Source: an uncultured Rhodospirillales bacterium
Lineage (GTDB): Bacteria; Pseudomonadota; Alphaproteobacteria; ATCC43930; CGMCC-115725
Assembly (NCBI GenBank): GCA_903828515.1
Contig: CAIKMD010000006.1
Coordinates: forward strand, 248,001 to 312,000
Reading direction: 5' to 3'
DNA length: 64,000 bases
This document shows positions 1 to 64,000 of the stretch, piece after piece (position 1 is the first letter of the stretch; every line of letters starts with the position of its first letter). Under the pieces are notes generated by a model, which ran no database searches, was not told the DNA's origin, and worked only from the letters and a program-made list of their open reading frames with translations. The position numbers were made by a program, and so were the translations under genes.

Positions 1-373
1 TCATCGCCGCATGGTCCATCCGCGCCTTGTAGGCGTCGGTCACGCGGGGCGGTGCGTCGGGCGGATTCTGTCCGAAGACGACGCCGCCCGGTGCCGCGCC
101 GCGCGCCATGATCTCGGTGCTGTAACCGGCGCCGGCCGCCATATCGAGCACGCGCCAGCCCGGCTGCACGCCGGTGAAGGCGAGGAGTTTGACCGGTTCG
201 CGGCGATCGTCGTTCTTGCGATCGGTATCGGTGCGATCGGGCGCATTGATGATCGCGGCGTAATTGATGGCCGTCGCTGGCGTGCCGGCGGTGGTGGTGC
301 CGGAGGTCGTGCAGGCGCCGAGCAGTGCAACGAGCGCGACGGCACCGAAAGCGGCGCGGGCGAATCCTCTCAT
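1..373 (-). CDS. Secreted/lipoprotein class I SAM-methyltransferase-like protein, 3' end outside window
   Basis: Reverse frame from ATG at 373 reads MRGFARAAFGAVALVALLGACTTSG... (lipobox LLGAC), then LAFTGVQPGWRVLDMAAGAGYSTEIMAR (SAM-binding motif I-like); open to window edge. Confidence 0.75.
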   Translation of the reverse strand, partial: MRGFARAAFGAVALVALLGACTTSGTTTAGTPATAINYAAIINAPDRTDTDRKNDDRREPVKLLAFTGVQPGWRVLDMAAGAGYSTEIMARGAAPGGVVFGQNPPDAPPRVTDAYKARMDHAAM

Positions 374-510
374 GTCGTCGTCCTTTTTTTCTGGTGTGGG
401 CCTTGTCGAGCGGGGGCGATCTTGGCGCGGGCCCCGCGTCGCCCGCAACGACTTTCGGCTACACGATTGCGTGTTGGTTTGCTTAAGGATTGAAGCCTGA
501 TCCTTGCGGC

Positions 511-1515
511 TCAGGCTTCGGGGCCACGCCACGCAACAAACCCCATCGCGTTGCCGGTTCCGGCGATCGAGCGATAGCAGGGCACGTAATCGACGATATC
601 GACCGGATAACCCAACTCGGCCATCGCACCCGCCACCGGAATCCAGTTTTTGATTTCCGACGTGCCGGACTGAAAGATCGGCTCGCCGAGTGCGGCTAGT
701 TGATCGATGCTCCGTGTCTTCATCGCGTCGAGGAAGGCGTTGTCGACCGACTCGTCGATGACGAAATGACTCAACCCGCCCGAACCGATCAAGGCCACTT
801 TGGCGTCGCTGTCCCACGAGGCAATGGCGCGGGCCAACGCCTTGCCGAAATCGTAGCAGCGCCGGATCGTCGGCTGATTGGGCGCGTAATAGGTATTGAT
901 CGCGAGCGGGACGTTCGGCACCACCCGGTCCTTCATGATCTGGCGATAGACGAAGCCGTAGGCGTGCGGGGTTTCGTCTTTGGGCATCTGCGTCATCGAG
1001 GCGACGTCGAAACCGTCGGCGGTCAGGCTCTGGGTAATGCGCAGCCCCAACCCCGGCACACCCTCGTGATGCGCGCCGCCCGGCGGGATGTGGCCGGGGA
1101 TGGCGATGGCGACGCCCGGCGCTGCCCTGGCGATCCGCTCGGGGATCCAGGGATTGTTGTTGATGGTGGTGCCGCGAAAGACGCTGAAGGCGGGGACGGT
1201 CGATTCGTCGAACATTTCCATGTGATCGTTGCCGACGATCACCGCGACGTCCGGCTTGGCCTCGGCCCAGATCGCGGCGAGCCGGTCGAGCGCCGCGCGG
1301 CAGGCGGCGCTGCGCCGCCGCCAGGTTTCCATATCGATCTCGCGCTCGAAATGCCCGTCCTTGCGCGCCTCGGCGAGCGCGTCGAAGCTCCAGGTTCGGC
1401 CTTTGTAGTGATGCATGATGCCGCGATCGAAGATCGCGCGCTGGCCCCATTGCTCGGGCGGCGTCGACAGCATGGGACCATGCGAGGTCCCCATTCCGAG
1501 CACGATCTTCGCCAT
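511..1515 (-). CDS. LigB/DODA-type extradiol ring-cleavage dioxygenase family protein
   Basis: 334 aa; TSHGPML near N-terminus, NDHMEMF and HFVIDE/GTSEIKNW blocks typical of LigB-type class III extradiol dioxygenases. Confidence 0.85.
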   Translation of the reverse strand: MAKIVLGMGTSHGPMLSTPPEQWGQRAIFDRGIMHHYKGRTWSFDALAEARKDGHFEREIDMETWRRRSAACRAALDRLAAIWAEAKPDVAVIVGNDHMEMFDESTVPAFSVFRGTTINNNPWIPERIARAAPGVAIAIPGHIPPGGAHHEGVPGLGLRITQSLTADGFDVASMTQMPKDETPHAYGFVYRQIMKDRVVPNVPLAINTYYAPNQPTIRRCYDFGKALARAIASWDSDAKVALIGSGGLSHFVIDESVDNAFLDAMKTRSIDQLAALGEPIFQSGTSEIKNWIPVAGAMAELGYPVDIVDYVPCYRSIAGTGNAMGFVAWRGPEA

Positions 1516-1670
1516 GGCTGGTCCTTTCCGTCGGCCGGATCATAGCGCGACAGCGTGCTCCCGCGCGATTGCCTTGTCGCGCGGCGACGAACGCCTTAAA
1601 AATAAGGGGTAAAGCAAGGACGCCGGAATTTTCGATCGCCGCCGGGCGTCAGAGGAAACGAGGTCATCCG

Positions 1671-2942
1671 ATGTTGAAACCCGAAGACAACGAACGCCTG
1701 TGCCGGGTCGGTCCCGGAACGCCGGGCGGCGACATGATGCGCCGTTATTGGCAGCCGGCGGCGCTCGCCGTCGAAGTGCCGGTCAAGGACGGCGCGCCGG
1801 TGCGCGTGCGCATCCTCGGCGAGGACCTGATCGCCTTTCGCGACAGCAACGGCCGCGTCGGCCTGGTCGATGCGTTCTGTCCGCATCGCCGCGCGCCGAT
1901 GTTCTTTGCCCGCAACGAGGAATGCGGTCTGCGCTGCGTCTATCACGGCTGGAAATTCGATGCTGACGGCAAATGCGTCGACATGCCGTCGGAGCCGGCG
2001 GACTCGCCGATGAAGACGGGGATGTCGATCAAATCCTATCCGACGGTCGAACGCGGCGGCGTGATCTGGGCCTATCTCGGTCCCAAAGACAAGATGCCGG
2101 CGCCGCCCGATTACGAATGGATTCGCGCGCCGGAAACCCATCGCCACGTCTCGAAGACCTTCGAGGATTGCAACTGGCTCCAGGCGCTGGAGGGCGGGCT
2201 CGATACCGCACACGGCTCGTTCCTGCACAACAACCGCCTGGGCGATAATCGTTTGCTGCGGCAACGCGACGGCGCGCCGAAGATCGAAGTCGAGCCGACC
2301 GATTACGGCTACTACTACGTCTCGACCCGCAAGCCGGCCGACAACGAACGCTATGTCCGCGTCTATCAGTACATCATGCCGGCGCAGCAGATGCGCGCCA
2401 ACATCATGGCGCGTATCGGCGGCCGTTCGGAAACCCCGAAGATCGACGGGCATGTCTGGGTTCCGGTCGATGACGAGCATTGCTGCGTCTACAACTGGAC
2501 CTACGCCTATGACCGCGCGTCGCCGATCTCGCCCGAGACCTTCGAGAAAATCGAAGAGGAATACGGGCGCGGGCAAAAGGATTTCATTCCCGGCACGTAT
2601 CATCTGAAACTCAACAAGTCGAACGACTACATGATCGATCGGCAGGCACAGAAGCGCGATACCTTCACCGGGATCAAGGGCGTGAACACCCAGGATTTCG
2701 CGTTGCAGGAATGCATGGAGCCGATCGTCGATCGTTCCAAGGAGCATCTCGGTACGTCGGACCGCGCCATCGTGACGATGCGCCGGATGCTGCTCGAAGC
2801 GGTCGATGCGGCTTCGCGCGGCGAGAAACTGCCGGGCACCGATCCGGCGACTCATCGCGGCGTGCGCGCGCACGAAGCGATGATCCCGGCCGATCAGGAT
2901 TGGCAGACCGCTTTCGGCGACGACGTCCGCGCGAAGTGGTGA
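1671..2942 (+). CDS. Rieske 2Fe-2S aromatic ring-hydroxylating oxygenase alpha subunit (phthalate 4,5-dioxygenase-like)
   Basis: CPHR...CVYHGW Rieske motif; NWLQALEGGLDTAHGSFLH mononuclear iron motif; ATG 1671 chosen over upstream ORF extension. Confidence 0.88.
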   Translation: MLKPEDNERLCRVGPGTPGGDMMRRYWQPAALAVEVPVKDGAPVRVRILGEDLIAFRDSNGRVGLVDAFCPHRRAPMFFARNEECGLRCVYHGWKFDADGKCVDMPSEPADSPMKTGMSIKSYPTVERGGVIWAYLGPKDKMPAPPDYEWIRAPETHRHVSKTFEDCNWLQALEGGLDTAHGSFLHNNRLGDNRLLRQRDGAPKIEVEPTDYGYYYVSTRKPADNERYVRVYQYIMPAQQMRANIMARIGGRSETPKIDGHVWVPVDDEHCCVYNWTYAYDRASPISPETFEKIEEEYGRGQKDFIPGTYHLKLNKSNDYMIDRQAQKRDTFTGIKGVNTQDFALQECMEPIVDRSKEHLGTSDRAIVTMRRMLLEAVDAASRGEKLPGTDPATHRGVRAHEAMIPADQDWQTAFGDDVRAKW

Positions 2943-2960
2943 GGCGCGTTCTTCAATAAG

Positions 2961-2992
2961 ACCGTCATGCCCGCGCAGGCCGGCATGACGGT
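2961..2992. terminator. Inverted repeat between convergent genes (possible bidirectional terminator / REP-like)
   Basis: ACCGTCATGCC (2961-2971) / GGCATGACGGT (2982-2992), perfect 11-bp arms with 10-nt loop, between convergent CDSs. Confidence 0.6.
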
Positions 2993-3012
2993 TGAAGCCT
3001 TCGAACGTCGCG

Positions 3013-3411
3013 TTAGATCTTGATGCCCTTCCAGGCGTGGTCCGGCGGCGAGATGTCGAACACGATGCCGAACGGGTCGCGGTATTTGATTTCGACGGCC
3101 ATGCCGGCGCGGCCTTCGGTGAGGAACTTGCCGCCATTGTCTTTGATGGTCTGATCCATCGCCTGGAATTCCTTGGGGTCCTCGACCACGAAGCCGATGT
3201 GGTGAAGGCCGACGAAATCCTTGCCGCGCTCGTCGCCGGCATCCTCGTCGGTGCGGAATTTGAGCAGCGTCACGTTCATCACCCCGTCCGACATCGAAAC
3301 GGCGACGTCGTTCTCGTGGAGCTTGGTGAACCCGAAGACGTTCTCGTAGAACGCCGCTTCGCGCTTGAGGTCGTTGACCGTGATCGCGACGTGTCTCAGC
3401 TTGGCCGTCAT
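3013..3411 (-). CDS. VOC (glyoxalase/bleomycin resistance/extradiol) family protein
   Basis: MTAKLRHVAITVNDLKREAAFYENVFGF...HHIGFVVEDPKEF...YRDPFGIVFDIS; single VOC domain. Confidence 0.8.
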   Translation of the reverse strand: MTAKLRHVAITVNDLKREAAFYENVFGFTKLHENDVAVSMSDGVMNVTLLKFRTDEDAGDERGKDFVGLHHIGFVVEDPKEFQAMDQTIKDNGGKFLTEGRAGMAVEIKYRDPFGIVFDISPPDHAWKGIKI

Positions 3412-3627
3412 TTCCCACCTGCCTTTGTCTGGAGCCGTTGGTCGCATCCTATCAAAGCGGGGCGCGGTGGGCGAGAGGCCCCGCTCGGGGCCGCTGCCGG
3501 CCGATTGTTCGGCTGCGGCGAACGACCCATCCCGCTTTTGCCCGGTTATCCGACCGCATGACCCACCCTATTTCCATGAAGTGAGGCCGCCAAGCGTGGA
3601 TGCCTCGGAAATTAAAGGGAGTTCATC

Positions 3628-3810
3628 ATGCGTATCAATTCGCTTCTTCAGGCCGGTCTGGTTGCCTTCGCGTTGACCGCGGGTCTCACGGCGGTTGCCC
3701 CGGCCTTCGCGGCGCCCGCCAACCAGACCCAGGCTCAGCAGCAATCGAACACCGGCCCCTATGACGGCGCGTGGTTCGAGGCGTCGAAACAGAGCCTCGG
3801 CGCCAACTAA
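3628..3810 (+). CDS. Small secreted protein of unknown function
   Basis: 60 aa with clear signal peptide (LLQAGLVAFALTAGLTAVAPAFAAPA); AGGGAG upstream of ATG. Confidence 0.6.
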   Translation: MRINSLLQAGLVAFALTAGLTAVAPAFAAPANQTQAQQQSNTGPYDGAWFEASKQSLGAN

Positions 3811-3897
3811 CGCCGCGATCTGATCTGGCAGAGATGGGGCGGGGCCAGGCGGCTCCGCTCCACCTCTCCCACCGCCCTTTTTCGTTGAAAGCACATC

Positions 3898-4173
3898 ATG
3901 AGTACCGCGTTTTCATCCCCGCGCCGCGCGCTCGCGTCGCTCCTCTTCGCCGCCATTGTGGCCTTCGCGCTGCCCGCCCTGTCGCAGGCGGCGCAGGACG
4001 CCTTTATCGTGTCGCGACCGACACCGCTCGACATCGCTCGGGCGCGCGAAGCGCTGACCCAGGGCGGTCCCTTCGATCCCACGCCCGAGCGTGCCTCCGC
4101 GCCGTGGATTTCGTCCGGCGTCTCAGGCGGAGACGACGCAGGCGCGGCCGCGACCGGCCGGCCGTCGCGTTGA
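3898..4173 (+). CDS. Small secreted protein of unknown function
   Basis: 91 aa with signal peptide (LASLLFAAIVAFALPALSQAAQD); co-directional with preceding small secreted ORF. Confidence 0.5.
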   Translation: MSTAFSSPRRALASLLFAAIVAFALPALSQAAQDAFIVSRPTPLDIARAREALTQGGPFDPTPERASAPWISSGVSGGDDAGAAATGRPSR

Positions 4174-4183
4174 CCGCAGGCGA

Positions 4184-5095
4184 TTATCGGCCGCCGCGCC
4201 GGGATTTCTCATCCTGGCGGAAAAAGTCGATCAGCGCCTGAAGCGCGGCCGGAGTCTGGCGGCGGCTCGGGTAATAGAGGCTGAGGCCGCTTCCGGCCGG
4301 CATCCATCCCTCGAGAACCGGCACGAGCTGCTTGCCGGCGATCGCTGCTTCGACATAGACGCGCGGAATCGCAGCGAGCCCGATGCCGTCGAGAACGGCG
4401 CGGCCGACCAGTTCGACGTCGTTGAGGATCAGCGTGCCGCTCACCGGCACCTCGAAAGTCTTGCCGCCTTTCTCGAATCGCCACGGGATGAGCGCTCCAT
4501 TGGAGAGCCGCATGCGGATGCCGTTATGTTCGGTCAGCTCCTGCGGCGTGGTCGGCCTTTTGTGTTGGGCGAAATAACCGGGCGATCCCACGACCACAGT
4601 TCGCATGTCGTCGGTCAGGCGTACCGCGATCATGTCGTGGTCGATCCGGTTCGCCGCGCGAATGCCGGCATCGTATTGCTGCGAGACGATATCGACATTG
4701 GCGCTGTCGACGGCGATCTCGAGGCGGATATCCGGATAGAGCGCGGTGAAGCGCGCCAGCATCGGCGCGATCACCGACGGAACAGCCGGCGGCGCAACGG
4801 TCAGGCGCACCAGGCCCGACGGCGTGTCGCGAAACGCGTTCACCGAATCGAGCGCTGCCTCGTATTGATCGAGCAGCGGTTTGAGCCTTTCCATCAGCCG
4901 TTCGCCGGCCTCGGTTACCGACACGCTGCGCGTCGTGCGGTTGAGCAGGCGCACGCCCAACCGTTCCTCGAAGGCGCTGATGGTTTCGCTCAAGGTCGCG
5001 GTGGCGATGCCGATCTGCTTGGCCGCCTTGGTGAAGTTTCGCTGCTCGGCCACGGCCATGAAAGCCGTGAATTCGCCATAGGGCGTTCTGCGCAT
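4184..5095 (-). CDS. LysR family transcriptional regulator
   Basis: N-terminal HTH (FTAFMAVAEQRNFTKAAKQIGIATATLSETISAFEERLGVRLLNRTTRSVSVTEAG). Confidence 0.92.
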   Translation of the reverse strand: MRRTPYGEFTAFMAVAEQRNFTKAAKQIGIATATLSETISAFEERLGVRLLNRTTRSVSVTEAGERLMERLKPLLDQYEAALDSVNAFRDTPSGLVRLTVAPPAVPSVIAPMLARFTALYPDIRLEIAVDSANVDIVSQQYDAGIRAANRIDHDMIAVRLTDDMRTVVVGSPGYFAQHKRPTTPQELTEHNGIRMRLSNGALIPWRFEKGGKTFEVPVSGTLILNDVELVGRAVLDGIGLAAIPRVYVEAAIAGKQLVPVLEGWMPAGSGLSLYYPSRRQTPAALQALIDFFRQDEKSRRGGR

Positions 5096-5155
5096 CTCGA
5101 CCTCATCGGAGCATTGGTGCGGCGATCATACAAAGCCGGCAAAGCTTCCGCATTG

Positions 5156-5170
5156 TTCGGCGAGCCCGAA
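5156..5170. promoter_or_regulatory. Candidate LysR box (T-N11-A)
   Basis: TTCGG-CGAGC-CCGAA perfect dyad in the divergent lysR / FMN reductase intergenic region; contains T(5157)-N11-A(5169). Confidence 0.45.
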
Positions 5171-5254
5171 GGACGCATTCGTGCCATGCCGGATTATCGG
5201 TCGGCGCGCCCACGCGTATGTAAAGGGCCGAACCCGAACAAAGGAAATCGTCTC

Positions 5255-5842
5255 ATGTCCACCGCCAAAGATATCGCCGTCCTCGTCGGCAGCCTGCGCG
5301 CCGCGTCGATCAACCGCAACGCCGCCCACGCCCTGCAAGCGTTGTCGCCTGACGGGTTGCGGCTCGACATCGTCGAGATCGGTCACCTGCCGTTCTACAA
5401 TCCCGAATTCGACGAAGCGCCCGCGTCGGTGCCGGCCGGCTATGTCGCCTTCCGCAACCGCATCGCGCGCGCCGACGGCGTTCTGTTCCTCACGCCCGAA
5501 TACAATCGCACCCTGCCGGCGGTTTTGAAGAACGCGGTCGATATCGGCACGCGTCCTTACGGCAAGAGCGTCTGGGCGGGAAAACCTGCCGGCGTCATCA
5601 GCATCTCGATGGGAGCATTGGGCGGTTTCGGCGCCAATCAGGATCTGCGCCGCCTGCTCGCCAATGTCGACATGCCGACGATGCAACAGCCCGAGGCCTA
5701 TATCGGCGAAGGCCACAAACTCTTCGACGGCGCCACGGTGACCGCCGAATCGACACGTCTGTTCCTGCGCCAATATCTCGATCGGTTCGCGGTCTGGACC
5801 GACCGCCACGCCGTCGCGCCGGTGGCGGCTTTGGTCGCCTAG
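5255..5842 (+). CDS. NADPH-dependent FMN reductase / quinone reductase family protein
   Basis: IAVLVGSLRAASINRNAAHAL...LFLTPEYNRTLPAVLKNAVD flavodoxin-like fold signature. Confidence 0.88.
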   Translation: MSTAKDIAVLVGSLRAASINRNAAHALQALSPDGLRLDIVEIGHLPFYNPEFDEAPASVPAGYVAFRNRIARADGVLFLTPEYNRTLPAVLKNAVDIGTRPYGKSVWAGKPAGVISISMGALGGFGANQDLRRLLANVDMPTMQQPEAYIGEGHKLFDGATVTAESTRLFLRQYLDRFAVWTDRHAVAPVAALVA

Positions 5843-6789
5843 GTCAGGACACGATGGGCGAGGGGCTCGCCCTTGAGCCAGCGGGCGAGATTGTCGCCCG
5901 CGACCTTGGCCAACCGGTTCGGCATGACCGGCCCCGAGGCGCCCGCCATGTGCGGCGTGATCAGGAGATTGGGCGCATCCCATAACGGGTGACCCTCGGG
6001 CAACGGCTCGGGCTCGGTGACGTCGAGCCCGGCGCCGCCGATCGTGCCGGCCTTGAGCGCGACGGCCAGCGCCTCGCAATCGATCACATAGCCGCGCGCG
6101 ATGTTGACCAGCACCGCGGTCTTTTTCATCAACGCGAGTTCCGGTCCGCCGATCAGGTGACGCGTCTCGGGGCTCGGCGCCAGCGCGATGACCACCGCGT
6201 CGACGCGCGGCAAGAGTTCATGGAGCCGCGTGACCGGCATCGACTCATCAGCGTGAGGGTGCGGCAGGCCCTGGCGCGTCACCGCGACGACCTGGGCGCC
6301 GAATTCTTTCAGCAAGCGCCCGATCTCGCTGCCGATATGCCCGAAGCCGATGACCGCGATGGTCCCGCCATAGGGAATGGCGAGCGTCGGTCCTTCATGG
6401 CGCGCCCAGACATGTTTCTGCTGGGCGGCGAAAAACACCGGAAAGCGTTTTTGCAGGGCCAACAACAGCGCGATCGCGTGGGTCGCGACCGAAGGCCCGA
6501 ACGCATCGCCCGCATTGGTGATCGGGATACCCGCTGGCGTGCCGTGACGGGCGACCGCATCGAACCCGGCGGACAGAAGCTGAATCCATTTGAGGCGCTT
6601 GGCGCGCATCAGCATGCGCGCGACATTGGCCGAATAAAGCGAATCCGGAATGAGCAGCAACTCGGCCGGCTCGATCGCGGCTTCGAGCGCGGCCTCGTCG
6701 GCGGTAACGACGATCGGCCCCGCGGTCAACGCGCTGAGCCGCGTGACGATCGGAATCGGATTCTGCATCGCGCGAATGACGATATTCAT
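5839..6789 (-). CDS. D-2-hydroxyacid dehydrogenase family protein
   Basis: IAVIGFGHIGSEIGRLLKEFGAQVVAV; VNIARGYVIDCEALAVALKAGTIGGAGLDVTEPEPLPEGHPLWD. Confidence 0.9.
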   Translation of the reverse strand: MNIVIRAMQNPIPIVTRLSALTAGPIVVTADEAALEAAIEPAELLLIPDSLYSANVARMLMRAKRLKWIQLLSAGFDAVARHGTPAGIPITNAGDAFGPSVATHAIALLLALQKRFPVFFAAQQKHVWARHEGPTLAIPYGGTIAVIGFGHIGSEIGRLLKEFGAQVVAVTRQGLPHPHADESMPVTRLHELLPRVDAVVIALAPSPETRHLIGGPELALMKKTAVLVNIARGYVIDCEALAVALKAGTIGGAGLDVTEPEPLPEGHPLWDAPNLLITPHMAGASGPVMPNRLAKVAGDNLARWLKGEPLAHRVLT

Positions 6790-6870
6790 GCGTCGTCCTG
6801 TCGAAATGAAGGCCGAGGGTGTCGCAGCGTCCCGCCCGAGTCAATCGACGCGCGACGCGGGGACCGAGAT

Positions 6871-7359
6871 CTATCGCAGAGCGGCGATCGGCTTGCTGCG
6901 GGCGCCGAACGCCTCGATCGTGCCGCCGGCGGAATTTTCCCGGCTGTCGCGAATAAGCTTGGTCAGGGTCTCGCGCAGGAACGTCGCTTCCTCGGGCGAC
7001 AAGGCGCCGAAGAATTGCATCTCAAATCCCTCGACGTCCTTGTTGCAGCGCGCGAGCAAACTGGTGCCCTTTGCGGTGAGACTGACGCGCAACATGCGCC
7101 GATGCGCCGGGTCCTCGACGCGGCGCAGCAGGCCGCGGCGTTCGAGGTCGGCGACGATCTCGTGGCTCGATTGCGGCGCGACGCCGAGCCGCCGCGCGAG
7201 CGCGGCCAGGAAGACGCCGTCGCGATGCTCGTTGACCACGCTCAGAACGATGTATTGCGACGGCGTCAGACCGAAGGTCTGCACGACGGCATCGAGTTGC
7301 TGGTAATTGGCGAGCTGCGCCTGGCGCAGGAGATAGCTCAGCAGGACGTTTTTTTGCAT
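6871..7359 (-). CDS. MarR family transcriptional regulator
   Basis: MQKNVLLSYLLRQAQLANYQQLDAVVQTFGLTPSQYIVLSVV...ALARRLGVAPQSSHEIVADLERRGLLRRVEDPAHRRMLRVSLTAKG winged-HTH; ATG 7359 chosen over long shadow extension. Confidence 0.88.
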   Translation of the reverse strand: MQKNVLLSYLLRQAQLANYQQLDAVVQTFGLTPSQYIVLSVVNEHRDGVFLAALARRLGVAPQSSHEIVADLERRGLLRRVEDPAHRRMLRVSLTAKGTSLLARCNKDVEGFEMQFFGALSPEEATFLRETLTKLIRDSRENSAGGTIEAFGARSKPIAALR

Positions 7360-7383
7360 TCGGTTTTCACCCGCTTGACGCGT

Positions 7384-7400
7384 TATCAGGTAACCTGATA
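7384..7400. promoter_or_regulatory. Candidate MarR-family operator palindrome
   Basis: TATCAGGT-A-ACCTGATA perfect 8-1-8 inverted repeat 25 bp upstream of the MarR gene start, in the divergent intergenic region; a second ACCT-GTA-AGGT dyad at 7405-7415. Confidence 0.65.
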
Positions 7401-7620
7401 GGAAACCTGTAAGGTCGCCGGAAATCGAAGTCAAGGTGATCGGTGACGTGACGGCAGGGAAGGAATCGTCGCGGCTTACTTCCCCTCCGGTTTTTGTTAG
7501 TCTCCCGGACAGGATCGCAGCGCGTCGCGCAAGCGATTGGGGCCGGGGAGCGTCGCGTCGGAATTGCCGCCGACATCGTTTCGGGTTTTCATCCAACATC
7601 GAATGTGAAGGGGAGTCGCC

Positions 7621-8463
7621 ATGCCTGCCGATAAAATGCCTGGGGGAAAGAACGTCCTGGTCCAGATCGAGGACGGGATCGCCTGGGTCACGCTGAACCG
7701 CCCGGAAAAGCGTAATTGCATGAGCCCGGCCCTCAACGACGAAATGGTCGAGGTGCTCGACGCACTCGAAATCGACGATGCCTGCAAATGTCTCGTGCTG
7801 ACCGGGGCGGGCGAGGCGTTCTCGGCCGGCATGGATCTGCGCGAATTCTTCCGCGCCACCGACGGGCTGCCCTACACCAAGCAAATGCGGGTGCGTCGTT
7901 CCTCGGCAACCTGGCAATGGCATCAGCTCGCGCATTATATGAAGCCGACCATCGCGATGGTGAATGGCTGGTGCTTCGGCGGCGCATTCACCCCGCTGAT
8001 CTCGTGCGATCTCGCGATTGCCGCCGAGGAAGCCAATTTCGGCGTTTCCGAAATCAACTGGGGCATCATCCCCGGCGGCCAGGTCACCCGCTCGCTGGTT
8101 CAGGCGATGAGCGTGCGCAACGCGATGTACTACACGCTGACCGGCGAGACCTTCAACGGCAAGCAGGCAGCGGCGATGGGCATCGTCAACGAGGCGGTGC
8201 CGAAGGCGAAGCTGAAAGAGCGCACCACCGAACTGGCCAAGCTCCTGATCACCAAGAACCCGCATGCCCTGCGCGCCTGCAAAGAGGCGATCCGCGCCAC
8301 CATCGGCATGCCGTTCGAAGTGTCGGGCGATTATCTCGGCGCCAAGAGCTCGCAGCTTCGCCTCGTCGACGACGAGAACGGCCGCAACCAGGGCCTGACC
8401 CAGTTCCTTGACGAGAAATCCTATCGTCCGGGTCTCGGCGCGATGCGCCGCGAGAAGAAGTAG
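7621..8463 (+). CDS. p-Hydroxycinnamoyl-CoA hydratase/lyase (feruloyl-CoA hydratase/lyase-type crotonase)
   Basis: NRPEKRNCMSPALNDEM, GAGEAFSAGMDLREFF, KPTIAMVNGWCFGGAFTPLISCDLAIAAEEANFGVSEINWGIIPGG: closely resembles remembered HCHL/FerB sequences. Confidence 0.85.
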   Translation: MPADKMPGGKNVLVQIEDGIAWVTLNRPEKRNCMSPALNDEMVEVLDALEIDDACKCLVLTGAGEAFSAGMDLREFFRATDGLPYTKQMRVRRSSATWQWHQLAHYMKPTIAMVNGWCFGGAFTPLISCDLAIAAEEANFGVSEINWGIIPGGQVTRSLVQAMSVRNAMYYTLTGETFNGKQAAAMGIVNEAVPKAKLKERTTELAKLLITKNPHALRACKEAIRATIGMPFEVSGDYLGAKSSQLRLVDDENGRNQGLTQFLDEKSYRPGLGAMRREKK

Positions 8464-8488
8464 ACGTAAACTGAAGGTTCGTTCTTCT

Positions 8489-8522
8489 CCTCGTCATTCC
8501 CGCTTTTGCGGGGGTGACGAGG
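8489..8522. repeat. REP-like inverted repeat / possible terminator
   Basis: CCTCGTCAttCCCGCttttGCGGGggTGACGAGG between two co-directional CDSs. Confidence 0.5.
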
Positions 8523-8553
8523 CGTTGGATTAGAAAAAGCGGAGCTCCGCGTC

Positions 8554-10653
8554 ATGGCTCGTATCGATATCGCGCGACTGATGCGGCCGCGCTCGGTTGC
8601 CATCGTCGGCATTTCGCCGGAACCGAGTTCGGCGGGGTTCCTGCTGCTGCGCAATCTCGAACATTATAAATATTCGGGCGATATCCAACTCGTCAGCCGC
8701 AATCGCAGCGAGATCGAGGGCCGGCCCTGCGTTGCCACGATCGACGATCTACCCGAGGGCGTCGATGTCGCGCTGCTGCTCATTCCGCGCGTCGCGATCG
8801 AAGAGGCGGTTCGGGCCTGCGCGCGGCGCAAGATCGGCGGCGTGATCATCTTCGCGGCGGGCTTCGGCGAAGCCGGCGGCGAATGGAAGGTGGCGCAGGA
8901 TCGCATCGCGGTCATTGCCGAGGAAGCCGGCATCGCGCTGTGCGGACCCAATTGTCTGGGCATCGTCGATTTCGTCCATCGCGTGCCGCTGACCTTCTCG
9001 GCGCAACTGGGCGATCCGATCGACGTGAAGGCCGGTGTCGTGGTCGTCGCCCAAAGCGGCGGTCTCGCCGGCGTCGTGCGGTCCGGTTTGAAGGCCAAGG
9101 GCATTCCCGTCACCTGCACGGTCTCGACCGGCAACGAAGCGGTGCTGGGCCTCGAGGATTACGTCGCCCATCTGATCGAGGACCCGACCACCCAGGTGGT
9201 CGCGGCCTTCGCCGAACAGATCCGCAAGCCGCAGCGCTTTCTCGAAGTCGCCGCCCGCGCGCGTCAGCTTAAAAAGCCGATCGTCCTGCAACACACGGGG
9301 CGCAGCGCCGCGGCGCGCGAATCCGCGCAATCGCATACCGGCGCGATGGTCGGCGATTTCGCGGTGCTCGAAACCATTCTCGCGCATAGCGCGGTCATTC
9401 ATGTCGAAACGCTCGAAGAGCTGATCGACGTATCGGAACTGATGATGCGGTTCCCCGATGCGCCCACCGCCGGTTGCGCGATGGTGACCGATTCGGGCGC
9501 GGTCAAAGGCATGACGCTCGATTTCTGCGCCACGGTCGGGCTCGATCTGCCGCCGCTGAAGCCCGAACTCGCGGCATTGCTGCAGAAAATCATTCCCGAT
9601 TTCGTCGGCGCCAGCAACCCGCTCGACCTGACGGCACAAGCGATCACCCATCTCGACATGTACGAGAAGACGATGACGCCGCTGCTCCAAGACGACGCCT
9701 ATGGCAGTCTGGTGCTGACCGCCATCGTTTCGTCGGCGAGCGACTACGCGCTGATCAAGGGCCGCGCCTCGCTGAAGCCGATGATCGGGTCGAAGAAGCC
9801 GGTGATCTATGCGATGCTCGGCGACGAGGCCGAGGTGCCGCCGCAACTCATCGTCGAATCGCGCGCCGGCAACGTGCCGTTCTTCCGCTCGCCTGAACGC
9901 GCATTGCGGGCGCTCGCGCGCATCACCCAATACGGCCGCGCCCTGGCGCGCGCCGAACAGCGCGTGGCGCCGCGCCCGATCGCGGCGCCGCCTTTGACCC
10001 AGCGCGGCACGCTCACCGAAACCGACAGCAAAACCTATCTCGCGGCGTTGGGCCTGAAGATTCCCGCCGGACGCCTGGCAAAGACGGCTGCCGACGCGCG
10101 GCAGATCGCCGGCGAGATCGGCTATCCGCTGGCGCTGAAAATCCAATCGCGCGACCTCGCGCATAAGAGCGATGCGGGCGGCGTGCTGCTCGGCATCGCC
10201 GATCAGGCCGGGCTCGATGCGGCGTGGGAAAAACTTCAGGCGCTGGCGAAAAGCCGCAGCCTCGCGCTCGACGGTATCCTGGTCGAACGCATGTCGGCCA
10301 AGGGCGTCGAGACCATCATCGGCGCGCGCCGCGATCCGCAATGGGGGCCGGTGATCGTCGTCGGGCTGGGCGGCATCTGGGCCGAGGCGTTGGGCGATGT
10401 CCGCTTGATGCCGGTGGGATTGAGCGAGGCCGAGATCGTCGACGAAATCGGCAAATTGCGCGGGGCCAAGCTTTTGGGCGGCTTGCGCGGCTCGCTGCCC
10501 TGCGACGTCGCCGCGTTGGCCAAGGTGGTATCGCTGATCGGATCGGTCGTCGCCGCGCGTCCCGAAATCGCCGAGATCGATATCAACCCGCTGACGGTCT
10601 TCGCCGTGGGCGAAGGTGTGCTCGCGCTCGATGCGCTGATCGTGGTCGCCTAG
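8554..10653 (+). CDS. NDP-forming acyl-CoA synthetase (CoA-binding + ligase + ATP-grasp); candidate hydroxycinnamoyl/feruloyl-CoA synthetase
   Basis: CoA-binding N-terminus (RPRSVAIVGISPEPSSAGF), QSHTGAMVGD phospho-His loop, C-terminal ATP-grasp (GYPLALKIQSRDLAHKSDAGGVLLGI). Confidence 0.85.
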   Translation: MARIDIARLMRPRSVAIVGISPEPSSAGFLLLRNLEHYKYSGDIQLVSRNRSEIEGRPCVATIDDLPEGVDVALLLIPRVAIEEAVRACARRKIGGVIIFAAGFGEAGGEWKVAQDRIAVIAEEAGIALCGPNCLGIVDFVHRVPLTFSAQLGDPIDVKAGVVVVAQSGGLAGVVRSGLKAKGIPVTCTVSTGNEAVLGLEDYVAHLIEDPTTQVVAAFAEQIRKPQRFLEVAARARQLKKPIVLQHTGRSAAARESAQSHTGAMVGDFAVLETILAHSAVIHVETLEELIDVSELMMRFPDAPTAGCAMVTDSGAVKGMTLDFCATVGLDLPPLKPELAALLQKIIPDFVGASNPLDLTAQAITHLDMYEKTMTPLLQDDAYGSLVLTAIVSSASDYALIKGRASLKPMIGSKKPVIYAMLGDEAEVPPQLIVESRAGNVPFFRSPERALRALARITQYGRALARAEQRVAPRPIAAPPLTQRGTLTETDSKTYLAALGLKIPAGRLAKTAADARQIAGEIGYPLALKIQSRDLAHKSDAGGVLLGIADQAGLDAAWEKLQALAKSRSLALDGILVERMSAKGVETIIGARRDPQWGPVIVVGLGGIWAEALGDVRLMPVGLSEAEIVDEIGKLRGAKLLGGLRGSLPCDVAALAKVVSLIGSVVAARPEIAEIDINPLTVFAVGEGVLALDALIVVA

Positions 10654-10659
10654 ACGCGG

Positions 10660-10875
10660 CTAGTTGTTCTTGGCGACGACCCAACCCTCGGCCTTGTAGT
10701 TCTCGACGCACATGTCGAATTGCGACCAGGGGTTGACGTCGGCGAGCAGCGAGGCCTGGCACGATCCGGTCTGCTTCGTCACCGGATTCACGAAGGCGAC
10801 GGTGCGCGGAATATTGCCGGCGCATCCGGCGAGGCAAAGGCCAAGGACTACCATCAACAGGCTGACGTTACGCAT
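10660..10875 (-). CDS. Small lipoprotein of unknown function
   Basis: MRNVSLLMVVLGLCLAGCAGN (lipobox LAGC), 71 aa. Confidence 0.65.
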   Translation of the reverse strand: MRNVSLLMVVLGLCLAGCAGNIPRTVAFVNPVTKQTGSCQASLLADVNPWSQFDMCVENYKAEGWVVAKNN

Positions 10876-11132
10876 CGACGAATCTCCTTGGCCGAATCAC
10901 AAATCCCGATTCCGAAATTCTCCGGACGACCCGGAATGTCCATCAACCCGACGAGCGAGACAAGTCCGTTCGAACTGAAATAGTTCGGCCGAGCACTTGC
11001 TCGCCTCTTGATGCGACGCCTGCCCGATCCCACCTCTCCGAAGCCCGAACGCCGTGTGGTCGGTTGTCCTGGCGCTCATTCGCCGCCGACTCTTAAAAAT
11101 ACCAAACAAAGCCAATTCGTTTTATATAAATC

Positions 11133-11161
11133 AATGGCTTAGCGAAAATTTCAAAGCCATT
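11133..11161 (-). terminator. Possible terminator downstream of dinB
   Basis: AATGGCTT / AAGCCATT inverted repeat immediately 3' of the dinB stop in an AT-rich segment. Confidence 0.4.
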
Positions 11162-11173
11162 CCGCTGGTGTTT

Positions 11174-12364
11174 CTAATCCGTCTCGAACAGGTCGGGCGG
11201 GTCGGCCCGCTTGCCGGGCATCAGATCGTGCGCGGTTATCCCGATCAGGCGGAACGCGGTGCCGTCGAGTTGGCGCAGGAGGGTGGGTGTCACCGCCGCG
11301 AGGATGATCTCCTGCTTCATCGTTGGATCATGCAGCCGGCAGGCATGGGTGCGGGTCAGGCGGTCGTGGCGCCGCAGCTTGAGCGTCAATGATCCGGCGG
11401 CGAGGTCGGCCCGCGCCAGGCGCTCGGCGACGCGGGCGCAGATTTGCTCGACCTCCGGCGCGATCTGCTCGTAGGTTCGGAGGTCGTTGGCGAAAGTGCG
11501 TTCGGCCCCGACCGTGACCGACCGGCCGCGCCCGAAGCCGACGCGGCGCTCGTCCTCGCCATGCGCCTGTTGCAGCAAGCGGCGGCCCCAGCGGCCGAAG
11601 CGATGGGTCAGTTCGTCGGCTTTCGCCTGGCGCAATTCGGCGATGGTGGTGAAGCCGAGCTGTTCGAGTTTCGCCGCGGTGACCGGGCCGACGCCGGGCA
11701 GGGCGCCGACCTTCATCGGCGCCAGCACGGCGAGCGCGTCGCTGGTGCCGATCACGAAGAAGCCGCGCGGCTTGCCCATGTCGCTCGCCATCTTCGCCAG
11801 CATCTTGTTGGGCGCGAGGCCGACCGAGATGGTGACGCCGACGCGTTTCTCGACGAGCAGCGCGAGGCGCGCCAGCGACCGCGCCGGTGGTTCGTCGCTT
11901 TCGCTATCGGAGAGATCGAGATAGGCCTCATCGATCGAGACCGCCTCGACCCGCGTCGCCGTCGCCTGCATCAGCTCGCGGATGCGCCGCGATTCGGTGC
12001 GGTATTTCTCCATGTTGGGCCGGACCACGCTGGCGTCGGGGCAAAGCCGCAGCGCATGCGCCATCGGCATCGCCGAGCGCACGCCGAAACGGCGCGCGAT
12101 GTAGCACGCAGTCAGCACCACGCCGCGCACGCTGCCGCCGACGATCACCGGTTCGTCGGCGAGTTCCGGCCGGTCGCGCTTTTCGACCGAGGCATAGAAC
12201 GCGTCGCAATCGACATGGGCGATGGCGAGCGTCGCCAGCTCGGCATGCGCGACAAGCCGCGCCGAGCCGCAGGCCGGGCATGAGTCGGGCGCCGGCATCG
12301 CGACCGGCGCGATCCGGCCGCAATCGCGACAAAGACAGTTCGGAGTCTGAGCCTTGACCTCCAT
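11174..12364 (-). CDS. dinB: DNA polymerase IV (Y-family) with N-terminal zinc-ribbon-like C4 motif
   Basis: AIAHVDCDAFYASVEKRDRPELADEPVIVGG; VSIDEAYLDLS; GLAPNKMLAKMASDMGKPRG; N-terminal CRDCG-x12-CPACG. Confidence 0.93.
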   Translation of the reverse strand: MEVKAQTPNCLCRDCGRIAPVAMPAPDSCPACGSARLVAHAELATLAIAHVDCDAFYASVEKRDRPELADEPVIVGGSVRGVVLTACYIARRFGVRSAMPMAHALRLCPDASVVRPNMEKYRTESRRIRELMQATATRVEAVSIDEAYLDLSDSESDEPPARSLARLALLVEKRVGVTISVGLAPNKMLAKMASDMGKPRGFFVIGTSDALAVLAPMKVGALPGVGPVTAAKLEQLGFTTIAELRQAKADELTHRFGRWGRRLLQQAHGEDERRVGFGRGRSVTVGAERTFANDLRTYEQIAPEVEQICARVAERLARADLAAGSLTLKLRRHDRLTRTHACRLHDPTMKQEIILAAVTPTLLRQLDGTAFRLIGITAHDLMPGKRADPPDLFETD

Positions 12365-12425
12365 GCCGCATCAAACTACCGTTTTTCGCGGCCCAAGGGG
12401 ACGGGCTCACAAGGAAAAATCGCCG

Positions 12426-12638
12426 GTGGATCGCGCGATCCTCATCGTCCAAGCGGTCGAGATCTACGGTGCGATCGGCGCCGTCGTCGCGGCGGCGTTT
12501 CTCGTTCTCGGCATCGACCGCGTCGATCCGGGCGCGCGCGGGTCTTACGCGTTTCGGCCGCTGCTCATTCCCGGCATCGTGATGCTGTGGCCCATCGTGC
12601 TGTGGCGCTGGTTCGCGCTCGAACGTTATCGGTCCTGA
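12426..12638 (+). CDS. Small membrane protein (about 2 TM)
   Basis: GTG start; VDRAILIVQAVEIYGAIGAVVAAAFLVLGI...RPLLIPGIVMLWPIVLWRWFALERYRS; first gene of a tightly packed operon. Confidence 0.6.
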   Translation: MDRAILIVQAVEIYGAIGAVVAAAFLVLGIDRVDPGARGSYAFRPLLIPGIVMLWPIVLWRWFALERYRS

Positions 12639-12645
12639 CGAAGCC

Positions 12646-12798
12646 ATGCAGCGTCTGCACCGCCAAGCTCACGCGCGCATCTGGATGGTCCTGGCGTTGC
12701 TGTTGCCGGCGATCATCGTGCTGGCCCTGGTCATTCGCCAGAACGGCCCGACCGAGGCACCGCCGGTACGGCTGAGCGCCCCCCAGGGGAGCCCGTGA
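12646..12798 (+). CDS. Small single-TM protein
   Basis: MQRLHRQAHARIWMVLALLLPAIIVLALVIRQNGPTEAPPVRLSAPQGSP*; stop overlaps the next gene's GTG start (GTGA). Confidence 0.6.
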   Translation: MQRLHRQAHARIWMVLALLLPAIIVLALVIRQNGPTEAPPVRLSAPQGSP

Positions 12799-13850
12799 GC
12801 GCCGCCTACAAGCCGGTCACCTGGAACGTGGTCAAGCTGGCCTATGACGCGGTGCTGGTGATCGCGGTCGGGCTCTACATCTATCTGTTCATTCACGTCG
12901 CGCCCGCTTATGACCGCGTGACGCTCTACGACGACGAGGGCATGACCAAGGTCGCGGCGTTCGGCAGTTGCGCCTTCCTCATGTTCACCTTCATTTTGTG
13001 CATCGGTCCGCTGGCGCGGCTCGATCCGCGCTTCCTGCCGCTGCTTTATAACCGGCGCCATTTCGGCGTGCTCACCGCCGCGATGGCGGCGATGCATGCC
13101 GAATACGTGATCGAATGGTATTTCGATTACGGCCATATGAGCCGCTGGGTCGAATTCCTGATCGGCAATACGAGCTACGGTCAGGTGCTCGGTTTTCCAT
13201 TCGAGCTGTTCGGTTTGTTCGCGCTCATCGTGCTTCTGGTGATGGCGGCGACGAGCCACGATTTCTGGCTGCGCTTTCTGACGCCGCCGGTGTGGAAGGC
13301 GATCCACATGGCGGCCTATATCGCCTATGCCAGCGCGGTCATTCATATCGCGCTCGGTCATCTGCAGTCGGCCTACAACCCCGTCTTTCTCGTCTGCTTC
13401 GTGATCGGCGTCGTATCGGTCTGCGTGCTGCACGCGTTGGCCGCGCGGTTGGACGGGCGTGTCGAGAAAAGTCCGGCGGTGGATGCGGTCGGTGCGCAAT
13501 GGGTCGAGGCCGGGCGCGTCGGCGACATCGCCGAGGGGCACGGGCTGGTGGTGGTTTTGACCGAAGGCGAACGGGTCGCGATCTTCCGCCATGGCGGCAG
13601 GCTCTCGGCGATCTCGAATGTCTGCGCGCATCAGAACGGACCGCTGGGTGAGGGGCTGATCGTCGATGGCTGCGTCACCTGTCCGTGGCACGGCTATCAA
13701 TACCGGCCCGAGGATGGCTGTGCGCCGGCGCCCTACACGGAAAAGCTCAGCACCTATCGGCTGCGTCTGGCGGGTGACCGCATCCTGCTCGACCGCCACG
13801 CCAACCCACCCGGCACCTATGTCGAGCCGGTGACGATCGGAGGCGGATGA
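12795..13850 (+). CDS. Ferric-reductase-like transmembrane domain fused to C-terminal Rieske 2Fe-2S domain
   Basis: Multiple TM helices with His-rich segments (RRHFGVLTAAMAAMH; IHMAAYIAYASAVIHIALGH), then NVCAHQNGPLGEGLIVDGCVTCPWHGYQY Rieske motif. Confidence 0.85.
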   Translation: MSAAYKPVTWNVVKLAYDAVLVIAVGLYIYLFIHVAPAYDRVTLYDDEGMTKVAAFGSCAFLMFTFILCIGPLARLDPRFLPLLYNRRHFGVLTAAMAAMHAEYVIEWYFDYGHMSRWVEFLIGNTSYGQVLGFPFELFGLFALIVLLVMAATSHDFWLRFLTPPVWKAIHMAAYIAYASAVIHIALGHLQSAYNPVFLVCFVIGVVSVCVLHALAARLDGRVEKSPAVDAVGAQWVEAGRVGDIAEGHGLVVVLTEGERVAIFRHGGRLSAISNVCAHQNGPLGEGLIVDGCVTCPWHGYQYRPEDGCAPAPYTEKLSTYRLRLAGDRILLDRHANPPGTYVEPVTIGGG

Positions 13851-14596
13851 TCATGGCCGAGGCACCGTTCTTCATCGGATGGAGCAACAAGCTGCCGCGC
13901 GCGACATTGGGATTCATGGCCATGGTTTCGGTCGCCGTGATCCTGGTGGCGGGGGCGCTGGGTTTCGCGATCGGCGCCACGGCGGTCGATCCCGGCGGCG
14001 GCGATTATACGTTCCCCGAACTCACCATGACCGGCGTGATCGCGGAGCAGCCTTATCCCATTCTGCGTATCGCGGCTGACGCGGGTCATCCGGCATCCCA
14101 TGCGGTCATGCTGTCGTCCGAAGGGACCAACGGTGCCGCGGGCACGATCGCGGGGTTGGCGGGAAAACGCGTCGAGGTTCGCGGTCTCCTCATCAAGCGC
14201 GGCGACCTCGACATGTTCGAGATCGCCGATGGCGGCGTGTCCGAACCTCAATCCGAGGCGGCGCTGCCCCCGGCTTCGGTGCCGCTCGGGCATTGGCGGA
14301 TCACCGGCGAGATTTGCGACGGCAAATGCTACACGGGCGCGATGCGGCCGGGCGCCGGCTTGGCGCACAAGGCCTGCGCCGGCATCTGCTTCATCGGCGG
14401 CGTGCCGGCGGTGTTCGTCAGTACCCGGCCGGTCGAGGGGCAGAACTTCATGTTGATGGTCGACGCCAAGACCGGGAAATTCATCGACGCCTTCCACGAC
14501 CTCGCCGCCCTGCGCATTTCGATCGAGGGCGACCTCGAACGGGTCGACGATCTGCTGGTTTTCCGGGTCGATCCCGCAACCGCAAAGGTGCTGTGA
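13847..14596 (+). CDS. Membrane-anchored protein of unknown function (possible OB-fold-like periplasmic domain)
   Basis: N-terminal TM (FMAMVSVAVILVAGALGFAIGATAV); GKRVEVRGLLIKRGDLDMFEI; ICDGKCYTG...KACAGICFIGGVP Cys motifs; ATGA overlap with upstream gene. Confidence 0.75.
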   Translation: MIMAEAPFFIGWSNKLPRATLGFMAMVSVAVILVAGALGFAIGATAVDPGGGDYTFPELTMTGVIAEQPYPILRIAADAGHPASHAVMLSSEGTNGAAGTIAGLAGKRVEVRGLLIKRGDLDMFEIADGGVSEPQSEAALPPASVPLGHWRITGEICDGKCYTGAMRPGAGLAHKACAGICFIGGVPAVFVSTRPVEGQNFMLMVDAKTGKFIDAFHDLAALRISIEGDLERVDDLLVFRVDPATAKVL

Positions 14597-14597
14597 C

Positions 14598-14825
14598 ATG
14601 GGCACGTGGCGCGATGCGCTCGGCGCGGCGGTGGTTGGCGGGACGCTGGCCTGGGGGTCCTATGCGTTGTGGTATGCGGCCCAGGATTGGACCCGGCACA
14701 CGGCGCTGGCGGATTTCCCCTATCTGGTCGGGCTGGGCGCGGTCGTGGCTTTTCTGGGCTTGGCCGAATGGTTGCTGACGGTGGGCAAAACCTGGCTGGG
14801 GCGGGGTTCCCATGGTTTGTCATAA
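14598..14825 (+). CDS. Small membrane protein (about 2 TM)
   Basis: MGTWRDALGAAVVGGTLAWGSYALWYAAQDW...FPYLVGLGAVVAFLGLAEWLLTVGK; 1-nt gap after upstream stop. Confidence 0.65.
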   Translation: MGTWRDALGAAVVGGTLAWGSYALWYAAQDWTRHTALADFPYLVGLGAVVAFLGLAEWLLTVGKTWLGRGSHGLS

Positions 14826-14896
14826 GGTCCCGATCCGGCTAGGCTTTCGTCTCGTTCGCCTGTAGAATTCGACCACAACTTTAAGGGAGCGGCGCC

Positions 14897-15919
14897 ATGG
14901 CAGTCGACATGCATTTCCATTGGGGGCCTAAAGGTTTCGCCGACGTTTTGCGTCAGCGGACAAGCAAGCCGATGATCCGGCGCGGCGATGACGGCGCCGA
15001 ATATTTCGATTCGTTTTTCTCCTCGAACAAGCTGCCGCCCGATTTCGACTCTGCCGAGGCGCGGCTCGCCGAGATGGACGAGAACGGCGTCCAACACGCG
15101 GTGCTGTCGATCAGCCCGGTGACCGGCATCGAGGCGATGGGTTTGCAGGATTCGCTGCCGCTCGCGCGTGCCTTCAACGATGCGGCGTCGGTCGTTTGTC
15201 AGGAACATCCGGGCCGCTTCTCGGCCTTCGCGATCCTGCCGATCGGCAACATGAGCGTCGCGGTCACCGAGTTCGAGCGTGTGATGGACCTGCCGGGCTT
15301 CGTCGGCGCGGTACTGCCGGGCGATGGGTTCTTGTCGCAAAAGCGCGCCGAGCGTTTCGCGCCGCTGATGGAAGTGGCCAATCGGCGCAGCGCGATCTTC
15401 CTCGTCCATTACGGCAAGCTGCCGGATGACCCGGAGGCGCCGAAGCCCGACGTGACGGATAACAACCGCAACCGTTTCGGCACGCTCGACATGCAGTCGC
15501 GGCTGTCCTCGAACATGGTCACGTTCTGCATGACCGATTTCCTGAAGCCTTATCCGAACGTCACGGTGATGAGCCACAATCTCGGCGGCAATATTCCGTT
15601 CGAGATCGACCGCATGGATCATCGCACCCTGTGCGACACGCCGGGCGCGGTGTTGCCCTCGGCGCTCGTTCGTAACGCGCCGATCCTGGTCGATTGCAAC
15701 TCGCTGAGCGGCCGCGCGATCGAGCTCGCGGTCGAGGTCTACGGCGCCGACAAGATCGTGTTCGGTTCGGATGGCACCAAGTTCGGCATGAACTGGACCA
15801 ACAACGCGATCGCCGAAGCGCGGATTTCCGACGCCGACAAGCGTCTGATCCTCGAAGGCAACGCCAAGCGCCTGCTTGGCCGCGTCAACCAGCACCTCGC
15901 CGCGGCTGCGGCGGAGTAG
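14897..15919 (+). CDS. Amidohydrolase_2 / ACMSD-like metal-dependent decarboxylase or hydrolase
   Basis: N-terminal HFH, FLVHYGKL, VMSHNLGG, KIVFGSDGTKFGMNW; GGGAGC-type RBS. Confidence 0.85.
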   Translation: MAVDMHFHWGPKGFADVLRQRTSKPMIRRGDDGAEYFDSFFSSNKLPPDFDSAEARLAEMDENGVQHAVLSISPVTGIEAMGLQDSLPLARAFNDAASVVCQEHPGRFSAFAILPIGNMSVAVTEFERVMDLPGFVGAVLPGDGFLSQKRAERFAPLMEVANRRSAIFLVHYGKLPDDPEAPKPDVTDNNRNRFGTLDMQSRLSSNMVTFCMTDFLKPYPNVTVMSHNLGGNIPFEIDRMDHRTLCDTPGAVLPSALVRNAPILVDCNSLSGRAIELAVEVYGADKIVFGSDGTKFGMNWTNNAIAEARISDADKRLILEGNAKRLLGRVNQHLAAAAAE

Positions 15920-15922
15920 CTT

Positions 15923-16594
15923 CTACGGCAACAGGCGCGGCGCGATCACGGCAAGGTCCGTGAAGCGCCGCGCCGTCGCTGCCGCGCCCCGGGCCATTGT
16001 CTCGGGTCCATAGCCCCATAAAGCGAAAATCGACGGCAACCCGGCGCCTTGCGCGGCGGCGATGTCGTTGGCGTGGTCGCCGGCCATCACCGCGCGGACC
16101 GGGTCACCGCCGGCGCGTGCGATGGTGCTGAGGAGATGCGCGGGATCGGGTTTGCGGACCGGGAAACTGTCGCCGCCGCCGATGGCGGCAAAACGGTCGG
16201 CGAGTCCCAAGGCTGCGATCAGCATCTGCGCTGCCGCCACGGGCTTGTTGGTGCAGATGGCGAAGCACCAGCCTGCGCCGGCGAGGCTAGTGAGTGTCTC
16301 CTCGACCCCGGGATAGAGCGTCGTCGCGTCAGCCGCGTGGGCGGTGTAGTCGACGACGAACGCGTCGAACTCCTCGGGTGACGGCGCAGGGGCATGGCGC
16401 GCGGCCAGGGCGCGTTCGACCAGTTTCTGGGTGCCGTCCCCGACCATCGGCCGGACTTCGTCGAGGGTGAAACCCGGCAGGCCCCGCGCGGCCATCAACC
16501 GATCGAGCGATGCCGCGAGATCGGGAAGCGAATCGACCAGCGTGCCGTCGAGATCCAGCACCAGGGTTCGCGTCGAGTTCGTAAAAGACGCCAT
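15923..16594 (-). CDS. gph: HAD family hydrolase, phosphoglycolate phosphatase-like
   Basis: LVLDLDGTLVDSLPDL; FAICTNKP; KPDPAHLLSTI; MAGDHANDIAAAQGAGL. Confidence 0.88.
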   Translation of the reverse strand: MASFTNSTRTLVLDLDGTLVDSLPDLAASLDRLMAARGLPGFTLDEVRPMVGDGTQKLVERALAARHAPAPSPEEFDAFVVDYTAHAADATTLYPGVEETLTSLAGAGWCFAICTNKPVAAAQMLIAALGLADRFAAIGGGDSFPVRKPDPAHLLSTIARAGGDPVRAVMAGDHANDIAAAQGAGLPSIFALWGYGPETMARGAAATARRFTDLAVIAPRLLP

Positions 16595-16681
16595 GCGCTG
16601 CGATCGTCACCGGGGATGGGGCTCAGAACAGCGTTCTAGCACCATCCCGGTGGCGATGCATGGCCCGCGGGTTGTTGGGCG

Positions 16682-17974
16682 CTACCGCCCCCGGCGTCCT
16701 GCGACCTTGCGCTTGGGCGCGGCCGCTTTTTTCGCACGCGCCGGTTTGGCGGGTGCTTTCTTGCGGGCCGCGGGTGCTGCCTTAACGGCGGCAGATTTCT
16801 TCTTGGTGCCGCCGAACAGCTTTTGCGAGGCGAGTTTGGCGCCCGCGCTGAGCGCCTCGAGCTTCGCCCACATGATGCTCGGGTGGACCCGGCGCATAAA
16901 CGGACCTTGCGCGAAACCGCAATCGGTACCGGCGATGACGTTCTCGCGGCCGACCACACCGGCATAGCGCACGATGCGTTGGGAAATCAGCTCGGGATGC
17001 TCGACCACGTTGGTCGCATGGCTGATGACGCCGGGAATGAGGACGCGACCCTTCGGAAGCTTCACCTTCTTCCAGACTTCCCATTCGTGCTCGTGGCGCG
17101 GATTGGCGCCCTCGATCACATAGGCGCCGGCCTTCACCCGCAGGATCAAATCGACGATGTCTTCGAGCGGCACGTCGGTCGTGTGCGGGCCCGGCCAGCT
17201 TCCCCAACAGACGTGATAGCGGATGCGATCTTCCGGGATGCCGCGCAGTGCGTAGTTGAGCGCATCCATGTGCATCGCGACCCAGTCGCGATATTGCTTG
17301 AAGGTCTTCGGCGGCACCTGGCGATCGAAAGTAACCGCGGCGCGCGCGTCGTCGACCTGCACGAGAAGACCCGCGTCGACGATCATCTTGTATTCGGTGT
17401 GCATCGCGTCGGCGATGGCGTGCACCAGTTCTTCCTCGGTCTTGTAATACTCGTTCTTGCGGTCGGGGATCGCGCTGGCCGGTGCCGCCACCGGCAGGAA
17501 GCCTTCCTCGGCCTTCACCGATTTGAGCGCGGCCTTGAAATTGTCGATGTCGCGCTGCACCTCGGCCTGGCCCGAATAGGCAACCGGTCCGACACACACC
17601 ACATCGCCGCCGCGCGCTCCGCCGTCGCGGGAATCGAGCTCGGCATAGAATTCGGCAAAGCGCTCGCGGTCGGCGCCATAGGCATAGGGATCGCGGCCTT
17701 CCGATGGCGGCCTTGTCTCGAAGCCGGTCAGGCGGTCGACGACATATTGCGACCAGCTGATCGCCTTGCCGAACTCGCCGTCGCTGACCACATCCACGCC
17801 GGTCGCGGCCTGGCGGCCGACGATCGAGGCGACGCTCTCGGTCAGGCAGCGCTCATAGGCGGCTTCCTCGTAGGGCTCGTGGCGCTGCTTGGCGCGCAGA
17901 AAGGTCAGCAACTCGGGGGGCCGAATGAGGCTGCCGACATGGGTGGTGAGAATTCGCTTGTCGCTACGCTTCAT
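16682..17974 (-). CDS. Cobalamin-independent methionine synthase (MetE C-terminal)-like protein with Lys/Ala/Pro-rich tail
   Basis: ILTTHVGSLIRPPEL; VVSDGEFGK; HVCWGSW; ATNVVEHPELISQRI; NVIAGTDCGF; tail KKKSAAVKAAPAARKKAPAKPARAKKAAAPKRKVAGRRGR. Confidence 0.85.
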   Translation of the reverse strand: MKRSDKRILTTHVGSLIRPPELLTFLRAKQRHEPYEEAAYERCLTESVASIVGRQAATGVDVVSDGEFGKAISWSQYVVDRLTGFETRPPSEGRDPYAYGADRERFAEFYAELDSRDGGARGGDVVCVGPVAYSGQAEVQRDIDNFKAALKSVKAEEGFLPVAAPASAIPDRKNEYYKTEEELVHAIADAMHTEYKMIVDAGLLVQVDDARAAVTFDRQVPPKTFKQYRDWVAMHMDALNYALRGIPEDRIRYHVCWGSWPGPHTTDVPLEDIVDLILRVKAGAYVIEGANPRHEHEWEVWKKVKLPKGRVLIPGVISHATNVVEHPELISQRIVRYAGVVGRENVIAGTDCGFAQGPFMRRVHPSIMWAKLEALSAGAKLASQKLFGGTKKKSAAVKAAPAARKKAPAKPARAKKAAAPKRKVAGRRGR

Positions 17975-18049
17975 AGGATCCCCTTGTTACCCGCCTGGCC
18001 ATGGCGGCCGGCCATACAAAGGCGTGCGGGTCGGGGATACAACCATAAA

Positions 18050-18085
18050 CCTGCCCATGCGGGAAGCGGTCCCCGCGTGGGCAGG
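18050..18085. repeat. Inverted repeat 3' of the ABC substrate-binding gene (terminator or REP-like)
   Basis: CCTGCCCAtGCGGG-aagcggtc-CCCGCgTGGGCAGG. Confidence 0.5.
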
Positions 18086-18091
18086 GATGCG

Positions 18092-19303
18092 CTATTTCGG
18101 CTGGTCGCCGATATGCAGCTCGTGCCAGGGGTCTTTTTGCGCCTCGAAGGTCTGGAAGGCGATGTTGGCGAGTTTGCCGTCGGGCAGTTTTTCGACCTTC
18201 CGGATGTAGATGTTCTGAACCAGTTCGCGCGTCGCCGGATCGACCGATACCGGGCCACGTGGGCTCTTCCAGGCATAGCCCTTGGCGGCGGCCATCATCT
18301 TGTCGCCGTCCCGCGCCCCGCCGGTGGCGCGCAGCATCTGGAACAGAATCTCCATCCCGTCCCACGCTTGAACATGGACGAAGCTCGGCAGGCCACCGGC
18401 CATGTCGTTGCCGTACTTCGCCACCATCGCCGCGACATAGGCCTTGTTCTCGGGATTATCGAGATAGGGGCCGTAATGCAGCGCTGTCACCGTGCCGATG
18501 GCGGCGTCACCGACCGCGGGCAGATCGTATTCCGGCGTTTCGCCCGAGCCCATCAACTGGATGCCGCGCTTGGCGAAACCACGCTCGGCAAAGCCCTTGA
18601 TCGTGCCGGCCGACATCGGTCCGCCCGGCATGAAAGCGACGAGGCAGTTCGGCGCGTTGTCCTGAACCTTCTGGAAATAGCTTGAGAAGTCGGTGGTATT
18701 GAGCGGGACCTTGATCGTTTCGAGCATCTTGCCGCCACCATCGGTGAAGCCCTTGGTGAAGGCGGCAATCGCGTCGGCGCCCGGCGCGTAATCGGCGACG
18801 AACATCTCGCAGGTCTTGAATTTCTGTTCGAGCGCCCATTTGGCGTCCGGCGTCATCACCTGCCATTGGGTAAAGCTGGCGCGGATCAGGTAGGGCGATT
18901 TGTCGGTGACAATGGAGGTTGCTGTATTGAACGCGACGAACGGAATCTTCGCCTCATTGATGAGATCGGGCATGGCGAGAGCGGTGGTGGTGAATTCCAA
19001 CCCGCCCAAAGCGGCGACGTTGTCGTTGACGATCATCTCCTGCGCCAATTGCCGCGCGCGCGGCGGGTTGTCGCCACCGACGTCGCGATAGACGATTTCG
19101 ACGGTCGGATTCCCGTTCTTGCCGTTGTGCTGGGCCAGATAGAGTTCGATCGACTGCTGATAGCTCTTGCCCCAATTGGCATAGGGGCCGCTGGTGGTGA
19201 CGAGAATGCCGAGCTTGATCGGATCGGCCGCGTTCGCGTGGGCTGCCACGCCCACTGCAATTGCAAAAGATAAAATCGCGGCGGAGTGGGAAATCCTTGC
19301 CAT
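18092..19303 (-). CDS. Branched-chain-amino-acid-type ABC transporter substrate-binding protein
   Basis: Signal peptide; DPIKLGILVTTSGPYANWGKSYQQSIELYLAQHNGK periplasmic-binding type-1 fold. Confidence 0.9.
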   Translation of the reverse strand: MARISHSAAILSFAIAVGVAAHANAADPIKLGILVTTSGPYANWGKSYQQSIELYLAQHNGKNGNPTVEIVYRDVGGDNPPRARQLAQEMIVNDNVAALGGLEFTTTALAMPDLINEAKIPFVAFNTATSIVTDKSPYLIRASFTQWQVMTPDAKWALEQKFKTCEMFVADYAPGADAIAAFTKGFTDGGGKMLETIKVPLNTTDFSSYFQKVQDNAPNCLVAFMPGGPMSAGTIKGFAERGFAKRGIQLMGSGETPEYDLPAVGDAAIGTVTALHYGPYLDNPENKAYVAAMVAKYGNDMAGGLPSFVHVQAWDGMEILFQMLRATGGARDGDKMMAAAKGYAWKSPRGPVSVDPATRELVQNIYIRKVEKLPDGKLANIAFQTFEAQKDPWHELHIGDQPK

Positions 19304-19380
19304 ATCTGCCTCCCTGGGAGCGGCTTGTTTTTGATTGCCGCCTGATCGTCCACGCTATATCAGGGTGCATCGCATTGCAA

Positions 19381-19407
19381 TTTCGCCGTGACACAGTGAC
19401 GGCGAAA
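19381..19407. promoter_or_regulatory. Candidate operator: near-perfect 27-bp palindrome in the divergent ABC-transporter promoter
   Basis: TTTCGCCGTGACACAGTGACGGCGAAA; 9-bp perfect outer arms (19381-19389 / 19399-19407), 24 bp upstream of permease start. Confidence 0.55.
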
Positions 19408-19430
19408 GCGAAGCGGGGGGAGGTCGATAC

Positions 19431-20303
19431 GTGCTGAAGGTTGCGGCGACCGTAGCCGCGTTGGCGGTGGATGGCGTCGCCTACGGCATGATTCTGTTTC
19501 TCATGTCGGTCGGGCTCACCATCACGCTGGGGGTGATGCGCATTGCCAATCTCGCGCATTGCGCCTTCGCCATGGCGGGCGGTTATATCGCTTTCGCGCT
19601 CGTGCGCTCGGGATATTTCAGCCTCTTCACCGCGCTTCCGCTCGCGGTGGCAGCGACGATGCTGATCGGCGCCGGGCTGGAACGCAGCCTTTATCGGTGG
19701 GTCTATGCGACCGGCCAGCTCGGTCAGATCCTGATGACGATCGGCTTGGTCTTCGTTGTCGTGGCGACCGCCAATCTGCTGTTCGGCTCGAACCTCAACG
19801 CGATCGCTTTGCCGTCCTGGCTGTCGCAAACCTATTTCTATGGTTCGGTCACGATCTCGGCCTATCGCGTCTTCATCATCGCGGTCAGCACCGGGATCGC
19901 CGGCACGCTCTGGGCGATTCTCGAATTCACCGATTTCGGCGCGCGCTTACGTGCGGCCGTCGACAATCCGCGCATGGCGCGTTGCGTCGGCATCGACGTG
20001 CCGCGGGTTTTCTCGATCACGTTCTCGGTCGGCTGCGGCTTGGCCGCCGCCGCCGGCATCCTCGGCACGCAGATCATGCCGCTCGAGCCATGGTACGCGC
20101 TCGAATATCTCGTGCCCGTCCTGATGGTGGTGGCGGTCGGCGGCCTCGGCTCGCTCAAGGGCTCGTTCTATGCCGCGCTGATGCTCGGCGTGGTCGATAC
20201 GTTCGGGCGTTATTATGTGCCGGCGGCTGGCGCGTTCATCATCTATCTCGCCGTTCTCCTGCTGCTGCTGTGGCGCCCGCAGGGCGTCTTCGCGAGGGTC
20301 TGA
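19431..20303 (+). CDS. LivH-like branched-chain ABC transporter permease
   Basis: AYGMILFLMSVGLTITLGVMRIANLAHCAFAMAGGY; GGLGSLKGSFYAALMLGVVDTFG. Confidence 0.92.
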   Translation: MLKVAATVAALAVDGVAYGMILFLMSVGLTITLGVMRIANLAHCAFAMAGGYIAFALVRSGYFSLFTALPLAVAATMLIGAGLERSLYRWVYATGQLGQILMTIGLVFVVVATANLLFGSNLNAIALPSWLSQTYFYGSVTISAYRVFIIAVSTGIAGTLWAILEFTDFGARLRAAVDNPRMARCVGIDVPRVFSITFSVGCGLAAAAGILGTQIMPLEPWYALEYLVPVLMVVAVGGLGSLKGSFYAALMLGVVDTFGRYYVPAAGAFIIYLAVLLLLLWRPQGVFARV

Positions 20304-20306
20304 ACG

Positions 20307-21311
20307 ATGGCCGTGCTCGATCGCGACACCATCAATGCCGTGCGCGAAGGCTTCACCCGCCATCGCCTGTCGTGGATCGACACACTGCCGTTCCTCTTTG
20401 CCGCCTTGATGTATTTCTTCGCCGCGCGCTACCTGCCGCTCGGGACCCAGGTGATGATCCAGGTTGCCTTCGCGCTCTCGCTCGATCTGGCGCTGGGCTA
20501 TGGCGGGATCGATTCGCTGGGGCATGTCGCATTCTTCGGCATGGGTGCTTACGCGGCGGGTCTTTATGCGCTCTATGTGTCGAGCGAACCGTTGAGCGGC
20601 CTCGCCGTCGCCGCGTGTATCGGGGCGCTCACCGGTCTGGTTACCGGGCCGCTGGTGTTGCGCGCGCGCGGCCTGACGGTCGTGATGCTGACGCTGGCGA
20701 TCGCGACGATGCTGCACGAGCTGGCCAATACGTCGGCGATGAAGCCGATCACCGGCGGCGCCGACGGACTCTTCGGTTTCAAGATCGCGCCGGTATTCGG
20801 CATGTTCTCGTTCGATCTCTATGGCCGCACCGCCTATTGGTATTCGCTCGGCGTCGTCGCCTTTGTGTTCATTATCTGCAAGCTGGTGGTCAATTCGCCC
20901 TTCGGCCTCGCGGTGCGCGGCATGCGTGACAATCCGGTGCGGATGAGAATGCTCGGCGTCAACGTGACCGCGCGGCTCGTTACGCTCTATTGCGTGTCGG
21001 GCGCACTGGCTGCGATGGCTGGTGGTCTTTCCGCGCAAGTGACGAAGCTCGTCGGGCTCGACAGTCTCGCCTTTCTCGTCTCGGGCAATGCGCTGGTGAT
21101 GCTGATCCTGGGTGGTGCCGGTCGCCTCTATGGTGCGATCGTCGGCGCCACCGTGTTCGTGGCGTTGTCCGACCGCGCGGCAGCGATCGATCCGTTCAAC
21201 TGGCTCTTTGCCGTCGGCGGTGTCCTCATTCTCGCGGTACGCTTTGCGCCGCAAGGCATCGTCGGATTGATCGCCGATTGGTCGCAGCGTCTGGGCTGGG
21301 TGAGGCGCTGA
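20307..21311 (+). CDS. LivM-like branched-chain ABC transporter permease
   Basis: FALSLDLALGYGGIDSLGHVAFFGMGAYAAG; VRGMRDNPVRMRMLGVNVTARL; GGAGRLYGAIVGA. Confidence 0.92.
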   Translation: MAVLDRDTINAVREGFTRHRLSWIDTLPFLFAALMYFFAARYLPLGTQVMIQVAFALSLDLALGYGGIDSLGHVAFFGMGAYAAGLYALYVSSEPLSGLAVAACIGALTGLVTGPLVLRARGLTVVMLTLAIATMLHELANTSAMKPITGGADGLFGFKIAPVFGMFSFDLYGRTAYWYSLGVVAFVFIICKLVVNSPFGLAVRGMRDNPVRMRMLGVNVTARLVTLYCVSGALAAMAGGLSAQVTKLVGLDSLAFLVSGNALVMLILGGAGRLYGAIVGATVFVALSDRAAAIDPFNWLFAVGGVLILAVRFAPQGIVGLIADWSQRLGWVRR

Positions 21312-22066
21312 TGGCCGCGCCCGCCCTGGCGATCGAAGGCATCTCGAAGAACTTTGGCGGTTTGCGGGTGTCGCGCGATATTTCCCTGTCGCTGCCGGTC
21401 GGCGCGCGCCATGCGCTGATCGGACCGAATGGCGCCGGCAAGACCACCCTGGTCAATCTGATCAGCGGCCTGCTTCAGCCATCGTCGGGTCGCATCGCGT
21501 TGGACGGGGTCGATATCACCAACCTCGCGCCCGAGCGCCGCGTCGGACTGGGCCTCGCGCGCACGTTCCAGATCAGTTCGCTTTTCCCGAGCCTGACCGT
21601 CGCCGAGAATGTCGGGCTGGCTTTTGAGGCGCGCTTTGGATTGGACCGCCGCCTCTGGGGCCGCGTGCGCAGCCGGCCGGAGATCGTCGAGGGCACGGCG
21701 GCGCTCCTGCAAAGCCTCGGCCTGCTCGAACTGGCGCGCAAACGAGTAGCGGACCTGCCCTACGGCCAGCGTCGGCTGGTCGAGATCGCGCTGGTCTTGG
21801 CACTCGAGCCGAAAACCTTGCTGCTCGACGAGCCGGCGGCGGGGCTCGCCGTGTCCGACCGTGGCGCGCTGCTCGATCTTCTGCTGCGTTTGCCCGAGGC
21901 ACTGACCATTCTCGTCATCGAGCACGACATGAGCCTCGTCTTTCGCCTGGCACAGCGAATCACCGTGCTGGTGGAAGGTCAGGTGATGACCGAGGGCAGT
22001 GTCGCCGACATCCGCGCCGATCCGCGCGTGCGCGACGTTTATCTGGGAACCCGCAGTCATGGTTGA
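21311..22066 (+). CDS. LivG-like ABC transporter ATP-binding protein
   Basis: Walker A GPNGAGKTT; LPYGQRRLVEIALVLALEPKTLLLDEPAAGL. Confidence 0.93.
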   Translation: MAAPALAIEGISKNFGGLRVSRDISLSLPVGARHALIGPNGAGKTTLVNLISGLLQPSSGRIALDGVDITNLAPERRVGLGLARTFQISSLFPSLTVAENVGLAFEARFGLDRRLWGRVRSRPEIVEGTAALLQSLGLLELARKRVADLPYGQRRLVEIALVLALEPKTLLLDEPAAGLAVSDRGALLDLLLRLPEALTILVIEHDMSLVFRLAQRITVLVEGQVMTEGSVADIRADPRVRDVYLGTRSHG

Positions 22067-22784
22067 ACTTTTGGGGGCTGAGATTCTGGGCCTCGACGGC
22101 GTGACCGCCGGTTATCGCGATACCGTGGTGCTCGAACAGGTTTCGGCAAGCGTCGGCGCGAACGAGGCGTGGGCGGTGCTGGGCCGCAACGGCGTCGGCA
22201 AGACCACGCTGTTGATGACGATCATGGGCCTGACCGTTCTGCGCGAAGGCCGGATTCGGTTCGATGGCGGCGACATCACGAATATGGACACGCATCGCCG
22301 GGTCCAGGCCGGTATCGGTTACGTATCGCAGGAGCGCGAGATTTTTCCCTCGCTAACGGTGGACGAAAATCTTCGCGTCGCCACGCAGCCCGGCGAATGG
22401 ACGCGCGAACGCGCCTACGATTTGTTTCCGCGCCTCGCCGAGCGGCGCCGCAATTACGGCAATCAGTTGTCGGGCGGCGAGCAGCAGATGCTGGCGGTCG
22501 GCCGCGCGCTGGTCGGCAACCCGAAGCTGCTCCTGCTGGACGAGCCGTTCGAAGGTCTGGCGCCGGTCATCATCGACACGCTGATCGGCGCTTTCGCGCG
22601 GCTGCGGCGCGAAAGCGCGATCGCCACGGTGCTGGTCGAACAACAGGTCGAACTCGCGCTTGAACTGACCCAACAGGCGTTGGTGCTCGACAAGGGACAG
22701 ATCGTCTGGCGCGGCGCCAGCGCCGATCTGGCCGCTGATCGTGACAACCTCGCGATGCTGGTCGGCTTGCAGGAAGCGCGTTAG
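22059..22784 (+). CDS. LivF-like ABC transporter ATP-binding protein
   Basis: Walker A GRNGVGKTT; LSGGEQQMLAVGRALVGNPKLLLLDEPFEGLAP; overlaps upstream CDS by 8 bp. Confidence 0.93.
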   Translation: MVELLGAEILGLDGVTAGYRDTVVLEQVSASVGANEAWAVLGRNGVGKTTLLMTIMGLTVLREGRIRFDGGDITNMDTHRRVQAGIGYVSQEREIFPSLTVDENLRVATQPGEWTRERAYDLFPRLAERRRNYGNQLSGGEQQMLAVGRALVGNPKLLLLDEPFEGLAPVIIDTLIGAFARLRRESAIATVLVEQQVELALELTQQALVLDKGQIVWRGASADLAADRDNLAMLVGLQEAR

Positions 22785-24121
22785 CGCAGCGGCGAGCCGT
22801 CCGGTTTCACCACGCGATTGATGCCCGAGAGGGAATCCGACAGGCTGAAATCGTCGTCCATCTTCAGGCCCATGGCGTCCTCATAGGCGCGCTTGACCGC
22901 TTCCGGCTGGCCCTGCTGGAAGACGAAGCGCGTCGGCGAGACATTGTCGAAGACGCTGCTCGACATCAGTTGCTCGCGGGTGAAGCCTTCGACGAATTGC
23001 TTCTTGCCGACGATCGGCAAGGGAACGAATTCGCCGATCTTTGGGTCGCGGATCACGGCTTTCGGATCGCCGCCTTTGGCCATGGTCTCCAGGTCTTCGA
23101 AGAAGCGCTTGCGGATCATCATGATGCCCTGGTCGCTGCGGGCGAGATGTTCCTGCGTGCGGTCGGCGATCGGGCCTTGCCCGACCCAGGCCGCGAAATC
23201 CTGGTTCATCACGCCGCCGGTCAGCCATTCGCCGGTCTTCGCGTCGGTGACGGGTCCGATCCAATAGGGGATCGAATTCTGAACGTAAGGCTCGCGATCC
23301 TGCGGCACGCGGTTGAAGAACCAGCCGACCGAGAGCGTGGTCTCGTCGTCGATCGGGACGCGCCATTCGAAATGCCCGCCGGTGAACAGGCAATTGGGCC
23401 ACAGGCAGACGCGACCGACGGTCCACAGCGGATTGTTCTCGTCGGTGTCCTCGCGCACGCGCTTATAGGTGAAGCCGTAATCGAATTCCTCGAAGCCGAT
23501 CTTCACATGTTTTGCGCCGTAAGGTCCGGTCTTGCCCTTCAGCCGCACGCCGCCCCAATTGGCGTGCATCCATTCGAAATGCACCGGGTCGATCGAGTTT
23601 TCCTGGCACTGGAACCAGTTGCACGGGATGGTCGAGAACACGATCTGCACGAAGCCGTTCTTCCACTCGAACGGTTCCCAATGGGGCAGGGCCGGCGCCG
23701 GCAGCGGGCCCATATAGGCCCAGAGCAGCCCGGCCTTGGCCTCGACCGGATAGGCCTTGATCGGCGTGCGATCCTTGTACCGCGAGTTCGCATCGAGCGT
23801 GTCGTCGAAAGGCTGTTCCAGGCATTTGCCGGTCTCGTCGAACAGCCAGCCGTGATAGTGGCAGCGCAGGCCGCATTCCTCGGGAAAGCCGAAGGACATG
23901 TCGGCGCGGCGATGCGGGCAGTGGCGGTCGACCAGCCCGTAACGGCCCCCGAGGTCCTTGTAGAGGACCAGGTTTTCGCTCATCAGGCGCACGCGCTTGG
24001 TCGGCTTTTCGTCGAGTTCGGCGACCGCGGCGATCGGATACCAATAGCGGCGCATCAGCTCGCCCATCGGCGTTCCGGCTCCGGTTTCGGTCAGGATCTT
24101 GTTGTTGGTTTCGTTCAGCAT
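22781..24121 (-). CDS. Rieske 2Fe-2S aromatic ring-hydroxylating oxygenase alpha subunit (phthalate 4,5-dioxygenase-like)
   Basis: CPHRRADMSFGFPEECGLRCHYHGW; NWFQCQENSIDPVHFEWMH. Confidence 0.88.
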   Translation of the reverse strand: MLNETNNKILTETGAGTPMGELMRRYWYPIAAVAELDEKPTKRVRLMSENLVLYKDLGGRYGLVDRHCPHRRADMSFGFPEECGLRCHYHGWLFDETGKCLEQPFDDTLDANSRYKDRTPIKAYPVEAKAGLLWAYMGPLPAPALPHWEPFEWKNGFVQIVFSTIPCNWFQCQENSIDPVHFEWMHANWGGVRLKGKTGPYGAKHVKIGFEEFDYGFTYKRVREDTDENNPLWTVGRVCLWPNCLFTGGHFEWRVPIDDETTLSVGWFFNRVPQDREPYVQNSIPYWIGPVTDAKTGEWLTGGVMNQDFAAWVGQGPIADRTQEHLARSDQGIMMIRKRFFEDLETMAKGGDPKAVIRDPKIGEFVPLPIVGKKQFVEGFTREQLMSSSVFDNVSPTRFVFQQGQPEAVKRAYEDAMGLKMDDDFSLSDSLSGINRVVKPDGSPLR

Positions 24122-24254
24122 GCGTCCTCTCCCGCGACGAAAAAACCTTGTCCGATAGGCTTATAGCGTGCGCCGATAGCCGCCGCTTTGAACTGGCATA
24201 AGGCGGTTTTGCCGAATAGTCTCGTATTTTAAGCCGCCACAAGGGACGCGACAA

Positions 24255-25292
24255 ATGAAGTTTGGCCTGTTCGACCATGTCGACCGCAACGATCGGCCTC
24301 TCGCCCAGCAATTCGACGAACGGATCGAATTCGCGGCCGCCGCCGACGCGGCCGGGTTCTATGCCCTGCTGGTCGCCGAGCATCACGGCACGCCGCTCAA
24401 CATGGTCCCCAATCCGGCGGTCTATCTGGCCGCCGTCGCGCGCGCGACCAAGCGCATCCGCCTCGGCGCGCTGGTGTTCCTCCTGCCGCTCTATTCGCCG
24501 CTGCGCCTGATCGAGGAAATCGCGATGCTCGACCAGTTGAGCCATGGCCGGCTCGAGTTCGGCGTCGGCCGCGGCGTCTCGCCGTTCGAGTTGAATTTCC
24601 ACAAGGTCAATCACGACCAGTCGCGCGAAATCTTCCTCGATGCCTATGAGTGCATCCTGAAGGGCCTGACCAGCGAAGAGCTCAATCATGCTGGTCCGTT
24701 CTTTACCTACAACAACGTGCCGATGGCGCTCAAACCGCTGCAGAAACCCTTCCCGCCGGTCTGGTACGCATCCTCGGCCGAATTCGGCGCGCGCTGGGCG
24801 GGCGAGCGGGGACTTCATTTCGGCACGCTCGGCAGCATCGAACTGGCGAAGAAAAACATCGATGCATTCAAGGACGCCTTCGCCAAGGCCGGGAGCAAGG
24901 TGGCGCATCCGAAGCCCGAAATTTCGGGCGGCATCGTGATGGGCGTCAACCGCCAGCTTGTCGTCGCCGATACCGACGCCGAAGCGCGCAAGATCGCGCA
25001 GCCCGCGCACGAACAGCACCACGAGAAGATCACCTGGCTGGTGAAGCGCAATGTAACCAGCATCAACTATACGCAACACATCGTCGGCGGTTTCGATGCC
25101 GCGATCGAGTCGGGTTCGGTGATCGTCGGCAGTCCCGATACGGTGCGCAAGGAAATCGAGCGCCAGGTGAAGGCGATCGGCGTCAATTACATGAACTTCG
25201 CGATGTTCTTCGGCAACATGACGCTCGCCGACGCGCTGCGTTCGCAAAAGCTCTTCGCGACCGAGGTGATGCCCAAGCTGGCGTCGCTCTGA
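24255..25292 (+). CDS. LLM-class flavin-dependent oxidoreductase (luciferase-like)
   Basis: MKFGLFDHVDRNDRPL...FYALLVAEHHGTPLNMVPNPAVYLAAVARATKRIRLG. Confidence 0.9.
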   Translation: MKFGLFDHVDRNDRPLAQQFDERIEFAAAADAAGFYALLVAEHHGTPLNMVPNPAVYLAAVARATKRIRLGALVFLLPLYSPLRLIEEIAMLDQLSHGRLEFGVGRGVSPFELNFHKVNHDQSREIFLDAYECILKGLTSEELNHAGPFFTYNNVPMALKPLQKPFPPVWYASSAEFGARWAGERGLHFGTLGSIELAKKNIDAFKDAFAKAGSKVAHPKPEISGGIVMGVNRQLVVADTDAEARKIAQPAHEQHHEKITWLVKRNVTSINYTQHIVGGFDAAIESGSVIVGSPDTVRKEIERQVKAIGVNYMNFAMFFGNMTLADALRSQKLFATEVMPKLASL

Positions 25293-25339
25293 TCGATGGC
25301 CTAAAACCTCCCTCGGTCGATCGATCGGGGGAGGGCGCG

Positions 25340-25702
25340 ATGCGATGGGTGGTGGCGCTGTTGGCCGGGATCGCGATGTTGATCGCGCCGGATCTCTCTT
25401 TCGCTCAATCCAAATCCGAACACGGGCTTGCCGCCGTCTATTCGGGAAAATTCGTCGGCCGGCGCACGGCCAGCGGCGAGGTGCTCGATCGCCAGCATCT
25501 GACTGCGGCCCACCGCCAATATGCCTTCGGCACCCAGGTGGAAGTGACCAACCGCAATAACGGCCGCTCGGCGGTGGTCACGATCAACGATCGGGGTCCG
25601 CACAGCCGGCGTTTCGCGCTCGATTTCTCGCCCGCGGCCGCGAAGGCGCTCGGCATTCGTGGCACCGCGCCGGTCGAATACCACGTCGTCTCTGCGCGAT
25701 AG
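25340..25702 (+). CDS. RlpA-like double-psi beta-barrel protein
   Basis: Signal peptide; GLAAVYSGKFVGRRTASGEVLDRQHLTAAHRQYAFGTQVEVTNRNNGRSAVVTINDRGP. Confidence 0.88.
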   Translation: MRWVVALLAGIAMLIAPDLSFAQSKSEHGLAAVYSGKFVGRRTASGEVLDRQHLTAAHRQYAFGTQVEVTNRNNGRSAVVTINDRGPHSRRFALDFSPAAAKALGIRGTAPVEYHVVSAR

Positions 25703-25709
25703 TCACGCC

Positions 25710-27422
25710 TTGAATATTCTTCTGACACCGGCCCGCATTGGGCCTGTCGAAATCAAAAACCGCATCGTCATGCCGTCGATGACGACGCGCGGTGCGGACG
25801 AGGAAGGCTTCGTCACCGAGGACACCATCGCCTATTACATGGCGCGGGTGCGTGGCGGCACCGGCCTCGTCACGGTCGAGATGGCATCGCCCGAGCGCGC
25901 CGGCCGTCATCGCCGGCGCGAACTCGGCATCTATGACGACCGTTTTCTGCCGGGGCTGACGCGTCTCGTCGATGCGATGCATGTCGGTGGCGCCAAGGCC
26001 TCGATCCAGTTGGGTCATGGCGGCGGCCACACCCGCCGCGACATTTGCGGCGAGACGCCGGTGGCGCCCTCGGCGATTCCGCATCCGGTCTTCGAGACGA
26101 CATTCGAGGTCATCGTGCCCGAGGCGATGTCGAAAGCGCGGATCGATGCCTGCGTCGCGGCTTTTGCCGAAGCGGCGCGGCGCGCGCAGCAAGCCGGGTT
26201 CGACTGCGTCGAGATCCACGGCGCGCATGGCTATCTGATCTCGCAGTTCCTCACACCGTTCGAGAACCGGCGCACCGACGAATACGGCGGCTCGCTCGAG
26301 AACCGCGCGCGCTTCGGGCTCGAGGTGCTGCGCGCGATCAAGGCAGCCGTACCGGGCATGGGCGTGATCTATCGCATCTCGGTCGAGGATTATTTTCCCG
26401 AGGGCATGCCGTGGTCGGAAGGCAAGCAGGCGGCGATCTGGATGGCCGAGGCGGGGGCCGACGCCGTTCACATCGCGGCCGGGCATTATCGTTCGTTGCC
26501 CTCGGCCGCGCGGCAGATTCCGCCGATGGCCTATCCCGACGCGACGTTTCTCGACTACGCGGCCGAGATCAAAGCGGCGGTCAAGGTTCCGGTCATCGCG
26601 GTCGGTCGGTTGGGCGATCCCGTGCTCGCCATGGCGGCGGTGGAAAGCGGCAAATGCGATTTCGTGGCTTTGGGCCGCACGCTGCTGGCTGAACCCGAAT
26701 GGGTGGCCAAACTGGCGCGGGGCGAGCCGGGGCGGCGGTGCCTGGCCTGCAACACTTGCGTCGATGAAATGCGCGGCGGCGCGCGATTGGGTTGCGTGGT
26801 CAATGGCCGCGCCGGGAAAGAAGTTCTCTATGCCGACGCGAAGCCGCCGCAGGGCGAGCGGATCGCCGTGATCGGCGCGGGGCCGGCTGGCCTGACCTAT
26901 GCCTCGCTGGTCGCCGACGGCAACCAGGTCACGATATTCGAGCGCGATGCCGTGCCGGGTGGCGCGTTCCGTTATGCCGGCAAGGCGCCGTTGTTTCAGG
27001 ACGTCGAGGCGAGCGAACGGTCCTTCGCGCGCTACATCCAACAACTCGTGCTGGCGTGCACGGCCAGGGGCGTCGATATCCGCTATGGCGCCGATCCGGC
27101 GCGCGCGCCGGCCCTCCTGAGGGGCTTCGACCGGATCGTGATCGCCACGGGCGCGCGCTATCGCTTTGGCCTCGGGGGGCTGGCAATGGGCCTGCTCGAT
27201 CTCGGCGTCGGGCATTGGCCGGGCCTTAAGCAGATATTCTCCCATCCGCGCTTTCGCGACTGGTTTTATCACCGCGCGCGATACGGCACGGCCGCCGATG
27301 TCGCGCGCTGGGTGCCCTCGGGTACGAAGCTTCAATCGATCGGCGACGCGGTGCGGCCGGGGAAAAGCAAGCCGGCGATTTCCAGCGCGTTCGAAGCAGC
27401 GCTGCTCGGCACCACGTTTTAA
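25710..27422 (+). CDS. Old Yellow Enzyme-type NADH:flavin oxidoreductase / 2,4-dienoyl-CoA reductase-like
   Basis: Probable TTG start; GPVEIKNRIVMPSMTTRG...HGAHGYLISQFLTPFENRRTDEYGGSLENRARF; CLACNTCVDEM cluster-type Cys; IAVIGAGPAGLTYASL. Confidence 0.88.
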   Translation: MNILLTPARIGPVEIKNRIVMPSMTTRGADEEGFVTEDTIAYYMARVRGGTGLVTVEMASPERAGRHRRRELGIYDDRFLPGLTRLVDAMHVGGAKASIQLGHGGGHTRRDICGETPVAPSAIPHPVFETTFEVIVPEAMSKARIDACVAAFAEAARRAQQAGFDCVEIHGAHGYLISQFLTPFENRRTDEYGGSLENRARFGLEVLRAIKAAVPGMGVIYRISVEDYFPEGMPWSEGKQAAIWMAEAGADAVHIAAGHYRSLPSAARQIPPMAYPDATFLDYAAEIKAAVKVPVIAVGRLGDPVLAMAAVESGKCDFVALGRTLLAEPEWVAKLARGEPGRRCLACNTCVDEMRGGARLGCVVNGRAGKEVLYADAKPPQGERIAVIGAGPAGLTYASLVADGNQVTIFERDAVPGGAFRYAGKAPLFQDVEASERSFARYIQQLVLACTARGVDIRYGADPARAPALLRGFDRIVIATGARYRFGLGGLAMGLLDLGVGHWPGLKQIFSHPRFRDWFYHRARYGTAADVARWVPSGTKLQSIGDAVRPGKSKPAISSAFEAALLGTTF

Positions 27423-27490
27423 CCCGCGATCCGATGACGCAGTTTCCGGCGATTTACAGCCGCGCCGAAACCGCTTAGCTTGCGCCCCTC

Positions 27491-28687
27491 ATGAATCCCC
27501 AGGAACGCATCGTTATCGTCGGCGCCGGACCGGTCGGACTGGTCACCGCGCTGTGGCTCGCAAAACTCGGCACGCCCTCGCTGGTGCTGGAAACCTCGGC
27601 GACGGTGCCGCGCGACCTGCGCGCCTCGACCGTCCACCCGCCGACTCTCGAAATGCTCGAGGAACTGGGCGTGCTCGATGAGTACAAGGCGATGGGCGTG
27701 ATCGCCGATCGCTGGCAATTGCTCCATCTCTCGACGCGCGAGCGGGTGGTCTTCGATCTCGGCATGATCAAGGACCACACGCGGCACCCCTATCGCCTGC
27801 AATGCGAGCAGCACAAGCTTGCGCCGCTGCTCAACGCGCGCGCTCAGGCGTCCCCGTTGGTCGAGATCATCTACGGCGCGACCGTGACTTCGGCGTCGCA
27901 GGACGCGAACGGTGCCACGGCAGTCGCCGATATCGGCGGCGAGAAGCGCGAATTTTCCGGCGGCTATCTGGTCGGTGCCGACGGCGCACACAGCGCGGTG
28001 CGCCAGAGCCTCGAATACAAGCTCGACGGCTTCACCTATCCGGCGGCGACGACGCTGATCACCACGACCTTCCGCTTCGAGGATCACATCCCCGAATTGC
28101 TCGGCGCGAATTACTGCTGGACCACCGACGATGCCGGTTCGATGTTCCGCCTCGCCGACGAATGGCGCTGCACGTTCTATCCGCGCCCGTCCGAGCCAGC
28201 CGACATGGAGATGACGCCCGACATCCTGCAAAGCCGCATGCAGGGCATCCTGCCGCGCGACGTGCCCTATGAGATTCGCGAGCAGCGCAACTATGTTATT
28301 CACCAGCGCATCGTCGACAATTACCGCAAGGGCCGGATCGTTCTTGCGGGCGATGCTGCGCATCTGACCCCGCCGACCGGCGGGCTCGGCATGAATGGCG
28401 GCATCCACGATGCCGTGAACCTCGCCGAAAAGCTCCATCGCGTCATGCGCGGCGAGAGCGACGATCTGCTCGATCTCTATGTGCGCCAGCGCCGGCCGGT
28501 TGCGGTCGGCGAAATCCTCGCGCAATCGCATGCCAACCGCATCCGCATGCAGCTCTGGGATGCCGAGGAGCGCAAGAAGGTGATGGTGGAAATGCATGCC
28601 ATCGCCGACGATCCGGTGCGCGCGAAGGCGATGCTGCTGCGCAGTTCGATGATCGACGGATTGCGCAAGGCCGCCGAAACGGCCTGA
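27491..28687 (+). CDS. FAD-dependent aromatic monooxygenase (PheA/TfdB-like)
   Basis: IVIVGAGPVGLVTALWLAKLG; RIVLAGDAAHLTPPTGGLGMNGGIHDAVNLAEKL. Confidence 0.9.
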   Translation: MNPQERIVIVGAGPVGLVTALWLAKLGTPSLVLETSATVPRDLRASTVHPPTLEMLEELGVLDEYKAMGVIADRWQLLHLSTRERVVFDLGMIKDHTRHPYRLQCEQHKLAPLLNARAQASPLVEIIYGATVTSASQDANGATAVADIGGEKREFSGGYLVGADGAHSAVRQSLEYKLDGFTYPAATTLITTTFRFEDHIPELLGANYCWTTDDAGSMFRLADEWRCTFYPRPSEPADMEMTPDILQSRMQGILPRDVPYEIREQRNYVIHQRIVDNYRKGRIVLAGDAAHLTPPTGGLGMNGGIHDAVNLAEKLHRVMRGESDDLLDLYVRQRRPVAVGEILAQSHANRIRMQLWDAEERKKVMVEMHAIADDPVRAKAMLLRSSMIDGLRKAAETA

Positions 28688-28851
28688 TACGGTGACGAAA
28701 GCCCGAATTAAGGGTCAGTTCAACGATTATCTTAGCCGTATGTGGTGGAGCTGAAACCCAATGGGCTTCCCCCTTCGATTCTAATGATCGAAGTGCTGCG
28801 GCTCTGGTTCTTACCCACGTCGGCTTCGATATTTTGAAGCAAGAGCTGGGC

Positions 28852-29715
28852 TTAGCGAAGCAGTATCTCCTTGAGGACCTTGTGAGCGGTCTTTCCATAG
28901 ATCAGCGCGCAGATCGGTCGCATAACTATTATATTTGTGTCGGTAATGACCTCGGTGGGCTCTGTGATAGTCGGCTTATGTTCACTAAAACTGATAAAAG
29001 AAAATGGGACAGAAATTCTGCCTGCGACTAAAAGATGCACATCGTTTTGCAAACTCTTTGCTTCCTCTGGTGACATGCGAACGTCTGCCTTTCCGTCGGT
29101 AATGGGGTATTTGCGCGGCGGTGGCGTTGGCCAAAGATGAGTGCCGTCAGCCCTTGCTAAGGCGACGCCGAGTTCGGTCGCGTCCACTCTCGATACCTTT
29201 CTCGTCACACCAAACGCATTAGAACCGGAGTATCCTCCGATCACAGTTTCCTTGTGACTTAAGTATGCAATCTTAAATGAACGCCGATCTTTCGAATCAA
29301 ATTCCTCGGGCGTTTCTAATATACTTGAAGGCTCATCCGCGGACCCGGAGCCGATTTTAAGCAAGCCCTTATCTGCATTGAATTGCGTTTTTAGTTTTCC
29401 AACATCTATAAAAAGTTCGGGCGCTCCATAGTGATCGACAAGGTAGGTCTTTTCGAATTCTAATACCCAGCGCTGTTGCCTGCTCTCAAATGCTTTTGTC
29501 GTCTCGTAGTCGTCCTTTTTTGGTGCGGCCTGTAACGCGCGGTAAATGTCCCATACGTCATTTTCAACTAAAACTTTGCCGCTTGTTATATGATCGGCGC
29601 AGATTTGTTTGTTACCGCTACTGGTGGATTGCGCCTCACCCACGGTCATTGGTCCCGCGAAGACCACAGCTAAAATTGTTAGAAGACCAAAACGTCTGGT
29701 GCTCGTTATTTTCAT
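28852..29715 (-). CDS. Secreted protein of unknown function in a low-GC island
   Basis: 287 aa from ATG 29715 with signal peptide (RRFGLLTILAVVFAGPMTVGEAQS); strikingly AT-rich codons relative to flanks. Confidence 0.7.
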   Translation of the reverse strand: MKITSTRRFGLLTILAVVFAGPMTVGEAQSTSSGNKQICADHITSGKVLVENDVWDIYRALQAAPKKDDYETTKAFESRQQRWVLEFEKTYLVDHYGAPELFIDVGKLKTQFNADKGLLKIGSGSADEPSSILETPEEFDSKDRRSFKIAYLSHKETVIGGYSGSNAFGVTRKVSRVDATELGVALARADGTHLWPTPPPRKYPITDGKADVRMSPEEAKSLQNDVHLLVAGRISVPFSFISFSEHKPTITEPTEVITDTNIIVMRPICALIYGKTAHKVLKEILLR

Positions 29716-29792
29716 TATTCTGTCCGGAATTCTATTTTTGTTTTCAATGAACTCAGCGAATTCCAGTAAGTTTTTCCGGAATCTTACTAGCC

Positions 29793-30968
29793 TTATTGCG
29801 CCGGCGTCGCGACCGGTTCCTTCGCGGCCGGCACGCGCTCGCGGAAATAGGGCAGCACTTCCTCGGCGATCGCTTCCTGATTGGCCTTGGTCATGTCGCG
29901 CGGCAGCGTGCCGAACTGCGTCTTGGTCAGGCTGGTGTTGAACCCGGCGAGGTCCTGATACTCGGCCAGCCGCTCGCGCACCGTGGCGGGCGAACCGACG
30001 ATCACCACGCCCATGCGAACCAGATCTTCGGCAGTCTGAATCTTGCCCGAAGTCTGGATCTTCGCGGCCGCGACGCGCTTCATCGAGTCGATGCTGGAAT
30101 AGCCGGGCGGCAGCAGCATCTCGAACGGCATGCCGAGGAACCGATTGGCAAGGGCTTCGAGATGGGGCTTGGCCTCTTTCATGGCCTTGGCATCGGTCTC
30201 GGCGACATAGATCGAGTTGGACCAGGCCAACTGGTCCGGGGTCGCCTGATAACCGGCCTTCTCGGCTTCGTCGCGATAATGCTGGAAAAAGCGCGCGACG
30301 ATCGCGATGGGCGACAGGGTCTGGCAATAGGTGTAACGCATCTTCGCCGCCCATTGGATCGTGCTGGACGAACCCTGTGACGGTATCCAGATCGGCGGAT
30401 GCGGGGTCTGGTAGGGGCGGGGCCAGGGATTGACGTAGTTGATCTCGAAATGGCGGCCGAGATAGCGGAACGGGCCCGGCTCGGTCCAGGCGCGGATGAT
30501 CAGTTCATGCGCCTCGTTGAAGCGCGCCTGGCTGTCGACCGGGTTGATCCCCATCGAATGATATTCGGCGCCGATGCCGCGCACGAAACCGGCGATGAAC
30601 CGACCCCGCGTGAGGTTGTCGAGCAATGCGTATTCTTCGGCGACGGCGAGTGGGTTCTGCAGCAAGGGAAGCGCGCGGCCGAGGATGGCGATCTTCGCCC
30701 GTTTGACCGATCGCGCGAGCGCACCCGCGAGCACGCCCGGCGTCGGCATCAGTCCATAGGCATTCTGGTGATGCTCGTTGAGCACCACCCCGTCGAAGCC
30801 CAGTTTGTCGGCGTATTCGAGCTCATCGAGATAACGATGATAGAGCTCGGCGCCTTTCTTCGGATCGTATTGCGAATTGGAGAAGGTGACCCAGGCCGAA
30901 CCGTTCTTGGCGATCGCATCGAGATCGGCGTCGGCGTAGGGCATCAGGTGGAAGTTGAAGATCTTCAT
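29793..30968 (-). CDS. LLM-class flavin-dependent oxidoreductase
   Basis: MKIFNFHLMPYADADLDA...YDPKKGAELYHRYLDELEYADKLGFDGVVLNEHHQNAYGLMPTPGVLAGALA. Confidence 0.9.
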   Translation of the reverse strand: MKIFNFHLMPYADADLDAIAKNGSAWVTFSNSQYDPKKGAELYHRYLDELEYADKLGFDGVVLNEHHQNAYGLMPTPGVLAGALARSVKRAKIAILGRALPLLQNPLAVAEEYALLDNLTRGRFIAGFVRGIGAEYHSMGINPVDSQARFNEAHELIIRAWTEPGPFRYLGRHFEINYVNPWPRPYQTPHPPIWIPSQGSSSTIQWAAKMRYTYCQTLSPIAIVARFFQHYRDEAEKAGYQATPDQLAWSNSIYVAETDAKAMKEAKPHLEALANRFLGMPFEMLLPPGYSSIDSMKRVAAAKIQTSGKIQTAEDLVRMGVVIVGSPATVRERLAEYQDLAGFNTSLTKTQFGTLPRDMTKANQEAIAEEVLPYFRERVPAAKEPVATPAQ

Positions 30969-30986
30969 GGGCCCCTTCTCCTCGCA

Positions 30987-31011
30987 GCCGCGTTATCAGT
31001 TATAACGCGGC
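30987..31011 (-). promoter_or_regulatory. Perfect hairpin spanning the stop codon of the M20 gene, upstream of the next LLM gene
   Basis: GCCGCGTTAT-CAGTT-ATAACGCGGC, perfect 10-bp arms; M20 stop is at 30996-30998. Confidence 0.55.
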
Positions 31012-32510
31012 GTCTTGTGCAGGTAGAACTTGCTCATCGCCGGCCGGTACTGCGCCATGATGTCCTTATCGAGGTCGATATCCGGCTGTTGACCATCGGG
31101 CACCAGCGAGAAGTACGGCGTGGTCTTGGTCGCCTGATCGAACTCGTCATGCGCCGCCTTCAGCACATCGGGCGATGTCATGAAGTCGAGGACCGAGCCC
31201 GCGAGCGCCTTGGCGCCGGCAATTTCGCCCTTATGCGCGATCGTGCTGGTCGGCGTAACCGCCGCGACCCAATTGTGATACGGGATGCCGGGCACGCTGG
31301 CGGGGAAGGTGTAGACCACCGCCGGTACGACCCACGAAATATCACCGCTGTCGTTCGACGCCGTCGATTGCGGCCGCGATCCGACATCCGGAAGCGTCGT
31401 GGCCAAGCCGATCACCGGTTTGTCTTCCGCTTTCTGGAAATCGCGCGCGAACTTCTGCTCCTCGTCGCTCCACTTCGGCAGGCCGACCGCGGTGTAATTC
31501 TTCAGCACCACTTGCGCCATTGCCTTGTTGGAAAGCGCCGGCCAGGCCGAGGCCTGGTAGATCACGTCATGGGTGGTGCCGGTCATCAGATCGGCGCCCT
31601 TGGCGATGTTGAGCAGCTTGTCGTAGGTGGCCCTGGCCTTCGGCATGGTGGCGTCGCGGACGAAATACCAGATTTTGGTGAAGTCGGGGATGACGTTCGG
31701 CTGGATGCCGCCATTCATGATCGAACGATGGATGCGATAGGTCGGCTCCATCTGTTGGCGCAGAAAAGCGACGCCGTTATCCATCAACTCCAGCGCGTCG
31801 AGCGCGTTTTTGCCGTCCCATGGATCGACCGCCGCGTGCGAACTCTTGCCGTGAAAGGCAAACTGGACGCCGATGGCGGCATAGTTCTGCAGGCCCCAGC
31901 CGGTGGTGAAGTTCTCGCCGATATGGAGATAGATCGCGGCATCGACGTCTTTGAAGGCGCCGCTTTTGACGATGAAGGGGCGGCTGGCGATCTCTTCCTC
32001 GGCGGGGCCGAAGTTCAAGGCGATGGTGCCGGGCAGATGGTATTTGTCCATCACCTGCTTGACCGCGAAGGCCGCCGCGGTGGCGACGCCGCCATGGGTG
32101 TTATGGCCTTCCATGTGACCGGGGGCGCCCGGGATCAGCGGCTTATGCTCGAACTCGAGCGGCGTTTGCGAACCGCCCGGCAGAGCGTCGATCTCGGTTT
32201 CGATGACGATATAGGGATGGCCCGAGCCGTAGCTGGCCCAGAAATTCGTCGGCATGCCGGCGCCGCCCATCTCAACCTTGAAGCCGGCGGCTTCCATCGT
32301 GTCCTTCAAGAGCTTGGTGCTCTCGGTTTCCTGCATGCCCATTTCGGCGAAATAATAGATCGAATCGGCGATGTCGTTGATTGTCTGCGTGTTCTTCTCG
32401 ACGATCGCATAGGCATCTTTCTTCTGCTCATCGGTCGCTGCATATGCGGCCGCCGGCAAGAAGGCGAGCAGCGCCGCCGCTGCCAGGTAGTGTCCAAATC
32501 GAATCGTCAT
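30996..32510 (-). CDS. M20-family peptidase/amidohydrolase (AbgB-like), predicted exported
   Basis: Signal peptide MTIRFGHYLAAAALLAFLPAAAYAA; GHMEGHNTHGGVATAAAFAVKQVM; FGPAEEEIASRPFIVKSGAF; GKSSHAAVDPWDGKNALDA. Confidence 0.88.
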   Translation of the reverse strand: MTIRFGHYLAAAALLAFLPAAAYAATDEQKKDAYAIVEKNTQTINDIADSIYYFAEMGMQETESTKLLKDTMEAAGFKVEMGGAGMPTNFWASYGSGHPYIVIETEIDALPGGSQTPLEFEHKPLIPGAPGHMEGHNTHGGVATAAAFAVKQVMDKYHLPGTIALNFGPAEEEIASRPFIVKSGAFKDVDAAIYLHIGENFTTGWGLQNYAAIGVQFAFHGKSSHAAVDPWDGKNALDALELMDNGVAFLRQQMEPTYRIHRSIMNGGIQPNVIPDFTKIWYFVRDATMPKARATYDKLLNIAKGADLMTGTTHDVIYQASAWPALSNKAMAQVVLKNYTAVGLPKWSDEEQKFARDFQKAEDKPVIGLATTLPDVGSRPQSTASNDSGDISWVVPAVVYTFPASVPGIPYHNWVAAVTPTSTIAHKGEIAGAKALAGSVLDFMTSPDVLKAAHDEFDQATKTTPYFSLVPDGQQPDIDLDKDIMAQYRPAMSKFYLHKTPRYN

Positions 32511-32526
32511 TATGTCCCCTTTGTTT

Positions 32527-33726
32527 TCAATCGCCCGCAGAAGCGGCCTTGTCGAACTGCCCGGAAATCGCATCGTCCGGGAACTCCGCCTGCAGGCGTG
32601 GATAGACGTCACGCGCAAAGGCCCGGATCCCCGCCACCGTTTCGTCATGGCCGAGATGACCGGCCTGACCCATCAGCAGCAGATGCCCGAACCCACCGAC
32701 GTGATGATAGAAGGTCTTGATCTGCTCGAAAACCCGGTCAGGGGTGCCATAGAACATCGTGCCGTTGGCGACCGCGCCGTCGACCGTGGTATTGGCGCCG
32801 AAATTGCCGAAACCGCCGCCCGCGGCGTCGCCCAGCATCGCCTGCACATTGACCGCGATGGGGCTGTAGCCGGGCGGGTTGCGGAACCACGGCGAAACCT
32901 TGTTGGCGGTGATGTACCACAGCAATTTCTCGGCCCCGGCGCGTGCCTTGGCGTCGCTGTCGGCGACATAGACCATGGCGGCATAGGCGAGGCGGTTGAC
33001 CGGCACCGGATCGCTCTTGCCCGCCTGATGCCAGCCCTGGCGATAGGAATTGTAGATCGCCGGCGTGCCCTTGAAGCCGGTGAGGAAGGTCGCCTGGACG
33101 AAGCCGTGCTCGCCGACGCGGGTCGCACCGCTGGCGCTGGTCGTGCTGACCCAGACCGGCGGATGCGGGGTCTGATAGGGGCGCGGCCAGATATTGATGT
33201 TGCGATGATGGAAGAACCGGCCCTCGAAGCTGGTCGGTCCGTCATGCCCGGTCCAGGCCTGGATGATGAGATCGAGCGCCTCCCAATGGCGCTCGTTCAT
33301 GCGCACCGGATTGCTGTTGGCGGGCAGGATTTCGGTCGGCACGCCGCGGACGAATCCGACTTCGAGCCGGCCTTTCGACAGCACGTCGATCAGCGCCATC
33401 TCCTCGGCGACGCGCACCGGCTGGCGGCGGTTGGCGATCGGATTGCCGAGGATGAGAAGCCGCGCCTTCGAGGTGATCCGCGCCAGTGCGGCCAAAACCA
33501 GCGGCGCCGCCGGATCGACGCAGGTCGCGCTCTGATGATGTTCGTTGAGCATGATGTTGATGCCCTCTTCCTCGGCGATCTGCCATTCGGTGAGGAAGCG
33601 GTCGTAAAGCTCGGCGCCCTTTTTCGGATCGTAGAGGCGATTGGGCAGGGTCACGCGGATCGATTCGTATTCCTCGGCCGGCGGCAGGTAGGGATAGGCG
33701 TTCTCGCTGAAATGCCAGGCTTTCAT
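32527..33726 (-). CDS. LLM-class flavin-dependent oxidoreductase
   Basis: MKAWHFSENAYPYLP...YDPKKGAELYDRFLTEWQIAEEEGINIMLNEHHQSATCVDPAAPLVLAALA; ATG 33726 chosen. Confidence 0.9.
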   Translation of the reverse strand: MKAWHFSENAYPYLPPAEEYESIRVTLPNRLYDPKKGAELYDRFLTEWQIAEEEGINIMLNEHHQSATCVDPAAPLVLAALARITSKARLLILGNPIANRRQPVRVAEEMALIDVLSKGRLEVGFVRGVPTEILPANSNPVRMNERHWEALDLIIQAWTGHDGPTSFEGRFFHHRNINIWPRPYQTPHPPVWVSTTSASGATRVGEHGFVQATFLTGFKGTPAIYNSYRQGWHQAGKSDPVPVNRLAYAAMVYVADSDAKARAGAEKLLWYITANKVSPWFRNPPGYSPIAVNVQAMLGDAAGGGFGNFGANTTVDGAVANGTMFYGTPDRVFEQIKTFYHHVGGFGHLLLMGQAGHLGHDETVAGIRAFARDVYPRLQAEFPDDAISGQFDKAASAGD

Positions 33727-33731
33727 CGGGC

Positions 33732-34511
33732 TCAGACTCCCGCATCGAGAAAGGATGAAACCTTCGCGGCGAATTCTTCCGGCTGCTCGACATGCGGCAA
33801 ATGGCCGGCGGCGGCGATCGTCTCGCTCCGCGCGTTTGGTACCAAGGTGGCATAACGCTGCATATAGTCGGCCGAGCACAAACCATCGCTCGCGCCGCGC
33901 AGAAACAAGGTCGGCATGGTCAGCCGATGCAGGCGATGCTTGAGCTTGGGGTTGTGCATGTAGGGTTCCCAGACGAGCAGCGCGAGCGTCTCGTTGTTGC
34001 GCGCGATGACGCGCATCTGTTCCTCGCTGAGCGTCTTGAGGTCGATCCGGCCTTTGGCGGGATCGTGAAACCGAAGCCTCAGCATCTGTTCCTCCGACAT
34101 CGCGAAGATATCGGGAATGTCGAGCTTCTCGCGGCTGCCGGTCTTCACGCCGACCGGGCCGACCAGGATCAGCTTTTCGATGCGCTCGGGCGACTTGGTC
34201 GCCATCTCGGCGGCGATCCAGCCACCAATTGAGCAGCCGACGATGCGAACGCGCGCCAGATCGAGCCGGTCCATCAGCTCGAGATAGAGATGCGCGATGT
34301 CGTCGATACTGTCGATCCAGTCGGGCAGGCTCGAATGGCCGAAACCCGGATGGGACGGGGCGATCACGCGATGGCGCCGGGCGAGCAGGCCGACATAAGG
34401 CTGCTCCGGCTCGAAGCCGCCGCCGCTATGAAGGAACAGCAAGGGCGTGCCGGTGCCGTCTTCGTGCAGCTCGATATCGACGTCGCCCAGTCTCAGCGTG
34501 GTCTTCTTCAT
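33732..34511 (-). CDS. Alpha/beta hydrolase
   Basis: LLFLHSGGGFEP; VRIVGCSIGGWIAAEMA; FLRGASDGLC; AAGHLPHVEQPEEF. Confidence 0.9.
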   Translation of the reverse strand: MKKTTLRLGDVDIELHEDGTGTPLLFLHSGGGFEPEQPYVGLLARRHRVIAPSHPGFGHSSLPDWIDSIDDIAHLYLELMDRLDLARVRIVGCSIGGWIAAEMATKSPERIEKLILVGPVGVKTGSREKLDIPDIFAMSEEQMLRLRFHDPAKGRIDLKTLSEEQMRVIARNNETLALLVWEPYMHNPKLKHRLHRLTMPTLFLRGASDGLCSADYMQRYATLVPNARSETIAAAGHLPHVEQPEEFAAKVSSFLDAGV

Positions 34512-34559
34512 CGGGCTTCTCCCTCGGCGGCGCGTTTGGCGCTTCTGCCGGCTACTATT

Positions 34560-35294
34560 TCATCGCGGTTGAGCCGAGGCAAGACTGCGCGCCGGCGCAC
34601 CGGCGATTTCGGTGACCAGCTTGTTGAGGATCGCATCGGCGAAATTGTCGTAGTCGTCGACCGGGATCACAAAGGAGCCGGGTCCGCCGATCACATATTG
34701 CCGGTAATAGTCGGCGAGATCCGGCTCGATCCACGCGATCGGCAGGCCGTTGATGACGACGCCGGCCTTCACCGCATCGTCGCGCGCGAATTGCGAAGGC
34801 CGGCCCGAATTGTTCGAGCCGTCGCCCGAGACGTCGATGATGCGCCGTTGCCCGCGATAGGGACTCGCCGCCAGCATCAGCATCGCATAATCGATCGCGC
34901 CGCTGAGCGAAGTGCCGCCGCCGAAAAGCCGGCGCGGCGCGGCATCGATGGCGGCAGCCAGCGCTTCGATCGAGGCGGCATCGGAAATTTTCATCCAATC
35001 GACGACCACGACATGAAGCGACGGTCCGGTCCATTGGGACATCGCCACCGCGACGGCGCCGCGCGTGCCGGCGCGGATTGCCTGCAGAACGCGCGGATTG
35101 CGGAACGCCGCGGCGTAGCCGCGCTTTTGCAGTTCGAAGCGCGTCTGGTTGACGCTGCCCGAGGCATCGACGGCGAGGACGAGCTGGAGATCGACCGGCG
35201 TTGTGGCCGCCGGGGCAGACGGCGGAGTCTGCGCGCGCGCCGCGCCGCCGGCCATCAGAAGGACGACGGCGAGGCAGACGCGCAGGCGGGTCAC
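34560..35294 (-). CDS. DUF1194 / von Willebrand factor A-like secreted protein
   Basis: Signal peptide; DLQLVLAVDASGSVNQTRFELQKRGYAAAFRNPRVLQAI MIDAS-like motif; RRIIDVSGDGSNNSG. Confidence 0.85.
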   Translation of the reverse strand: MTRLRVCLAVVLLMAGGAARAQTPPSAPAATTPVDLQLVLAVDASGSVNQTRFELQKRGYAAAFRNPRVLQAIRAGTRGAVAVAMSQWTGPSLHVVVVDWMKISDAASIEALAAAIDAAPRRLFGGGTSLSGAIDYAMLMLAASPYRGQRRIIDVSGDGSNNSGRPSQFARDDAVKAGVVINGLPIAWIEPDLADYYRQYVIGGPGSFVIPVDDYDNFADAILNKLVTEIAGAPARSLASAQPR

Positions 35295-37951
35295 GAGGCG
35301 AGGCTCTTCGTCGCCATCTCGTAGGTGTTCTTGCTGAGTTTCGGCAGGGCAAGAACGCGTTCGAGTTCTTGTTTCATCCGCGCCTGACGTCCTTCATCGT
35401 AACGCCGCCATTGGCCCAGCGGCTGAATCAGGCGCGACGCCATCAGCGGATTGAGCGCGTCCAGCGTGATGACCTGATCGGCGAGGAACGCATAGCCGCC
35501 GCCCGTCGCATCGTGGAAACGCAGTTGGTTGGCTTGGGTGAAGGCGCCGACCAGCGCGCGCATCCGGTTCGGGTTCTTGATCGTAAAGGCGGGATGATGG
35601 GTCAGTTCCCGCACCCGCGCGAGCGTGCCCGGCAACAGCGACATCGCCTGGAGACTGAACCATTTGTCGATGACCAGTTCGTCTTTCTGCCAACGTTCGT
35701 AGAACGCGGCAAAGGCCTCGGCACGCTCGGGCGTGTCGTATTCGCCCAGGACGCCGAGCGCCGCCAGAACGTCGGTCATGTTGGCCTGGGCGTCGAACTG
35801 CGCCTTGGCACGCGCGATTCCCGCCGGTCCCTCGGCGAGCGTCAGATAGGCGAGCGAGACATTGCGCAAGGCGCGCTTGCCGAACGCATCGCCGTCGGTG
35901 CGGAACGCGCCGGGCATGGCGAGCCGGTCGTAGAGCGCGGCGAATTCGCCACGCAGCCCACGACCGATCTCGCCGCGGGTGAAATCGCGCGCCGCATGGA
36001 TCGCGTCGACATCGACGACGTTCATCTGGTCGGCGAGAAAGGACTCGCCCGGCAGCACGATGGCTTCGGCGGCGAAGGCGGGATCGGCATCGGCGCGCGC
36101 CAGGGTCCGGCGCATCTCGGCGATCAGATCGCCGTCGAGCGTCAGAGGCTCGCCCTTGCGGAAGGCGGCGACCATGCCGAGCAGAAGATGGGTCGCGACC
36201 TGCTGGCTGGCTTCCCACCGCGCGAACGGGTCGGTGTCGTTGAGGGCGAGGAATTTCTGCCGCGCCAGGGGTACGCCTTTGATTTTTACCGGCGCCGAGA
36301 ATCCGCGCAGCAACGACGGCACCGGTGCGGCGGCCACATTGACGAAGCGGAAGCGTTGTTCCGCGTCGTTGACGACGAGAACCCGCGTGCCTTGGCGCGA
36401 CGCGCGTTCACCCTCGAGCTGCGTCGCCATTTCGACGCCGTCGGGGCCGAGCAGCGCCATCGCGAGCGGCACGACCAAAGGCGTTTTCTCGCTTTGCCCC
36501 GGTGTCGGCGACGTCTTCTGGCTGATGGTCAGATCGTAGGTCTTGGCGGTCGCGTCATACTTGTCGGCAATCGAGATTTCAGGCGTACCGGCCTGTTTGT
36601 ACCAGCGCATGAAGGGGCCGAGATCGATGGCGTTGGCGTCGGCCATCGCGGCGACGAAGTCCTCGATCGTCACCGCTTGTCCGTCGTGGCGCTTGAAATA
36701 GAGGTCCATGCCTTTGCGGAATCCCGGCTTGCCGACCAGGGTTTCGATCATGCGCACGACTTCGGCGCCTTTGTTGTAGACCGTCGCCGTATAGAAATTA
36801 TCGATCTCGATGTATTGCGCCGGCTGGACCGGATGGGCGAGCGGCCCGGCATCCTCGGGGAATTGCGCGCCGCGCAGGCGCCGCACGTCGCCGATGCGCC
36901 GCACCGCGCGGCTGCTCATATCGGCCGAGAATTCCTGATCGCGATAGACGGTCAGGCCCTCCTTCAGCGAAAGCTGAAACCAGTCGCGGCAGGTGACGCG
37001 GTCGCCGGTCCAGTTGTGAAAATATTCATGGCCGATGACCGATTCGATGCCCTGGAAGTCGATGTCGGTCGCGGTGTCGGGCTTGGCCAGCACGTATTTC
37101 GTGTTGAAGACGTTGAGGCCCTTGTTCTCCATCGCCCCCATGTTGAAGTCGCTGACCGCGACGATGTTGAAGACGTCGAGGTCGTAGGAAAGGCCGAATT
37201 TCTCCTCGTCCCATGTCATCGCGTGCTTCAGCGACTGCATCGCATGGGCGCATTTGTCCTCGTCGCCCTGGCGAACCCAGATCGCGAGCGCGATCTTCCG
37301 TCCGTCGCTGGTCGTGTAGCTGTCCTTCAAGGCGACCAGATCGCCCGCCACCAGGGCGAAGAGATACGATGGCTTGGGCCACGGATCGACCCATTTGGCC
37401 CAATGCCGGCCGCCCGTGCTGTCGCCGTGATCGTCCGGATTGCCGTTCGAGAGCAGCACCGGATATTTCGCCTTGTCGGCGAGGATCGTCGTCGTGAAGC
37501 GCGCCATCACATCGGGGCGGTCGAGAAAATAGGTGATGCGGCGGAACCCTTCGGGCTCGCATTGGGTGCAGAAATTGCCGCCCGATTTATAGAGGCCCGA
37601 GAGCACGGTGTTGTTTTGCGGCTCGATCCTCGTCTCGATGTCGAGCACGAACTGATCGGGTACGGCGTGAATGGTGAGCGATTCCGCGTCGACCTGATAG
37701 GAGTTACGTCCCATCGCCTGACCGTCGAGCGCCACTGATACGAGTTCCATCTCCTTGCCGTCGAGTTTCAGCGGCACGGTCGGATCGGATGCGGCGGGAT
37801 TGCGGCGCATGCCGAGGCGCGCCTTGACGCTGGTCTTTTCCTCGCCGAGATCGAAGACGAGATCGACCGTGTCGATCAGGAAGGCTGGCGGCGTGTAGTC
37901 GGCGAGGCGGATCGGCTGATGAGGGACGGCATCGCGCGAGGCGTCGGGCAT
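35291..37951 (-). CDS. pepN: Aminopeptidase N (M1 family)
   Basis: GAMENKGLNVFN exopeptidase motif; VIGHEYFHNWTGDRVTCRDWFQLSLKEGLTV HExxH-x18-E zinc motif. Confidence 0.96.
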   Translation of the reverse strand: MPDASRDAVPHQPIRLADYTPPAFLIDTVDLVFDLGEEKTSVKARLGMRRNPAASDPTVPLKLDGKEMELVSVALDGQAMGRNSYQVDAESLTIHAVPDQFVLDIETRIEPQNNTVLSGLYKSGGNFCTQCEPEGFRRITYFLDRPDVMARFTTTILADKAKYPVLLSNGNPDDHGDSTGGRHWAKWVDPWPKPSYLFALVAGDLVALKDSYTTSDGRKIALAIWVRQGDEDKCAHAMQSLKHAMTWDEEKFGLSYDLDVFNIVAVSDFNMGAMENKGLNVFNTKYVLAKPDTATDIDFQGIESVIGHEYFHNWTGDRVTCRDWFQLSLKEGLTVYRDQEFSADMSSRAVRRIGDVRRLRGAQFPEDAGPLAHPVQPAQYIEIDNFYTATVYNKGAEVVRMIETLVGKPGFRKGMDLYFKRHDGQAVTIEDFVAAMADANAIDLGPFMRWYKQAGTPEISIADKYDATAKTYDLTISQKTSPTPGQSEKTPLVVPLAMALLGPDGVEMATQLEGERASRQGTRVLVVNDAEQRFRFVNVAAAPVPSLLRGFSAPVKIKGVPLARQKFLALNDTDPFARWEASQQVATHLLLGMVAAFRKGEPLTLDGDLIAEMRRTLARADADPAFAAEAIVLPGESFLADQMNVVDVDAIHAARDFTRGEIGRGLRGEFAALYDRLAMPGAFRTDGDAFGKRALRNVSLAYLTLAEGPAGIARAKAQFDAQANMTDVLAALGVLGEYDTPERAEAFAAFYERWQKDELVIDKWFSLQAMSLLPGTLARVRELTHHPAFTIKNPNRMRALVGAFTQANQLRFHDATGGGYAFLADQVITLDALNPLMASRLIQPLGQWRRYDEGRQARMKQELERVLALPKLSKNTYEMATKSLAS

Positions 37952-38066
37952 GGCATCACCGCTACAAAGGGATAAAAGCCGAGCTTAGTCCGCGTTTCCC
38001 TTGAGTTGAAGGCTTGCCGCACCCGGCGCATACTCGCGGTGTGAAAAGATGGCGAGGAGAGCCAGG

Positions 38067-38879
38067 ATGAGTTTCGACCGTCGGGAAATGACCCTCGCCA
38101 CCGGCCCGGTCAGCTATTTCGTCGGCGGCACCGGCCGGCCGCTGCTTTATCTCCATCCGGCGGGCGGGATCGCTCCGTCCGGGCCGCTCGATGCGCTGGC
38201 GCGGACCCGGACGATCTACATGCCGGTGAGCCCCGGCTTCGACGGTACGCCGCTGCATCCTGGGATTACCTCGATGGAGGCTCTGGCCGACCTCGCCGCG
38301 ACCTTTGCCGGCACGGTGATCGGCGAGCGCTGCGACGTGCTGGGTCAGTCGTTTGGCGGCTGGGAAGCGATGTGGCTCGCGGCGAAGCATCCGGATCAGG
38401 TCGATCACCTTGTCCTCGAGGCGCCGGCCGGCGTGCCGGCGGGTGGCAAGGGCGGCCTGCCGTCGGATCCGGCCGAGGCGCGACGCAAGCTTTTCGCCTA
38501 CCCCGATCGCGCACCGCCGATGACCAAGCCGGCCGAGCAGCTTCAGGGCAATCGCCGCGCGTTGGAACACTACCATGCGCTGTCGCTGTCCGATGCCGCG
38601 TTGCCGGGCCGGGTCGCTGATATCAAAGCGCCGACGCTGATCCTGATGGGGACCAAGGACGAGATCATTCCACGCGAAACCGGGCAGTTTCTCAAGTCGG
38701 CCATCGCCGGTTCGCATCTCGCCTATGTCTACGATGCCGCGCATGTCATCCAATCGGACCAGCCCGAGCGCTATTTGCGCATCGTCGGGTCGTTTCTCGA
38801 ACGCGGCGAAGCGTATATCGTCAATTGGGGCAACAGCGCTGCGTCCGCCATGCCCGGCGGCGCCCGCGCGAGCGCCTAA
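38067..38879 (+). CDS. Alpha/beta hydrolase
   Basis: LLYLHPAGGIAPSGPLDAL; CDVLGQSFGGWEAMWLA; LMGTKDEIIP; ATG 38067 preferred (38049 possible). Confidence 0.88.
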   Translation: MSFDRREMTLATGPVSYFVGGTGRPLLYLHPAGGIAPSGPLDALARTRTIYMPVSPGFDGTPLHPGITSMEALADLAATFAGTVIGERCDVLGQSFGGWEAMWLAAKHPDQVDHLVLEAPAGVPAGGKGGLPSDPAEARRKLFAYPDRAPPMTKPAEQLQGNRRALEHYHALSLSDAALPGRVADIKAPTLILMGTKDEIIPRETGQFLKSAIAGSHLAYVYDAAHVIQSDQPERYLRIVGSFLERGEAYIVNWGNSAASAMPGGARASA

Positions 38880-38892
38880 GCCTGGAGGGATC

Positions 38893-39405
38893 ATGGACAC
38901 CACGGTAACCGGCCACATCTCGGACAACACCGACGACATGCGGGCCCAGATCAAGGCGAAGGCCGCGGTCGCAGGTCAGCCGAGCTTCTTCCATTTACGC
39001 GCGCAACTGCCGCTTCAGGGCCGCACCGATACGCCGATGGCGGCGACCGATCGGATGTGGGTGGTGTTGAAGACCTATGCCCATGACGGCGAAAACGAGC
39101 TGCACGCTCATCCCAACGAGGATCACGTATTCCTGGTCCTGCAGGGCGAGGCCGATTTTTATGGGCCGAAAGAAGAAACACGGCGGGTCAAGAAATTCGA
39201 CGGCATCCTGCTGCCGCGCGGCACGTTCTACTGGTTCCGCGCGGTCGGCACCGAGCCGTTGGTGATGGCGCGGGTCGGTGCGGTCGTCGATGCGGCCCAG
39301 GACGCATTGGCGCGGATCGATTCGAAGGGCGAGCCGATGGACGGCAATTCCGCCGCCAACAAGACCCAACCGGTCATTCTCGATGAGAAAAACTGGTTCG
39401 AGTAA
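38893..39405 (+). CDS. Cupin-domain protein
   Basis: HAHPNEDHVFLVLQGEADFYGPKEET...GILLPRGTFYWFRAVG. Confidence 0.82.
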   Translation: MDTTVTGHISDNTDDMRAQIKAKAAVAGQPSFFHLRAQLPLQGRTDTPMAATDRMWVVLKTYAHDGENELHAHPNEDHVFLVLQGEADFYGPKEETRRVKKFDGILLPRGTFYWFRAVGTEPLVMARVGAVVDAAQDALARIDSKGEPMDGNSAANKTQPVILDEKNWFE

Positions 39406-39615
39406 GGCTCGGGCTCAATCCAACGGGTTGACGCGGTCGAACGCGGCCGCCGCCGCTAACGCGGTTCCGAACAGAACATAGTCGTGTCGCTGCCGACGCG
39501 CCGGAAGCCGATGCGGGGAACCCGTCGCGCCTGGTTCGGTTTTGCGTGGCTTTCGTCAAGAAACGGTCGCAATTCCCGCCTAGGTTCGGCCAGGCAGGAA
39601 GAATAAGAGTTATCG

Positions 39616-40944
39616 ATGAAGCAGGACGTTGTTTATCCGGTTCGCGCGGCGGTTTTCGGCTTGGCATTGATGGCGATTTCGGGGGTCGCGCGCGCCGATG
39701 ATGGCGATGCGCCCCTGGTGCCCGAGGATTGGAGCATCCATGCGCAAACCACCTTCATCGAACAAGGCAATCTCCGCTTCACATCGCCTTATCGCGGCAC
39801 CAACAGCCTCGATCCCGCGCCGCGCGGCCGCGAAAGCTGGACCGGGACGCTTTATCTCGGGCGGCGCCTGCCGTGGCAGGGCGGCGAGCTTTATTTCAAT
39901 CCCGAGTTCAATCAGGGCTTTGGCCTCAGCCGCACGGAAGGCGTCGCCGGCTATGTGAACGGCGAGGCACAGAAGGGCGGTTTCGACAATCCAAAGGCCA
40001 ATGTCGCGCGTCTGTTCGTGCGCCAGACCTTCGGACTGGGCGGAGACGAAGAGGATATCGCGCCCGCCGCCAATCAGCTCGCGACGCGGCAGGCCATCAA
40101 TCGTATCACCGTGACCGCTGGTAAATTATCGGTCACCGATCTGTTCGACACCAACGACTATGCCAACGATCCGCGCACCGATTTTATGAACGGCAGTATC
40201 TGGATCGCCGGCGCGTGGGACTATCCGGGCGACGCGAAGGGTTATACCGACGGCATCGCGATCGAATGGAATCACCCGTCCTGGGCATTGCGTGCGGGCC
40301 AGTTTCTCGAACCGAAGATCGCCAATAATCGCGATCTCGAGCCGCGTTTCTGGCACAGTTTCGGTTGGGTCGCCGAACTCGAGAACCGTTATTCGATCGC
40401 CGGTGCGCCCGGCATATTGCGGACGTTGGTTTTCGCCAATCGCGCCCCGATGGGCAGCAACGACCAGGCGGCGGCGAATGGCGGGAACATCGTCGTGACG
40501 CGTCGTTCGCGCTGGAAGCCGGGTTTCGCGCTCGATGCGCAACAGGTCATCGTCGGCGACCTCGCCGCCTTTGGCCGCTTCAGCCTCAGCAACGGTCACA
40601 GCGAAAGCTGGGCGTTCGAAGACATCGATCAAAGCACATCATTGGGTTTGAGCCTCAAGGGTACGTCCTGGAGCCGCCCGCACGATACCGTGGGGCTGGG
40701 CGTGGCGCAGAACGAACTCACTCAACAGCACCGCAGCTATTTCGCCGTCGGCGGTCTCGGCATTCTGGTCGGCGACGGGAAGCTCTCTTATGCGCCCGAG
40801 CGGATTCTCGAAACCTATTACCGTGCTCAGATATTCGACACGGTGTCGTTGAGCGTCGACTATCAGTTCGTCGCCAATCCTGCGTACAACGCGGCGCGCG
40901 GGCCGGTATCGATCTTCGCCGGCCGCCTCCACATCGAGTACTGA
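39616..40944 (+). CDS. OprB-family carbohydrate-selective-porin-like outer membrane protein
   Basis: Signal peptide; beta-barrel-like repeats, RITVTAGKLSVTDLFDTNDYANDPRTDFMNGSI, C-terminal aromatic FAGRLHIEY. Confidence 0.8.
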   Translation: MKQDVVYPVRAAVFGLALMAISGVARADDGDAPLVPEDWSIHAQTTFIEQGNLRFTSPYRGTNSLDPAPRGRESWTGTLYLGRRLPWQGGELYFNPEFNQGFGLSRTEGVAGYVNGEAQKGGFDNPKANVARLFVRQTFGLGGDEEDIAPAANQLATRQAINRITVTAGKLSVTDLFDTNDYANDPRTDFMNGSIWIAGAWDYPGDAKGYTDGIAIEWNHPSWALRAGQFLEPKIANNRDLEPRFWHSFGWVAELENRYSIAGAPGILRTLVFANRAPMGSNDQAAANGGNIVVTRRSRWKPGFALDAQQVIVGDLAAFGRFSLSNGHSESWAFEDIDQSTSLGLSLKGTSWSRPHDTVGLGVAQNELTQQHRSYFAVGGLGILVGDGKLSYAPERILETYYRAQIFDTVSLSVDYQFVANPAYNAARGPVSIFAGRLHIEY

Positions 40945-41445
40945 TCAGGCCGCGCGGTAGCCGAAGCGCCGGACCTTATCGAGGTCGGTGCCTTCGATGC
41001 GCAACAGTTTCGTCGGCCCGTCGCGCCGGGGCGAGTGCAGATCGCCTTCGTTGTAGAGATGCGCCATGCCGGGTTTCAGGGTGTAGGCGCGGGCAAAGCG
41101 CACCTTGCCCATTTTGCCTTCGCCGGCGGGCTCGATCAGCGTCCAGTCGCTCATCACGGTCTCACCCTCGGCCTGGCCATAGATCGCCCAGGACGGCCCG
41201 TGATCGTGCGGCTGGCTTTCACGCGCATCGCTATAGACATGGGCGCAGACGCAGAAACCGAGTTCCTTATCCTGATAAAGAACGTCGCGCTGGCCGGTGC
41301 CGGGCGCGAAATACCGGGCGATGAAATCGCGGTCCTTCACGGCCTCCTCGACCAGGGCGCAGACCTGCTTGCGGCCCGCGGGACCCGGATCGGTCTTGAG
41401 GACGCGATGACACGCGGCCGCGAATTGTTCGAGCGTCATACTCAT
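40945..41445 (-). CDS. Cupin / cysteine-dioxygenase-type double-stranded beta-helix protein
   Basis: GFCVCAHVYSDARESQPHDHGPSWAIYGQAEGETVM...LKPGMAHLYNEGDLHSPRRDG. Confidence 0.75.
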   Translation of the reverse strand: MSMTLEQFAAACHRVLKTDPGPAGRKQVCALVEEAVKDRDFIARYFAPGTGQRDVLYQDKELGFCVCAHVYSDARESQPHDHGPSWAIYGQAEGETVMSDWTLIEPAGEGKMGKVRFARAYTLKPGMAHLYNEGDLHSPRRDGPTKLLRIEGTDLDKVRRFGYRAA

Positions 41446-41457
41446 GACGGGACTCGC

Positions 41458-41886
41458 TTAATCGTTGCGGTGATAGGGAAAGCAGCGCTCGCGTTCGAGG
41501 GCAATGCCGAAATGCTCGCCGAGTGCCTTGATCGCGTCGCCTTCGCCCGGATAGGGGTCGGCGTTCGCGGGGCCGACGATGATGATGCGAGTGGCGAGAT
41601 CGTCCTTGCCGCCGGGCGGCAACATCGCGGTGACATGCGCGACGCCGTCCTGGTCGCGCAACGTCAGGAACAGCGGCATCTCGCGCTGGATATGCGCCTT
41701 GAGGCCAATCTCCTGCTCGAAAAAGGTTTTCGACGGAGGCTGATAGGTTTGCGACGCCCTCTCACGTTCGAGTCGATAATATTTTTCGACCGCATGGCGC
41801 ATGATTTCGGATTCGCGCGCGGCCTCCATCTCGGTCTCGAGTCGAAACCAAGTCTTGCCGTTGGGCGCGTCGACGACAAACTGCAT
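41458..41886 (-). CDS. Protein of unknown function
   Basis: 142 aa from ATG 41886, MQFVVDAPNGKTWFRLETEMEAARESEIMRHAVEKYYRLERERA...; just upstream of and co-directional with the cupin gene. Confidence 0.7.
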   Translation of the reverse strand: MQFVVDAPNGKTWFRLETEMEAARESEIMRHAVEKYYRLERERASQTYQPPSKTFFEQEIGLKAHIQREMPLFLTLRDQDGVAHVTAMLPPGGKDDLATRIIIVGPANADPYPGEGDAIKALGEHFGIALERERCFPYHRND

Positions 41887-41963
41887 GGTCCGTGGTCCCT
41901 CCGTAACCGGTGCGGGATGATGAAAGTCTAACCGGGTCGCGAAACAAGGGAAAGGCGAGAGTG

Positions 41964-41993
41964 TTGACCCGTGTCGCCACCCCATTCTATAGG
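41964..41993 (+). promoter_or_regulatory. Possible sigma70-like promoter for the metallophosphoesterase gene
   Basis: TTGACC - 18 nt - TATAGG ending 23 bp before ATG 42017. Confidence 0.35.
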
Positions 41994-42016
41994 CGCGAGC
42001 GATCGAGGCGCATGAA

Positions 42017-42778
42017 ATGACTGTAATCCCGGCCCGCCGATCTGATTTTCCCACGCCCGTGGCGGAAGTCCGTATCGTGCATAGTTCCGACGTCCACGTC
42101 GCCGAGACCGTGGTCGAGGCGGTTCATGACGGTGACGGCACTGCCGGGCTGCGCGTCGTCCTGGCCGCCGCGCGTGGGCTCGGCGCCGATGTCGTGGTCC
42201 TGGCCGGCGACACGTTCGAAAACAACCGCCTGCCGCTCGACCTGCTCGATCGCGCCAAGGGGCTGCTCGCGGCGGCCGGTATGCCGGTGGTGATCCTGCC
42301 CGGTAATCACGATCCGGCGATTACGGAATCGGCCTTCACGCGCGGCGGCATTGCCGATTTGCCCCATGTTCATGTTCTGGGTGTCACCCATGACGAGGCG
42401 GTGCCGTTTCCGGCGCTCGGGCTCGAAATCTGGGGTCGGGCGCATCGCGATTACGACGACATGGCACCGTTGATCCGGTCGCGCCCGCGTTCGAGTTTCT
42501 GGCAGATCGCGATGGCGCACGGGCATTACGAACCTTCGCCCAATCGCGATACGCCGTTGCGTCCCGGCTGGCTGATCGGCGATGCGGAACTCGAGGCGAC
42601 GGGCGCTGATTATGTGGCGCTCGGCCACTGGAACCGGCACATCCGCGTCGGCAATGGCGATATCGCGGCCTATTACTCGGGCTCGCCGGACCTCGCCGGT
42701 ACGGTCAATCTGGTGCGTCTCACCGCCGAGGGAGCGGTGGTGGTCACGCGCGAACCGGTCGACTGGGGAAGGCCCTAA
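42017..42778 (+). CDS. Metallophosphoesterase (SbcD/DNA-repair-exonuclease-like, stand-alone)
   Basis: VHSSDVHVAE-like, VVVLAGDTFENNR, VILPGNHDPAI, AMAHGHYEP, ALGHWNRH. Confidence 0.87.
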   Translation: MTVIPARRSDFPTPVAEVRIVHSSDVHVAETVVEAVHDGDGTAGLRVVLAAARGLGADVVVLAGDTFENNRLPLDLLDRAKGLLAAAGMPVVILPGNHDPAITESAFTRGGIADLPHVHVLGVTHDEAVPFPALGLEIWGRAHRDYDDMAPLIRSRPRSSFWQIAMAHGHYEPSPNRDTPLRPGWLIGDAELEATGADYVALGHWNRHIRVGNGDIAAYYSGSPDLAGTVNLVRLTAEGAVVVTREPVDWGRP

Positions 42779-43755
42779 ACCCGGAATCCGCCGCGCTTGC
42801 GGCCTTGCGAGACGTCGAGGAACATCTCGTCGAGCGTCAGGAGACGCTTGGTCAGGCCCTGCTCATGCGAATAGCGCAGCAGGGTTTCGAGGGTGATGGT
42901 GTTCTGCGCGGTCAACCCATTCTCCCATGGATCGGGACCGAGGACGTCCTGCTGTTCCTCCCAGGCCTCGCGGTACCAGGCGAGCGGCACCATGCGCGGA
43001 TTTTCCAGCCGCTTCATCGCGAGGTTCTTCGATTTGTCGAAGGCCCGATAGAGATTGATCGCGATCCAAGGCGCGCGTTCGATCACGTCCTCGCGAATCG
43101 CGACGACATGCATGATCGGGAAAATGCCCGTCTTCTTGAAATAGGCCTGCTCCTCGGCCTTGTGGTCGGCGAAGAGCCGCGCGACGCGCTTGTCCTTGGC
43201 GAGGAACGGTTCGATGAAATCGGAATGGATGACGGCGTCGAGCTCGCCCGTCACCAGCATCGCCTCGACCGATTTGTCGTGCGGCAGCCGGGTGAGCTTC
43301 AAATCCGGCGGCGGCACGAATTCGACGTCCTCGTCGATCTCGGCGTACCAGTCGATCGATTTATGCGGCACGCCGTATTCGCTTTCGAGGATGCCGCGCA
43401 TCCAATGGATGGCGCTGACCTGGAAGGATTTGACGCCGATCTTGCGGCCGATCAGGTCGGTCGGCTTGGTGATGCCCTTGGTCGTGTTGATGAAGACAAA
43501 GCCGTGGCGAAACCGGCGATGCGGAAACACCGGCAGCGCGCGAAACGGCAGGCCTTGATCGCGCGCGATGATGTAGGACGAGCAAGAGCATTCGGCGACG
43601 TCGAACTCGCGGTTGCGCAGGAATCGCCAATGCCGCGTCGAGGAATCCATGTCGGTCAGGACGGTGAGGTCGATGCCGTCGGGCGCGGCCGCGCCTTCTT
43701 TCAGCGCGCGATGGGTTTCATAGTCGCCGATCGCAAGGGTAAGCGGCAGCTTCAC
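42775..43755 (-). CDS. 4,5-Dihydroxyphthalate decarboxylase-like / solute-binding-fold protein
   Basis: GTG start; KLPLTLAIGDYETHRALKEGAAAPDGIDLTVL...FDVAECSCSSYIIARDQGLPFRALPVFPHRRFRHGFVFIN; no signal peptide visible; GTGA overlap with the PcaB-like gene. Confidence 0.78.
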   Translation of the reverse strand: MKLPLTLAIGDYETHRALKEGAAAPDGIDLTVLTDMDSSTRHWRFLRNREFDVAECSCSSYIIARDQGLPFRALPVFPHRRFRHGFVFINTTKGITKPTDLIGRKIGVKSFQVSAIHWMRGILESEYGVPHKSIDWYAEIDEDVEFVPPPDLKLTRLPHDKSVEAMLVTGELDAVIHSDFIEPFLAKDKRVARLFADHKAEEQAYFKKTGIFPIMHVVAIREDVIERAPWIAINLYRAFDKSKNLAMKRLENPRMVPLAWYREAWEEQQDVLGPDPWENGLTAQNTITLETLLRYSHEQGLTKRLLTLDEMFLDVSQGRKRGGFRV

Positions 43756-45104
43756 GTGGCGGCTCCCAACACCCGATCGATCATCGCGCCCGCCTCGCCG
43801 AGGTAATTCGCCGGATCGACCAGTTTCGCCAGTTCGTCGCGCTTCATGTGGCGCGCGATCTCGGGATCGGCGGCCAGGAGATCGAGGAACGAGCCCTTCG
43901 TGGCGATCGCCTTGCGGCAAATGTCGTAGACCAGATCATGCGCGCGCTGGCGGCCGAGATGCGGCCCGAGGCCCATCATCACCGCTTCCGACACGATCAT
44001 CCCACCGGTCAGGTCGAGATTGGCGCGCATCCGCGCGGGATCGACCTCAAGTCCTTCCATCAGGGTCTTTGCCTGGTTGAGCGCGCCGGCGGCAAGCAGG
44101 AAAATCTCCGGCATGGCGATCCACTCGATTTCCCACGGGCCGGTCGAGCGTTCGTGATCCTCGATCATCGCGTCGAGCAGCGCCGCGACGTTCTGCCTGA
44201 CCATCGCGGTACAGGCGACGATGTAGTTGCAGGAGATCGGATTGCGCTTTTGCGGCATGGTGCTCGACGAGCCGCGCCCTTCGGCGAAAGGCTCGAACAC
44301 CTCTTCGACTTCGGTCTGCATCATCAGCTTCACGTCGGTAGCGATCTTGCCGAGCGTGCCGGTGACGAGACCGAGGAAACAGCCGACTTCGGCGAAATTG
44401 TCGCGCATCGTGTGCCAGGCGATAGCCGGCTGGCCGAGGCCCAGCTCTTTCATCAATTCGGTCTGAACCGCGAGACCCTGCGTGCCCAGCGAAGCGAGGG
44501 TGCCGGCGGCGCCGCCGAATTCACCGACCAGGACGCGCGGACGCAATTGTTGGAGCCGAGCCTGATGGCGCTGGAACCCGGCCAGCAACGTCGCGGCCTT
44601 GAAGCCGAAAGTGATCGGCACGGCCTGCTGAAGATTGCTGCGGCCCGCCATCGGCGTGTCGCGATAGCGTCGTGCCAGCCCGGCCAGCGCTTTCGAGATC
44701 GCGGCGATCTCGCTTTCGACGAGGTCGAGAGCCTCGCGAATCTGCAACACGGTCGCGGTATCGGTGATGTCCTGGGTCGTGGCGCCCCAATGACACCATT
44801 CGCCCAATCCGTCGCGGCATTTTTTGACGAGTTGCTGCACCACCGGAAGTACGGGATAGCCGATGCGCTCGGTCTGTGTTTTCAGCAGGGCCATGTCATA
44901 GGTATCGGCCGAGCAATGACGGACGATCTCTTCGGCCGCGTCCATGGGGATGATACCGAGCCGTGCCTGGGCGCGCGCCAGGGCTGCCTCGATGTCGAGA
45001 TATTTTTGGATGCGGTTCTCGTCGGAGAATATCTGCCGCATCGCCGGGGTTGTGAAAATGTCGCGGAAGATCAGGGAATCGAGCGCAGTCGCCGGCATCG
45101 TCAC
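43752..45104 (-). CDS. Fumarase/adenylosuccinate lyase superfamily, 3-carboxy-cis,cis-muconate cycloisomerase-like
   Basis: LDIEAALARAQARLGIIP; GATTQDITDTATVLQIREAL; GSSTMPQKRNPISC signature. Confidence 0.86.
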   Translation of the reverse strand: MTMPATALDSLIFRDIFTTPAMRQIFSDENRIQKYLDIEAALARAQARLGIIPMDAAEEIVRHCSADTYDMALLKTQTERIGYPVLPVVQQLVKKCRDGLGEWCHWGATTQDITDTATVLQIREALDLVESEIAAISKALAGLARRYRDTPMAGRSNLQQAVPITFGFKAATLLAGFQRHQARLQQLRPRVLVGEFGGAAGTLASLGTQGLAVQTELMKELGLGQPAIAWHTMRDNFAEVGCFLGLVTGTLGKIATDVKLMMQTEVEEVFEPFAEGRGSSSTMPQKRNPISCNYIVACTAMVRQNVAALLDAMIEDHERSTGPWEIEWIAMPEIFLLAAGALNQAKTLMEGLEVDPARMRANLDLTGGMIVSEAVMMGLGPHLGRQRAHDLVYDICRKAIATKGSFLDLLAADPEIARHMKRDELAKLVDPANYLGEAGAMIDRVLGAAT

Positions 45105-45117
45105 TCCTTGAGACGGG

Positions 45118-47139
45118 CTAGACCAGCCCGGTGATATCGCGCAGGACCGGGATCAGATCGCCGATGAGCGATTGCGGCCACGGGAACGCAAAGATCCGGT
45201 CGAAGACGAGATAGACCGCCACGGTCGCGATACCCGACGTCACGGCGGCGTTGGTGAAGCGTTCGGAGAATTCGAGCCACATCAATAGGAAGACAAGCAA
45301 CGCCAGCGATGGCAGCAAGCCGATGACCGCGCCGAGGATGAGGAACCCGACGAACCAGCCGAAGATCCGCAGGCCGACGATCCCGAAACCGCCGGTCAAT
45401 GTCGCGGTCGTGCCGTCGGGTAGCGACGGCGCTTCGGCGGGGCCGGTGGGCATCATGGCGGGATCGCCGAACAATTCGGTGACGAGGTTGAGGACCGCAA
45501 AGAACAGCGCGATGGTCATCGCCGCGATCGGCACGAACCGCGCCGCCGGCGGCCAGGCGAAGCAGGTCGAGAATCCGACGAGGATGACGGCGATCAGCGC
45601 GAGCGAGAACGCGGTATCGGTGCCGAAGCGCAAGGCGCCGAATTGCAGTTTGCGGAATGCTGCGATCGTCACCGCGAGATGCTTCTTGAGCGGCGGCAGG
45701 ATCACCCAGGCGGCGCCGACGAAGACCGCGAGCACGACCGGCCGCACCGCCCAGGCCGCGCCATAGATTTGACTCGAAATGAAGAAATAGCGTTCGAAGA
45801 TGCTGCCGAGGACGAAGCCGAGGATCAGCGGCGGGCGAGGCCAGCCGAGATGTTTCATGATCCAGCCGATCGCGCCGAAAAACACCATCGAGTAAAGATC
45901 GCCCCAGCTCTGCGAGCCTTCGAAGGCGCCGAGCGAAATCACCATGATCACCAGCGGGACCAACACGCCGGCACGCACGACCGCCAGCCGGGCGAACAGG
46001 CCGCTGCACGCCAGGCAGACCACCGCGCCGATCACATGCGACAGCGTGAGAGTCCAGATGATCGAATAGGTGACGTCGAGATGTTTGGTGAGCATCTCGG
46101 GTCCCGGCACCAGCCCGTGCATCAGGAACGCGCTGAGGAGCAGCGCCATCGATGCGCCCGCCGGCACGCCGAAGGCAATGGTCGGGACCAGATGCCCGCC
46201 CTCCTTCGCATTGTCCGACGAGATCGCGGCGATGACGCCACGGACGTCGCCGCGGCCGAAATTCTCGGTATTCTTCTCGGTCCGCACCGCATGGCCATAG
46301 GCGATCCAGTCGATCACCGCCGCGCCGAGGCCGGGTACCGCGCCGAGGAACGCGCCGAGCGTCGAGCAGCGCAGGATCAGCCACCAATTATCGAGCGCGT
46401 CGCGCAGGCCGAGCCACTGGCCGGCAAAATCGATTTTGGCGTCCTTGGCATTCGAGGCGATCGAGGTGCGCGCGATCGCCATGTCGACGAGTTCGGGGAT
46501 GGCGAAAATGCCCAGCGTGAACGGCACCAACGGCAGATGATCCCAGAGATAGAGCGAACCGAAGGTCCAGCGCAGCGTGCCGGTCTGCGCGTCGCCGCCG
46601 ATCATCGCCAACATCAGTCCGAGACCGGCGGCCGTCAGGCCCTTCAGCGGGGCCTTGCCGCTCAGGACACTGACCATCGAGAGCCCGAAGATGCAGAACG
46701 ACAACAATTCGGGTGAGGCGAGATAAAGCACGATCGGTCGCAGCACCGGGATGGCCAGCGCGAGAAGCAATGCGCCGAAGATGCCGCCGATCAGCGAGGC
46801 GCCATAGCCGGCGCCGAAGGCGCGCGCGGCCTCGCCGCGCTTGGCCATCGGATGCCCGTCGAGGACCGAGGCGGCAGCGCCCACGGTTCCGGGCACACCG
46901 AACAGCACGGCGGGGATCAGATCCGAGATCGTGGTCACCGATGCCATGCCCAACAGGAGGGCAAAGGCCGAGAACGCGTCGAGGTGATAGGTAAAGGGAA
47001 TGAGGATGGCGAGCCCCACGACCCCGCCGAGGCCCGGAATGACGCCGAGCGCCAATCCGATCACGACGCCCGCGGTCATGATGAGAAGGCGGGCCGGCTC
47101 CATAATCAGCGCCAGCGCGTGAAGTCCCGCTTCAAGCAT
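45118..47139 (-). CDS. Tripartite tricarboxylate transporter, TctA-type large subunit fused to C-terminal TctB-like domain
   Basis: GVIPGLGGVVGLAILIPFTY; GAVPGLGAAVIDWIAYGHA; GVPAGASMALLLSAFLMHGLVPGPEM; extra about 170-aa, 4-TM-like C-terminal extension. Confidence 0.85.
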   Translation of the reverse strand: MLEAGLHALALIMEPARLLIMTAGVVIGLALGVIPGLGGVVGLAILIPFTYHLDAFSAFALLLGMASVTTISDLIPAVLFGVPGTVGAAASVLDGHPMAKRGEAARAFGAGYGASLIGGIFGALLLALAIPVLRPIVLYLASPELLSFCIFGLSMVSVLSGKAPLKGLTAAGLGLMLAMIGGDAQTGTLRWTFGSLYLWDHLPLVPFTLGIFAIPELVDMAIARTSIASNAKDAKIDFAGQWLGLRDALDNWWLILRCSTLGAFLGAVPGLGAAVIDWIAYGHAVRTEKNTENFGRGDVRGVIAAISSDNAKEGGHLVPTIAFGVPAGASMALLLSAFLMHGLVPGPEMLTKHLDVTYSIIWTLTLSHVIGAVVCLACSGLFARLAVVRAGVLVPLVIMVISLGAFEGSQSWGDLYSMVFFGAIGWIMKHLGWPRPPLILGFVLGSIFERYFFISSQIYGAAWAVRPVVLAVFVGAAWVILPPLKKHLAVTIAAFRKLQFGALRFGTDTAFSLALIAVILVGFSTCFAWPPAARFVPIAAMTIALFFAVLNLVTELFGDPAMMPTGPAEAPSLPDGTTATLTGGFGIVGLRIFGWFVGFLILGAVIGLLPSLALLVFLLMWLEFSERFTNAAVTSGIATVAVYLVFDRIFAFPWPQSLIGDLIPVLRDITGLV

Positions 47140-47212
47140 GACTTTTTTCCCCTGTCCTCCCGGGCGCTACTAAGCCCGCCTTTTGGGCCGAGGTCAACGA
47201 GGGGCGGCGGGC

Positions 47213-47758
47213 CTAGCGGGCGAAATCATCATTCGTGAAGAGGGCAACCAGTTCGATCCCCTCTTTGCGCAGATTGTCGCGCGCGCCTTCGAGCCGGTCG
47301 ACGATGGTGACGATCTTCTTGACCGTGCCGCCCTGCTCGCGGATCGCCTTGACCGCTTTCATGGCCGAGCCGCCGGTGGTGGTGACGTCCTCGAGCACGA
47401 TCACCGTGCTGCCGGCGGTGAAATTACCGTCGATCAACTGCTTGGTGCCGTGATCCTTGGCTTCCTTCCGGACGAAAAAGGCATTCAAGGGACGCGCCGG
47501 CCAGCTTTTCATCGCGACGGAGACGGCGATCGGCACCGCGCCCATTTCGAGCCCGCCGATCCCGGTGAAGCTCTTGTCGTCCTTGACCAGATCGACGATC
47601 AGCTCGCCCACGAGGGACGCACCCTCGGGATCGAACATCGTCTTCTTCATGTCGAAGAAATATCCGCTGGCAACGCCGGACGCCAAGGTGAAGTTGCCCT
47701 TGAGGAGCGACTTGTCCGCGATGATATCCCGCAGGCGGTTCTTGCCGTCATGCGCCAT
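47213..47758 (-). CDS. pyrE: Orotate phosphoribosyltransferase
   Basis: FTLASGVASGYFFDMKKTMFDPEGASLVGELI; VRKEAKDHGTKQLIDG; VIVLEDVTTTGGSAMKAV PRPP motif. Confidence 0.93.
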   Translation of the reverse strand: MAHDGKNRLRDIIADKSLLKGNFTLASGVASGYFFDMKKTMFDPEGASLVGELIVDLVKDDKSFTGIGGLEMGAVPIAVSVAMKSWPARPLNAFFVRKEAKDHGTKQLIDGNFTAGSTVIVLEDVTTTGGSAMKAVKAIREQGGTVKKIVTIVDRLEGARDNLRKEGIELVALFTNDDFAR

Positions 47759-47814
47759 CGATCCGTCTCCTTCGCCGTTGTCGTTTGAGGACTAGCCGAT
47801 CGCTCGCCGGTGCG

Positions 47815-48570
47815 TCAATGCATCACCGCGCCGCCATCGACCACGATGGTTTGTCCGGTGATGAAGTCGCTTTCCGCCGAGGCGAGAAACACGCAAGTGC
47901 CGACCAGATCCCCAGGCACTTCCTCGCGCGGGATCGCCCGCGACTTCGCCATCCCGATCAGCATCTCGGCGATGTCGTTGCGGCTTTTCATGTAGTCGGT
48001 CGAGGTGAGGCCGGGTGCGATCGCGTTGCATCGGATACCGTCCTTGCCAAGCTCGTTCGCGAGCGACCGTGTCATGGCGATAATCGCGCCTTTGGTCGCG
48101 ACATAATGCAGCATATGGGTCACGCCTTTGAACACCGTGCCCGAGCTGACGTTGATGATCTTGCCGTAGCCTTGGCGGCGCATCACCGGCAATGCGGCCT
48201 TGACGCACTCGAAGGCGCCGCGGACGTTGACCGCAAAGACTCGGTCCCATTCCTCGGAACTGAGTTCATCGACCGTCTTGTGGACGAGCCGCGCCGCGAG
48301 GGCCGCGTTGTTGACGAGGACATGAACGCCGCCGAAAGCCTCGTCGGTACTGCGTATCAGCCGGGCGACGGCCTTGGGGTCGGACACATCGCAGACCTGG
48401 CTCATCGCCTCGCCGCCGGCATCGCGGATCGCGCGTACAACGCCGTCGCCGGATTCGAGATCGGCGATCGAGACCTTGGCGCCTTCGGCCGCGAGACCTT
48501 TTGCATAATGTTCGCCGATGCCTGATGCGGCGCCGGTGATGATGGCAACGCGTCCGCTTAGTCTTCCCAT
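47815..48570 (-). CDS. SDR family oxidoreductase
   Basis: VAIITGAASGIGEHYAKGLAAEGAKV; NNAA; HYVATKGAI active site; SADFITGQTIVVDGG-type C-terminus. Confidence 0.93.
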   Translation of the reverse strand: MGRLSGRVAIITGAASGIGEHYAKGLAAEGAKVSIADLESGDGVVRAIRDAGGEAMSQVCDVSDPKAVARLIRSTDEAFGGVHVLVNNAALAARLVHKTVDELSSEEWDRVFAVNVRGAFECVKAALPVMRRQGYGKIINVSSGTVFKGVTHMLHYVATKGAIIAMTRSLANELGKDGIRCNAIAPGLTSTDYMKSRNDIAEMLIGMAKSRAIPREEVPGDLVGTCVFLASAESDFITGQTIVVDGGAVMH

Positions 48571-48594
48571 GATGTTCTCCCTTTGAATCCCGCG

Positions 48595-49803
48595 TTAAGC
48601 GGTGACGATTCCGTCTTGTGTCAGCACCCCAATCTCTTCCTCACTGAGGCCCGCTTCGAGCAGGATGACGCGCGAATGCTGGCCGATGTTCGGCGGCTCA
48701 AGGCGCAACCCCGGCCGTTGCCCGTCGAGTTCGATCGGCAGCTTCGGGAGCTTGGTCGTCACGCCGTTCGGGAGCGTGGTCTCGACGAGGCCGCCTTGAT
48801 TGAGATGCGGGTCGTCGAACAGATCTTCGACATCGCCGACCGACGCAAAGGGCAGGCCCGCACCCTCGCAGCGTTTTTCGATCTCGGCGCCGGTGAACGT
48901 GCCGAGCAGTTCGACGAGGATCGGCACCAGCCAGGGCTTGTGCTTGACCCGATCGACATTGGTGGCGAGACGCGGATCGCTGCCCAAATCGGGACGCTCG
49001 AATGCGGCACAGAAACGCTGCCACAGATTGTCGCTGGTGGCGGCGACGAAGAGTTCCTTGCCGTCGCTGCTGGTGAATATCTGATAGACGCCCCAGCCGC
49101 CGCGCCGCTCGGGCATCGGCAGAACCTTTTCGCCGGGGTTGAAGGCGCTGCCCGCCATATGCGTGCCCATGACATAGGCGGCGGATTCGTAGAGCGCGCT
49201 TTTGACGAGTTGTCCCTTGCCGGTGCGGTCGCGATCGCGCAACGCCGCCATGATGGCAACCGCTGCGAAGGTGCCGCCCATGATGTCGATCACCGACGCC
49301 CCGGCCCTGAGCGGCCGGCCCAGCGGCCCGGTCATATAGGCGAGCCCGGACTGGAACTGCACCACCTCGTCGAGCGCGGCGCGGTGCTCGTAAGGGCCCG
49401 AGAGGTATCCCTTCATCGCGCAATAGATGAGGCGCGGGTTGATCGCCGACAGGGCTTCGTAGCCGCAGCCCAGCCGGTCCATCGTCCCGACCGCATAATT
49501 CTCGATCACGATATCGGTCTTCGCCGCGAGCTGATGGATCAGCTTCAAACCAGCGGCGGATTTGAGATCGACGGCGAGGCCGCGCTTGTTGCGGTTGAGG
49601 AAGGCGAAGAACCCGCTGGCGAAACCGCCGAGGCCGCGCGTGGTGTCGCCGCCGGCCGGCTCGACCTTGATCACGTCGGCGCCGAGATCGGCCAGCACCA
49701 GCCCGCCGCTTGGCCCCATCACGTTCTGGGTGAATTCGAGGACACGCAGGCCGGCCAAGGGACCGGGACTCGGTTGGGTGGGCGAGTGGGCGGCGTCGGA
49801 CAT
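48595..49803 (-). CDS. CaiB/BaiF family CoA-transferase
   Basis: LAGLRVLEFTQNVMGPSGGLVLADLGADVIKVEPAGGDTTRGLGG; LAVDLKSAAGLKLIHQL; ATG 49803 chosen. Confidence 0.92.
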   Translation of the reverse strand: MSDAAHSPTQPSPGPLAGLRVLEFTQNVMGPSGGLVLADLGADVIKVEPAGGDTTRGLGGFASGFFAFLNRNKRGLAVDLKSAAGLKLIHQLAAKTDIVIENYAVGTMDRLGCGYEALSAINPRLIYCAMKGYLSGPYEHRAALDEVVQFQSGLAYMTGPLGRPLRAGASVIDIMGGTFAAVAIMAALRDRDRTGKGQLVKSALYESAAYVMGTHMAGSAFNPGEKVLPMPERRGGWGVYQIFTSSDGKELFVAATSDNLWQRFCAAFERPDLGSDPRLATNVDRVKHKPWLVPILVELLGTFTGAEIEKRCEGAGLPFASVGDVEDLFDDPHLNQGGLVETTLPNGVTTKLPKLPIELDGQRPGLRLEPPNIGQHSRVILLEAGLSEEEIGVLTQDGIVTA

Positions 49804-49879
49804 GGCGGCGTGAACCCTGTTGCGAGCGACGGGTTGGACTTTACAATGATCCCGCCCGAAAGGCACAGGAACCGAACCC

Positions 49880-50866
49880 ATGGCCCGTCTCACCGCCGCC
49901 TTCGCCACCTCGCACAGTGTCATGCTGACCTGCGAGCTCGAGGATTGGCTGACCAAATTCCGCGACCGCGACGACCGGTTGCCGTTTTACGACAAGCTCG
50001 GCAACCGCATCACCTGGGAACAGGCTTTGGCCGAGGCGCCAAAAGACGCGGCCAAGCTGATCACGCCCGAGGCGATCACCAAGCGCTTTCATGATACGCA
50101 TCGCGCGATGGACGAGATGCGCGACCGGATTCTGGCAGCGAAGCTCGATGCGCTGATCATTTGCGGCGACGATCAGTATGAGCTGTTCAACGACAATAAC
50201 ATGCCCTCGATCGGCATCTATTACGGCGACGAAATCGTCAACGCCGCGCGGCCCGAAAAACCGGACCCCGATTGGTACAAGACCGCGCAGCAGCGCCGCG
50301 CGGAAATCGGCGGAGCAGTCGCCTATCCGAGCCATGGCGCGCTTGCTCTGCATCTCATTCGTGGACTTTGCGATTCGGGTTTCGATATCACCGCCGTCAA
50401 GACGATGCCGGAGCACGAGCACGAAGGTCATGCCTACTCCTTCGTGCATCACCGCTATTTGCACAGCGCGCCGGTGCCGATCATCCCGGTGTTTCTCAAC
50501 ACCTATTACGCGCCAAATCAGCCGACGCCGAAGCGTTGCGTGGCGCTGGGCCGTGCCATGAAGCAGGTGGTCGAGGCATTCCCCGAGGATCTGCGCGTCG
50601 GCATCATGGCCTCGGGCGGCATGAGTCATTTCCGGGTCGAGGAGGACCTCGATCACTCGATCTTCGACGCGATCAAACGCAAGGATCTGGAGTTCCTCGG
50701 CAACCTCAAGCCTTATCGGCTGCTGGCCGGCAGTTCCGAGCTGCGCAACTGGATCGTCGCCGCGGCGGCGGCCACCGATCTTGACGTGAACTGGAACGCT
50801 TATGTGCCGGGTTACCGCACCATGGCGCTTTCGGGCACCGGCCTCGGCTTCGCGAGCTGGAGCTGA
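49880..50866 (+). CDS. LigB/DODA-family extradiol dioxygenase homologue with altered metal-site motif
   Basis: TSHSVMLTCELEDW; ICGDDQYELF (aligned to NDHMEMF of the 511-1515 paralogue); GGMSHFRVEEDLD; GSSELRNW; FLNTYYAPNQPTPKRC shared block. Confidence 0.85.
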   Translation: MARLTAAFATSHSVMLTCELEDWLTKFRDRDDRLPFYDKLGNRITWEQALAEAPKDAAKLITPEAITKRFHDTHRAMDEMRDRILAAKLDALIICGDDQYELFNDNNMPSIGIYYGDEIVNAARPEKPDPDWYKTAQQRRAEIGGAVAYPSHGALALHLIRGLCDSGFDITAVKTMPEHEHEGHAYSFVHHRYLHSAPVPIIPVFLNTYYAPNQPTPKRCVALGRAMKQVVEAFPEDLRVGIMASGGMSHFRVEEDLDHSIFDAIKRKDLEFLGNLKPYRLLAGSSELRNWIVAAAAATDLDVNWNAYVPGYRTMALSGTGLGFASWS

Positions 50867-50867
50867 G

Positions 50868-51878
50868 TTAAAGCCCTTTCAGCGCCGGCATGGTGTGGCG
50901 CTGGAATAGCTCGATCGAGCGCAGAACTTCCGCCTCGCTCAAATCGCCGAACGCGAATTGCCCGACCAGATAATTGACAGTCGAAATCTCGGCCTGCTCG
51001 CGCAGGATGCGCGTCACGGTCTCAGGCGAACCGGCGACGCCGCGCATGCCGTTGAAGGTGACGTTGAAATCGGCGGTCTTCTCGCCCCGCTCGTGGACGA
51101 GACCATGTTTGTGATGGAGATGATCGTAATGACCATGCCAGATCGGATAGGCGCGCCGCGCGACGCGCAATGCTTCCTCGTCGGTTTCGGCGACCACGAT
51201 GAAACGTAACAGCCCGATCTTCGGTAGCGGCTTCGATCCATGCACATCGCGCCACGCCGCGCGGAAACTGTCGGCATAAGGGCGCATCGCCTCGGCGGTG
51301 TCCTGGGTCACGTAATGCGCGCCCATGCGCGCGGCGCGCGCGGCGCCGTCGACCGAATGGCCACCGATCCAGATCGGCGGGTGTGGCTTTTGCAGCGGCG
51401 CGATTTCGATCGGCACGTCCTTGAACTGATAGATTTCGCCGGCGTGGTTGAGCGTCGATTGGGTGAGGCCCTTGAGCAAGACTTCCAATGCCTCGGCATA
51501 GACCTTGGCCGATTGGCGGTGATCGGAATTGAACTGCGCGGCCTCGAGCGGCGAGGTGCCGCGGCCGACGCCCAGATCGAGCCGACCGCCGCTCATCTGA
51601 TCGAGCATCGCCATCTCGTCGATGATCCGCAGCGGGTTGTAGAGCGGCAGGATGAGGACCAGCGGACCGAGACGCATCCGCTTCGTGCGCTGCGCCACGG
51701 CGGAGAGAAAGACGCTGGGCGATGGCGCCATGCCCAGCGGCGTGCCGTGATGCTCGGCGACGTGATAGGAGTAGAAACCCGCGCGGTCATAGGCTTCGGC
51801 CAGCCGCAACCGCGTTTCGTAGAACGACCGCAGGTCTTGCCCGGTGCGGTCGACATGGTCGAAGACGCCAAAATCCAT
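50868..51878 (-). CDS. LLM-class flavin-dependent oxidoreductase
   Basis: MDFGVFDHVDRTGQDLRSFYETRL...FYSYHVAEHHGTPLGMAPSPSVFLSAVAQRTKRMRLG. Confidence 0.9.
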   Translation of the reverse strand: MDFGVFDHVDRTGQDLRSFYETRLRLAEAYDRAGFYSYHVAEHHGTPLGMAPSPSVFLSAVAQRTKRMRLGPLVLILPLYNPLRIIDEMAMLDQMSGGRLDLGVGRGTSPLEAAQFNSDHRQSAKVYAEALEVLLKGLTQSTLNHAGEIYQFKDVPIEIAPLQKPHPPIWIGGHSVDGAARAARMGAHYVTQDTAEAMRPYADSFRAAWRDVHGSKPLPKIGLLRFIVVAETDEEALRVARRAYPIWHGHYDHLHHKHGLVHERGEKTADFNVTFNGMRGVAGSPETVTRILREQAEISTVNYLVGQFAFGDLSEAEVLRSIELFQRHTMPALKGL

Positions 51879-51966
51879 CGACTGCTCCTTGGCGATACGT
51901 CGCGCGCCATCCCTCGCTTGACTTGGCCGCTGTTGTCAACAAGCATTGCGCCACAAGGGGAGAGAA

Positions 51967-53007
51967 ATGCACAAAATCAAATTCGCCGCGGCGCTGGCCG
52001 CCGTTCTCGCGCTGGCGGCTCCGGCTAAGGCGCAATCGTCTGATCCCATCATCATTGGCGTGGTGCCCAGCGTGCCCGCCGGCGCCACCTGGATCGCGCT
52101 CGAAAAGGGATATTTCAAGGAAGCGGGGGTCAATGTCGACCTCCAGAACATCGAGTCATCATCGACGGCGATGGCATTGCTTGCCGGCAACCGGATGCAG
52201 GTCGTCGAGGGCGGCGTCGCCCCCAATTACTGGAACGGGCTCGCCTCGGGTCTGCCCATCATCCTGGCGTTGGAACGCGCGTCGTCGCCGCTTTATCACG
52301 ACGTGCTGATCCGCCCTGATCTCGTCGGCGTGCTCAAGACGCCGGCCGATCTGAAAGGCCGCACGGTTGCCGAGGTCTCGCCCGGATCGTCGGCGCTCTA
52401 TGAAGTCGGCAAGGTGCTGGAGTCGGCCGGTCTCCGTCTGAAGGATATCGATATCAAATACATCTCGTTTCCGCAGATGGGTCTTGCGCTCGCCAACAAG
52501 GCCGTCGACGTCGCGTTCGAAGTGCCGCCCTATGGCGCCAACGTCATCGCCCAAGGGCAAGGCGTGCATTGGATCGACCCCGAAGATTATATCAAGGTCC
52601 TGCCGTCGAGCTTCGTCGGTTATTTCGCCAATACCGACTGGATCAAGCAGAACCCCGATCTCGCGAAAAAATTCTTCCTGGCGTTGGTCAAAGGCGGGCG
52701 CGATTACTGCCAGGCCTATCACCACGGTCCCAACCGCGCCGAGGTCGTCGACATCATGTTCAAATACAAAGTGGCGCCGACGCGCGAGCAGATCGACGGC
52801 ATGCCATGGCAGGCGCGCAGCCCGAATGGCCGCTTCAACATCCCGAGCGTGCTCGACCTTCAGGACTGGTTCCAGAAGGAAGGGATCATCACCACGAAGT
52901 TCCCCGCCGAGCGCCTGATCGACAGCGACTACGCGGCTTATGCCGAAAAGCAGTTGCCGCCCTTCGAGGTGATCAACAAGGCCGACAAGCTCAAAGGCTG
53001 CCTCTGA
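51967..53007 (+). CDS. ABC transporter substrate-binding protein (NMT1/SsuA-like), orphan
   Basis: Signal peptide MHKIKFAAALAAVLALAAPAKAQ; IIIGVVPSVPAGATWIALEKGYFKEAGVNVDLQNI. Confidence 0.87.
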   Translation: MHKIKFAAALAAVLALAAPAKAQSSDPIIIGVVPSVPAGATWIALEKGYFKEAGVNVDLQNIESSSTAMALLAGNRMQVVEGGVAPNYWNGLASGLPIILALERASSPLYHDVLIRPDLVGVLKTPADLKGRTVAEVSPGSSALYEVGKVLESAGLRLKDIDIKYISFPQMGLALANKAVDVAFEVPPYGANVIAQGQGVHWIDPEDYIKVLPSSFVGYFANTDWIKQNPDLAKKFFLALVKGGRDYCQAYHHGPNRAEVVDIMFKYKVAPTREQIDGMPWQARSPNGRFNIPSVLDLQDWFQKEGIITTKFPAERLIDSDYAAYAEKQLPPFEVINKADKLKGCL

Positions 53008-53019
53008 TCGGGGACGCTC

Positions 53020-54234
53020 TCAGCCCCAGGGACCGAGGAACGGTTCGCCGTTGAAGGTGTCGCTCAACGCCTGAACCGTTTCCGGCCAATTCGCGTTGTC
53101 GATCGGACGGCGCAGATGGGCCGGCTTCGGTTTCCCGTCCCAGCCGATCTGTTCCATGTAGTAGTAGAGCTGGACGAGATGGCCGTCGGGATCGACCGCG
53201 AAGGCGGTGTGATCCATGCCCGGGAAAAGCTCGGGCGGGAAGTGGACGATTTTCACGCCGTGCTTTTTCAGGAACGTCACCGCATCGCGAAGCTGCTGAT
53301 AGTCGTAGAGCCGGATGCCGAACGAGAAGCAGGTCGATTGGTGCGGAATGTCGAGATCCTTGGTGATCGCCAAGGGATAGATCGACACGCAATGATGATC
53401 GGTGTTGCAGCGGAGGAAGAGGCAGCGATGACCCTTCCACACGACTTCCTCGGTGAGTTCGAAGCCCAGCGTGGTGCGATAGAAATTGGCAACCTTGTCG
53501 ACGTCTTCGGCCATCAGGCGCACCGGGCCGATCGCGGTGATCTTGAACGGCCGGCCGAGCTCGATGCCGCTGACGTTGTAGTCGAGCGGCATCGTGTTCT
53601 CGTGGCGATAGCCGGCGAGGATATCGACACCCGCGGCAACCGCGTCATCGACTTCCTTGTATTCGGGAATCTGCGGCAGTTCGGCGGCCTTGGTAAAGCG
53701 CCGGTTATGCATCGGCTTCGGCTTGCTGCGCCCGATCCAGCCGATCTGCTCCATGCCGTAATAGAGCTCGTTCCGGCTGCCTTCGGGATCGCGCATATAG
53801 GTGTGCCAGTTGCTGCCCGGCATGTCGCGGCCCGAACGATCGATCTCGACTTCGTGGCTTTGCATCCAGGTGCCGGCATCGACGACTTGCTTGAGGCTGC
53901 CGGTCTGCCAGGTGATCTGGTTGACCGAATGCTGTGGTTGCAGTCCCGCCATCACCTCGAAGGCGCGGCGCGGAAACAGTACGAAGGCATGATGGTCGCC
54001 GTTGAAACGGGTAAACCAGCCGACCGTCTCGAACGTGCCCTTGTGCTCTTCGGGCACGCGGTGCCCGAAATCGAGCGGATCGGATTTTTCGAAGCCCAAA
54101 AGATCGGTATAGAACCGCAGGCTTTCTTTCATGTGATTGGTGAAATAGCCGAAATGGCCAAGTCGGCTGATGCGAAAGGGTCGGTCGAGCATGACGCCGC
54201 CGACATCGAATTTCCGGTTTGCTGAGGCGTCCAT
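53020..54234 (-). CDS. Two-domain VOC / type I extradiol dioxygenase-like protein
   Basis: RISRLGHFGYFTNHMKESLRFYTDLLGFEKSD...HSVNQITW...SRNELYYGMEQIGW; second VOC repeat ends VQLYYYMEQIGW. Confidence 0.83.
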   Translation of the reverse strand: MDASANRKFDVGGVMLDRPFRISRLGHFGYFTNHMKESLRFYTDLLGFEKSDPLDFGHRVPEEHKGTFETVGWFTRFNGDHHAFVLFPRRAFEVMAGLQPQHSVNQITWQTGSLKQVVDAGTWMQSHEVEIDRSGRDMPGSNWHTYMRDPEGSRNELYYGMEQIGWIGRSKPKPMHNRRFTKAAELPQIPEYKEVDDAVAAGVDILAGYRHENTMPLDYNVSGIELGRPFKITAIGPVRLMAEDVDKVANFYRTTLGFELTEEVVWKGHRCLFLRCNTDHHCVSIYPLAITKDLDIPHQSTCFSFGIRLYDYQQLRDAVTFLKKHGVKIVHFPPELFPGMDHTAFAVDPDGHLVQLYYYMEQIGWDGKPKPAHLRRPIDNANWPETVQALSDTFNGEPFLGPWG

Positions 54235-54279
54235 GGCTTCACCCGTGCTGGTGTTGAATTTGGATCGAGTTTAACAGGG

Positions 54280-55710
54280 TTAGGGCTGAGAGGCGAGACG
54301 GGCCGGGCGGGAAGCCGCGGCGAGCCCGAACAGCAGCGAGCCGGTCAGAATCACCACCTGGGTACCCATCGCGATCCCCAGCGCGGTACCGTAATCCGCG
54401 GGCCCGGTACCGTCGCCCAGGACGGCGAAAAACAGGCTGCCGATCGCGGCGACGCTGATCGCGGCGCCGATCTGAAGCGTCGAGTTCATGATCCCGGCCG
54501 CGAGACCGGCATTGTGGCGCGGCACATCGCCGAGAATGACGCTGATCATTTCGGGCATGGCGATGCCCTGGCCGAATCCGCCGATGAAAAGCACGGTGAA
54601 GAGCAAGGGGCCGCCGGTCTGCGTTGCCGCGCAGAGCGCCACCCCGGCATAGCCGGCGACTTCGAGCGCCATGCCGGTGCCGAAGAGATAAGGCCGCCAG
54701 CGCGCGGGCGAACGCGTCGCCATCATCGGCCCGACGAAATTGGCCACACCGTATGGCAACACGGCAAGCCCCGCCTCGAGCGCGCTCTGGCCGAGCCCGG
54801 CCTGCAGATAAAGCGAGAAGAACAGATAGAACGGCGTGGTGAAGAAAAAGAGGAACGCTGCCGCAAGGCCGCGCCGGAAGCTCACGATGCCGAGCAGGCT
54901 GATATCGAGAATCGGCATGCCGCCCGCCCGGGTCAGGCGCCGTTCGAACCAGAAAAAAGCGGCAATCAGGAAGGGCGATGCCGCGAGGATGACGAAGATC
55001 GCTGCCGACCAATGCTGCTCGCGGCCCATGGTCAGCGGCAGGATGAGGGTCGCGAGCGCGCTCGACAACAGAACGACGCCACCCCAATCGAGTCGTGGCT
55101 TGGCCTGGCCGCCGCTCTCGGGCACGAGCATCAAGGCCGCGACGATCGCGGCAAGACCCATCGGCACGTTGATGAGAAACGTCGCCCGCCAGCCGAGACC
55201 CCAGAGGTCAGCGGCAACCAGCATCCCGCCGAGGAACTGCCCGCCCGCGACGGCGATGCCGATTCCGGTGCCGTAGATATTCAGCGCCCAGTTGACTTCG
55301 TCATCGACGAACAGCGCGCGAACCGACGCGAGCACGGTCGGCGCCATCATCGCCGCGGTGAATCCTTGCAGGATACGCGCGGTGACGAGCCAGGCACTTG
55401 TCGGTGCTAGTCCACAGAGGAGCGACATGAGCGTAAAGCCGGTCATGCCGATGACGAACATGAGCCGGCGGCCGAACAGATCGCCGAGCCTCCCGCCGGT
55501 GACGAGAAAGACCGCGTAGGCCGATGAATAGCCCGCGACGATCAGACTGGTTTCGGAGGCCGTCGCTTGTAGCCCGTCGCGGATCGACGGTAGCGCGATG
55601 GTGACGACGAACATGTTGAGCGACGGCAGCAGCGAGCCCAGCAGCAGCACATAAAAAGCAAGCCGCCGCCGCGCCGGCGAAAGCTCCAGGGTCGATGCCA
55701 AGTCGGTCAT
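54280..55710 (-). CDS. MFS transporter (DHA2/EmrB-type)
   Basis: LLGSLLPSLNMFVVTIALPSIRDGL; GGRLGDLFGRRLMFVIGMTGFTLMSLLCGLAP; about 14 hydrophobic segments. Confidence 0.9.
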   Translation of the reverse strand: MTDLASTLELSPARRRLAFYVLLLGSLLPSLNMFVVTIALPSIRDGLQATASETSLIVAGYSSAYAVFLVTGGRLGDLFGRRLMFVIGMTGFTLMSLLCGLAPTSAWLVTARILQGFTAAMMAPTVLASVRALFVDDEVNWALNIYGTGIGIAVAGGQFLGGMLVAADLWGLGWRATFLINVPMGLAAIVAALMLVPESGGQAKPRLDWGGVVLLSSALATLILPLTMGREQHWSAAIFVILAASPFLIAAFFWFERRLTRAGGMPILDISLLGIVSFRRGLAAAFLFFFTTPFYLFFSLYLQAGLGQSALEAGLAVLPYGVANFVGPMMATRSPARWRPYLFGTGMALEVAGYAGVALCAATQTGGPLLFTVLFIGGFGQGIAMPEMISVILGDVPRHNAGLAAGIMNSTLQIGAAISVAAIGSLFFAVLGDGTGPADYGTALGIAMGTQVVILTGSLLFGLAAASRPARLASQP

Positions 55711-55827
55711 GCCAAATCAATCAAGGGTGAGATCGTCCGAAAGACGCTTGCAACCAAGGACGGGGGGCCGGATCATAGCGTCAACATCGCGCCTATGCTG
55801 CGCGCAAAATAGGACGGGGAGGATGGC

Positions 55828-56829
55828 ATGGGTTCGATCGCGAGGCTGTTGATCGTAGCGGGACTGGTCGCTTGGACCGGCTCTGCCCAGGCCGATCCGA
55901 TCAAGGTCCGCATCGGCTGGATCGCGATGCCGGGTTCGCGCGCGGGCTATCTCACCGAAAAGCCCGAACTGCTGAAGCATTACAATCAATCCTACACGGT
56001 TGAGGCGATCCATTTCAGTTCGACACCGGCCGAACTGACCGCGCTCGCTTCGGGTGAACTCGACATCGCGCAATTCGCTTTCTCGTCCTTCGCAACCGCG
56101 ATCGAGAACGCGCATCTCGACGATGTTCGCCTGATCGCCGACGAGTTGGAAGACGGCGCCAACGGCTACGCCACCACCGAGTTCATGGTGCTGAAAGACA
56201 GCCCGTTCAAAACCATCGAGGACCTCAAAGGCAAGGTGGTTGCGACCAACGGCATCGGCAGCGGCATCGACATGGCGATGCGCTACATCTTCCGCAAGCA
56301 CGGCATGGAGGAGAAGCGGGATTATACCGACATCGAAATCCAGTTCCCGAATATGCGCGCAACCCTTGCCGACAAGAAAGTCGACATGGTTTCGGCGGTG
56401 CTGCCCTTCATTTATGACCCGCAGCTTCAGGCCGTGGCGCGCACGCTGTTCAAGCAGGGCGACCAGATCGGGCCCGCCGAGCTGCTGATGTGGGCATCGC
56501 GCAAGCCCTATATCGACAAGAATCACGCGGCGCTGGTCGATTTGATGGAAGACGTGTTGCGGGTTCAGCGCTGGTATTTCGATCCGGCCAATCATGCCGA
56601 GGCAGTTCAGATCGCCGCCAAGATCACCAAGCAACCGCCCGAGGCGTTGGGCTGGGTCTTCACCAAGAAGGATTTCTATCGCAATCCCGACGGCGCGCCG
56701 GACATGAAGGCGGTCGCGGCCAATCTCGAAATGATGAAGAATCTCGGTTATCTCAAGACCGATATCGACGCGCCCAAATACGCCGATCTCAGCCTGGTGA
56801 ACGAAGCGGCGAAGCGCCTGAACAAATAG
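55828..56829 (+). CDS. ABC transporter substrate-binding protein (NMT1/SsuA-like), orphan
   Basis: Signal peptide; IKVRIGWIAMPGSRAGYLTEKPELLKHYNQSYTVEAIHFSSTPAELTALASGELDIAQ. Confidence 0.87.
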   Translation: MGSIARLLIVAGLVAWTGSAQADPIKVRIGWIAMPGSRAGYLTEKPELLKHYNQSYTVEAIHFSSTPAELTALASGELDIAQFAFSSFATAIENAHLDDVRLIADELEDGANGYATTEFMVLKDSPFKTIEDLKGKVVATNGIGSGIDMAMRYIFRKHGMEEKRDYTDIEIQFPNMRATLADKKVDMVSAVLPFIYDPQLQAVARTLFKQGDQIGPAELLMWASRKPYIDKNHAALVDLMEDVLRVQRWYFDPANHAEAVQIAAKITKQPPEALGWVFTKKDFYRNPDGAPDMKAVAANLEMMKNLGYLKTDIDAPKYADLSLVNEAAKRLNK

Positions 56830-56848
56830 GTCGCCGAAGCCGCGCCTG

Positions 56849-57817
56849 CTAAAGCGTCAGCAGGATTTTGCCGATATGCGAGCCGGCCATGTAGTCGTGC
56901 GCCTTGGCGACCTCGGCGAGCGGGAAGGTCTTGTCGATGATGGGTTTGAACTTGCCGTCTTCGATCAGCGGCCACACCGCCTTGCGCACGGCGGTGACGA
57001 GCCGGCCCTTTTCCGGAATCGGCCGTGGCCGCAGGCGTGAGCCGGTCAGGCGCGCGTCTTTTTCGGTGAGGGTCTGATAGTCGAGTTCGATCTTGCTGCC
57101 TTGCTTGGCGGCGATCATGACGAGCCTGCCGCCCTGGCCGAGCAGCCTGATGTCGCGGGCGACGTAATCGCCGCCGACCATGTCGAGAATGACGTCGATC
57201 GACGCCTTGCCGATGTCGCGTTCGATGATCTCGACGAAATCCTGTTTCTGATAATCGACCGCGAGCATCGCGCCCAGCTCGATGCAGCGCCGGCCTTTTT
57301 CGGCCGAGCCGACGGTGACATAGGGGCGTGAGCCCAGCGCATGCGCGATCTGGATCGCGGTGGTGCCGATGCCGCTCGATCCGCCGTGGAGCAGCACGCG
57401 TTCGCCCGGCTTCAGCGCACCGAGCTCGAAGACGTTGAGCCAGACGGTGATGACGCATTCCGGCAGCGCCGCGGCTTCGACGAGCGAAAGATTTTGTGGC
57501 GCGGGCAGGCATTGCACCGCCGGCACGTTGACATATTCGGCATAACCACCGCCGACCAGCAGGGCGCAGACCTTGTCGCCGACGCGCCATTGCCGCACGC
57601 CATCGCCGATCGCGGTGATCTCGCCCGAGGCCTCGAGGCCGAGAATGTCGGTGGCGCCGGGCGGCACCGGATAGCGGCCCTTGGCCTGGCTCAGGTCGGC
57701 GCCGTTGACGCCGGCCGCCGCGATCTTGATGAGGACTTCACCAGCCGCCGGTGTTGGCACCGGCCGGTCGATGATGACGGGTCCGCTCTGGGCGGGATCG
57801 GCGACGACGGCTTTCAT
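56849..57817 (-). CDS. NADPH:quinone oxidoreductase-type zinc-independent MDR family protein
   Basis: MKAVVADPAQSGPVIIDRPVPTPAAGEVLIKIAAAGVNGADLSQAKGRYP; GERVLLHGGSSGIGTTAIQIA. Confidence 0.92.
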   Translation of the reverse strand: MKAVVADPAQSGPVIIDRPVPTPAAGEVLIKIAAAGVNGADLSQAKGRYPVPPGATDILGLEASGEITAIGDGVRQWRVGDKVCALLVGGGYAEYVNVPAVQCLPAPQNLSLVEAAALPECVITVWLNVFELGALKPGERVLLHGGSSGIGTTAIQIAHALGSRPYVTVGSAEKGRRCIELGAMLAVDYQKQDFVEIIERDIGKASIDVILDMVGGDYVARDIRLLGQGGRLVMIAAKQGSKIELDYQTLTEKDARLTGSRLRPRPIPEKGRLVTAVRKAVWPLIEDGKFKPIIDKTFPLAEVAKAHDYMAGSHIGKILLTL

Positions 57818-57825
57818 GAACGAAT

Positions 57826-57852
57826 ACGGGGCCGCGTTTGGCGCAGCCCCGT
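57826..57852 (-). terminator. Strong hairpin downstream of the TPP-enzyme gene
   Basis: ACGGGGCcGCG-tttgg-CGCaGCCCCGT, 10 of 11 stem pairs; no obvious U-tract. Confidence 0.45.
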
Positions 57853-57860
57853 TCCTTTGC

Positions 57861-59558
57861 TTAGCGGCTCAGCAACACGTTGAGGATCGAGGTCGTGCCG
57901 CTCTGGATCGAAGCCAGACCGGCCTTGAGGGCGGCGACCAGTTCCGCGGGCTTCTCGACCCGTGCGCCGTGGAAGCCGAACGGCTTGCCGAGATCGGAAT
58001 ATTCCGGCCCGTTGATGTGCACGCCGTGCCACACGTCGTGCTGCACCGCGGCGCCCTTCGGATAGTACTCCGTGTGATTGCGTTGCATCGCCGAGTATTT
58101 GAGGTTGTTGCAGACGATGATCAGGATCGGCAGGCCGTGGTCGCGTGATGCGCCCATCGCCTGGGTGATCGGGTTGTAGAGAAACGCACCGTCGCCGATG
58201 AACAGCACGACCGGGCGCTTCTTCGCCGCGAGTTTTACGCCGAGCGCGATGCCGGTGCCCTGGCCCAGGCCGCCGCCCACGGTGAAGAAGGATTGCGGAT
58301 CGTTCCACGGCAGGCGCTCCTTGAGGAGGCCGCTGTGCATGATCGTCTCTTCGAGATAGATCGTGTCCTTCGGCATCACTTCGCGGACGGCGCCGATCAA
58401 CCACAACGGATCGATCTGCGGCTTGTCCTTCGCCTTTTGCTCCGAATCGCGCAATGCCGCCATGCGCTTGTCGTGCTCGGCTTTGACGCGCTCGCGCCGC
58501 TCGGCGTATTTCCCTGGCGTGGCGCCCGCTGCCTTCAGGGCCTCGGTCAGCATCGTCAGCGAAGCCGCGACGTCGCCTTCGAGATAAAGATCGGCCTGCA
58601 GGTTCTGATAGGGATATTGAATCTTGAGCGGGTTTTCCGAGATCGAGACCACGGTCGCGTTCTCCGGACGATCCTTCGGCGGATACCACGGCGCGCGCGA
58701 TTTCACGAGCAGCGCGCAATCGGTTTCCTTCATCCAGCTCTCGGAACCCTGGCCGAGATACATCGGATTGTCCTTGGGGAAGTTGCCGTAGGCCGTGATG
58801 CGGTTCTCGCAGACCGGGATCGACATCAGATCGGCCAGCGCGACGAGCGCATGGAACGCGCCGGGCTCCCGGCCGACCGAATCGGTCATGATGACCGGCT
58901 TCTTGGCCTTCATGATGAGTTCGGCGATGTGCTCGACGTCGTTCTGCATCGCGCGGGTCTTCGGCACCGGCGGAACGGTGCGGAAGTTCGTTGGCGGGGT
59001 CCATTCGCTGAGCATGTGCTCGAGCGGCACGTTCATGTAGGTCGGGCCGGCGGGAATGTGCTGCGCCATTTCGCCGGCGCGCACGGCCTGTTCGTACAGC
59101 GTATGGACGCTCGAAGCCTGGGTCGCCCATTTGGTGACCGGCTCGACGATGCGCTGCGGGCCGCCGACGATGCCGAGGCTGCCGTACCACTGAGCGCCGG
59201 GCTCGACCGTCGGATCCTCGCCATAGCTGATGGATTCACCTGACATGATGACCATCGGGATTTCGAAATTGCGGGCCGTGTGAATGCCCATCTCGCCCTG
59301 CATCAGGCCGACGCCGGCATGCAGCAGCACTGCCTGCATTTTGCCGGTGTATTGCGTGTAACCCATCGCCATGTTGACGGCGAGGGTCTCGTGCCAGCAT
59401 TCGATCCAATCGGGGCCGGGGCGGTTGCTGGTCTTCTGGCGGGCAAGCGCTTCCCAAACCGGGGACCATTCGGAACCCGGCGACGACATGATGTGATCTA
59501 CGCCCAGGGCGCGGAACGCCTCCAAAATGGCTTCGCCGCCGTCTTGATTGGTTGCCAC
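57861..59558 (-). CDS. Thiamine-pyrophosphate-dependent enzyme (acetolactate synthase / benzoylformate decarboxylase superfamily)
   Basis: GTG start behind AGGGGAGG; GGEAILEAFRALGVDHIMSSPGSEWSPVWEAL; GDGAFLYNPITQAMGASRDHGLPILIIVCNN TPP motif. Confidence 0.88.
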   Translation of the reverse strand: MATNQDGGEAILEAFRALGVDHIMSSPGSEWSPVWEALARQKTSNRPGPDWIECWHETLAVNMAMGYTQYTGKMQAVLLHAGVGLMQGEMGIHTARNFEIPMVIMSGESISYGEDPTVEPGAQWYGSLGIVGGPQRIVEPVTKWATQASSVHTLYEQAVRAGEMAQHIPAGPTYMNVPLEHMLSEWTPPTNFRTVPPVPKTRAMQNDVEHIAELIMKAKKPVIMTDSVGREPGAFHALVALADLMSIPVCENRITAYGNFPKDNPMYLGQGSESWMKETDCALLVKSRAPWYPPKDRPENATVVSISENPLKIQYPYQNLQADLYLEGDVAASLTMLTEALKAAGATPGKYAERRERVKAEHDKRMAALRDSEQKAKDKPQIDPLWLIGAVREVMPKDTIYLEETIMHSGLLKERLPWNDPQSFFTVGGGLGQGTGIALGVKLAAKKRPVVLFIGDGAFLYNPITQAMGASRDHGLPILIIVCNNLKYSAMQRNHTEYYPKGAAVQHDVWHGVHINGPEYSDLGKPFGFHGARVEKPAELVAALKAGLASIQSGTTSILNVLLSR

Positions 59559-59767
59559 GTCGAACCTCCCCTTAAAGTAGTGGCCTTCGCATCGGGCACA
59601 CAGGTTGGGCCCGGCAGGCGGCGCTATTAAAGGGATTTCCCACTCACCCCACAATAGCAAACTCGGCAAGGCAAACCCGCGAGCGTCCCGGGATTTGCAT
59701 GACAGAACGCGTTATGTTCGGCTAAGTTCGGGCCCAAGAATTCCGCGGAGGAGACGACCCAACGAAT

Positions 59768-59786
59768 GCGAAGGCTTCGCCTTCGC
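59768..59786. repeat. Short perfect hairpin upstream of the enoyl-CoA hydratase gene
   Basis: GCGAAGGC-TTC-GCCTTCGC. Confidence 0.5.
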
Positions 59787-59876
59787 GGCGGTTTTCAGGC
59801 GACTCAGGGAAGACGAGTAGACGCTGAAAAAAATAATCGCGGCCCGACGCCGCATGGTTCAACACGAGGAGCGCAC

Positions 59877-60623
59877 ATGAGCAACGAAATTCTGACGCAA
59901 CAAGACGGCCAGGTTCTGCGGGTCACGATCAACCGTCCCGAGCAGGGCAACGGCATGACCGATCCGATGGTGGTCGAATTGACCGCGATCATCCGCGAAG
60001 CGCCGAAGACCTCGCAGATCGTCGTCCTTCGGGGCGCCGGCAAGGAATTCTGCATCGGTCGCGCCGGTATGGGCGGCCCGCCGGCAAATCCCGCGCCGCA
60101 TCCGCCCGAGGCCTATAACCGCCGCAACGAAAGCGACATCGTGTTCGATGCTTATGGCGCGATGCGGGCCTCGCCCATTCCGGTGGTCGCCGTTATCCAG
60201 GGCAAGGCGCTGGGCTTCGGCTGCGCGATCGCCGCCGGCTGCGACGTGACTTTCGCCAGCGATACGGCGACGTTCCAGGTTCCCGAAATGGGCCACAACA
60301 TCCTGCCCGGCATGGTGATGTCGTCTTTCATCGATCGCGTGACGCGCAAGGCGATGAGCTACCTGGTCTGGTCGCAGAACATCGTGAGCGCCGAGCGCGC
60401 GCTGAGCTACGGCATCGTCAGCGACGTCTTTCCGGCGGCGCAGCTCGATGCCTCGGTCGAGGCATTCGTCGCTTCCGTGCTGAAGGCGCCGCCGATCGCG
60501 GTGCGTGGCGTGAAGGAGTTCACCCGCGTTGCCTACGACATGCCGATCGCGGGTGCGGTCGACTACGCGCGTAACCTGCACTCGCTGCTCAACACGTCCA
60601 GCGAGATGCGCCGCAAGCACTAA
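59877..60623 (+). CDS. Enoyl-CoA hydratase/isomerase family protein
   Basis: LRVTINRPEQGNGMTDPMVVELTAII; VAVIQGKALGFGCAIAAGCDVTFASDTATFQVPEMGHNILPGMV. Confidence 0.88.
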   Translation: MSNEILTQQDGQVLRVTINRPEQGNGMTDPMVVELTAIIREAPKTSQIVVLRGAGKEFCIGRAGMGGPPANPAPHPPEAYNRRNESDIVFDAYGAMRASPIPVVAVIQGKALGFGCAIAAGCDVTFASDTATFQVPEMGHNILPGMVMSSFIDRVTRKAMSYLVWSQNIVSAERALSYGIVSDVFPAAQLDASVEAFVASVLKAPPIAVRGVKEFTRVAYDMPIAGAVDYARNLHSLLNTSSEMRRKH

Positions 60624-62944
60624 CGGGCGAGGGTCTGCTCCGCCGCGGCCTGGATTGCATCCGCGTCGATGCCGTAGGCGGCGTAGAGCGCGGGTATATC
60701 GCCGGATTGGCCAAACCGGGTCACGCCCAAGGGTGTGACCCGGTTTCCTTTGACCGCACCGAGCCACGACAACACCGCCGGATGACCGTCCGTCACGCTG
60801 ACCAGCGCGGCGTCGCGCGCGAGCGGACGCAAGAGTGCGTCGATGACCGATCGTCCCGGTGCGGCGATCCAGCCGCGATGCAACAGATCAGCCGAGGTCA
60901 CGACCAGCACGCCAAGACGCGGGTGGCGCAGGGCCAGCCGCGACGCGGCTTCGATCGCTTCCTGCACCGGCGCGCCGCTGACCGCGATGGCGAGGTCGGC
61001 GTTGGTGCCGGGCTCGCGCAGCCAATAGCCGCCCTGGGTCGCGAGTGACGGGTCAAGTTTGCGGCGCGGCTGCTCCAGCGCGCGGGTCGACAGGCGAAGA
61101 TAGACGGAGCCGCCGTTCTCCTGCTGCATGTGATCGAACGCCCATGCCATCGTCGCGGCGAGTTCGTCGACAAAGGCGGGCTCGAACATCGTGAGGCCCG
61201 GTTGTCCGAGGCCGATGAGCGGCGTCACGATCGATTGATGCGCGCCGCCTTCGGGCGCGAGTGTGATACCCGAAGGCGTCGCCACGATCATGAATCGCGC
61301 GTCCTGGTAGCAGGCGTAATTAAGCGCATCGAGGCCCCTCTCGATGAACGGGTCGTAAACCGTGCCGACCGGCAGGAGCCGCGCACCAAACAAATGATCC
61401 GACAGGCCCAACGCGGCCAGCAACAGGAACAGGTTGTTCTCGGCAATGCCGAGTTCGATATGTCGTCCTTGCGGGCTGTGAATCCATTTCTGCACCGAGG
61501 GCAGCTTGCGGTCGCGGAAGATGTCGGAATGCGGCGCGCGCGCGAAGAGCCCAACCTGATTGACCCAGCCGCCGAGATTGGTCGAAACCGTGACGTCGGG
61601 CGATGTGGTCACTATCCGGCGCGCTAGGTCGCTGTCCGATTTCGCCAGATCGAACATGATCCGCCCGAACCCTTCCTGGGTCGACAGGTGCTCGGCTGCG
61701 CCCGACGTCAGGGCCGGCATCGCAATCGGAGGGTGAGAATCGCGCCGGCGCTCCAGCCCGAGCCGTGCCGGCAGATCGTCGAGGAACACGTGCAATGTCG
61801 TGGTATCCTTGGCGCTGAGCCCCGCGAATTTCTCCCATTCCGTGCCGGGCGCGATGCCCTGCGTATTTTGAAACGTCGCCACCTGCGCTTCGGTCATCAG
61901 ACCGGCGTGATTGTCCTTGTGCCCGGCGAAGGGAAGGCCCCAACCCTTGATCGTGTAGGCCACGAAACAGGTGGGCGTGTCGTTCTGCGCGGCGGCATCG
62001 AAGGCCTCGACGATGCTCGCCATATCGTGGCCGCCGAGATTGGTCATCAGCCGGTGAAGCTGCGCGTCGTCATGCGTGGCGAGCAGGCGCGCGACACCTT
62101 TTTTCTTGCCGAGTGCGGCGCCGAGTTCGCGCCGGAATCCGCTACCGCCTTCGAAGGTCAGCGCCGAATAAAGATCGTTCGGGCAATTGTCGATCCAGTC
62201 CTGGAGAACCGCGCCGTCGGGTTGCGCGAAGGCGGCTTCGAGGCGCTTGCCGTATTTGAGCGTGACGACGTTCCAGCCGACGGTCGCGAAGAACGACTGA
62301 ATTTTCTGGAACAGTTTGTCGGACACGACTCCGTCGAGGCTGTGCCGGTTGTAATCGACGATCCACCACAGATTGCGGATGTCGTGTTTCCAGCCTTCGA
62401 GCATCGCCTCGTAGACATTACCTTCGTCAAGCTCGGCATCGCCCATCAACGCGATCATCCGCCCCGGCGCGTGATCGAGCAGATCGTGTGCGGCGAGGTA
62501 ATCCTGGGTGAGACTTGCGAAGAGTGTGGCGCCCACGCCGAGGCCGACCGATCCGGTCGAGAAATCGACCGGCGTCGTGTCCTTGGTGCGCGACGGATAG
62601 GATTGCGCGCCGCCCAACGCGCGAAACCCGATCAGCGCCTCCCGGCTCTGGCGGTCCATCAGATACATCAGTGCATGGAGCACCGGTGCCGCATGGGGTT
62701 TCACCGCGATGCGATCCTGGGGCCGAAGCGCGTGGCCATAGAGCGCGGCGAGCAGCGTGACGGCCGAGGCACAACTGGCTTGGTGCCCGCCGACTTTCAG
62801 CCCGTCGCGGCTTTCGCGGATATGATTGGCGTGATGGATCGTCCAGGTCGCGAGCCAGAGCGCGCGCCGCTCAAGCAGCTCGAGCGTCGTCAGGGTTGGC
62901 GCGTCAGCGCCAATCTTCGAGCGCGAAGACATCCGGCCGGTCAT
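60620..62944 (-). CDS. Transketolase-superfamily / homodimeric pyruvate-dehydrogenase-E1-like protein
   Basis: MGDAELDEGNVYEAMLEGWKHDIRNLWWIVDYNRHSLDG TPP motif; ELGIAENNLFLLLAALGLS; PLGVTRFGQSGD C-terminal motif. Confidence 0.87.
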   Translation of the reverse strand: MTGRMSSRSKIGADAPTLTTLELLERRALWLATWTIHHANHIRESRDGLKVGGHQASCASAVTLLAALYGHALRPQDRIAVKPHAAPVLHALMYLMDRQSREALIGFRALGGAQSYPSRTKDTTPVDFSTGSVGLGVGATLFASLTQDYLAAHDLLDHAPGRMIALMGDAELDEGNVYEAMLEGWKHDIRNLWWIVDYNRHSLDGVVSDKLFQKIQSFFATVGWNVVTLKYGKRLEAAFAQPDGAVLQDWIDNCPNDLYSALTFEGGSGFRRELGAALGKKKGVARLLATHDDAQLHRLMTNLGGHDMASIVEAFDAAAQNDTPTCFVAYTIKGWGLPFAGHKDNHAGLMTEAQVATFQNTQGIAPGTEWEKFAGLSAKDTTTLHVFLDDLPARLGLERRRDSHPPIAMPALTSGAAEHLSTQEGFGRIMFDLAKSDSDLARRIVTTSPDVTVSTNLGGWVNQVGLFARAPHSDIFRDRKLPSVQKWIHSPQGRHIELGIAENNLFLLLAALGLSDHLFGARLLPVGTVYDPFIERGLDALNYACYQDARFMIVATPSGITLAPEGGAHQSIVTPLIGLGQPGLTMFEPAFVDELAATMAWAFDHMQQENGGSVYLRLSTRALEQPRRKLDPSLATQGGYWLREPGTNADLAIAVSGAPVQEAIEAASRLALRHPRLGVLVVTSADLLHRGWIAAPGRSVIDALLRPLARDAALVSVTDGHPAVLSWLGAVKGNRVTPLGVTRFGQSGDIPALYAAYGIDADAIQAAAEQTLAR
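60713..60746. repeat. 34-bp near-perfect palindrome inside the transketolase-like CDS
   Basis: AAACCGGGTCAC-gCCCaaGGGt-GTGACCCGGTTT; 12-bp perfect arms plus inner CCC/GGG. Confidence 0.7.
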
Positions 62945-63842
62945 AGACCTCGATCCACGGGCGATGCATGGCGATTCCGTGCATGGCGGCGCGGAACCCC
63001 CATTCGATCATCAGACGATAGGCGTTCATGCACGCCATGTTGACGCCGGCGACCAGCCGTTCGGCGCCGCGCCGATGGGCGAAATCGTTGCAGGCGGCGA
63101 GCAGCCGCTCGAACGAACGCGCCGCATTCGGTCCCGGCACCACGCAGCCGAACTTGACGTAAGCCACGCCCCGTTCGGCTTCGCTGCCCGGCCCGTTATG
63201 CACGAGGGCCAATCCAACGACGCGCGAATTCTCGGTGAGCAGGATCGCGTCGCCGAGATTTTGCGCGATGAGCGCCTCGATCTCGCGGCTGAGATCGAGG
63301 CCCGACGAGATCGCGTCGGTCACCGACCGGCATTGCGCGATCAGCGATGTGCGCTCGCCCTTGTGCGATGCGATCGAGAGTGCTTCCACGACCGGGCTCG
63401 GCGCCGTGACGCCGCGCGCCATGATCGCGGTCAGGCTGCGCGACCAGAAGCCATAGGATTGATAGAGCCGGACATGAACCGGCCGTTCGGCGAAGGTATA
63501 GAGGCCGACGGCGCGATGGCCCCAGGCATCGAAGGCGCCCATCGTCGCGTCCAGCAGTTTGCGGGCGACGCCGCCGCGCCAATGCTGCGGATGAACGGCG
63601 ATCGGACCGAACACGCCGAGACTGCCCCAATGACTGCCGATCGCGACGCCGACGATCTCGCCGTCATGCTCGGCTTTGAAGGCGCCTTCGGGATAGGCCC
63701 AGCGCCGCGCCGCGACGAGTTCGCCGCCGTTGCGGAAAGCAAGCGGGTCGGGCAGGCCGAACATCGTGCCGAAAGCGAGACGCACGACACGCTCGGCGGC
63801 CTCGCCATCGGCTTCGCTCAGGGGGTTGATCGAGACGGTCAT
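62904..63842 (-). CDS. GNAT family N-acetyltransferase
   Basis: INPLSEADGEAAERVVRLAFG; VAIGSHWGSLGVFGPIAVHPQHWRGGVARKLLDATMGAF. Confidence 0.85.
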   Translation of the reverse strand: MTVSINPLSEADGEAAERVVRLAFGTMFGLPDPLAFRNGGELVAARRWAYPEGAFKAEHDGEIVGVAIGSHWGSLGVFGPIAVHPQHWRGGVARKLLDATMGAFDAWGHRAVGLYTFAERPVHVRLYQSYGFWSRSLTAIMARGVTAPSPVVEALSIASHKGERTSLIAQCRSVTDAISSGLDLSREIEALIAQNLGDAILLTENSRVVGLALVHNGPGSEAERGVAYVKFGCVVPGPNAARSFERLLAACNDFAHRRGAERLVAGVNMACMNAYRLMIEWGFRAAMHGIAMHRPWIEVYDRPDVFALEDWR

Positions 63843-63875
63843 CGCGTCGGCATCATACCGTGTTAGAATCCCGCG

Positions 63876-64000
63876 ATGGAAGATAATCGCTCCTTAACCG
63901 GCCGGCGCATTCTGGTGCCCGAAAGCCGCGAACTCGATCTCTTCGCCCGTATGCTGGAGGCGCAAGGGGCCGAGACGCTGCGCTGCCCCATGGTTACGAT
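63876..64000 (+). CDS. Uroporphyrinogen-III synthase-like, N-terminal fragment cut by window end
   Basis: MEDNRSLTGRRILVPESRELDLFARMLEAQGAETLRCPMVT: HemD-like N-terminus. Confidence 0.6.
   Translation, partial: MEDNRSLTGRRILVPESRELDLFARMLEAQGAETLRCPMVT

Follow-up and report, generated by a model that had tools for sequence, protein, structure and literature searches.

RESULTS

A five-gene operon (genes A to E) lies in a 64,000-nucleotide (nt) stretch of DNA from an uncultured Rhodospirillales bacterium (the window; gene positions are counted from its first nucleotide). We propose, with a probability of about 0.5, that its products form a membrane electron-transfer module of the ferric reductase domain (FRD) kind, which would be fed by Rieske-bearing flavoenzymes, would deliver electrons outward to protein D, and would resemble MsrPQ in its logic.

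Organization and conservation of the operon

All five genes are located on the plus strand. Gene A (12426..12638, 70 aa) has GTG as its start codon and a TTG in frame at 12354; it is followed by gene B (12646..12798, 50 aa), gene C (12795..13850, 351 aa), gene D (13847..14596, 249 aa), and gene E (14598..14825, 75 aa). B and C overlap in GTGA, C and D overlap in ATGA, and D is separated from E by 1 nt. Upstream of the operon, the opposite strand carries a DNA polymerase IV-like gene, and the gene of an Amidohydro_2 protein starts approximately 70 nt downstream of the operon; neither flanking gene is recurrent in related loci. The ORFs, overlaps, and domains described in the original prediction for this DNA were all borne out by ORF calls and Pfam searches. 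Its counts of transmembrane (TM) helices were also about right, with two helices in A, one in B, six in C (according to the AF2 model of a homologue), and one anchor in D. For the small membrane protein E, for which roughly two had been expected, a hydropathy scan revealed one clear TM helix and, at the N terminus, a weaker hydrophobic stretch.

To define the operon in other genomes, one genome per species was scanned for relatives of C. This yielded at least 584 stretches, including Rieske-only relatives, of which the best 80 were kept; the operon counts refer to 78 related loci with enough flanking sequence. A and B were found directly upstream of C in 78/78 loci. D followed C in 78/78 loci as well, counting the D fused to C in L117 and the loci L085 and L102, in which the assembly splits the C gene. 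E was detected in 59/78 loci, and was not detected in the cyanobacterial, Nitrospirales, and Pseudovibrio loci of this set. Thus, A-B-C-D(-E) is the gene order of essentially all of these related loci, and the view of the small ORFs as dedicated partners is upheld by the conservation of A and B with C. The five-gene arrangement is conserved far beyond chance; A-B-C plus, almost always, D is the core, and E is dispensable.

The full-length C relatives belong mainly to Alphaproteobacteria (Roseibium, Pseudovibrio, Rhizobium, Rhodospirillales, and Acetobacteraceae MAGs). Further relatives are present in cyanobacteria (Adonisia, Leptothoe, and Moorena) and in one Nitrospirales MAG, in which C and D are a single polypeptide (L117). 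Identity among the full-length C sequences is 46-60%. On Rhizobium plasmids, PGAP had independently called the same five ORFs, annotated as hypothetical, hypothetical, Rieske, hypothetical, and hypothetical. The distribution is patchy: D was found in 19 of 396 alphaproteobacterial genomes, and full-length C in 4 of the 37 genomes of the window's family; it was lacking from the only genome sampled from the window's genus. In a survey of 296 genomes, 15 gave a strong C match, and D was also present in 14 of these. In the genome G602, A-B-C are followed by a Rieske-FMN-reductase gene, and no adjoining D was recognized. A viral or mobile origin was considered and rejected, as no viral contig encodes a relative; the operon is located on a few Rhizobium plasmids.

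The small proteins A, B, and E matched no Pfam or NCBIfam family. Invariant residues of A are G18, F25, G29, R44, P49, W55, and P56, and B has conserved R6, H9, and W13 residues near its N terminus. A and B may be small structural or assembly subunits of the module, and so may E in the loci that have it.

Gene C encodes a predicted b-haem membrane domain with a C-terminal Rieske domain

Residues 57-181 of C (12963..13337, plus strand) matched the Ferric_reduct family (PF01794) with 37.5 bits at a gathering cut-off of 28, which places C in the FRD superfamily; the homologue in L117 reached 46.5 bits. The C-terminal [2Fe-2S] domain (residues 235-321; 13497..13757, plus strand) matched the Rieske family (PF00355) with 63.9 bits and belongs to it. 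The predicted fusion of a ferric-reductase-like protein with a Rieske domain is therefore real.

We then analyzed residue conservation in 84 C sequences. H89, H101, H155, H171, H184, and H213 are 97-100% conserved, and the Rieske ligands C277-x-H279 ... C296-xx-H299 are 97-98% conserved. The position of the first haem ligand of NOX is occupied in C by R87, in a register inferred from its spacing to H101; R87, H101, H171, and H184 are conserved to 98-100% in the same set. H101, H171, and H184, the last of which lies just beyond the Pfam match, are thus candidate haem ligands, in line with the conservation of TM histidines that the original prediction called for. According to the rule described for YedZ and STEAP, an Arg replaces the first canonical haem His, and the remaining His residues are located in TM3 and TM5 (PMC3591440). 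The set R87 and H101/H171/H184 fits this pattern. C contains additional invariant His residues (H89 and H155) and, further on, the near-invariant H213.

The AF2 model of the L117 C-D fusion has six TM helices in its C part. When the TM part was used for a Foldseek search, STEAP4 and STEAP1 were the top matches (probability of 1.00, E of 1e-4 to 1e-2). The Rieske part of the model (residues about 215-406) is of low confidence (pLDDT of ~30), probably due to a mixed alignment with misplaced rows, and the model provides no usable C-D interface.

The Rieske domain of C is closest to dioxygenase-type ferredoxins (NCBIfam AndAb/HcaC-like) and matched the naphthalene dioxygenase ferredoxin (PDB 2qpz) with an E of 2e-10. 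Its closest relatives, the aromatic dioxygenase Rieske ferredoxins (NDO-F, BphF, and AndAb), are free soluble carriers between reductase and oxygenase, whereas the domain in C is tethered to a predicted haem membrane protein. From the loop charges, it is predicted to be cytosolic. C ends shortly past the Rieske domain, and no match to the catalytic domain of Rieske non-haem-iron oxygenases was found. Searches with Pfam and NCBIfam revealed no fused FAD- or NAD(P)-binding domain of the NOX/FRE long form in C or elsewhere in A-E. A bc1/b6f-like complex was also considered and rejected, since the same databases matched neither cytochrome b nor cytochrome c to any of A-E.

Protein D defines a new family with an invariant Cys-Met-His motif

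No Pfam or NCBIfam family matched D, and a profile search against PDB gave nothing better than an E of 0.11. The AF2 model of D (pLDDT of 89.6) shows a TM anchor at the N terminus followed by two OB-like beta domains. Foldseek returned weak generic OB-fold matches (SSB and LysRS), none with an E below 1e-3. As judged by sequence, D is a new protein family, and it is predicted to be extracytoplasmic.

The signature of the family, GE-x-x-D-x-K-C161-x4-M166-...-H174-xx-C177-xxx-C181-...-P-xx-F, lies within a segment inserted into the second OB fold (14309..14416, plus strand). C161, M166, H174, C177, and C181 are invariant in 30/30 aligned D proteins; E155 and D158 also belong to the invariant set, and K160 is near-invariant. 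Of the two Cys motifs originally pointed out in D (ICDGKC and CAGIC), ICDGKC varies at its first Cys (C157), whereas C161, C177, and C181 proved to be invariant. The C-M-H-C-C set is a candidate metal or thiol redox site. The pattern is shared by 8/8 short D relatives in other genomes, most of which bear a signal. The genes of these short relatives adjoin SCO1 or OpgG/OpgH genes, together with the gene of a second conserved Cys-containing protein. Flavinylation of D by ApbE was rejected, as no FMN-binding domain was found in D; neither ApbE nor an FMN-binding-domain protein was found in A-E or among the recurrent neighbours scanned.

The operon tracks flavoenzymes with their own Rieske domain

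Two flavoenzymes with an N-terminal Rieske domain are recurrent neighbours of the operon. GltS-R is an FMN glutamate-synthase-like enzyme of ~537 aa (PF01645). ThDP-R is a ThDP enzyme of ~660 aa; the NCBIfam models that fit it best describe pyruvate oxidases and ubiquinone-dependent pyruvate dehydrogenase. The contiguous order GltS-R, A, B, C, D, E, ThDP-R was found in L148, L149, L151, and L152.

Among the 396 alphaproteobacterial genomes, full-length Rieske-GltS was present in 10, and 9 of these also contained D (expected, 0.48; Fisher, 1.5e-12); by genus, the association was 6/7 (7e-8). Rieske-ThDP was present in 15 genomes, 7 of them with D (9e-7; by genus, 0.002). Close GltS homologues without a Rieske domain, matched outside the Rieske part only, were accompanied by D in 0/5 genomes. 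Two such homologues were inspected and have CDGSH [2Fe-2S] domains in its place; CDGSH-Glu_synthase fusions were noted previously (PMC5859297). Rieske-GltS lacks the amidotransferase domain of GltS, and the [3Fe-4S] Cys motif is retained in 31/31 copies examined.

The association is incomplete, as Rieske-GltS is missing in 10/19 D-positive genomes, and G779 contains both Rieske-GltS and Rieske-ThDP without D. A third fusion type, Rieske plus an NADPH-dependent FMN reductase (PF03358), directly follows A-B-C in G602. Both of its halves are encoded only in G602 and in the window's own genome, out of 44 genomes tested. In the latter, the gene (C6:246401-247515) is located 13 kb upstream of the operon, just outside the window; its product is 76% identical to that of G602, and its two domains are in different frames in this assembly. 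Rieske-GltS and Rieske-ThDP were not found in the window's genome, and Rieske-GltS as an obligate partner was therefore rejected for the window. The lack of both enzymes in this genome, together with their presence without D in G779, indicates that the flavoenzyme partner is exchangeable and that the common theme is a Rieske-bearing flavoenzyme. In summary, the operon tracks cytosolic flavoenzymes carrying their own N-terminal Rieske domain. The original idea of a Rieske centre in place of the flavin/NAD module is therefore incomplete, as flavin enzymes apparently remain as separate cytosolic Rieske-bearing proteins.

In a second neighbourhood type (Rhizobium and G049), the operon lies beside genes for CoA-transferase III, a ThDP enzyme without a Rieske domain, a TPR protein, and OpgC. 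Homologues of OpgC and the TPR protein are adjacent to each other in the window's genome, on another contig. A Na+/H+ antiporter gene is a frequent neighbour of the operon, and ECF sigma/zf-HC2 pairs are located beside some partner loci. No iron transporter was found among the recurrent neighbours.

DISCUSSION

FRD proteins transfer electrons outward, from the cytosol to the extracellular side. In the proposed module, C would carry a b haem held between helices TM3 and TM5, like YedZ/MsrQ and STEAP, and would have its Rieske [2Fe-2S] domain on the cytosolic side. Electrons would pass from the flavin of the GltS-like, ThDP, or FMN reductase enzyme to the Rieske centre of this enzyme, from there to the Rieske centre of C, and then to the haem. 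D would be anchored beside C, with the C-M-H-C-C site on the outer side of the membrane, and may accept them as MsrP does from MsrQ. The outward direction would follow by analogy with MsrQ, which receives electrons from the cytosolic flavin reductase Fre and passes them to periplasmic MsrP (PMC11031084). Such a transmembrane hub is supported by the conserved operon, the conservation of the ligands, the STEAP-like fold, the association with Rieske-GltS and Rieske-ThDP, the contiguous runs with both enzymes, and the C-D fusion in L117. The Rieske-FMN reductase gene next to C in G602, with its relative 13 kb from the operon in the window's genome, is a genomic hint of a flavin reductase as electron donor. 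Against it count the window's genome, which has neither Rieske-GltS nor Rieske-ThDP and in which the Rieske-FMN reductase gene is split between frames, the many D-positive genomes without Rieske-GltS, G779 with no D, and G602 with no recognized D.

A bolder version of this model is a "Rieske bus," in which the cytosolic Rieske domain of C would serve as a docking plug. Unrelated flavoenzymes would have been connected to it by gaining an N-terminal Rieske domain, and their electrons would cross the membrane to D as a new extracytoplasmic Cys-Met-His redox class. We put this forward tentatively and consider it possible, with the odds against it.

What D does with electrons could be specified further. 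The haem protein may feed electrons to D, which would hold extracytoplasmic thiols or copper in the reduced state and thereby serve repair or the delivery of metals, in an MsrPQ-, DsbD-, or SCO-like manner and tied to the periplasmic glucan layer. As a statement of the job of D, this explanation overlaps with the main model. It is suggested by the resemblance of the C-M-H-C-C motif to soft-metal or thiol sites, by the SCO1 and OpgG/OpgH genes next to the short D relatives, by the second neighbourhood type with OpgC, and by the ECF sigma/zf-HC2 pairs. However, these links are patchy, none of these neighbours adjoins the operon in the window's own genome, and D has neither a thioredoxin fold nor a known copper chaperone domain. 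Envelope maintenance is a somewhat unlikely explanation.

The similarity of the ThDP partner to pyruvate oxidases and ubiquinone-dependent pyruvate dehydrogenase could also point to a quinone-linked dehydrogenase hub. In this case, the Rieske-bearing flavoenzymes would oxidize amino or 2-oxo acids, C would deliver the electrons to the quinone pool, and D and the small subunits would be structural or protective. MsrQ was described as a quinone-binding subunit (PMC8238504), the extra conserved His residues of C (H89, H155, and H213) could serve a quinone site, and G602 has A-B-C with D unrecognized. The almost constant presence of D in genomes with C, its invariant potential redox motif, and its fusion to C in L117 suggest instead that D is functional, and we regard the quinone hub as unlikely.

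Reverse flow, from quinol or periplasmic electrons via the haem to the cytosolic Rieske domain and into reductive chemistry (e.g., glutamate formation by Rieske-GltS), possibly driven by the membrane potential, is improbable in our view. GltS-type enzymes are normally electron consuming, their [3Fe-4S] motif is retained, and a Na+/H+ antiporter gene often adjoins the operon. Uphill transfer from ubiquinol would be unfavourable, though, the amidotransferase domain of GltS is missing, and the pyruvate-oxidase-like and FMN reductase partners are of electron-producing types. A ferric-iron reductase for iron uptake, brought to mind by the Pfam domain name and the STEAP fold, is very improbable, because the name reflects the superfamily only, the partners are central-metabolism flavoenzymes, and iron transporters are missing from the recurrent neighbours.

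Returning to the transmembrane hub as the preferred model, its nearest known counterpart is the methionine sulfoxide reductase system MsrPQ (YedYZ), in which a six-TM FRD protein likewise shows the ligand pattern of YedZ and passes electrons derived from a cytosolic flavin on to a partner in the periplasm (PMC11031084). In contrast to C, MsrQ has no Rieske domain, and there are no counterparts of A, B, and E; MsrQ is paired with MsrP, a molybdopterin enzyme, whereas D has a double OB fold with a Cys/Met/His motif and no Pfam or NCBIfam match. STEAP metalloreductases of the FRD superfamily share the TM fold (best matches STEAP4 and STEAP1) and the substitution of Arg for the first haem His. STEAP2-4 differ by an N-terminal NADPH domain, in place of which a C-terminal Rieske domain and separate Rieske flavoenzymes are found here. 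MsrQ-like flavinylated systems (PMC8238504) combine a PF01794 protein with a gene for an extracytosolic electron carrier alongside, but employ ApbE and FMN-binding-domain proteins, and D has no such domain.

An FRD protein with a Rieske electron-transfer agent was catalogued as model M4 by Zhang et al. in 2013 (PLoS One; PMC3591440), with FMN listed for M4 in the legend. This architecture was listed alone, without an operon, partner genes, or a function, and C is likened to it by architecture only. The FRD-Rieske architecture itself is therefore not new. We found no paper that gives the operon or the fusion a role, or that describes A, B, D, E, or the link to Rieske-bearing flavoenzymes; the statement that the arrangement has no assigned function stands provisionally, with most of the subscription literature outside the search. 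New here, within the FRD transmembrane electron-transfer systems, are the operon, the D family, and the link to Rieske-bearing flavoenzymes.

Bacteria contain thousands of FRD proteins. According to a paper from 2024, a physiological role has been clearly identified for just one prokaryotic FRD protein, MsrQ (PMC11031084). The FRD system described here is conserved in several phyla and has a dedicated partner of a new family, the predicted extracytoplasmic protein D, as well as identifiable cytosolic partners, so that the function of a further FRD branch can be tested directly. Should the Rieske plug prove true, the addition of one and the same iron-sulfur module would have connected unrelated flavoenzymes with a single membrane hub.

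Iron-sulfur modules and neighbors of the Rieske-containing enzymes

Two glutamate-synthase-like (GltS-like) enzymes from genomes that lack the operon carry two CDGSH domains each at the N terminus (L162:5608-7137 and L163:5232-6824; L numbers denote the loci compared). The iron-sulfur module of the GltS-like enzymes is thus exchanged between CDGSH and Rieske. At L158:6491-9148, CDGSH, Fer4_19, and Rieske domains are joined to a complete ThDP enzyme in a single 886-aa chain.

The Rieske-ThDP or Rieske-GltS genes were repeatedly found to adjoin genes for proteins of about 250-290 aa with the motif '...DDSH(S/T)xLxW...' (L155:5312-6142, L156:14852-15667, L157:8365-9105, and L117:8121-8993); the three scanned matched no Pfam family. 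Genes for an ECF sigma factor and/or a zf-HC2 anti-sigma-like protein also adjoin such loci (L148:1940-2838, L155:4369-5312, and L160:8813-9124), hinting at stress-regulated expression.

Operon neighborhoods and short relatives of D

In genome G049 and on Rhizobium plasmids, genes for CoA-transferase III, a ThDP enzyme, a TPR protein, and OpgC lie beside the operon (L164:7274-17360, L153, and L154). In G049, it is further accompanied by genes for an esterase and for OpgH-like and OpgG-like proteins. A link to osmoregulated periplasmic glucans is possible. Both in Moorena (L115:8047-12226) and in a Nitrospirales MAG (L117:538-5953), genes for a protein resembling cysteine dioxygenase, an EamA-type transporter, and an ATP-grasp protein resembling glutathione synthetase are located near the operon.

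L137-L144 (genomes G302, G374, G274, G286, G238, G106, G416, and G223) encode relatives of D that are only about 140-190 aa long. They share the C-M-H-C-C motif with D, mostly have signal peptides, and matched no Pfam family. A second conserved, Cys-containing protein (about 170-190 aa) adjoins them, and the surrounding genes include SCO1, OpgG/OpgH, and an esterase.

Rieske proteins of the source organism

A fusion of Rieske and NADPH-dependent FMN reductase domains is located 0.5 kb ahead of the window start (C6:246401-247515, corresponding to L181:1402-2516). It shares 76% identity with the gene immediately 3' of A-B-C in genome G602. Since its two domains are in separate frames in the present assembly, the gene may be broken or contain a sequencing error. 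The whole 4.8-Mb genome yielded 81 Rieske matches, the majority in frames whose length would accommodate a ring-hydroxylating oxygenase. The source organism is very rich in Rieske enzymes.
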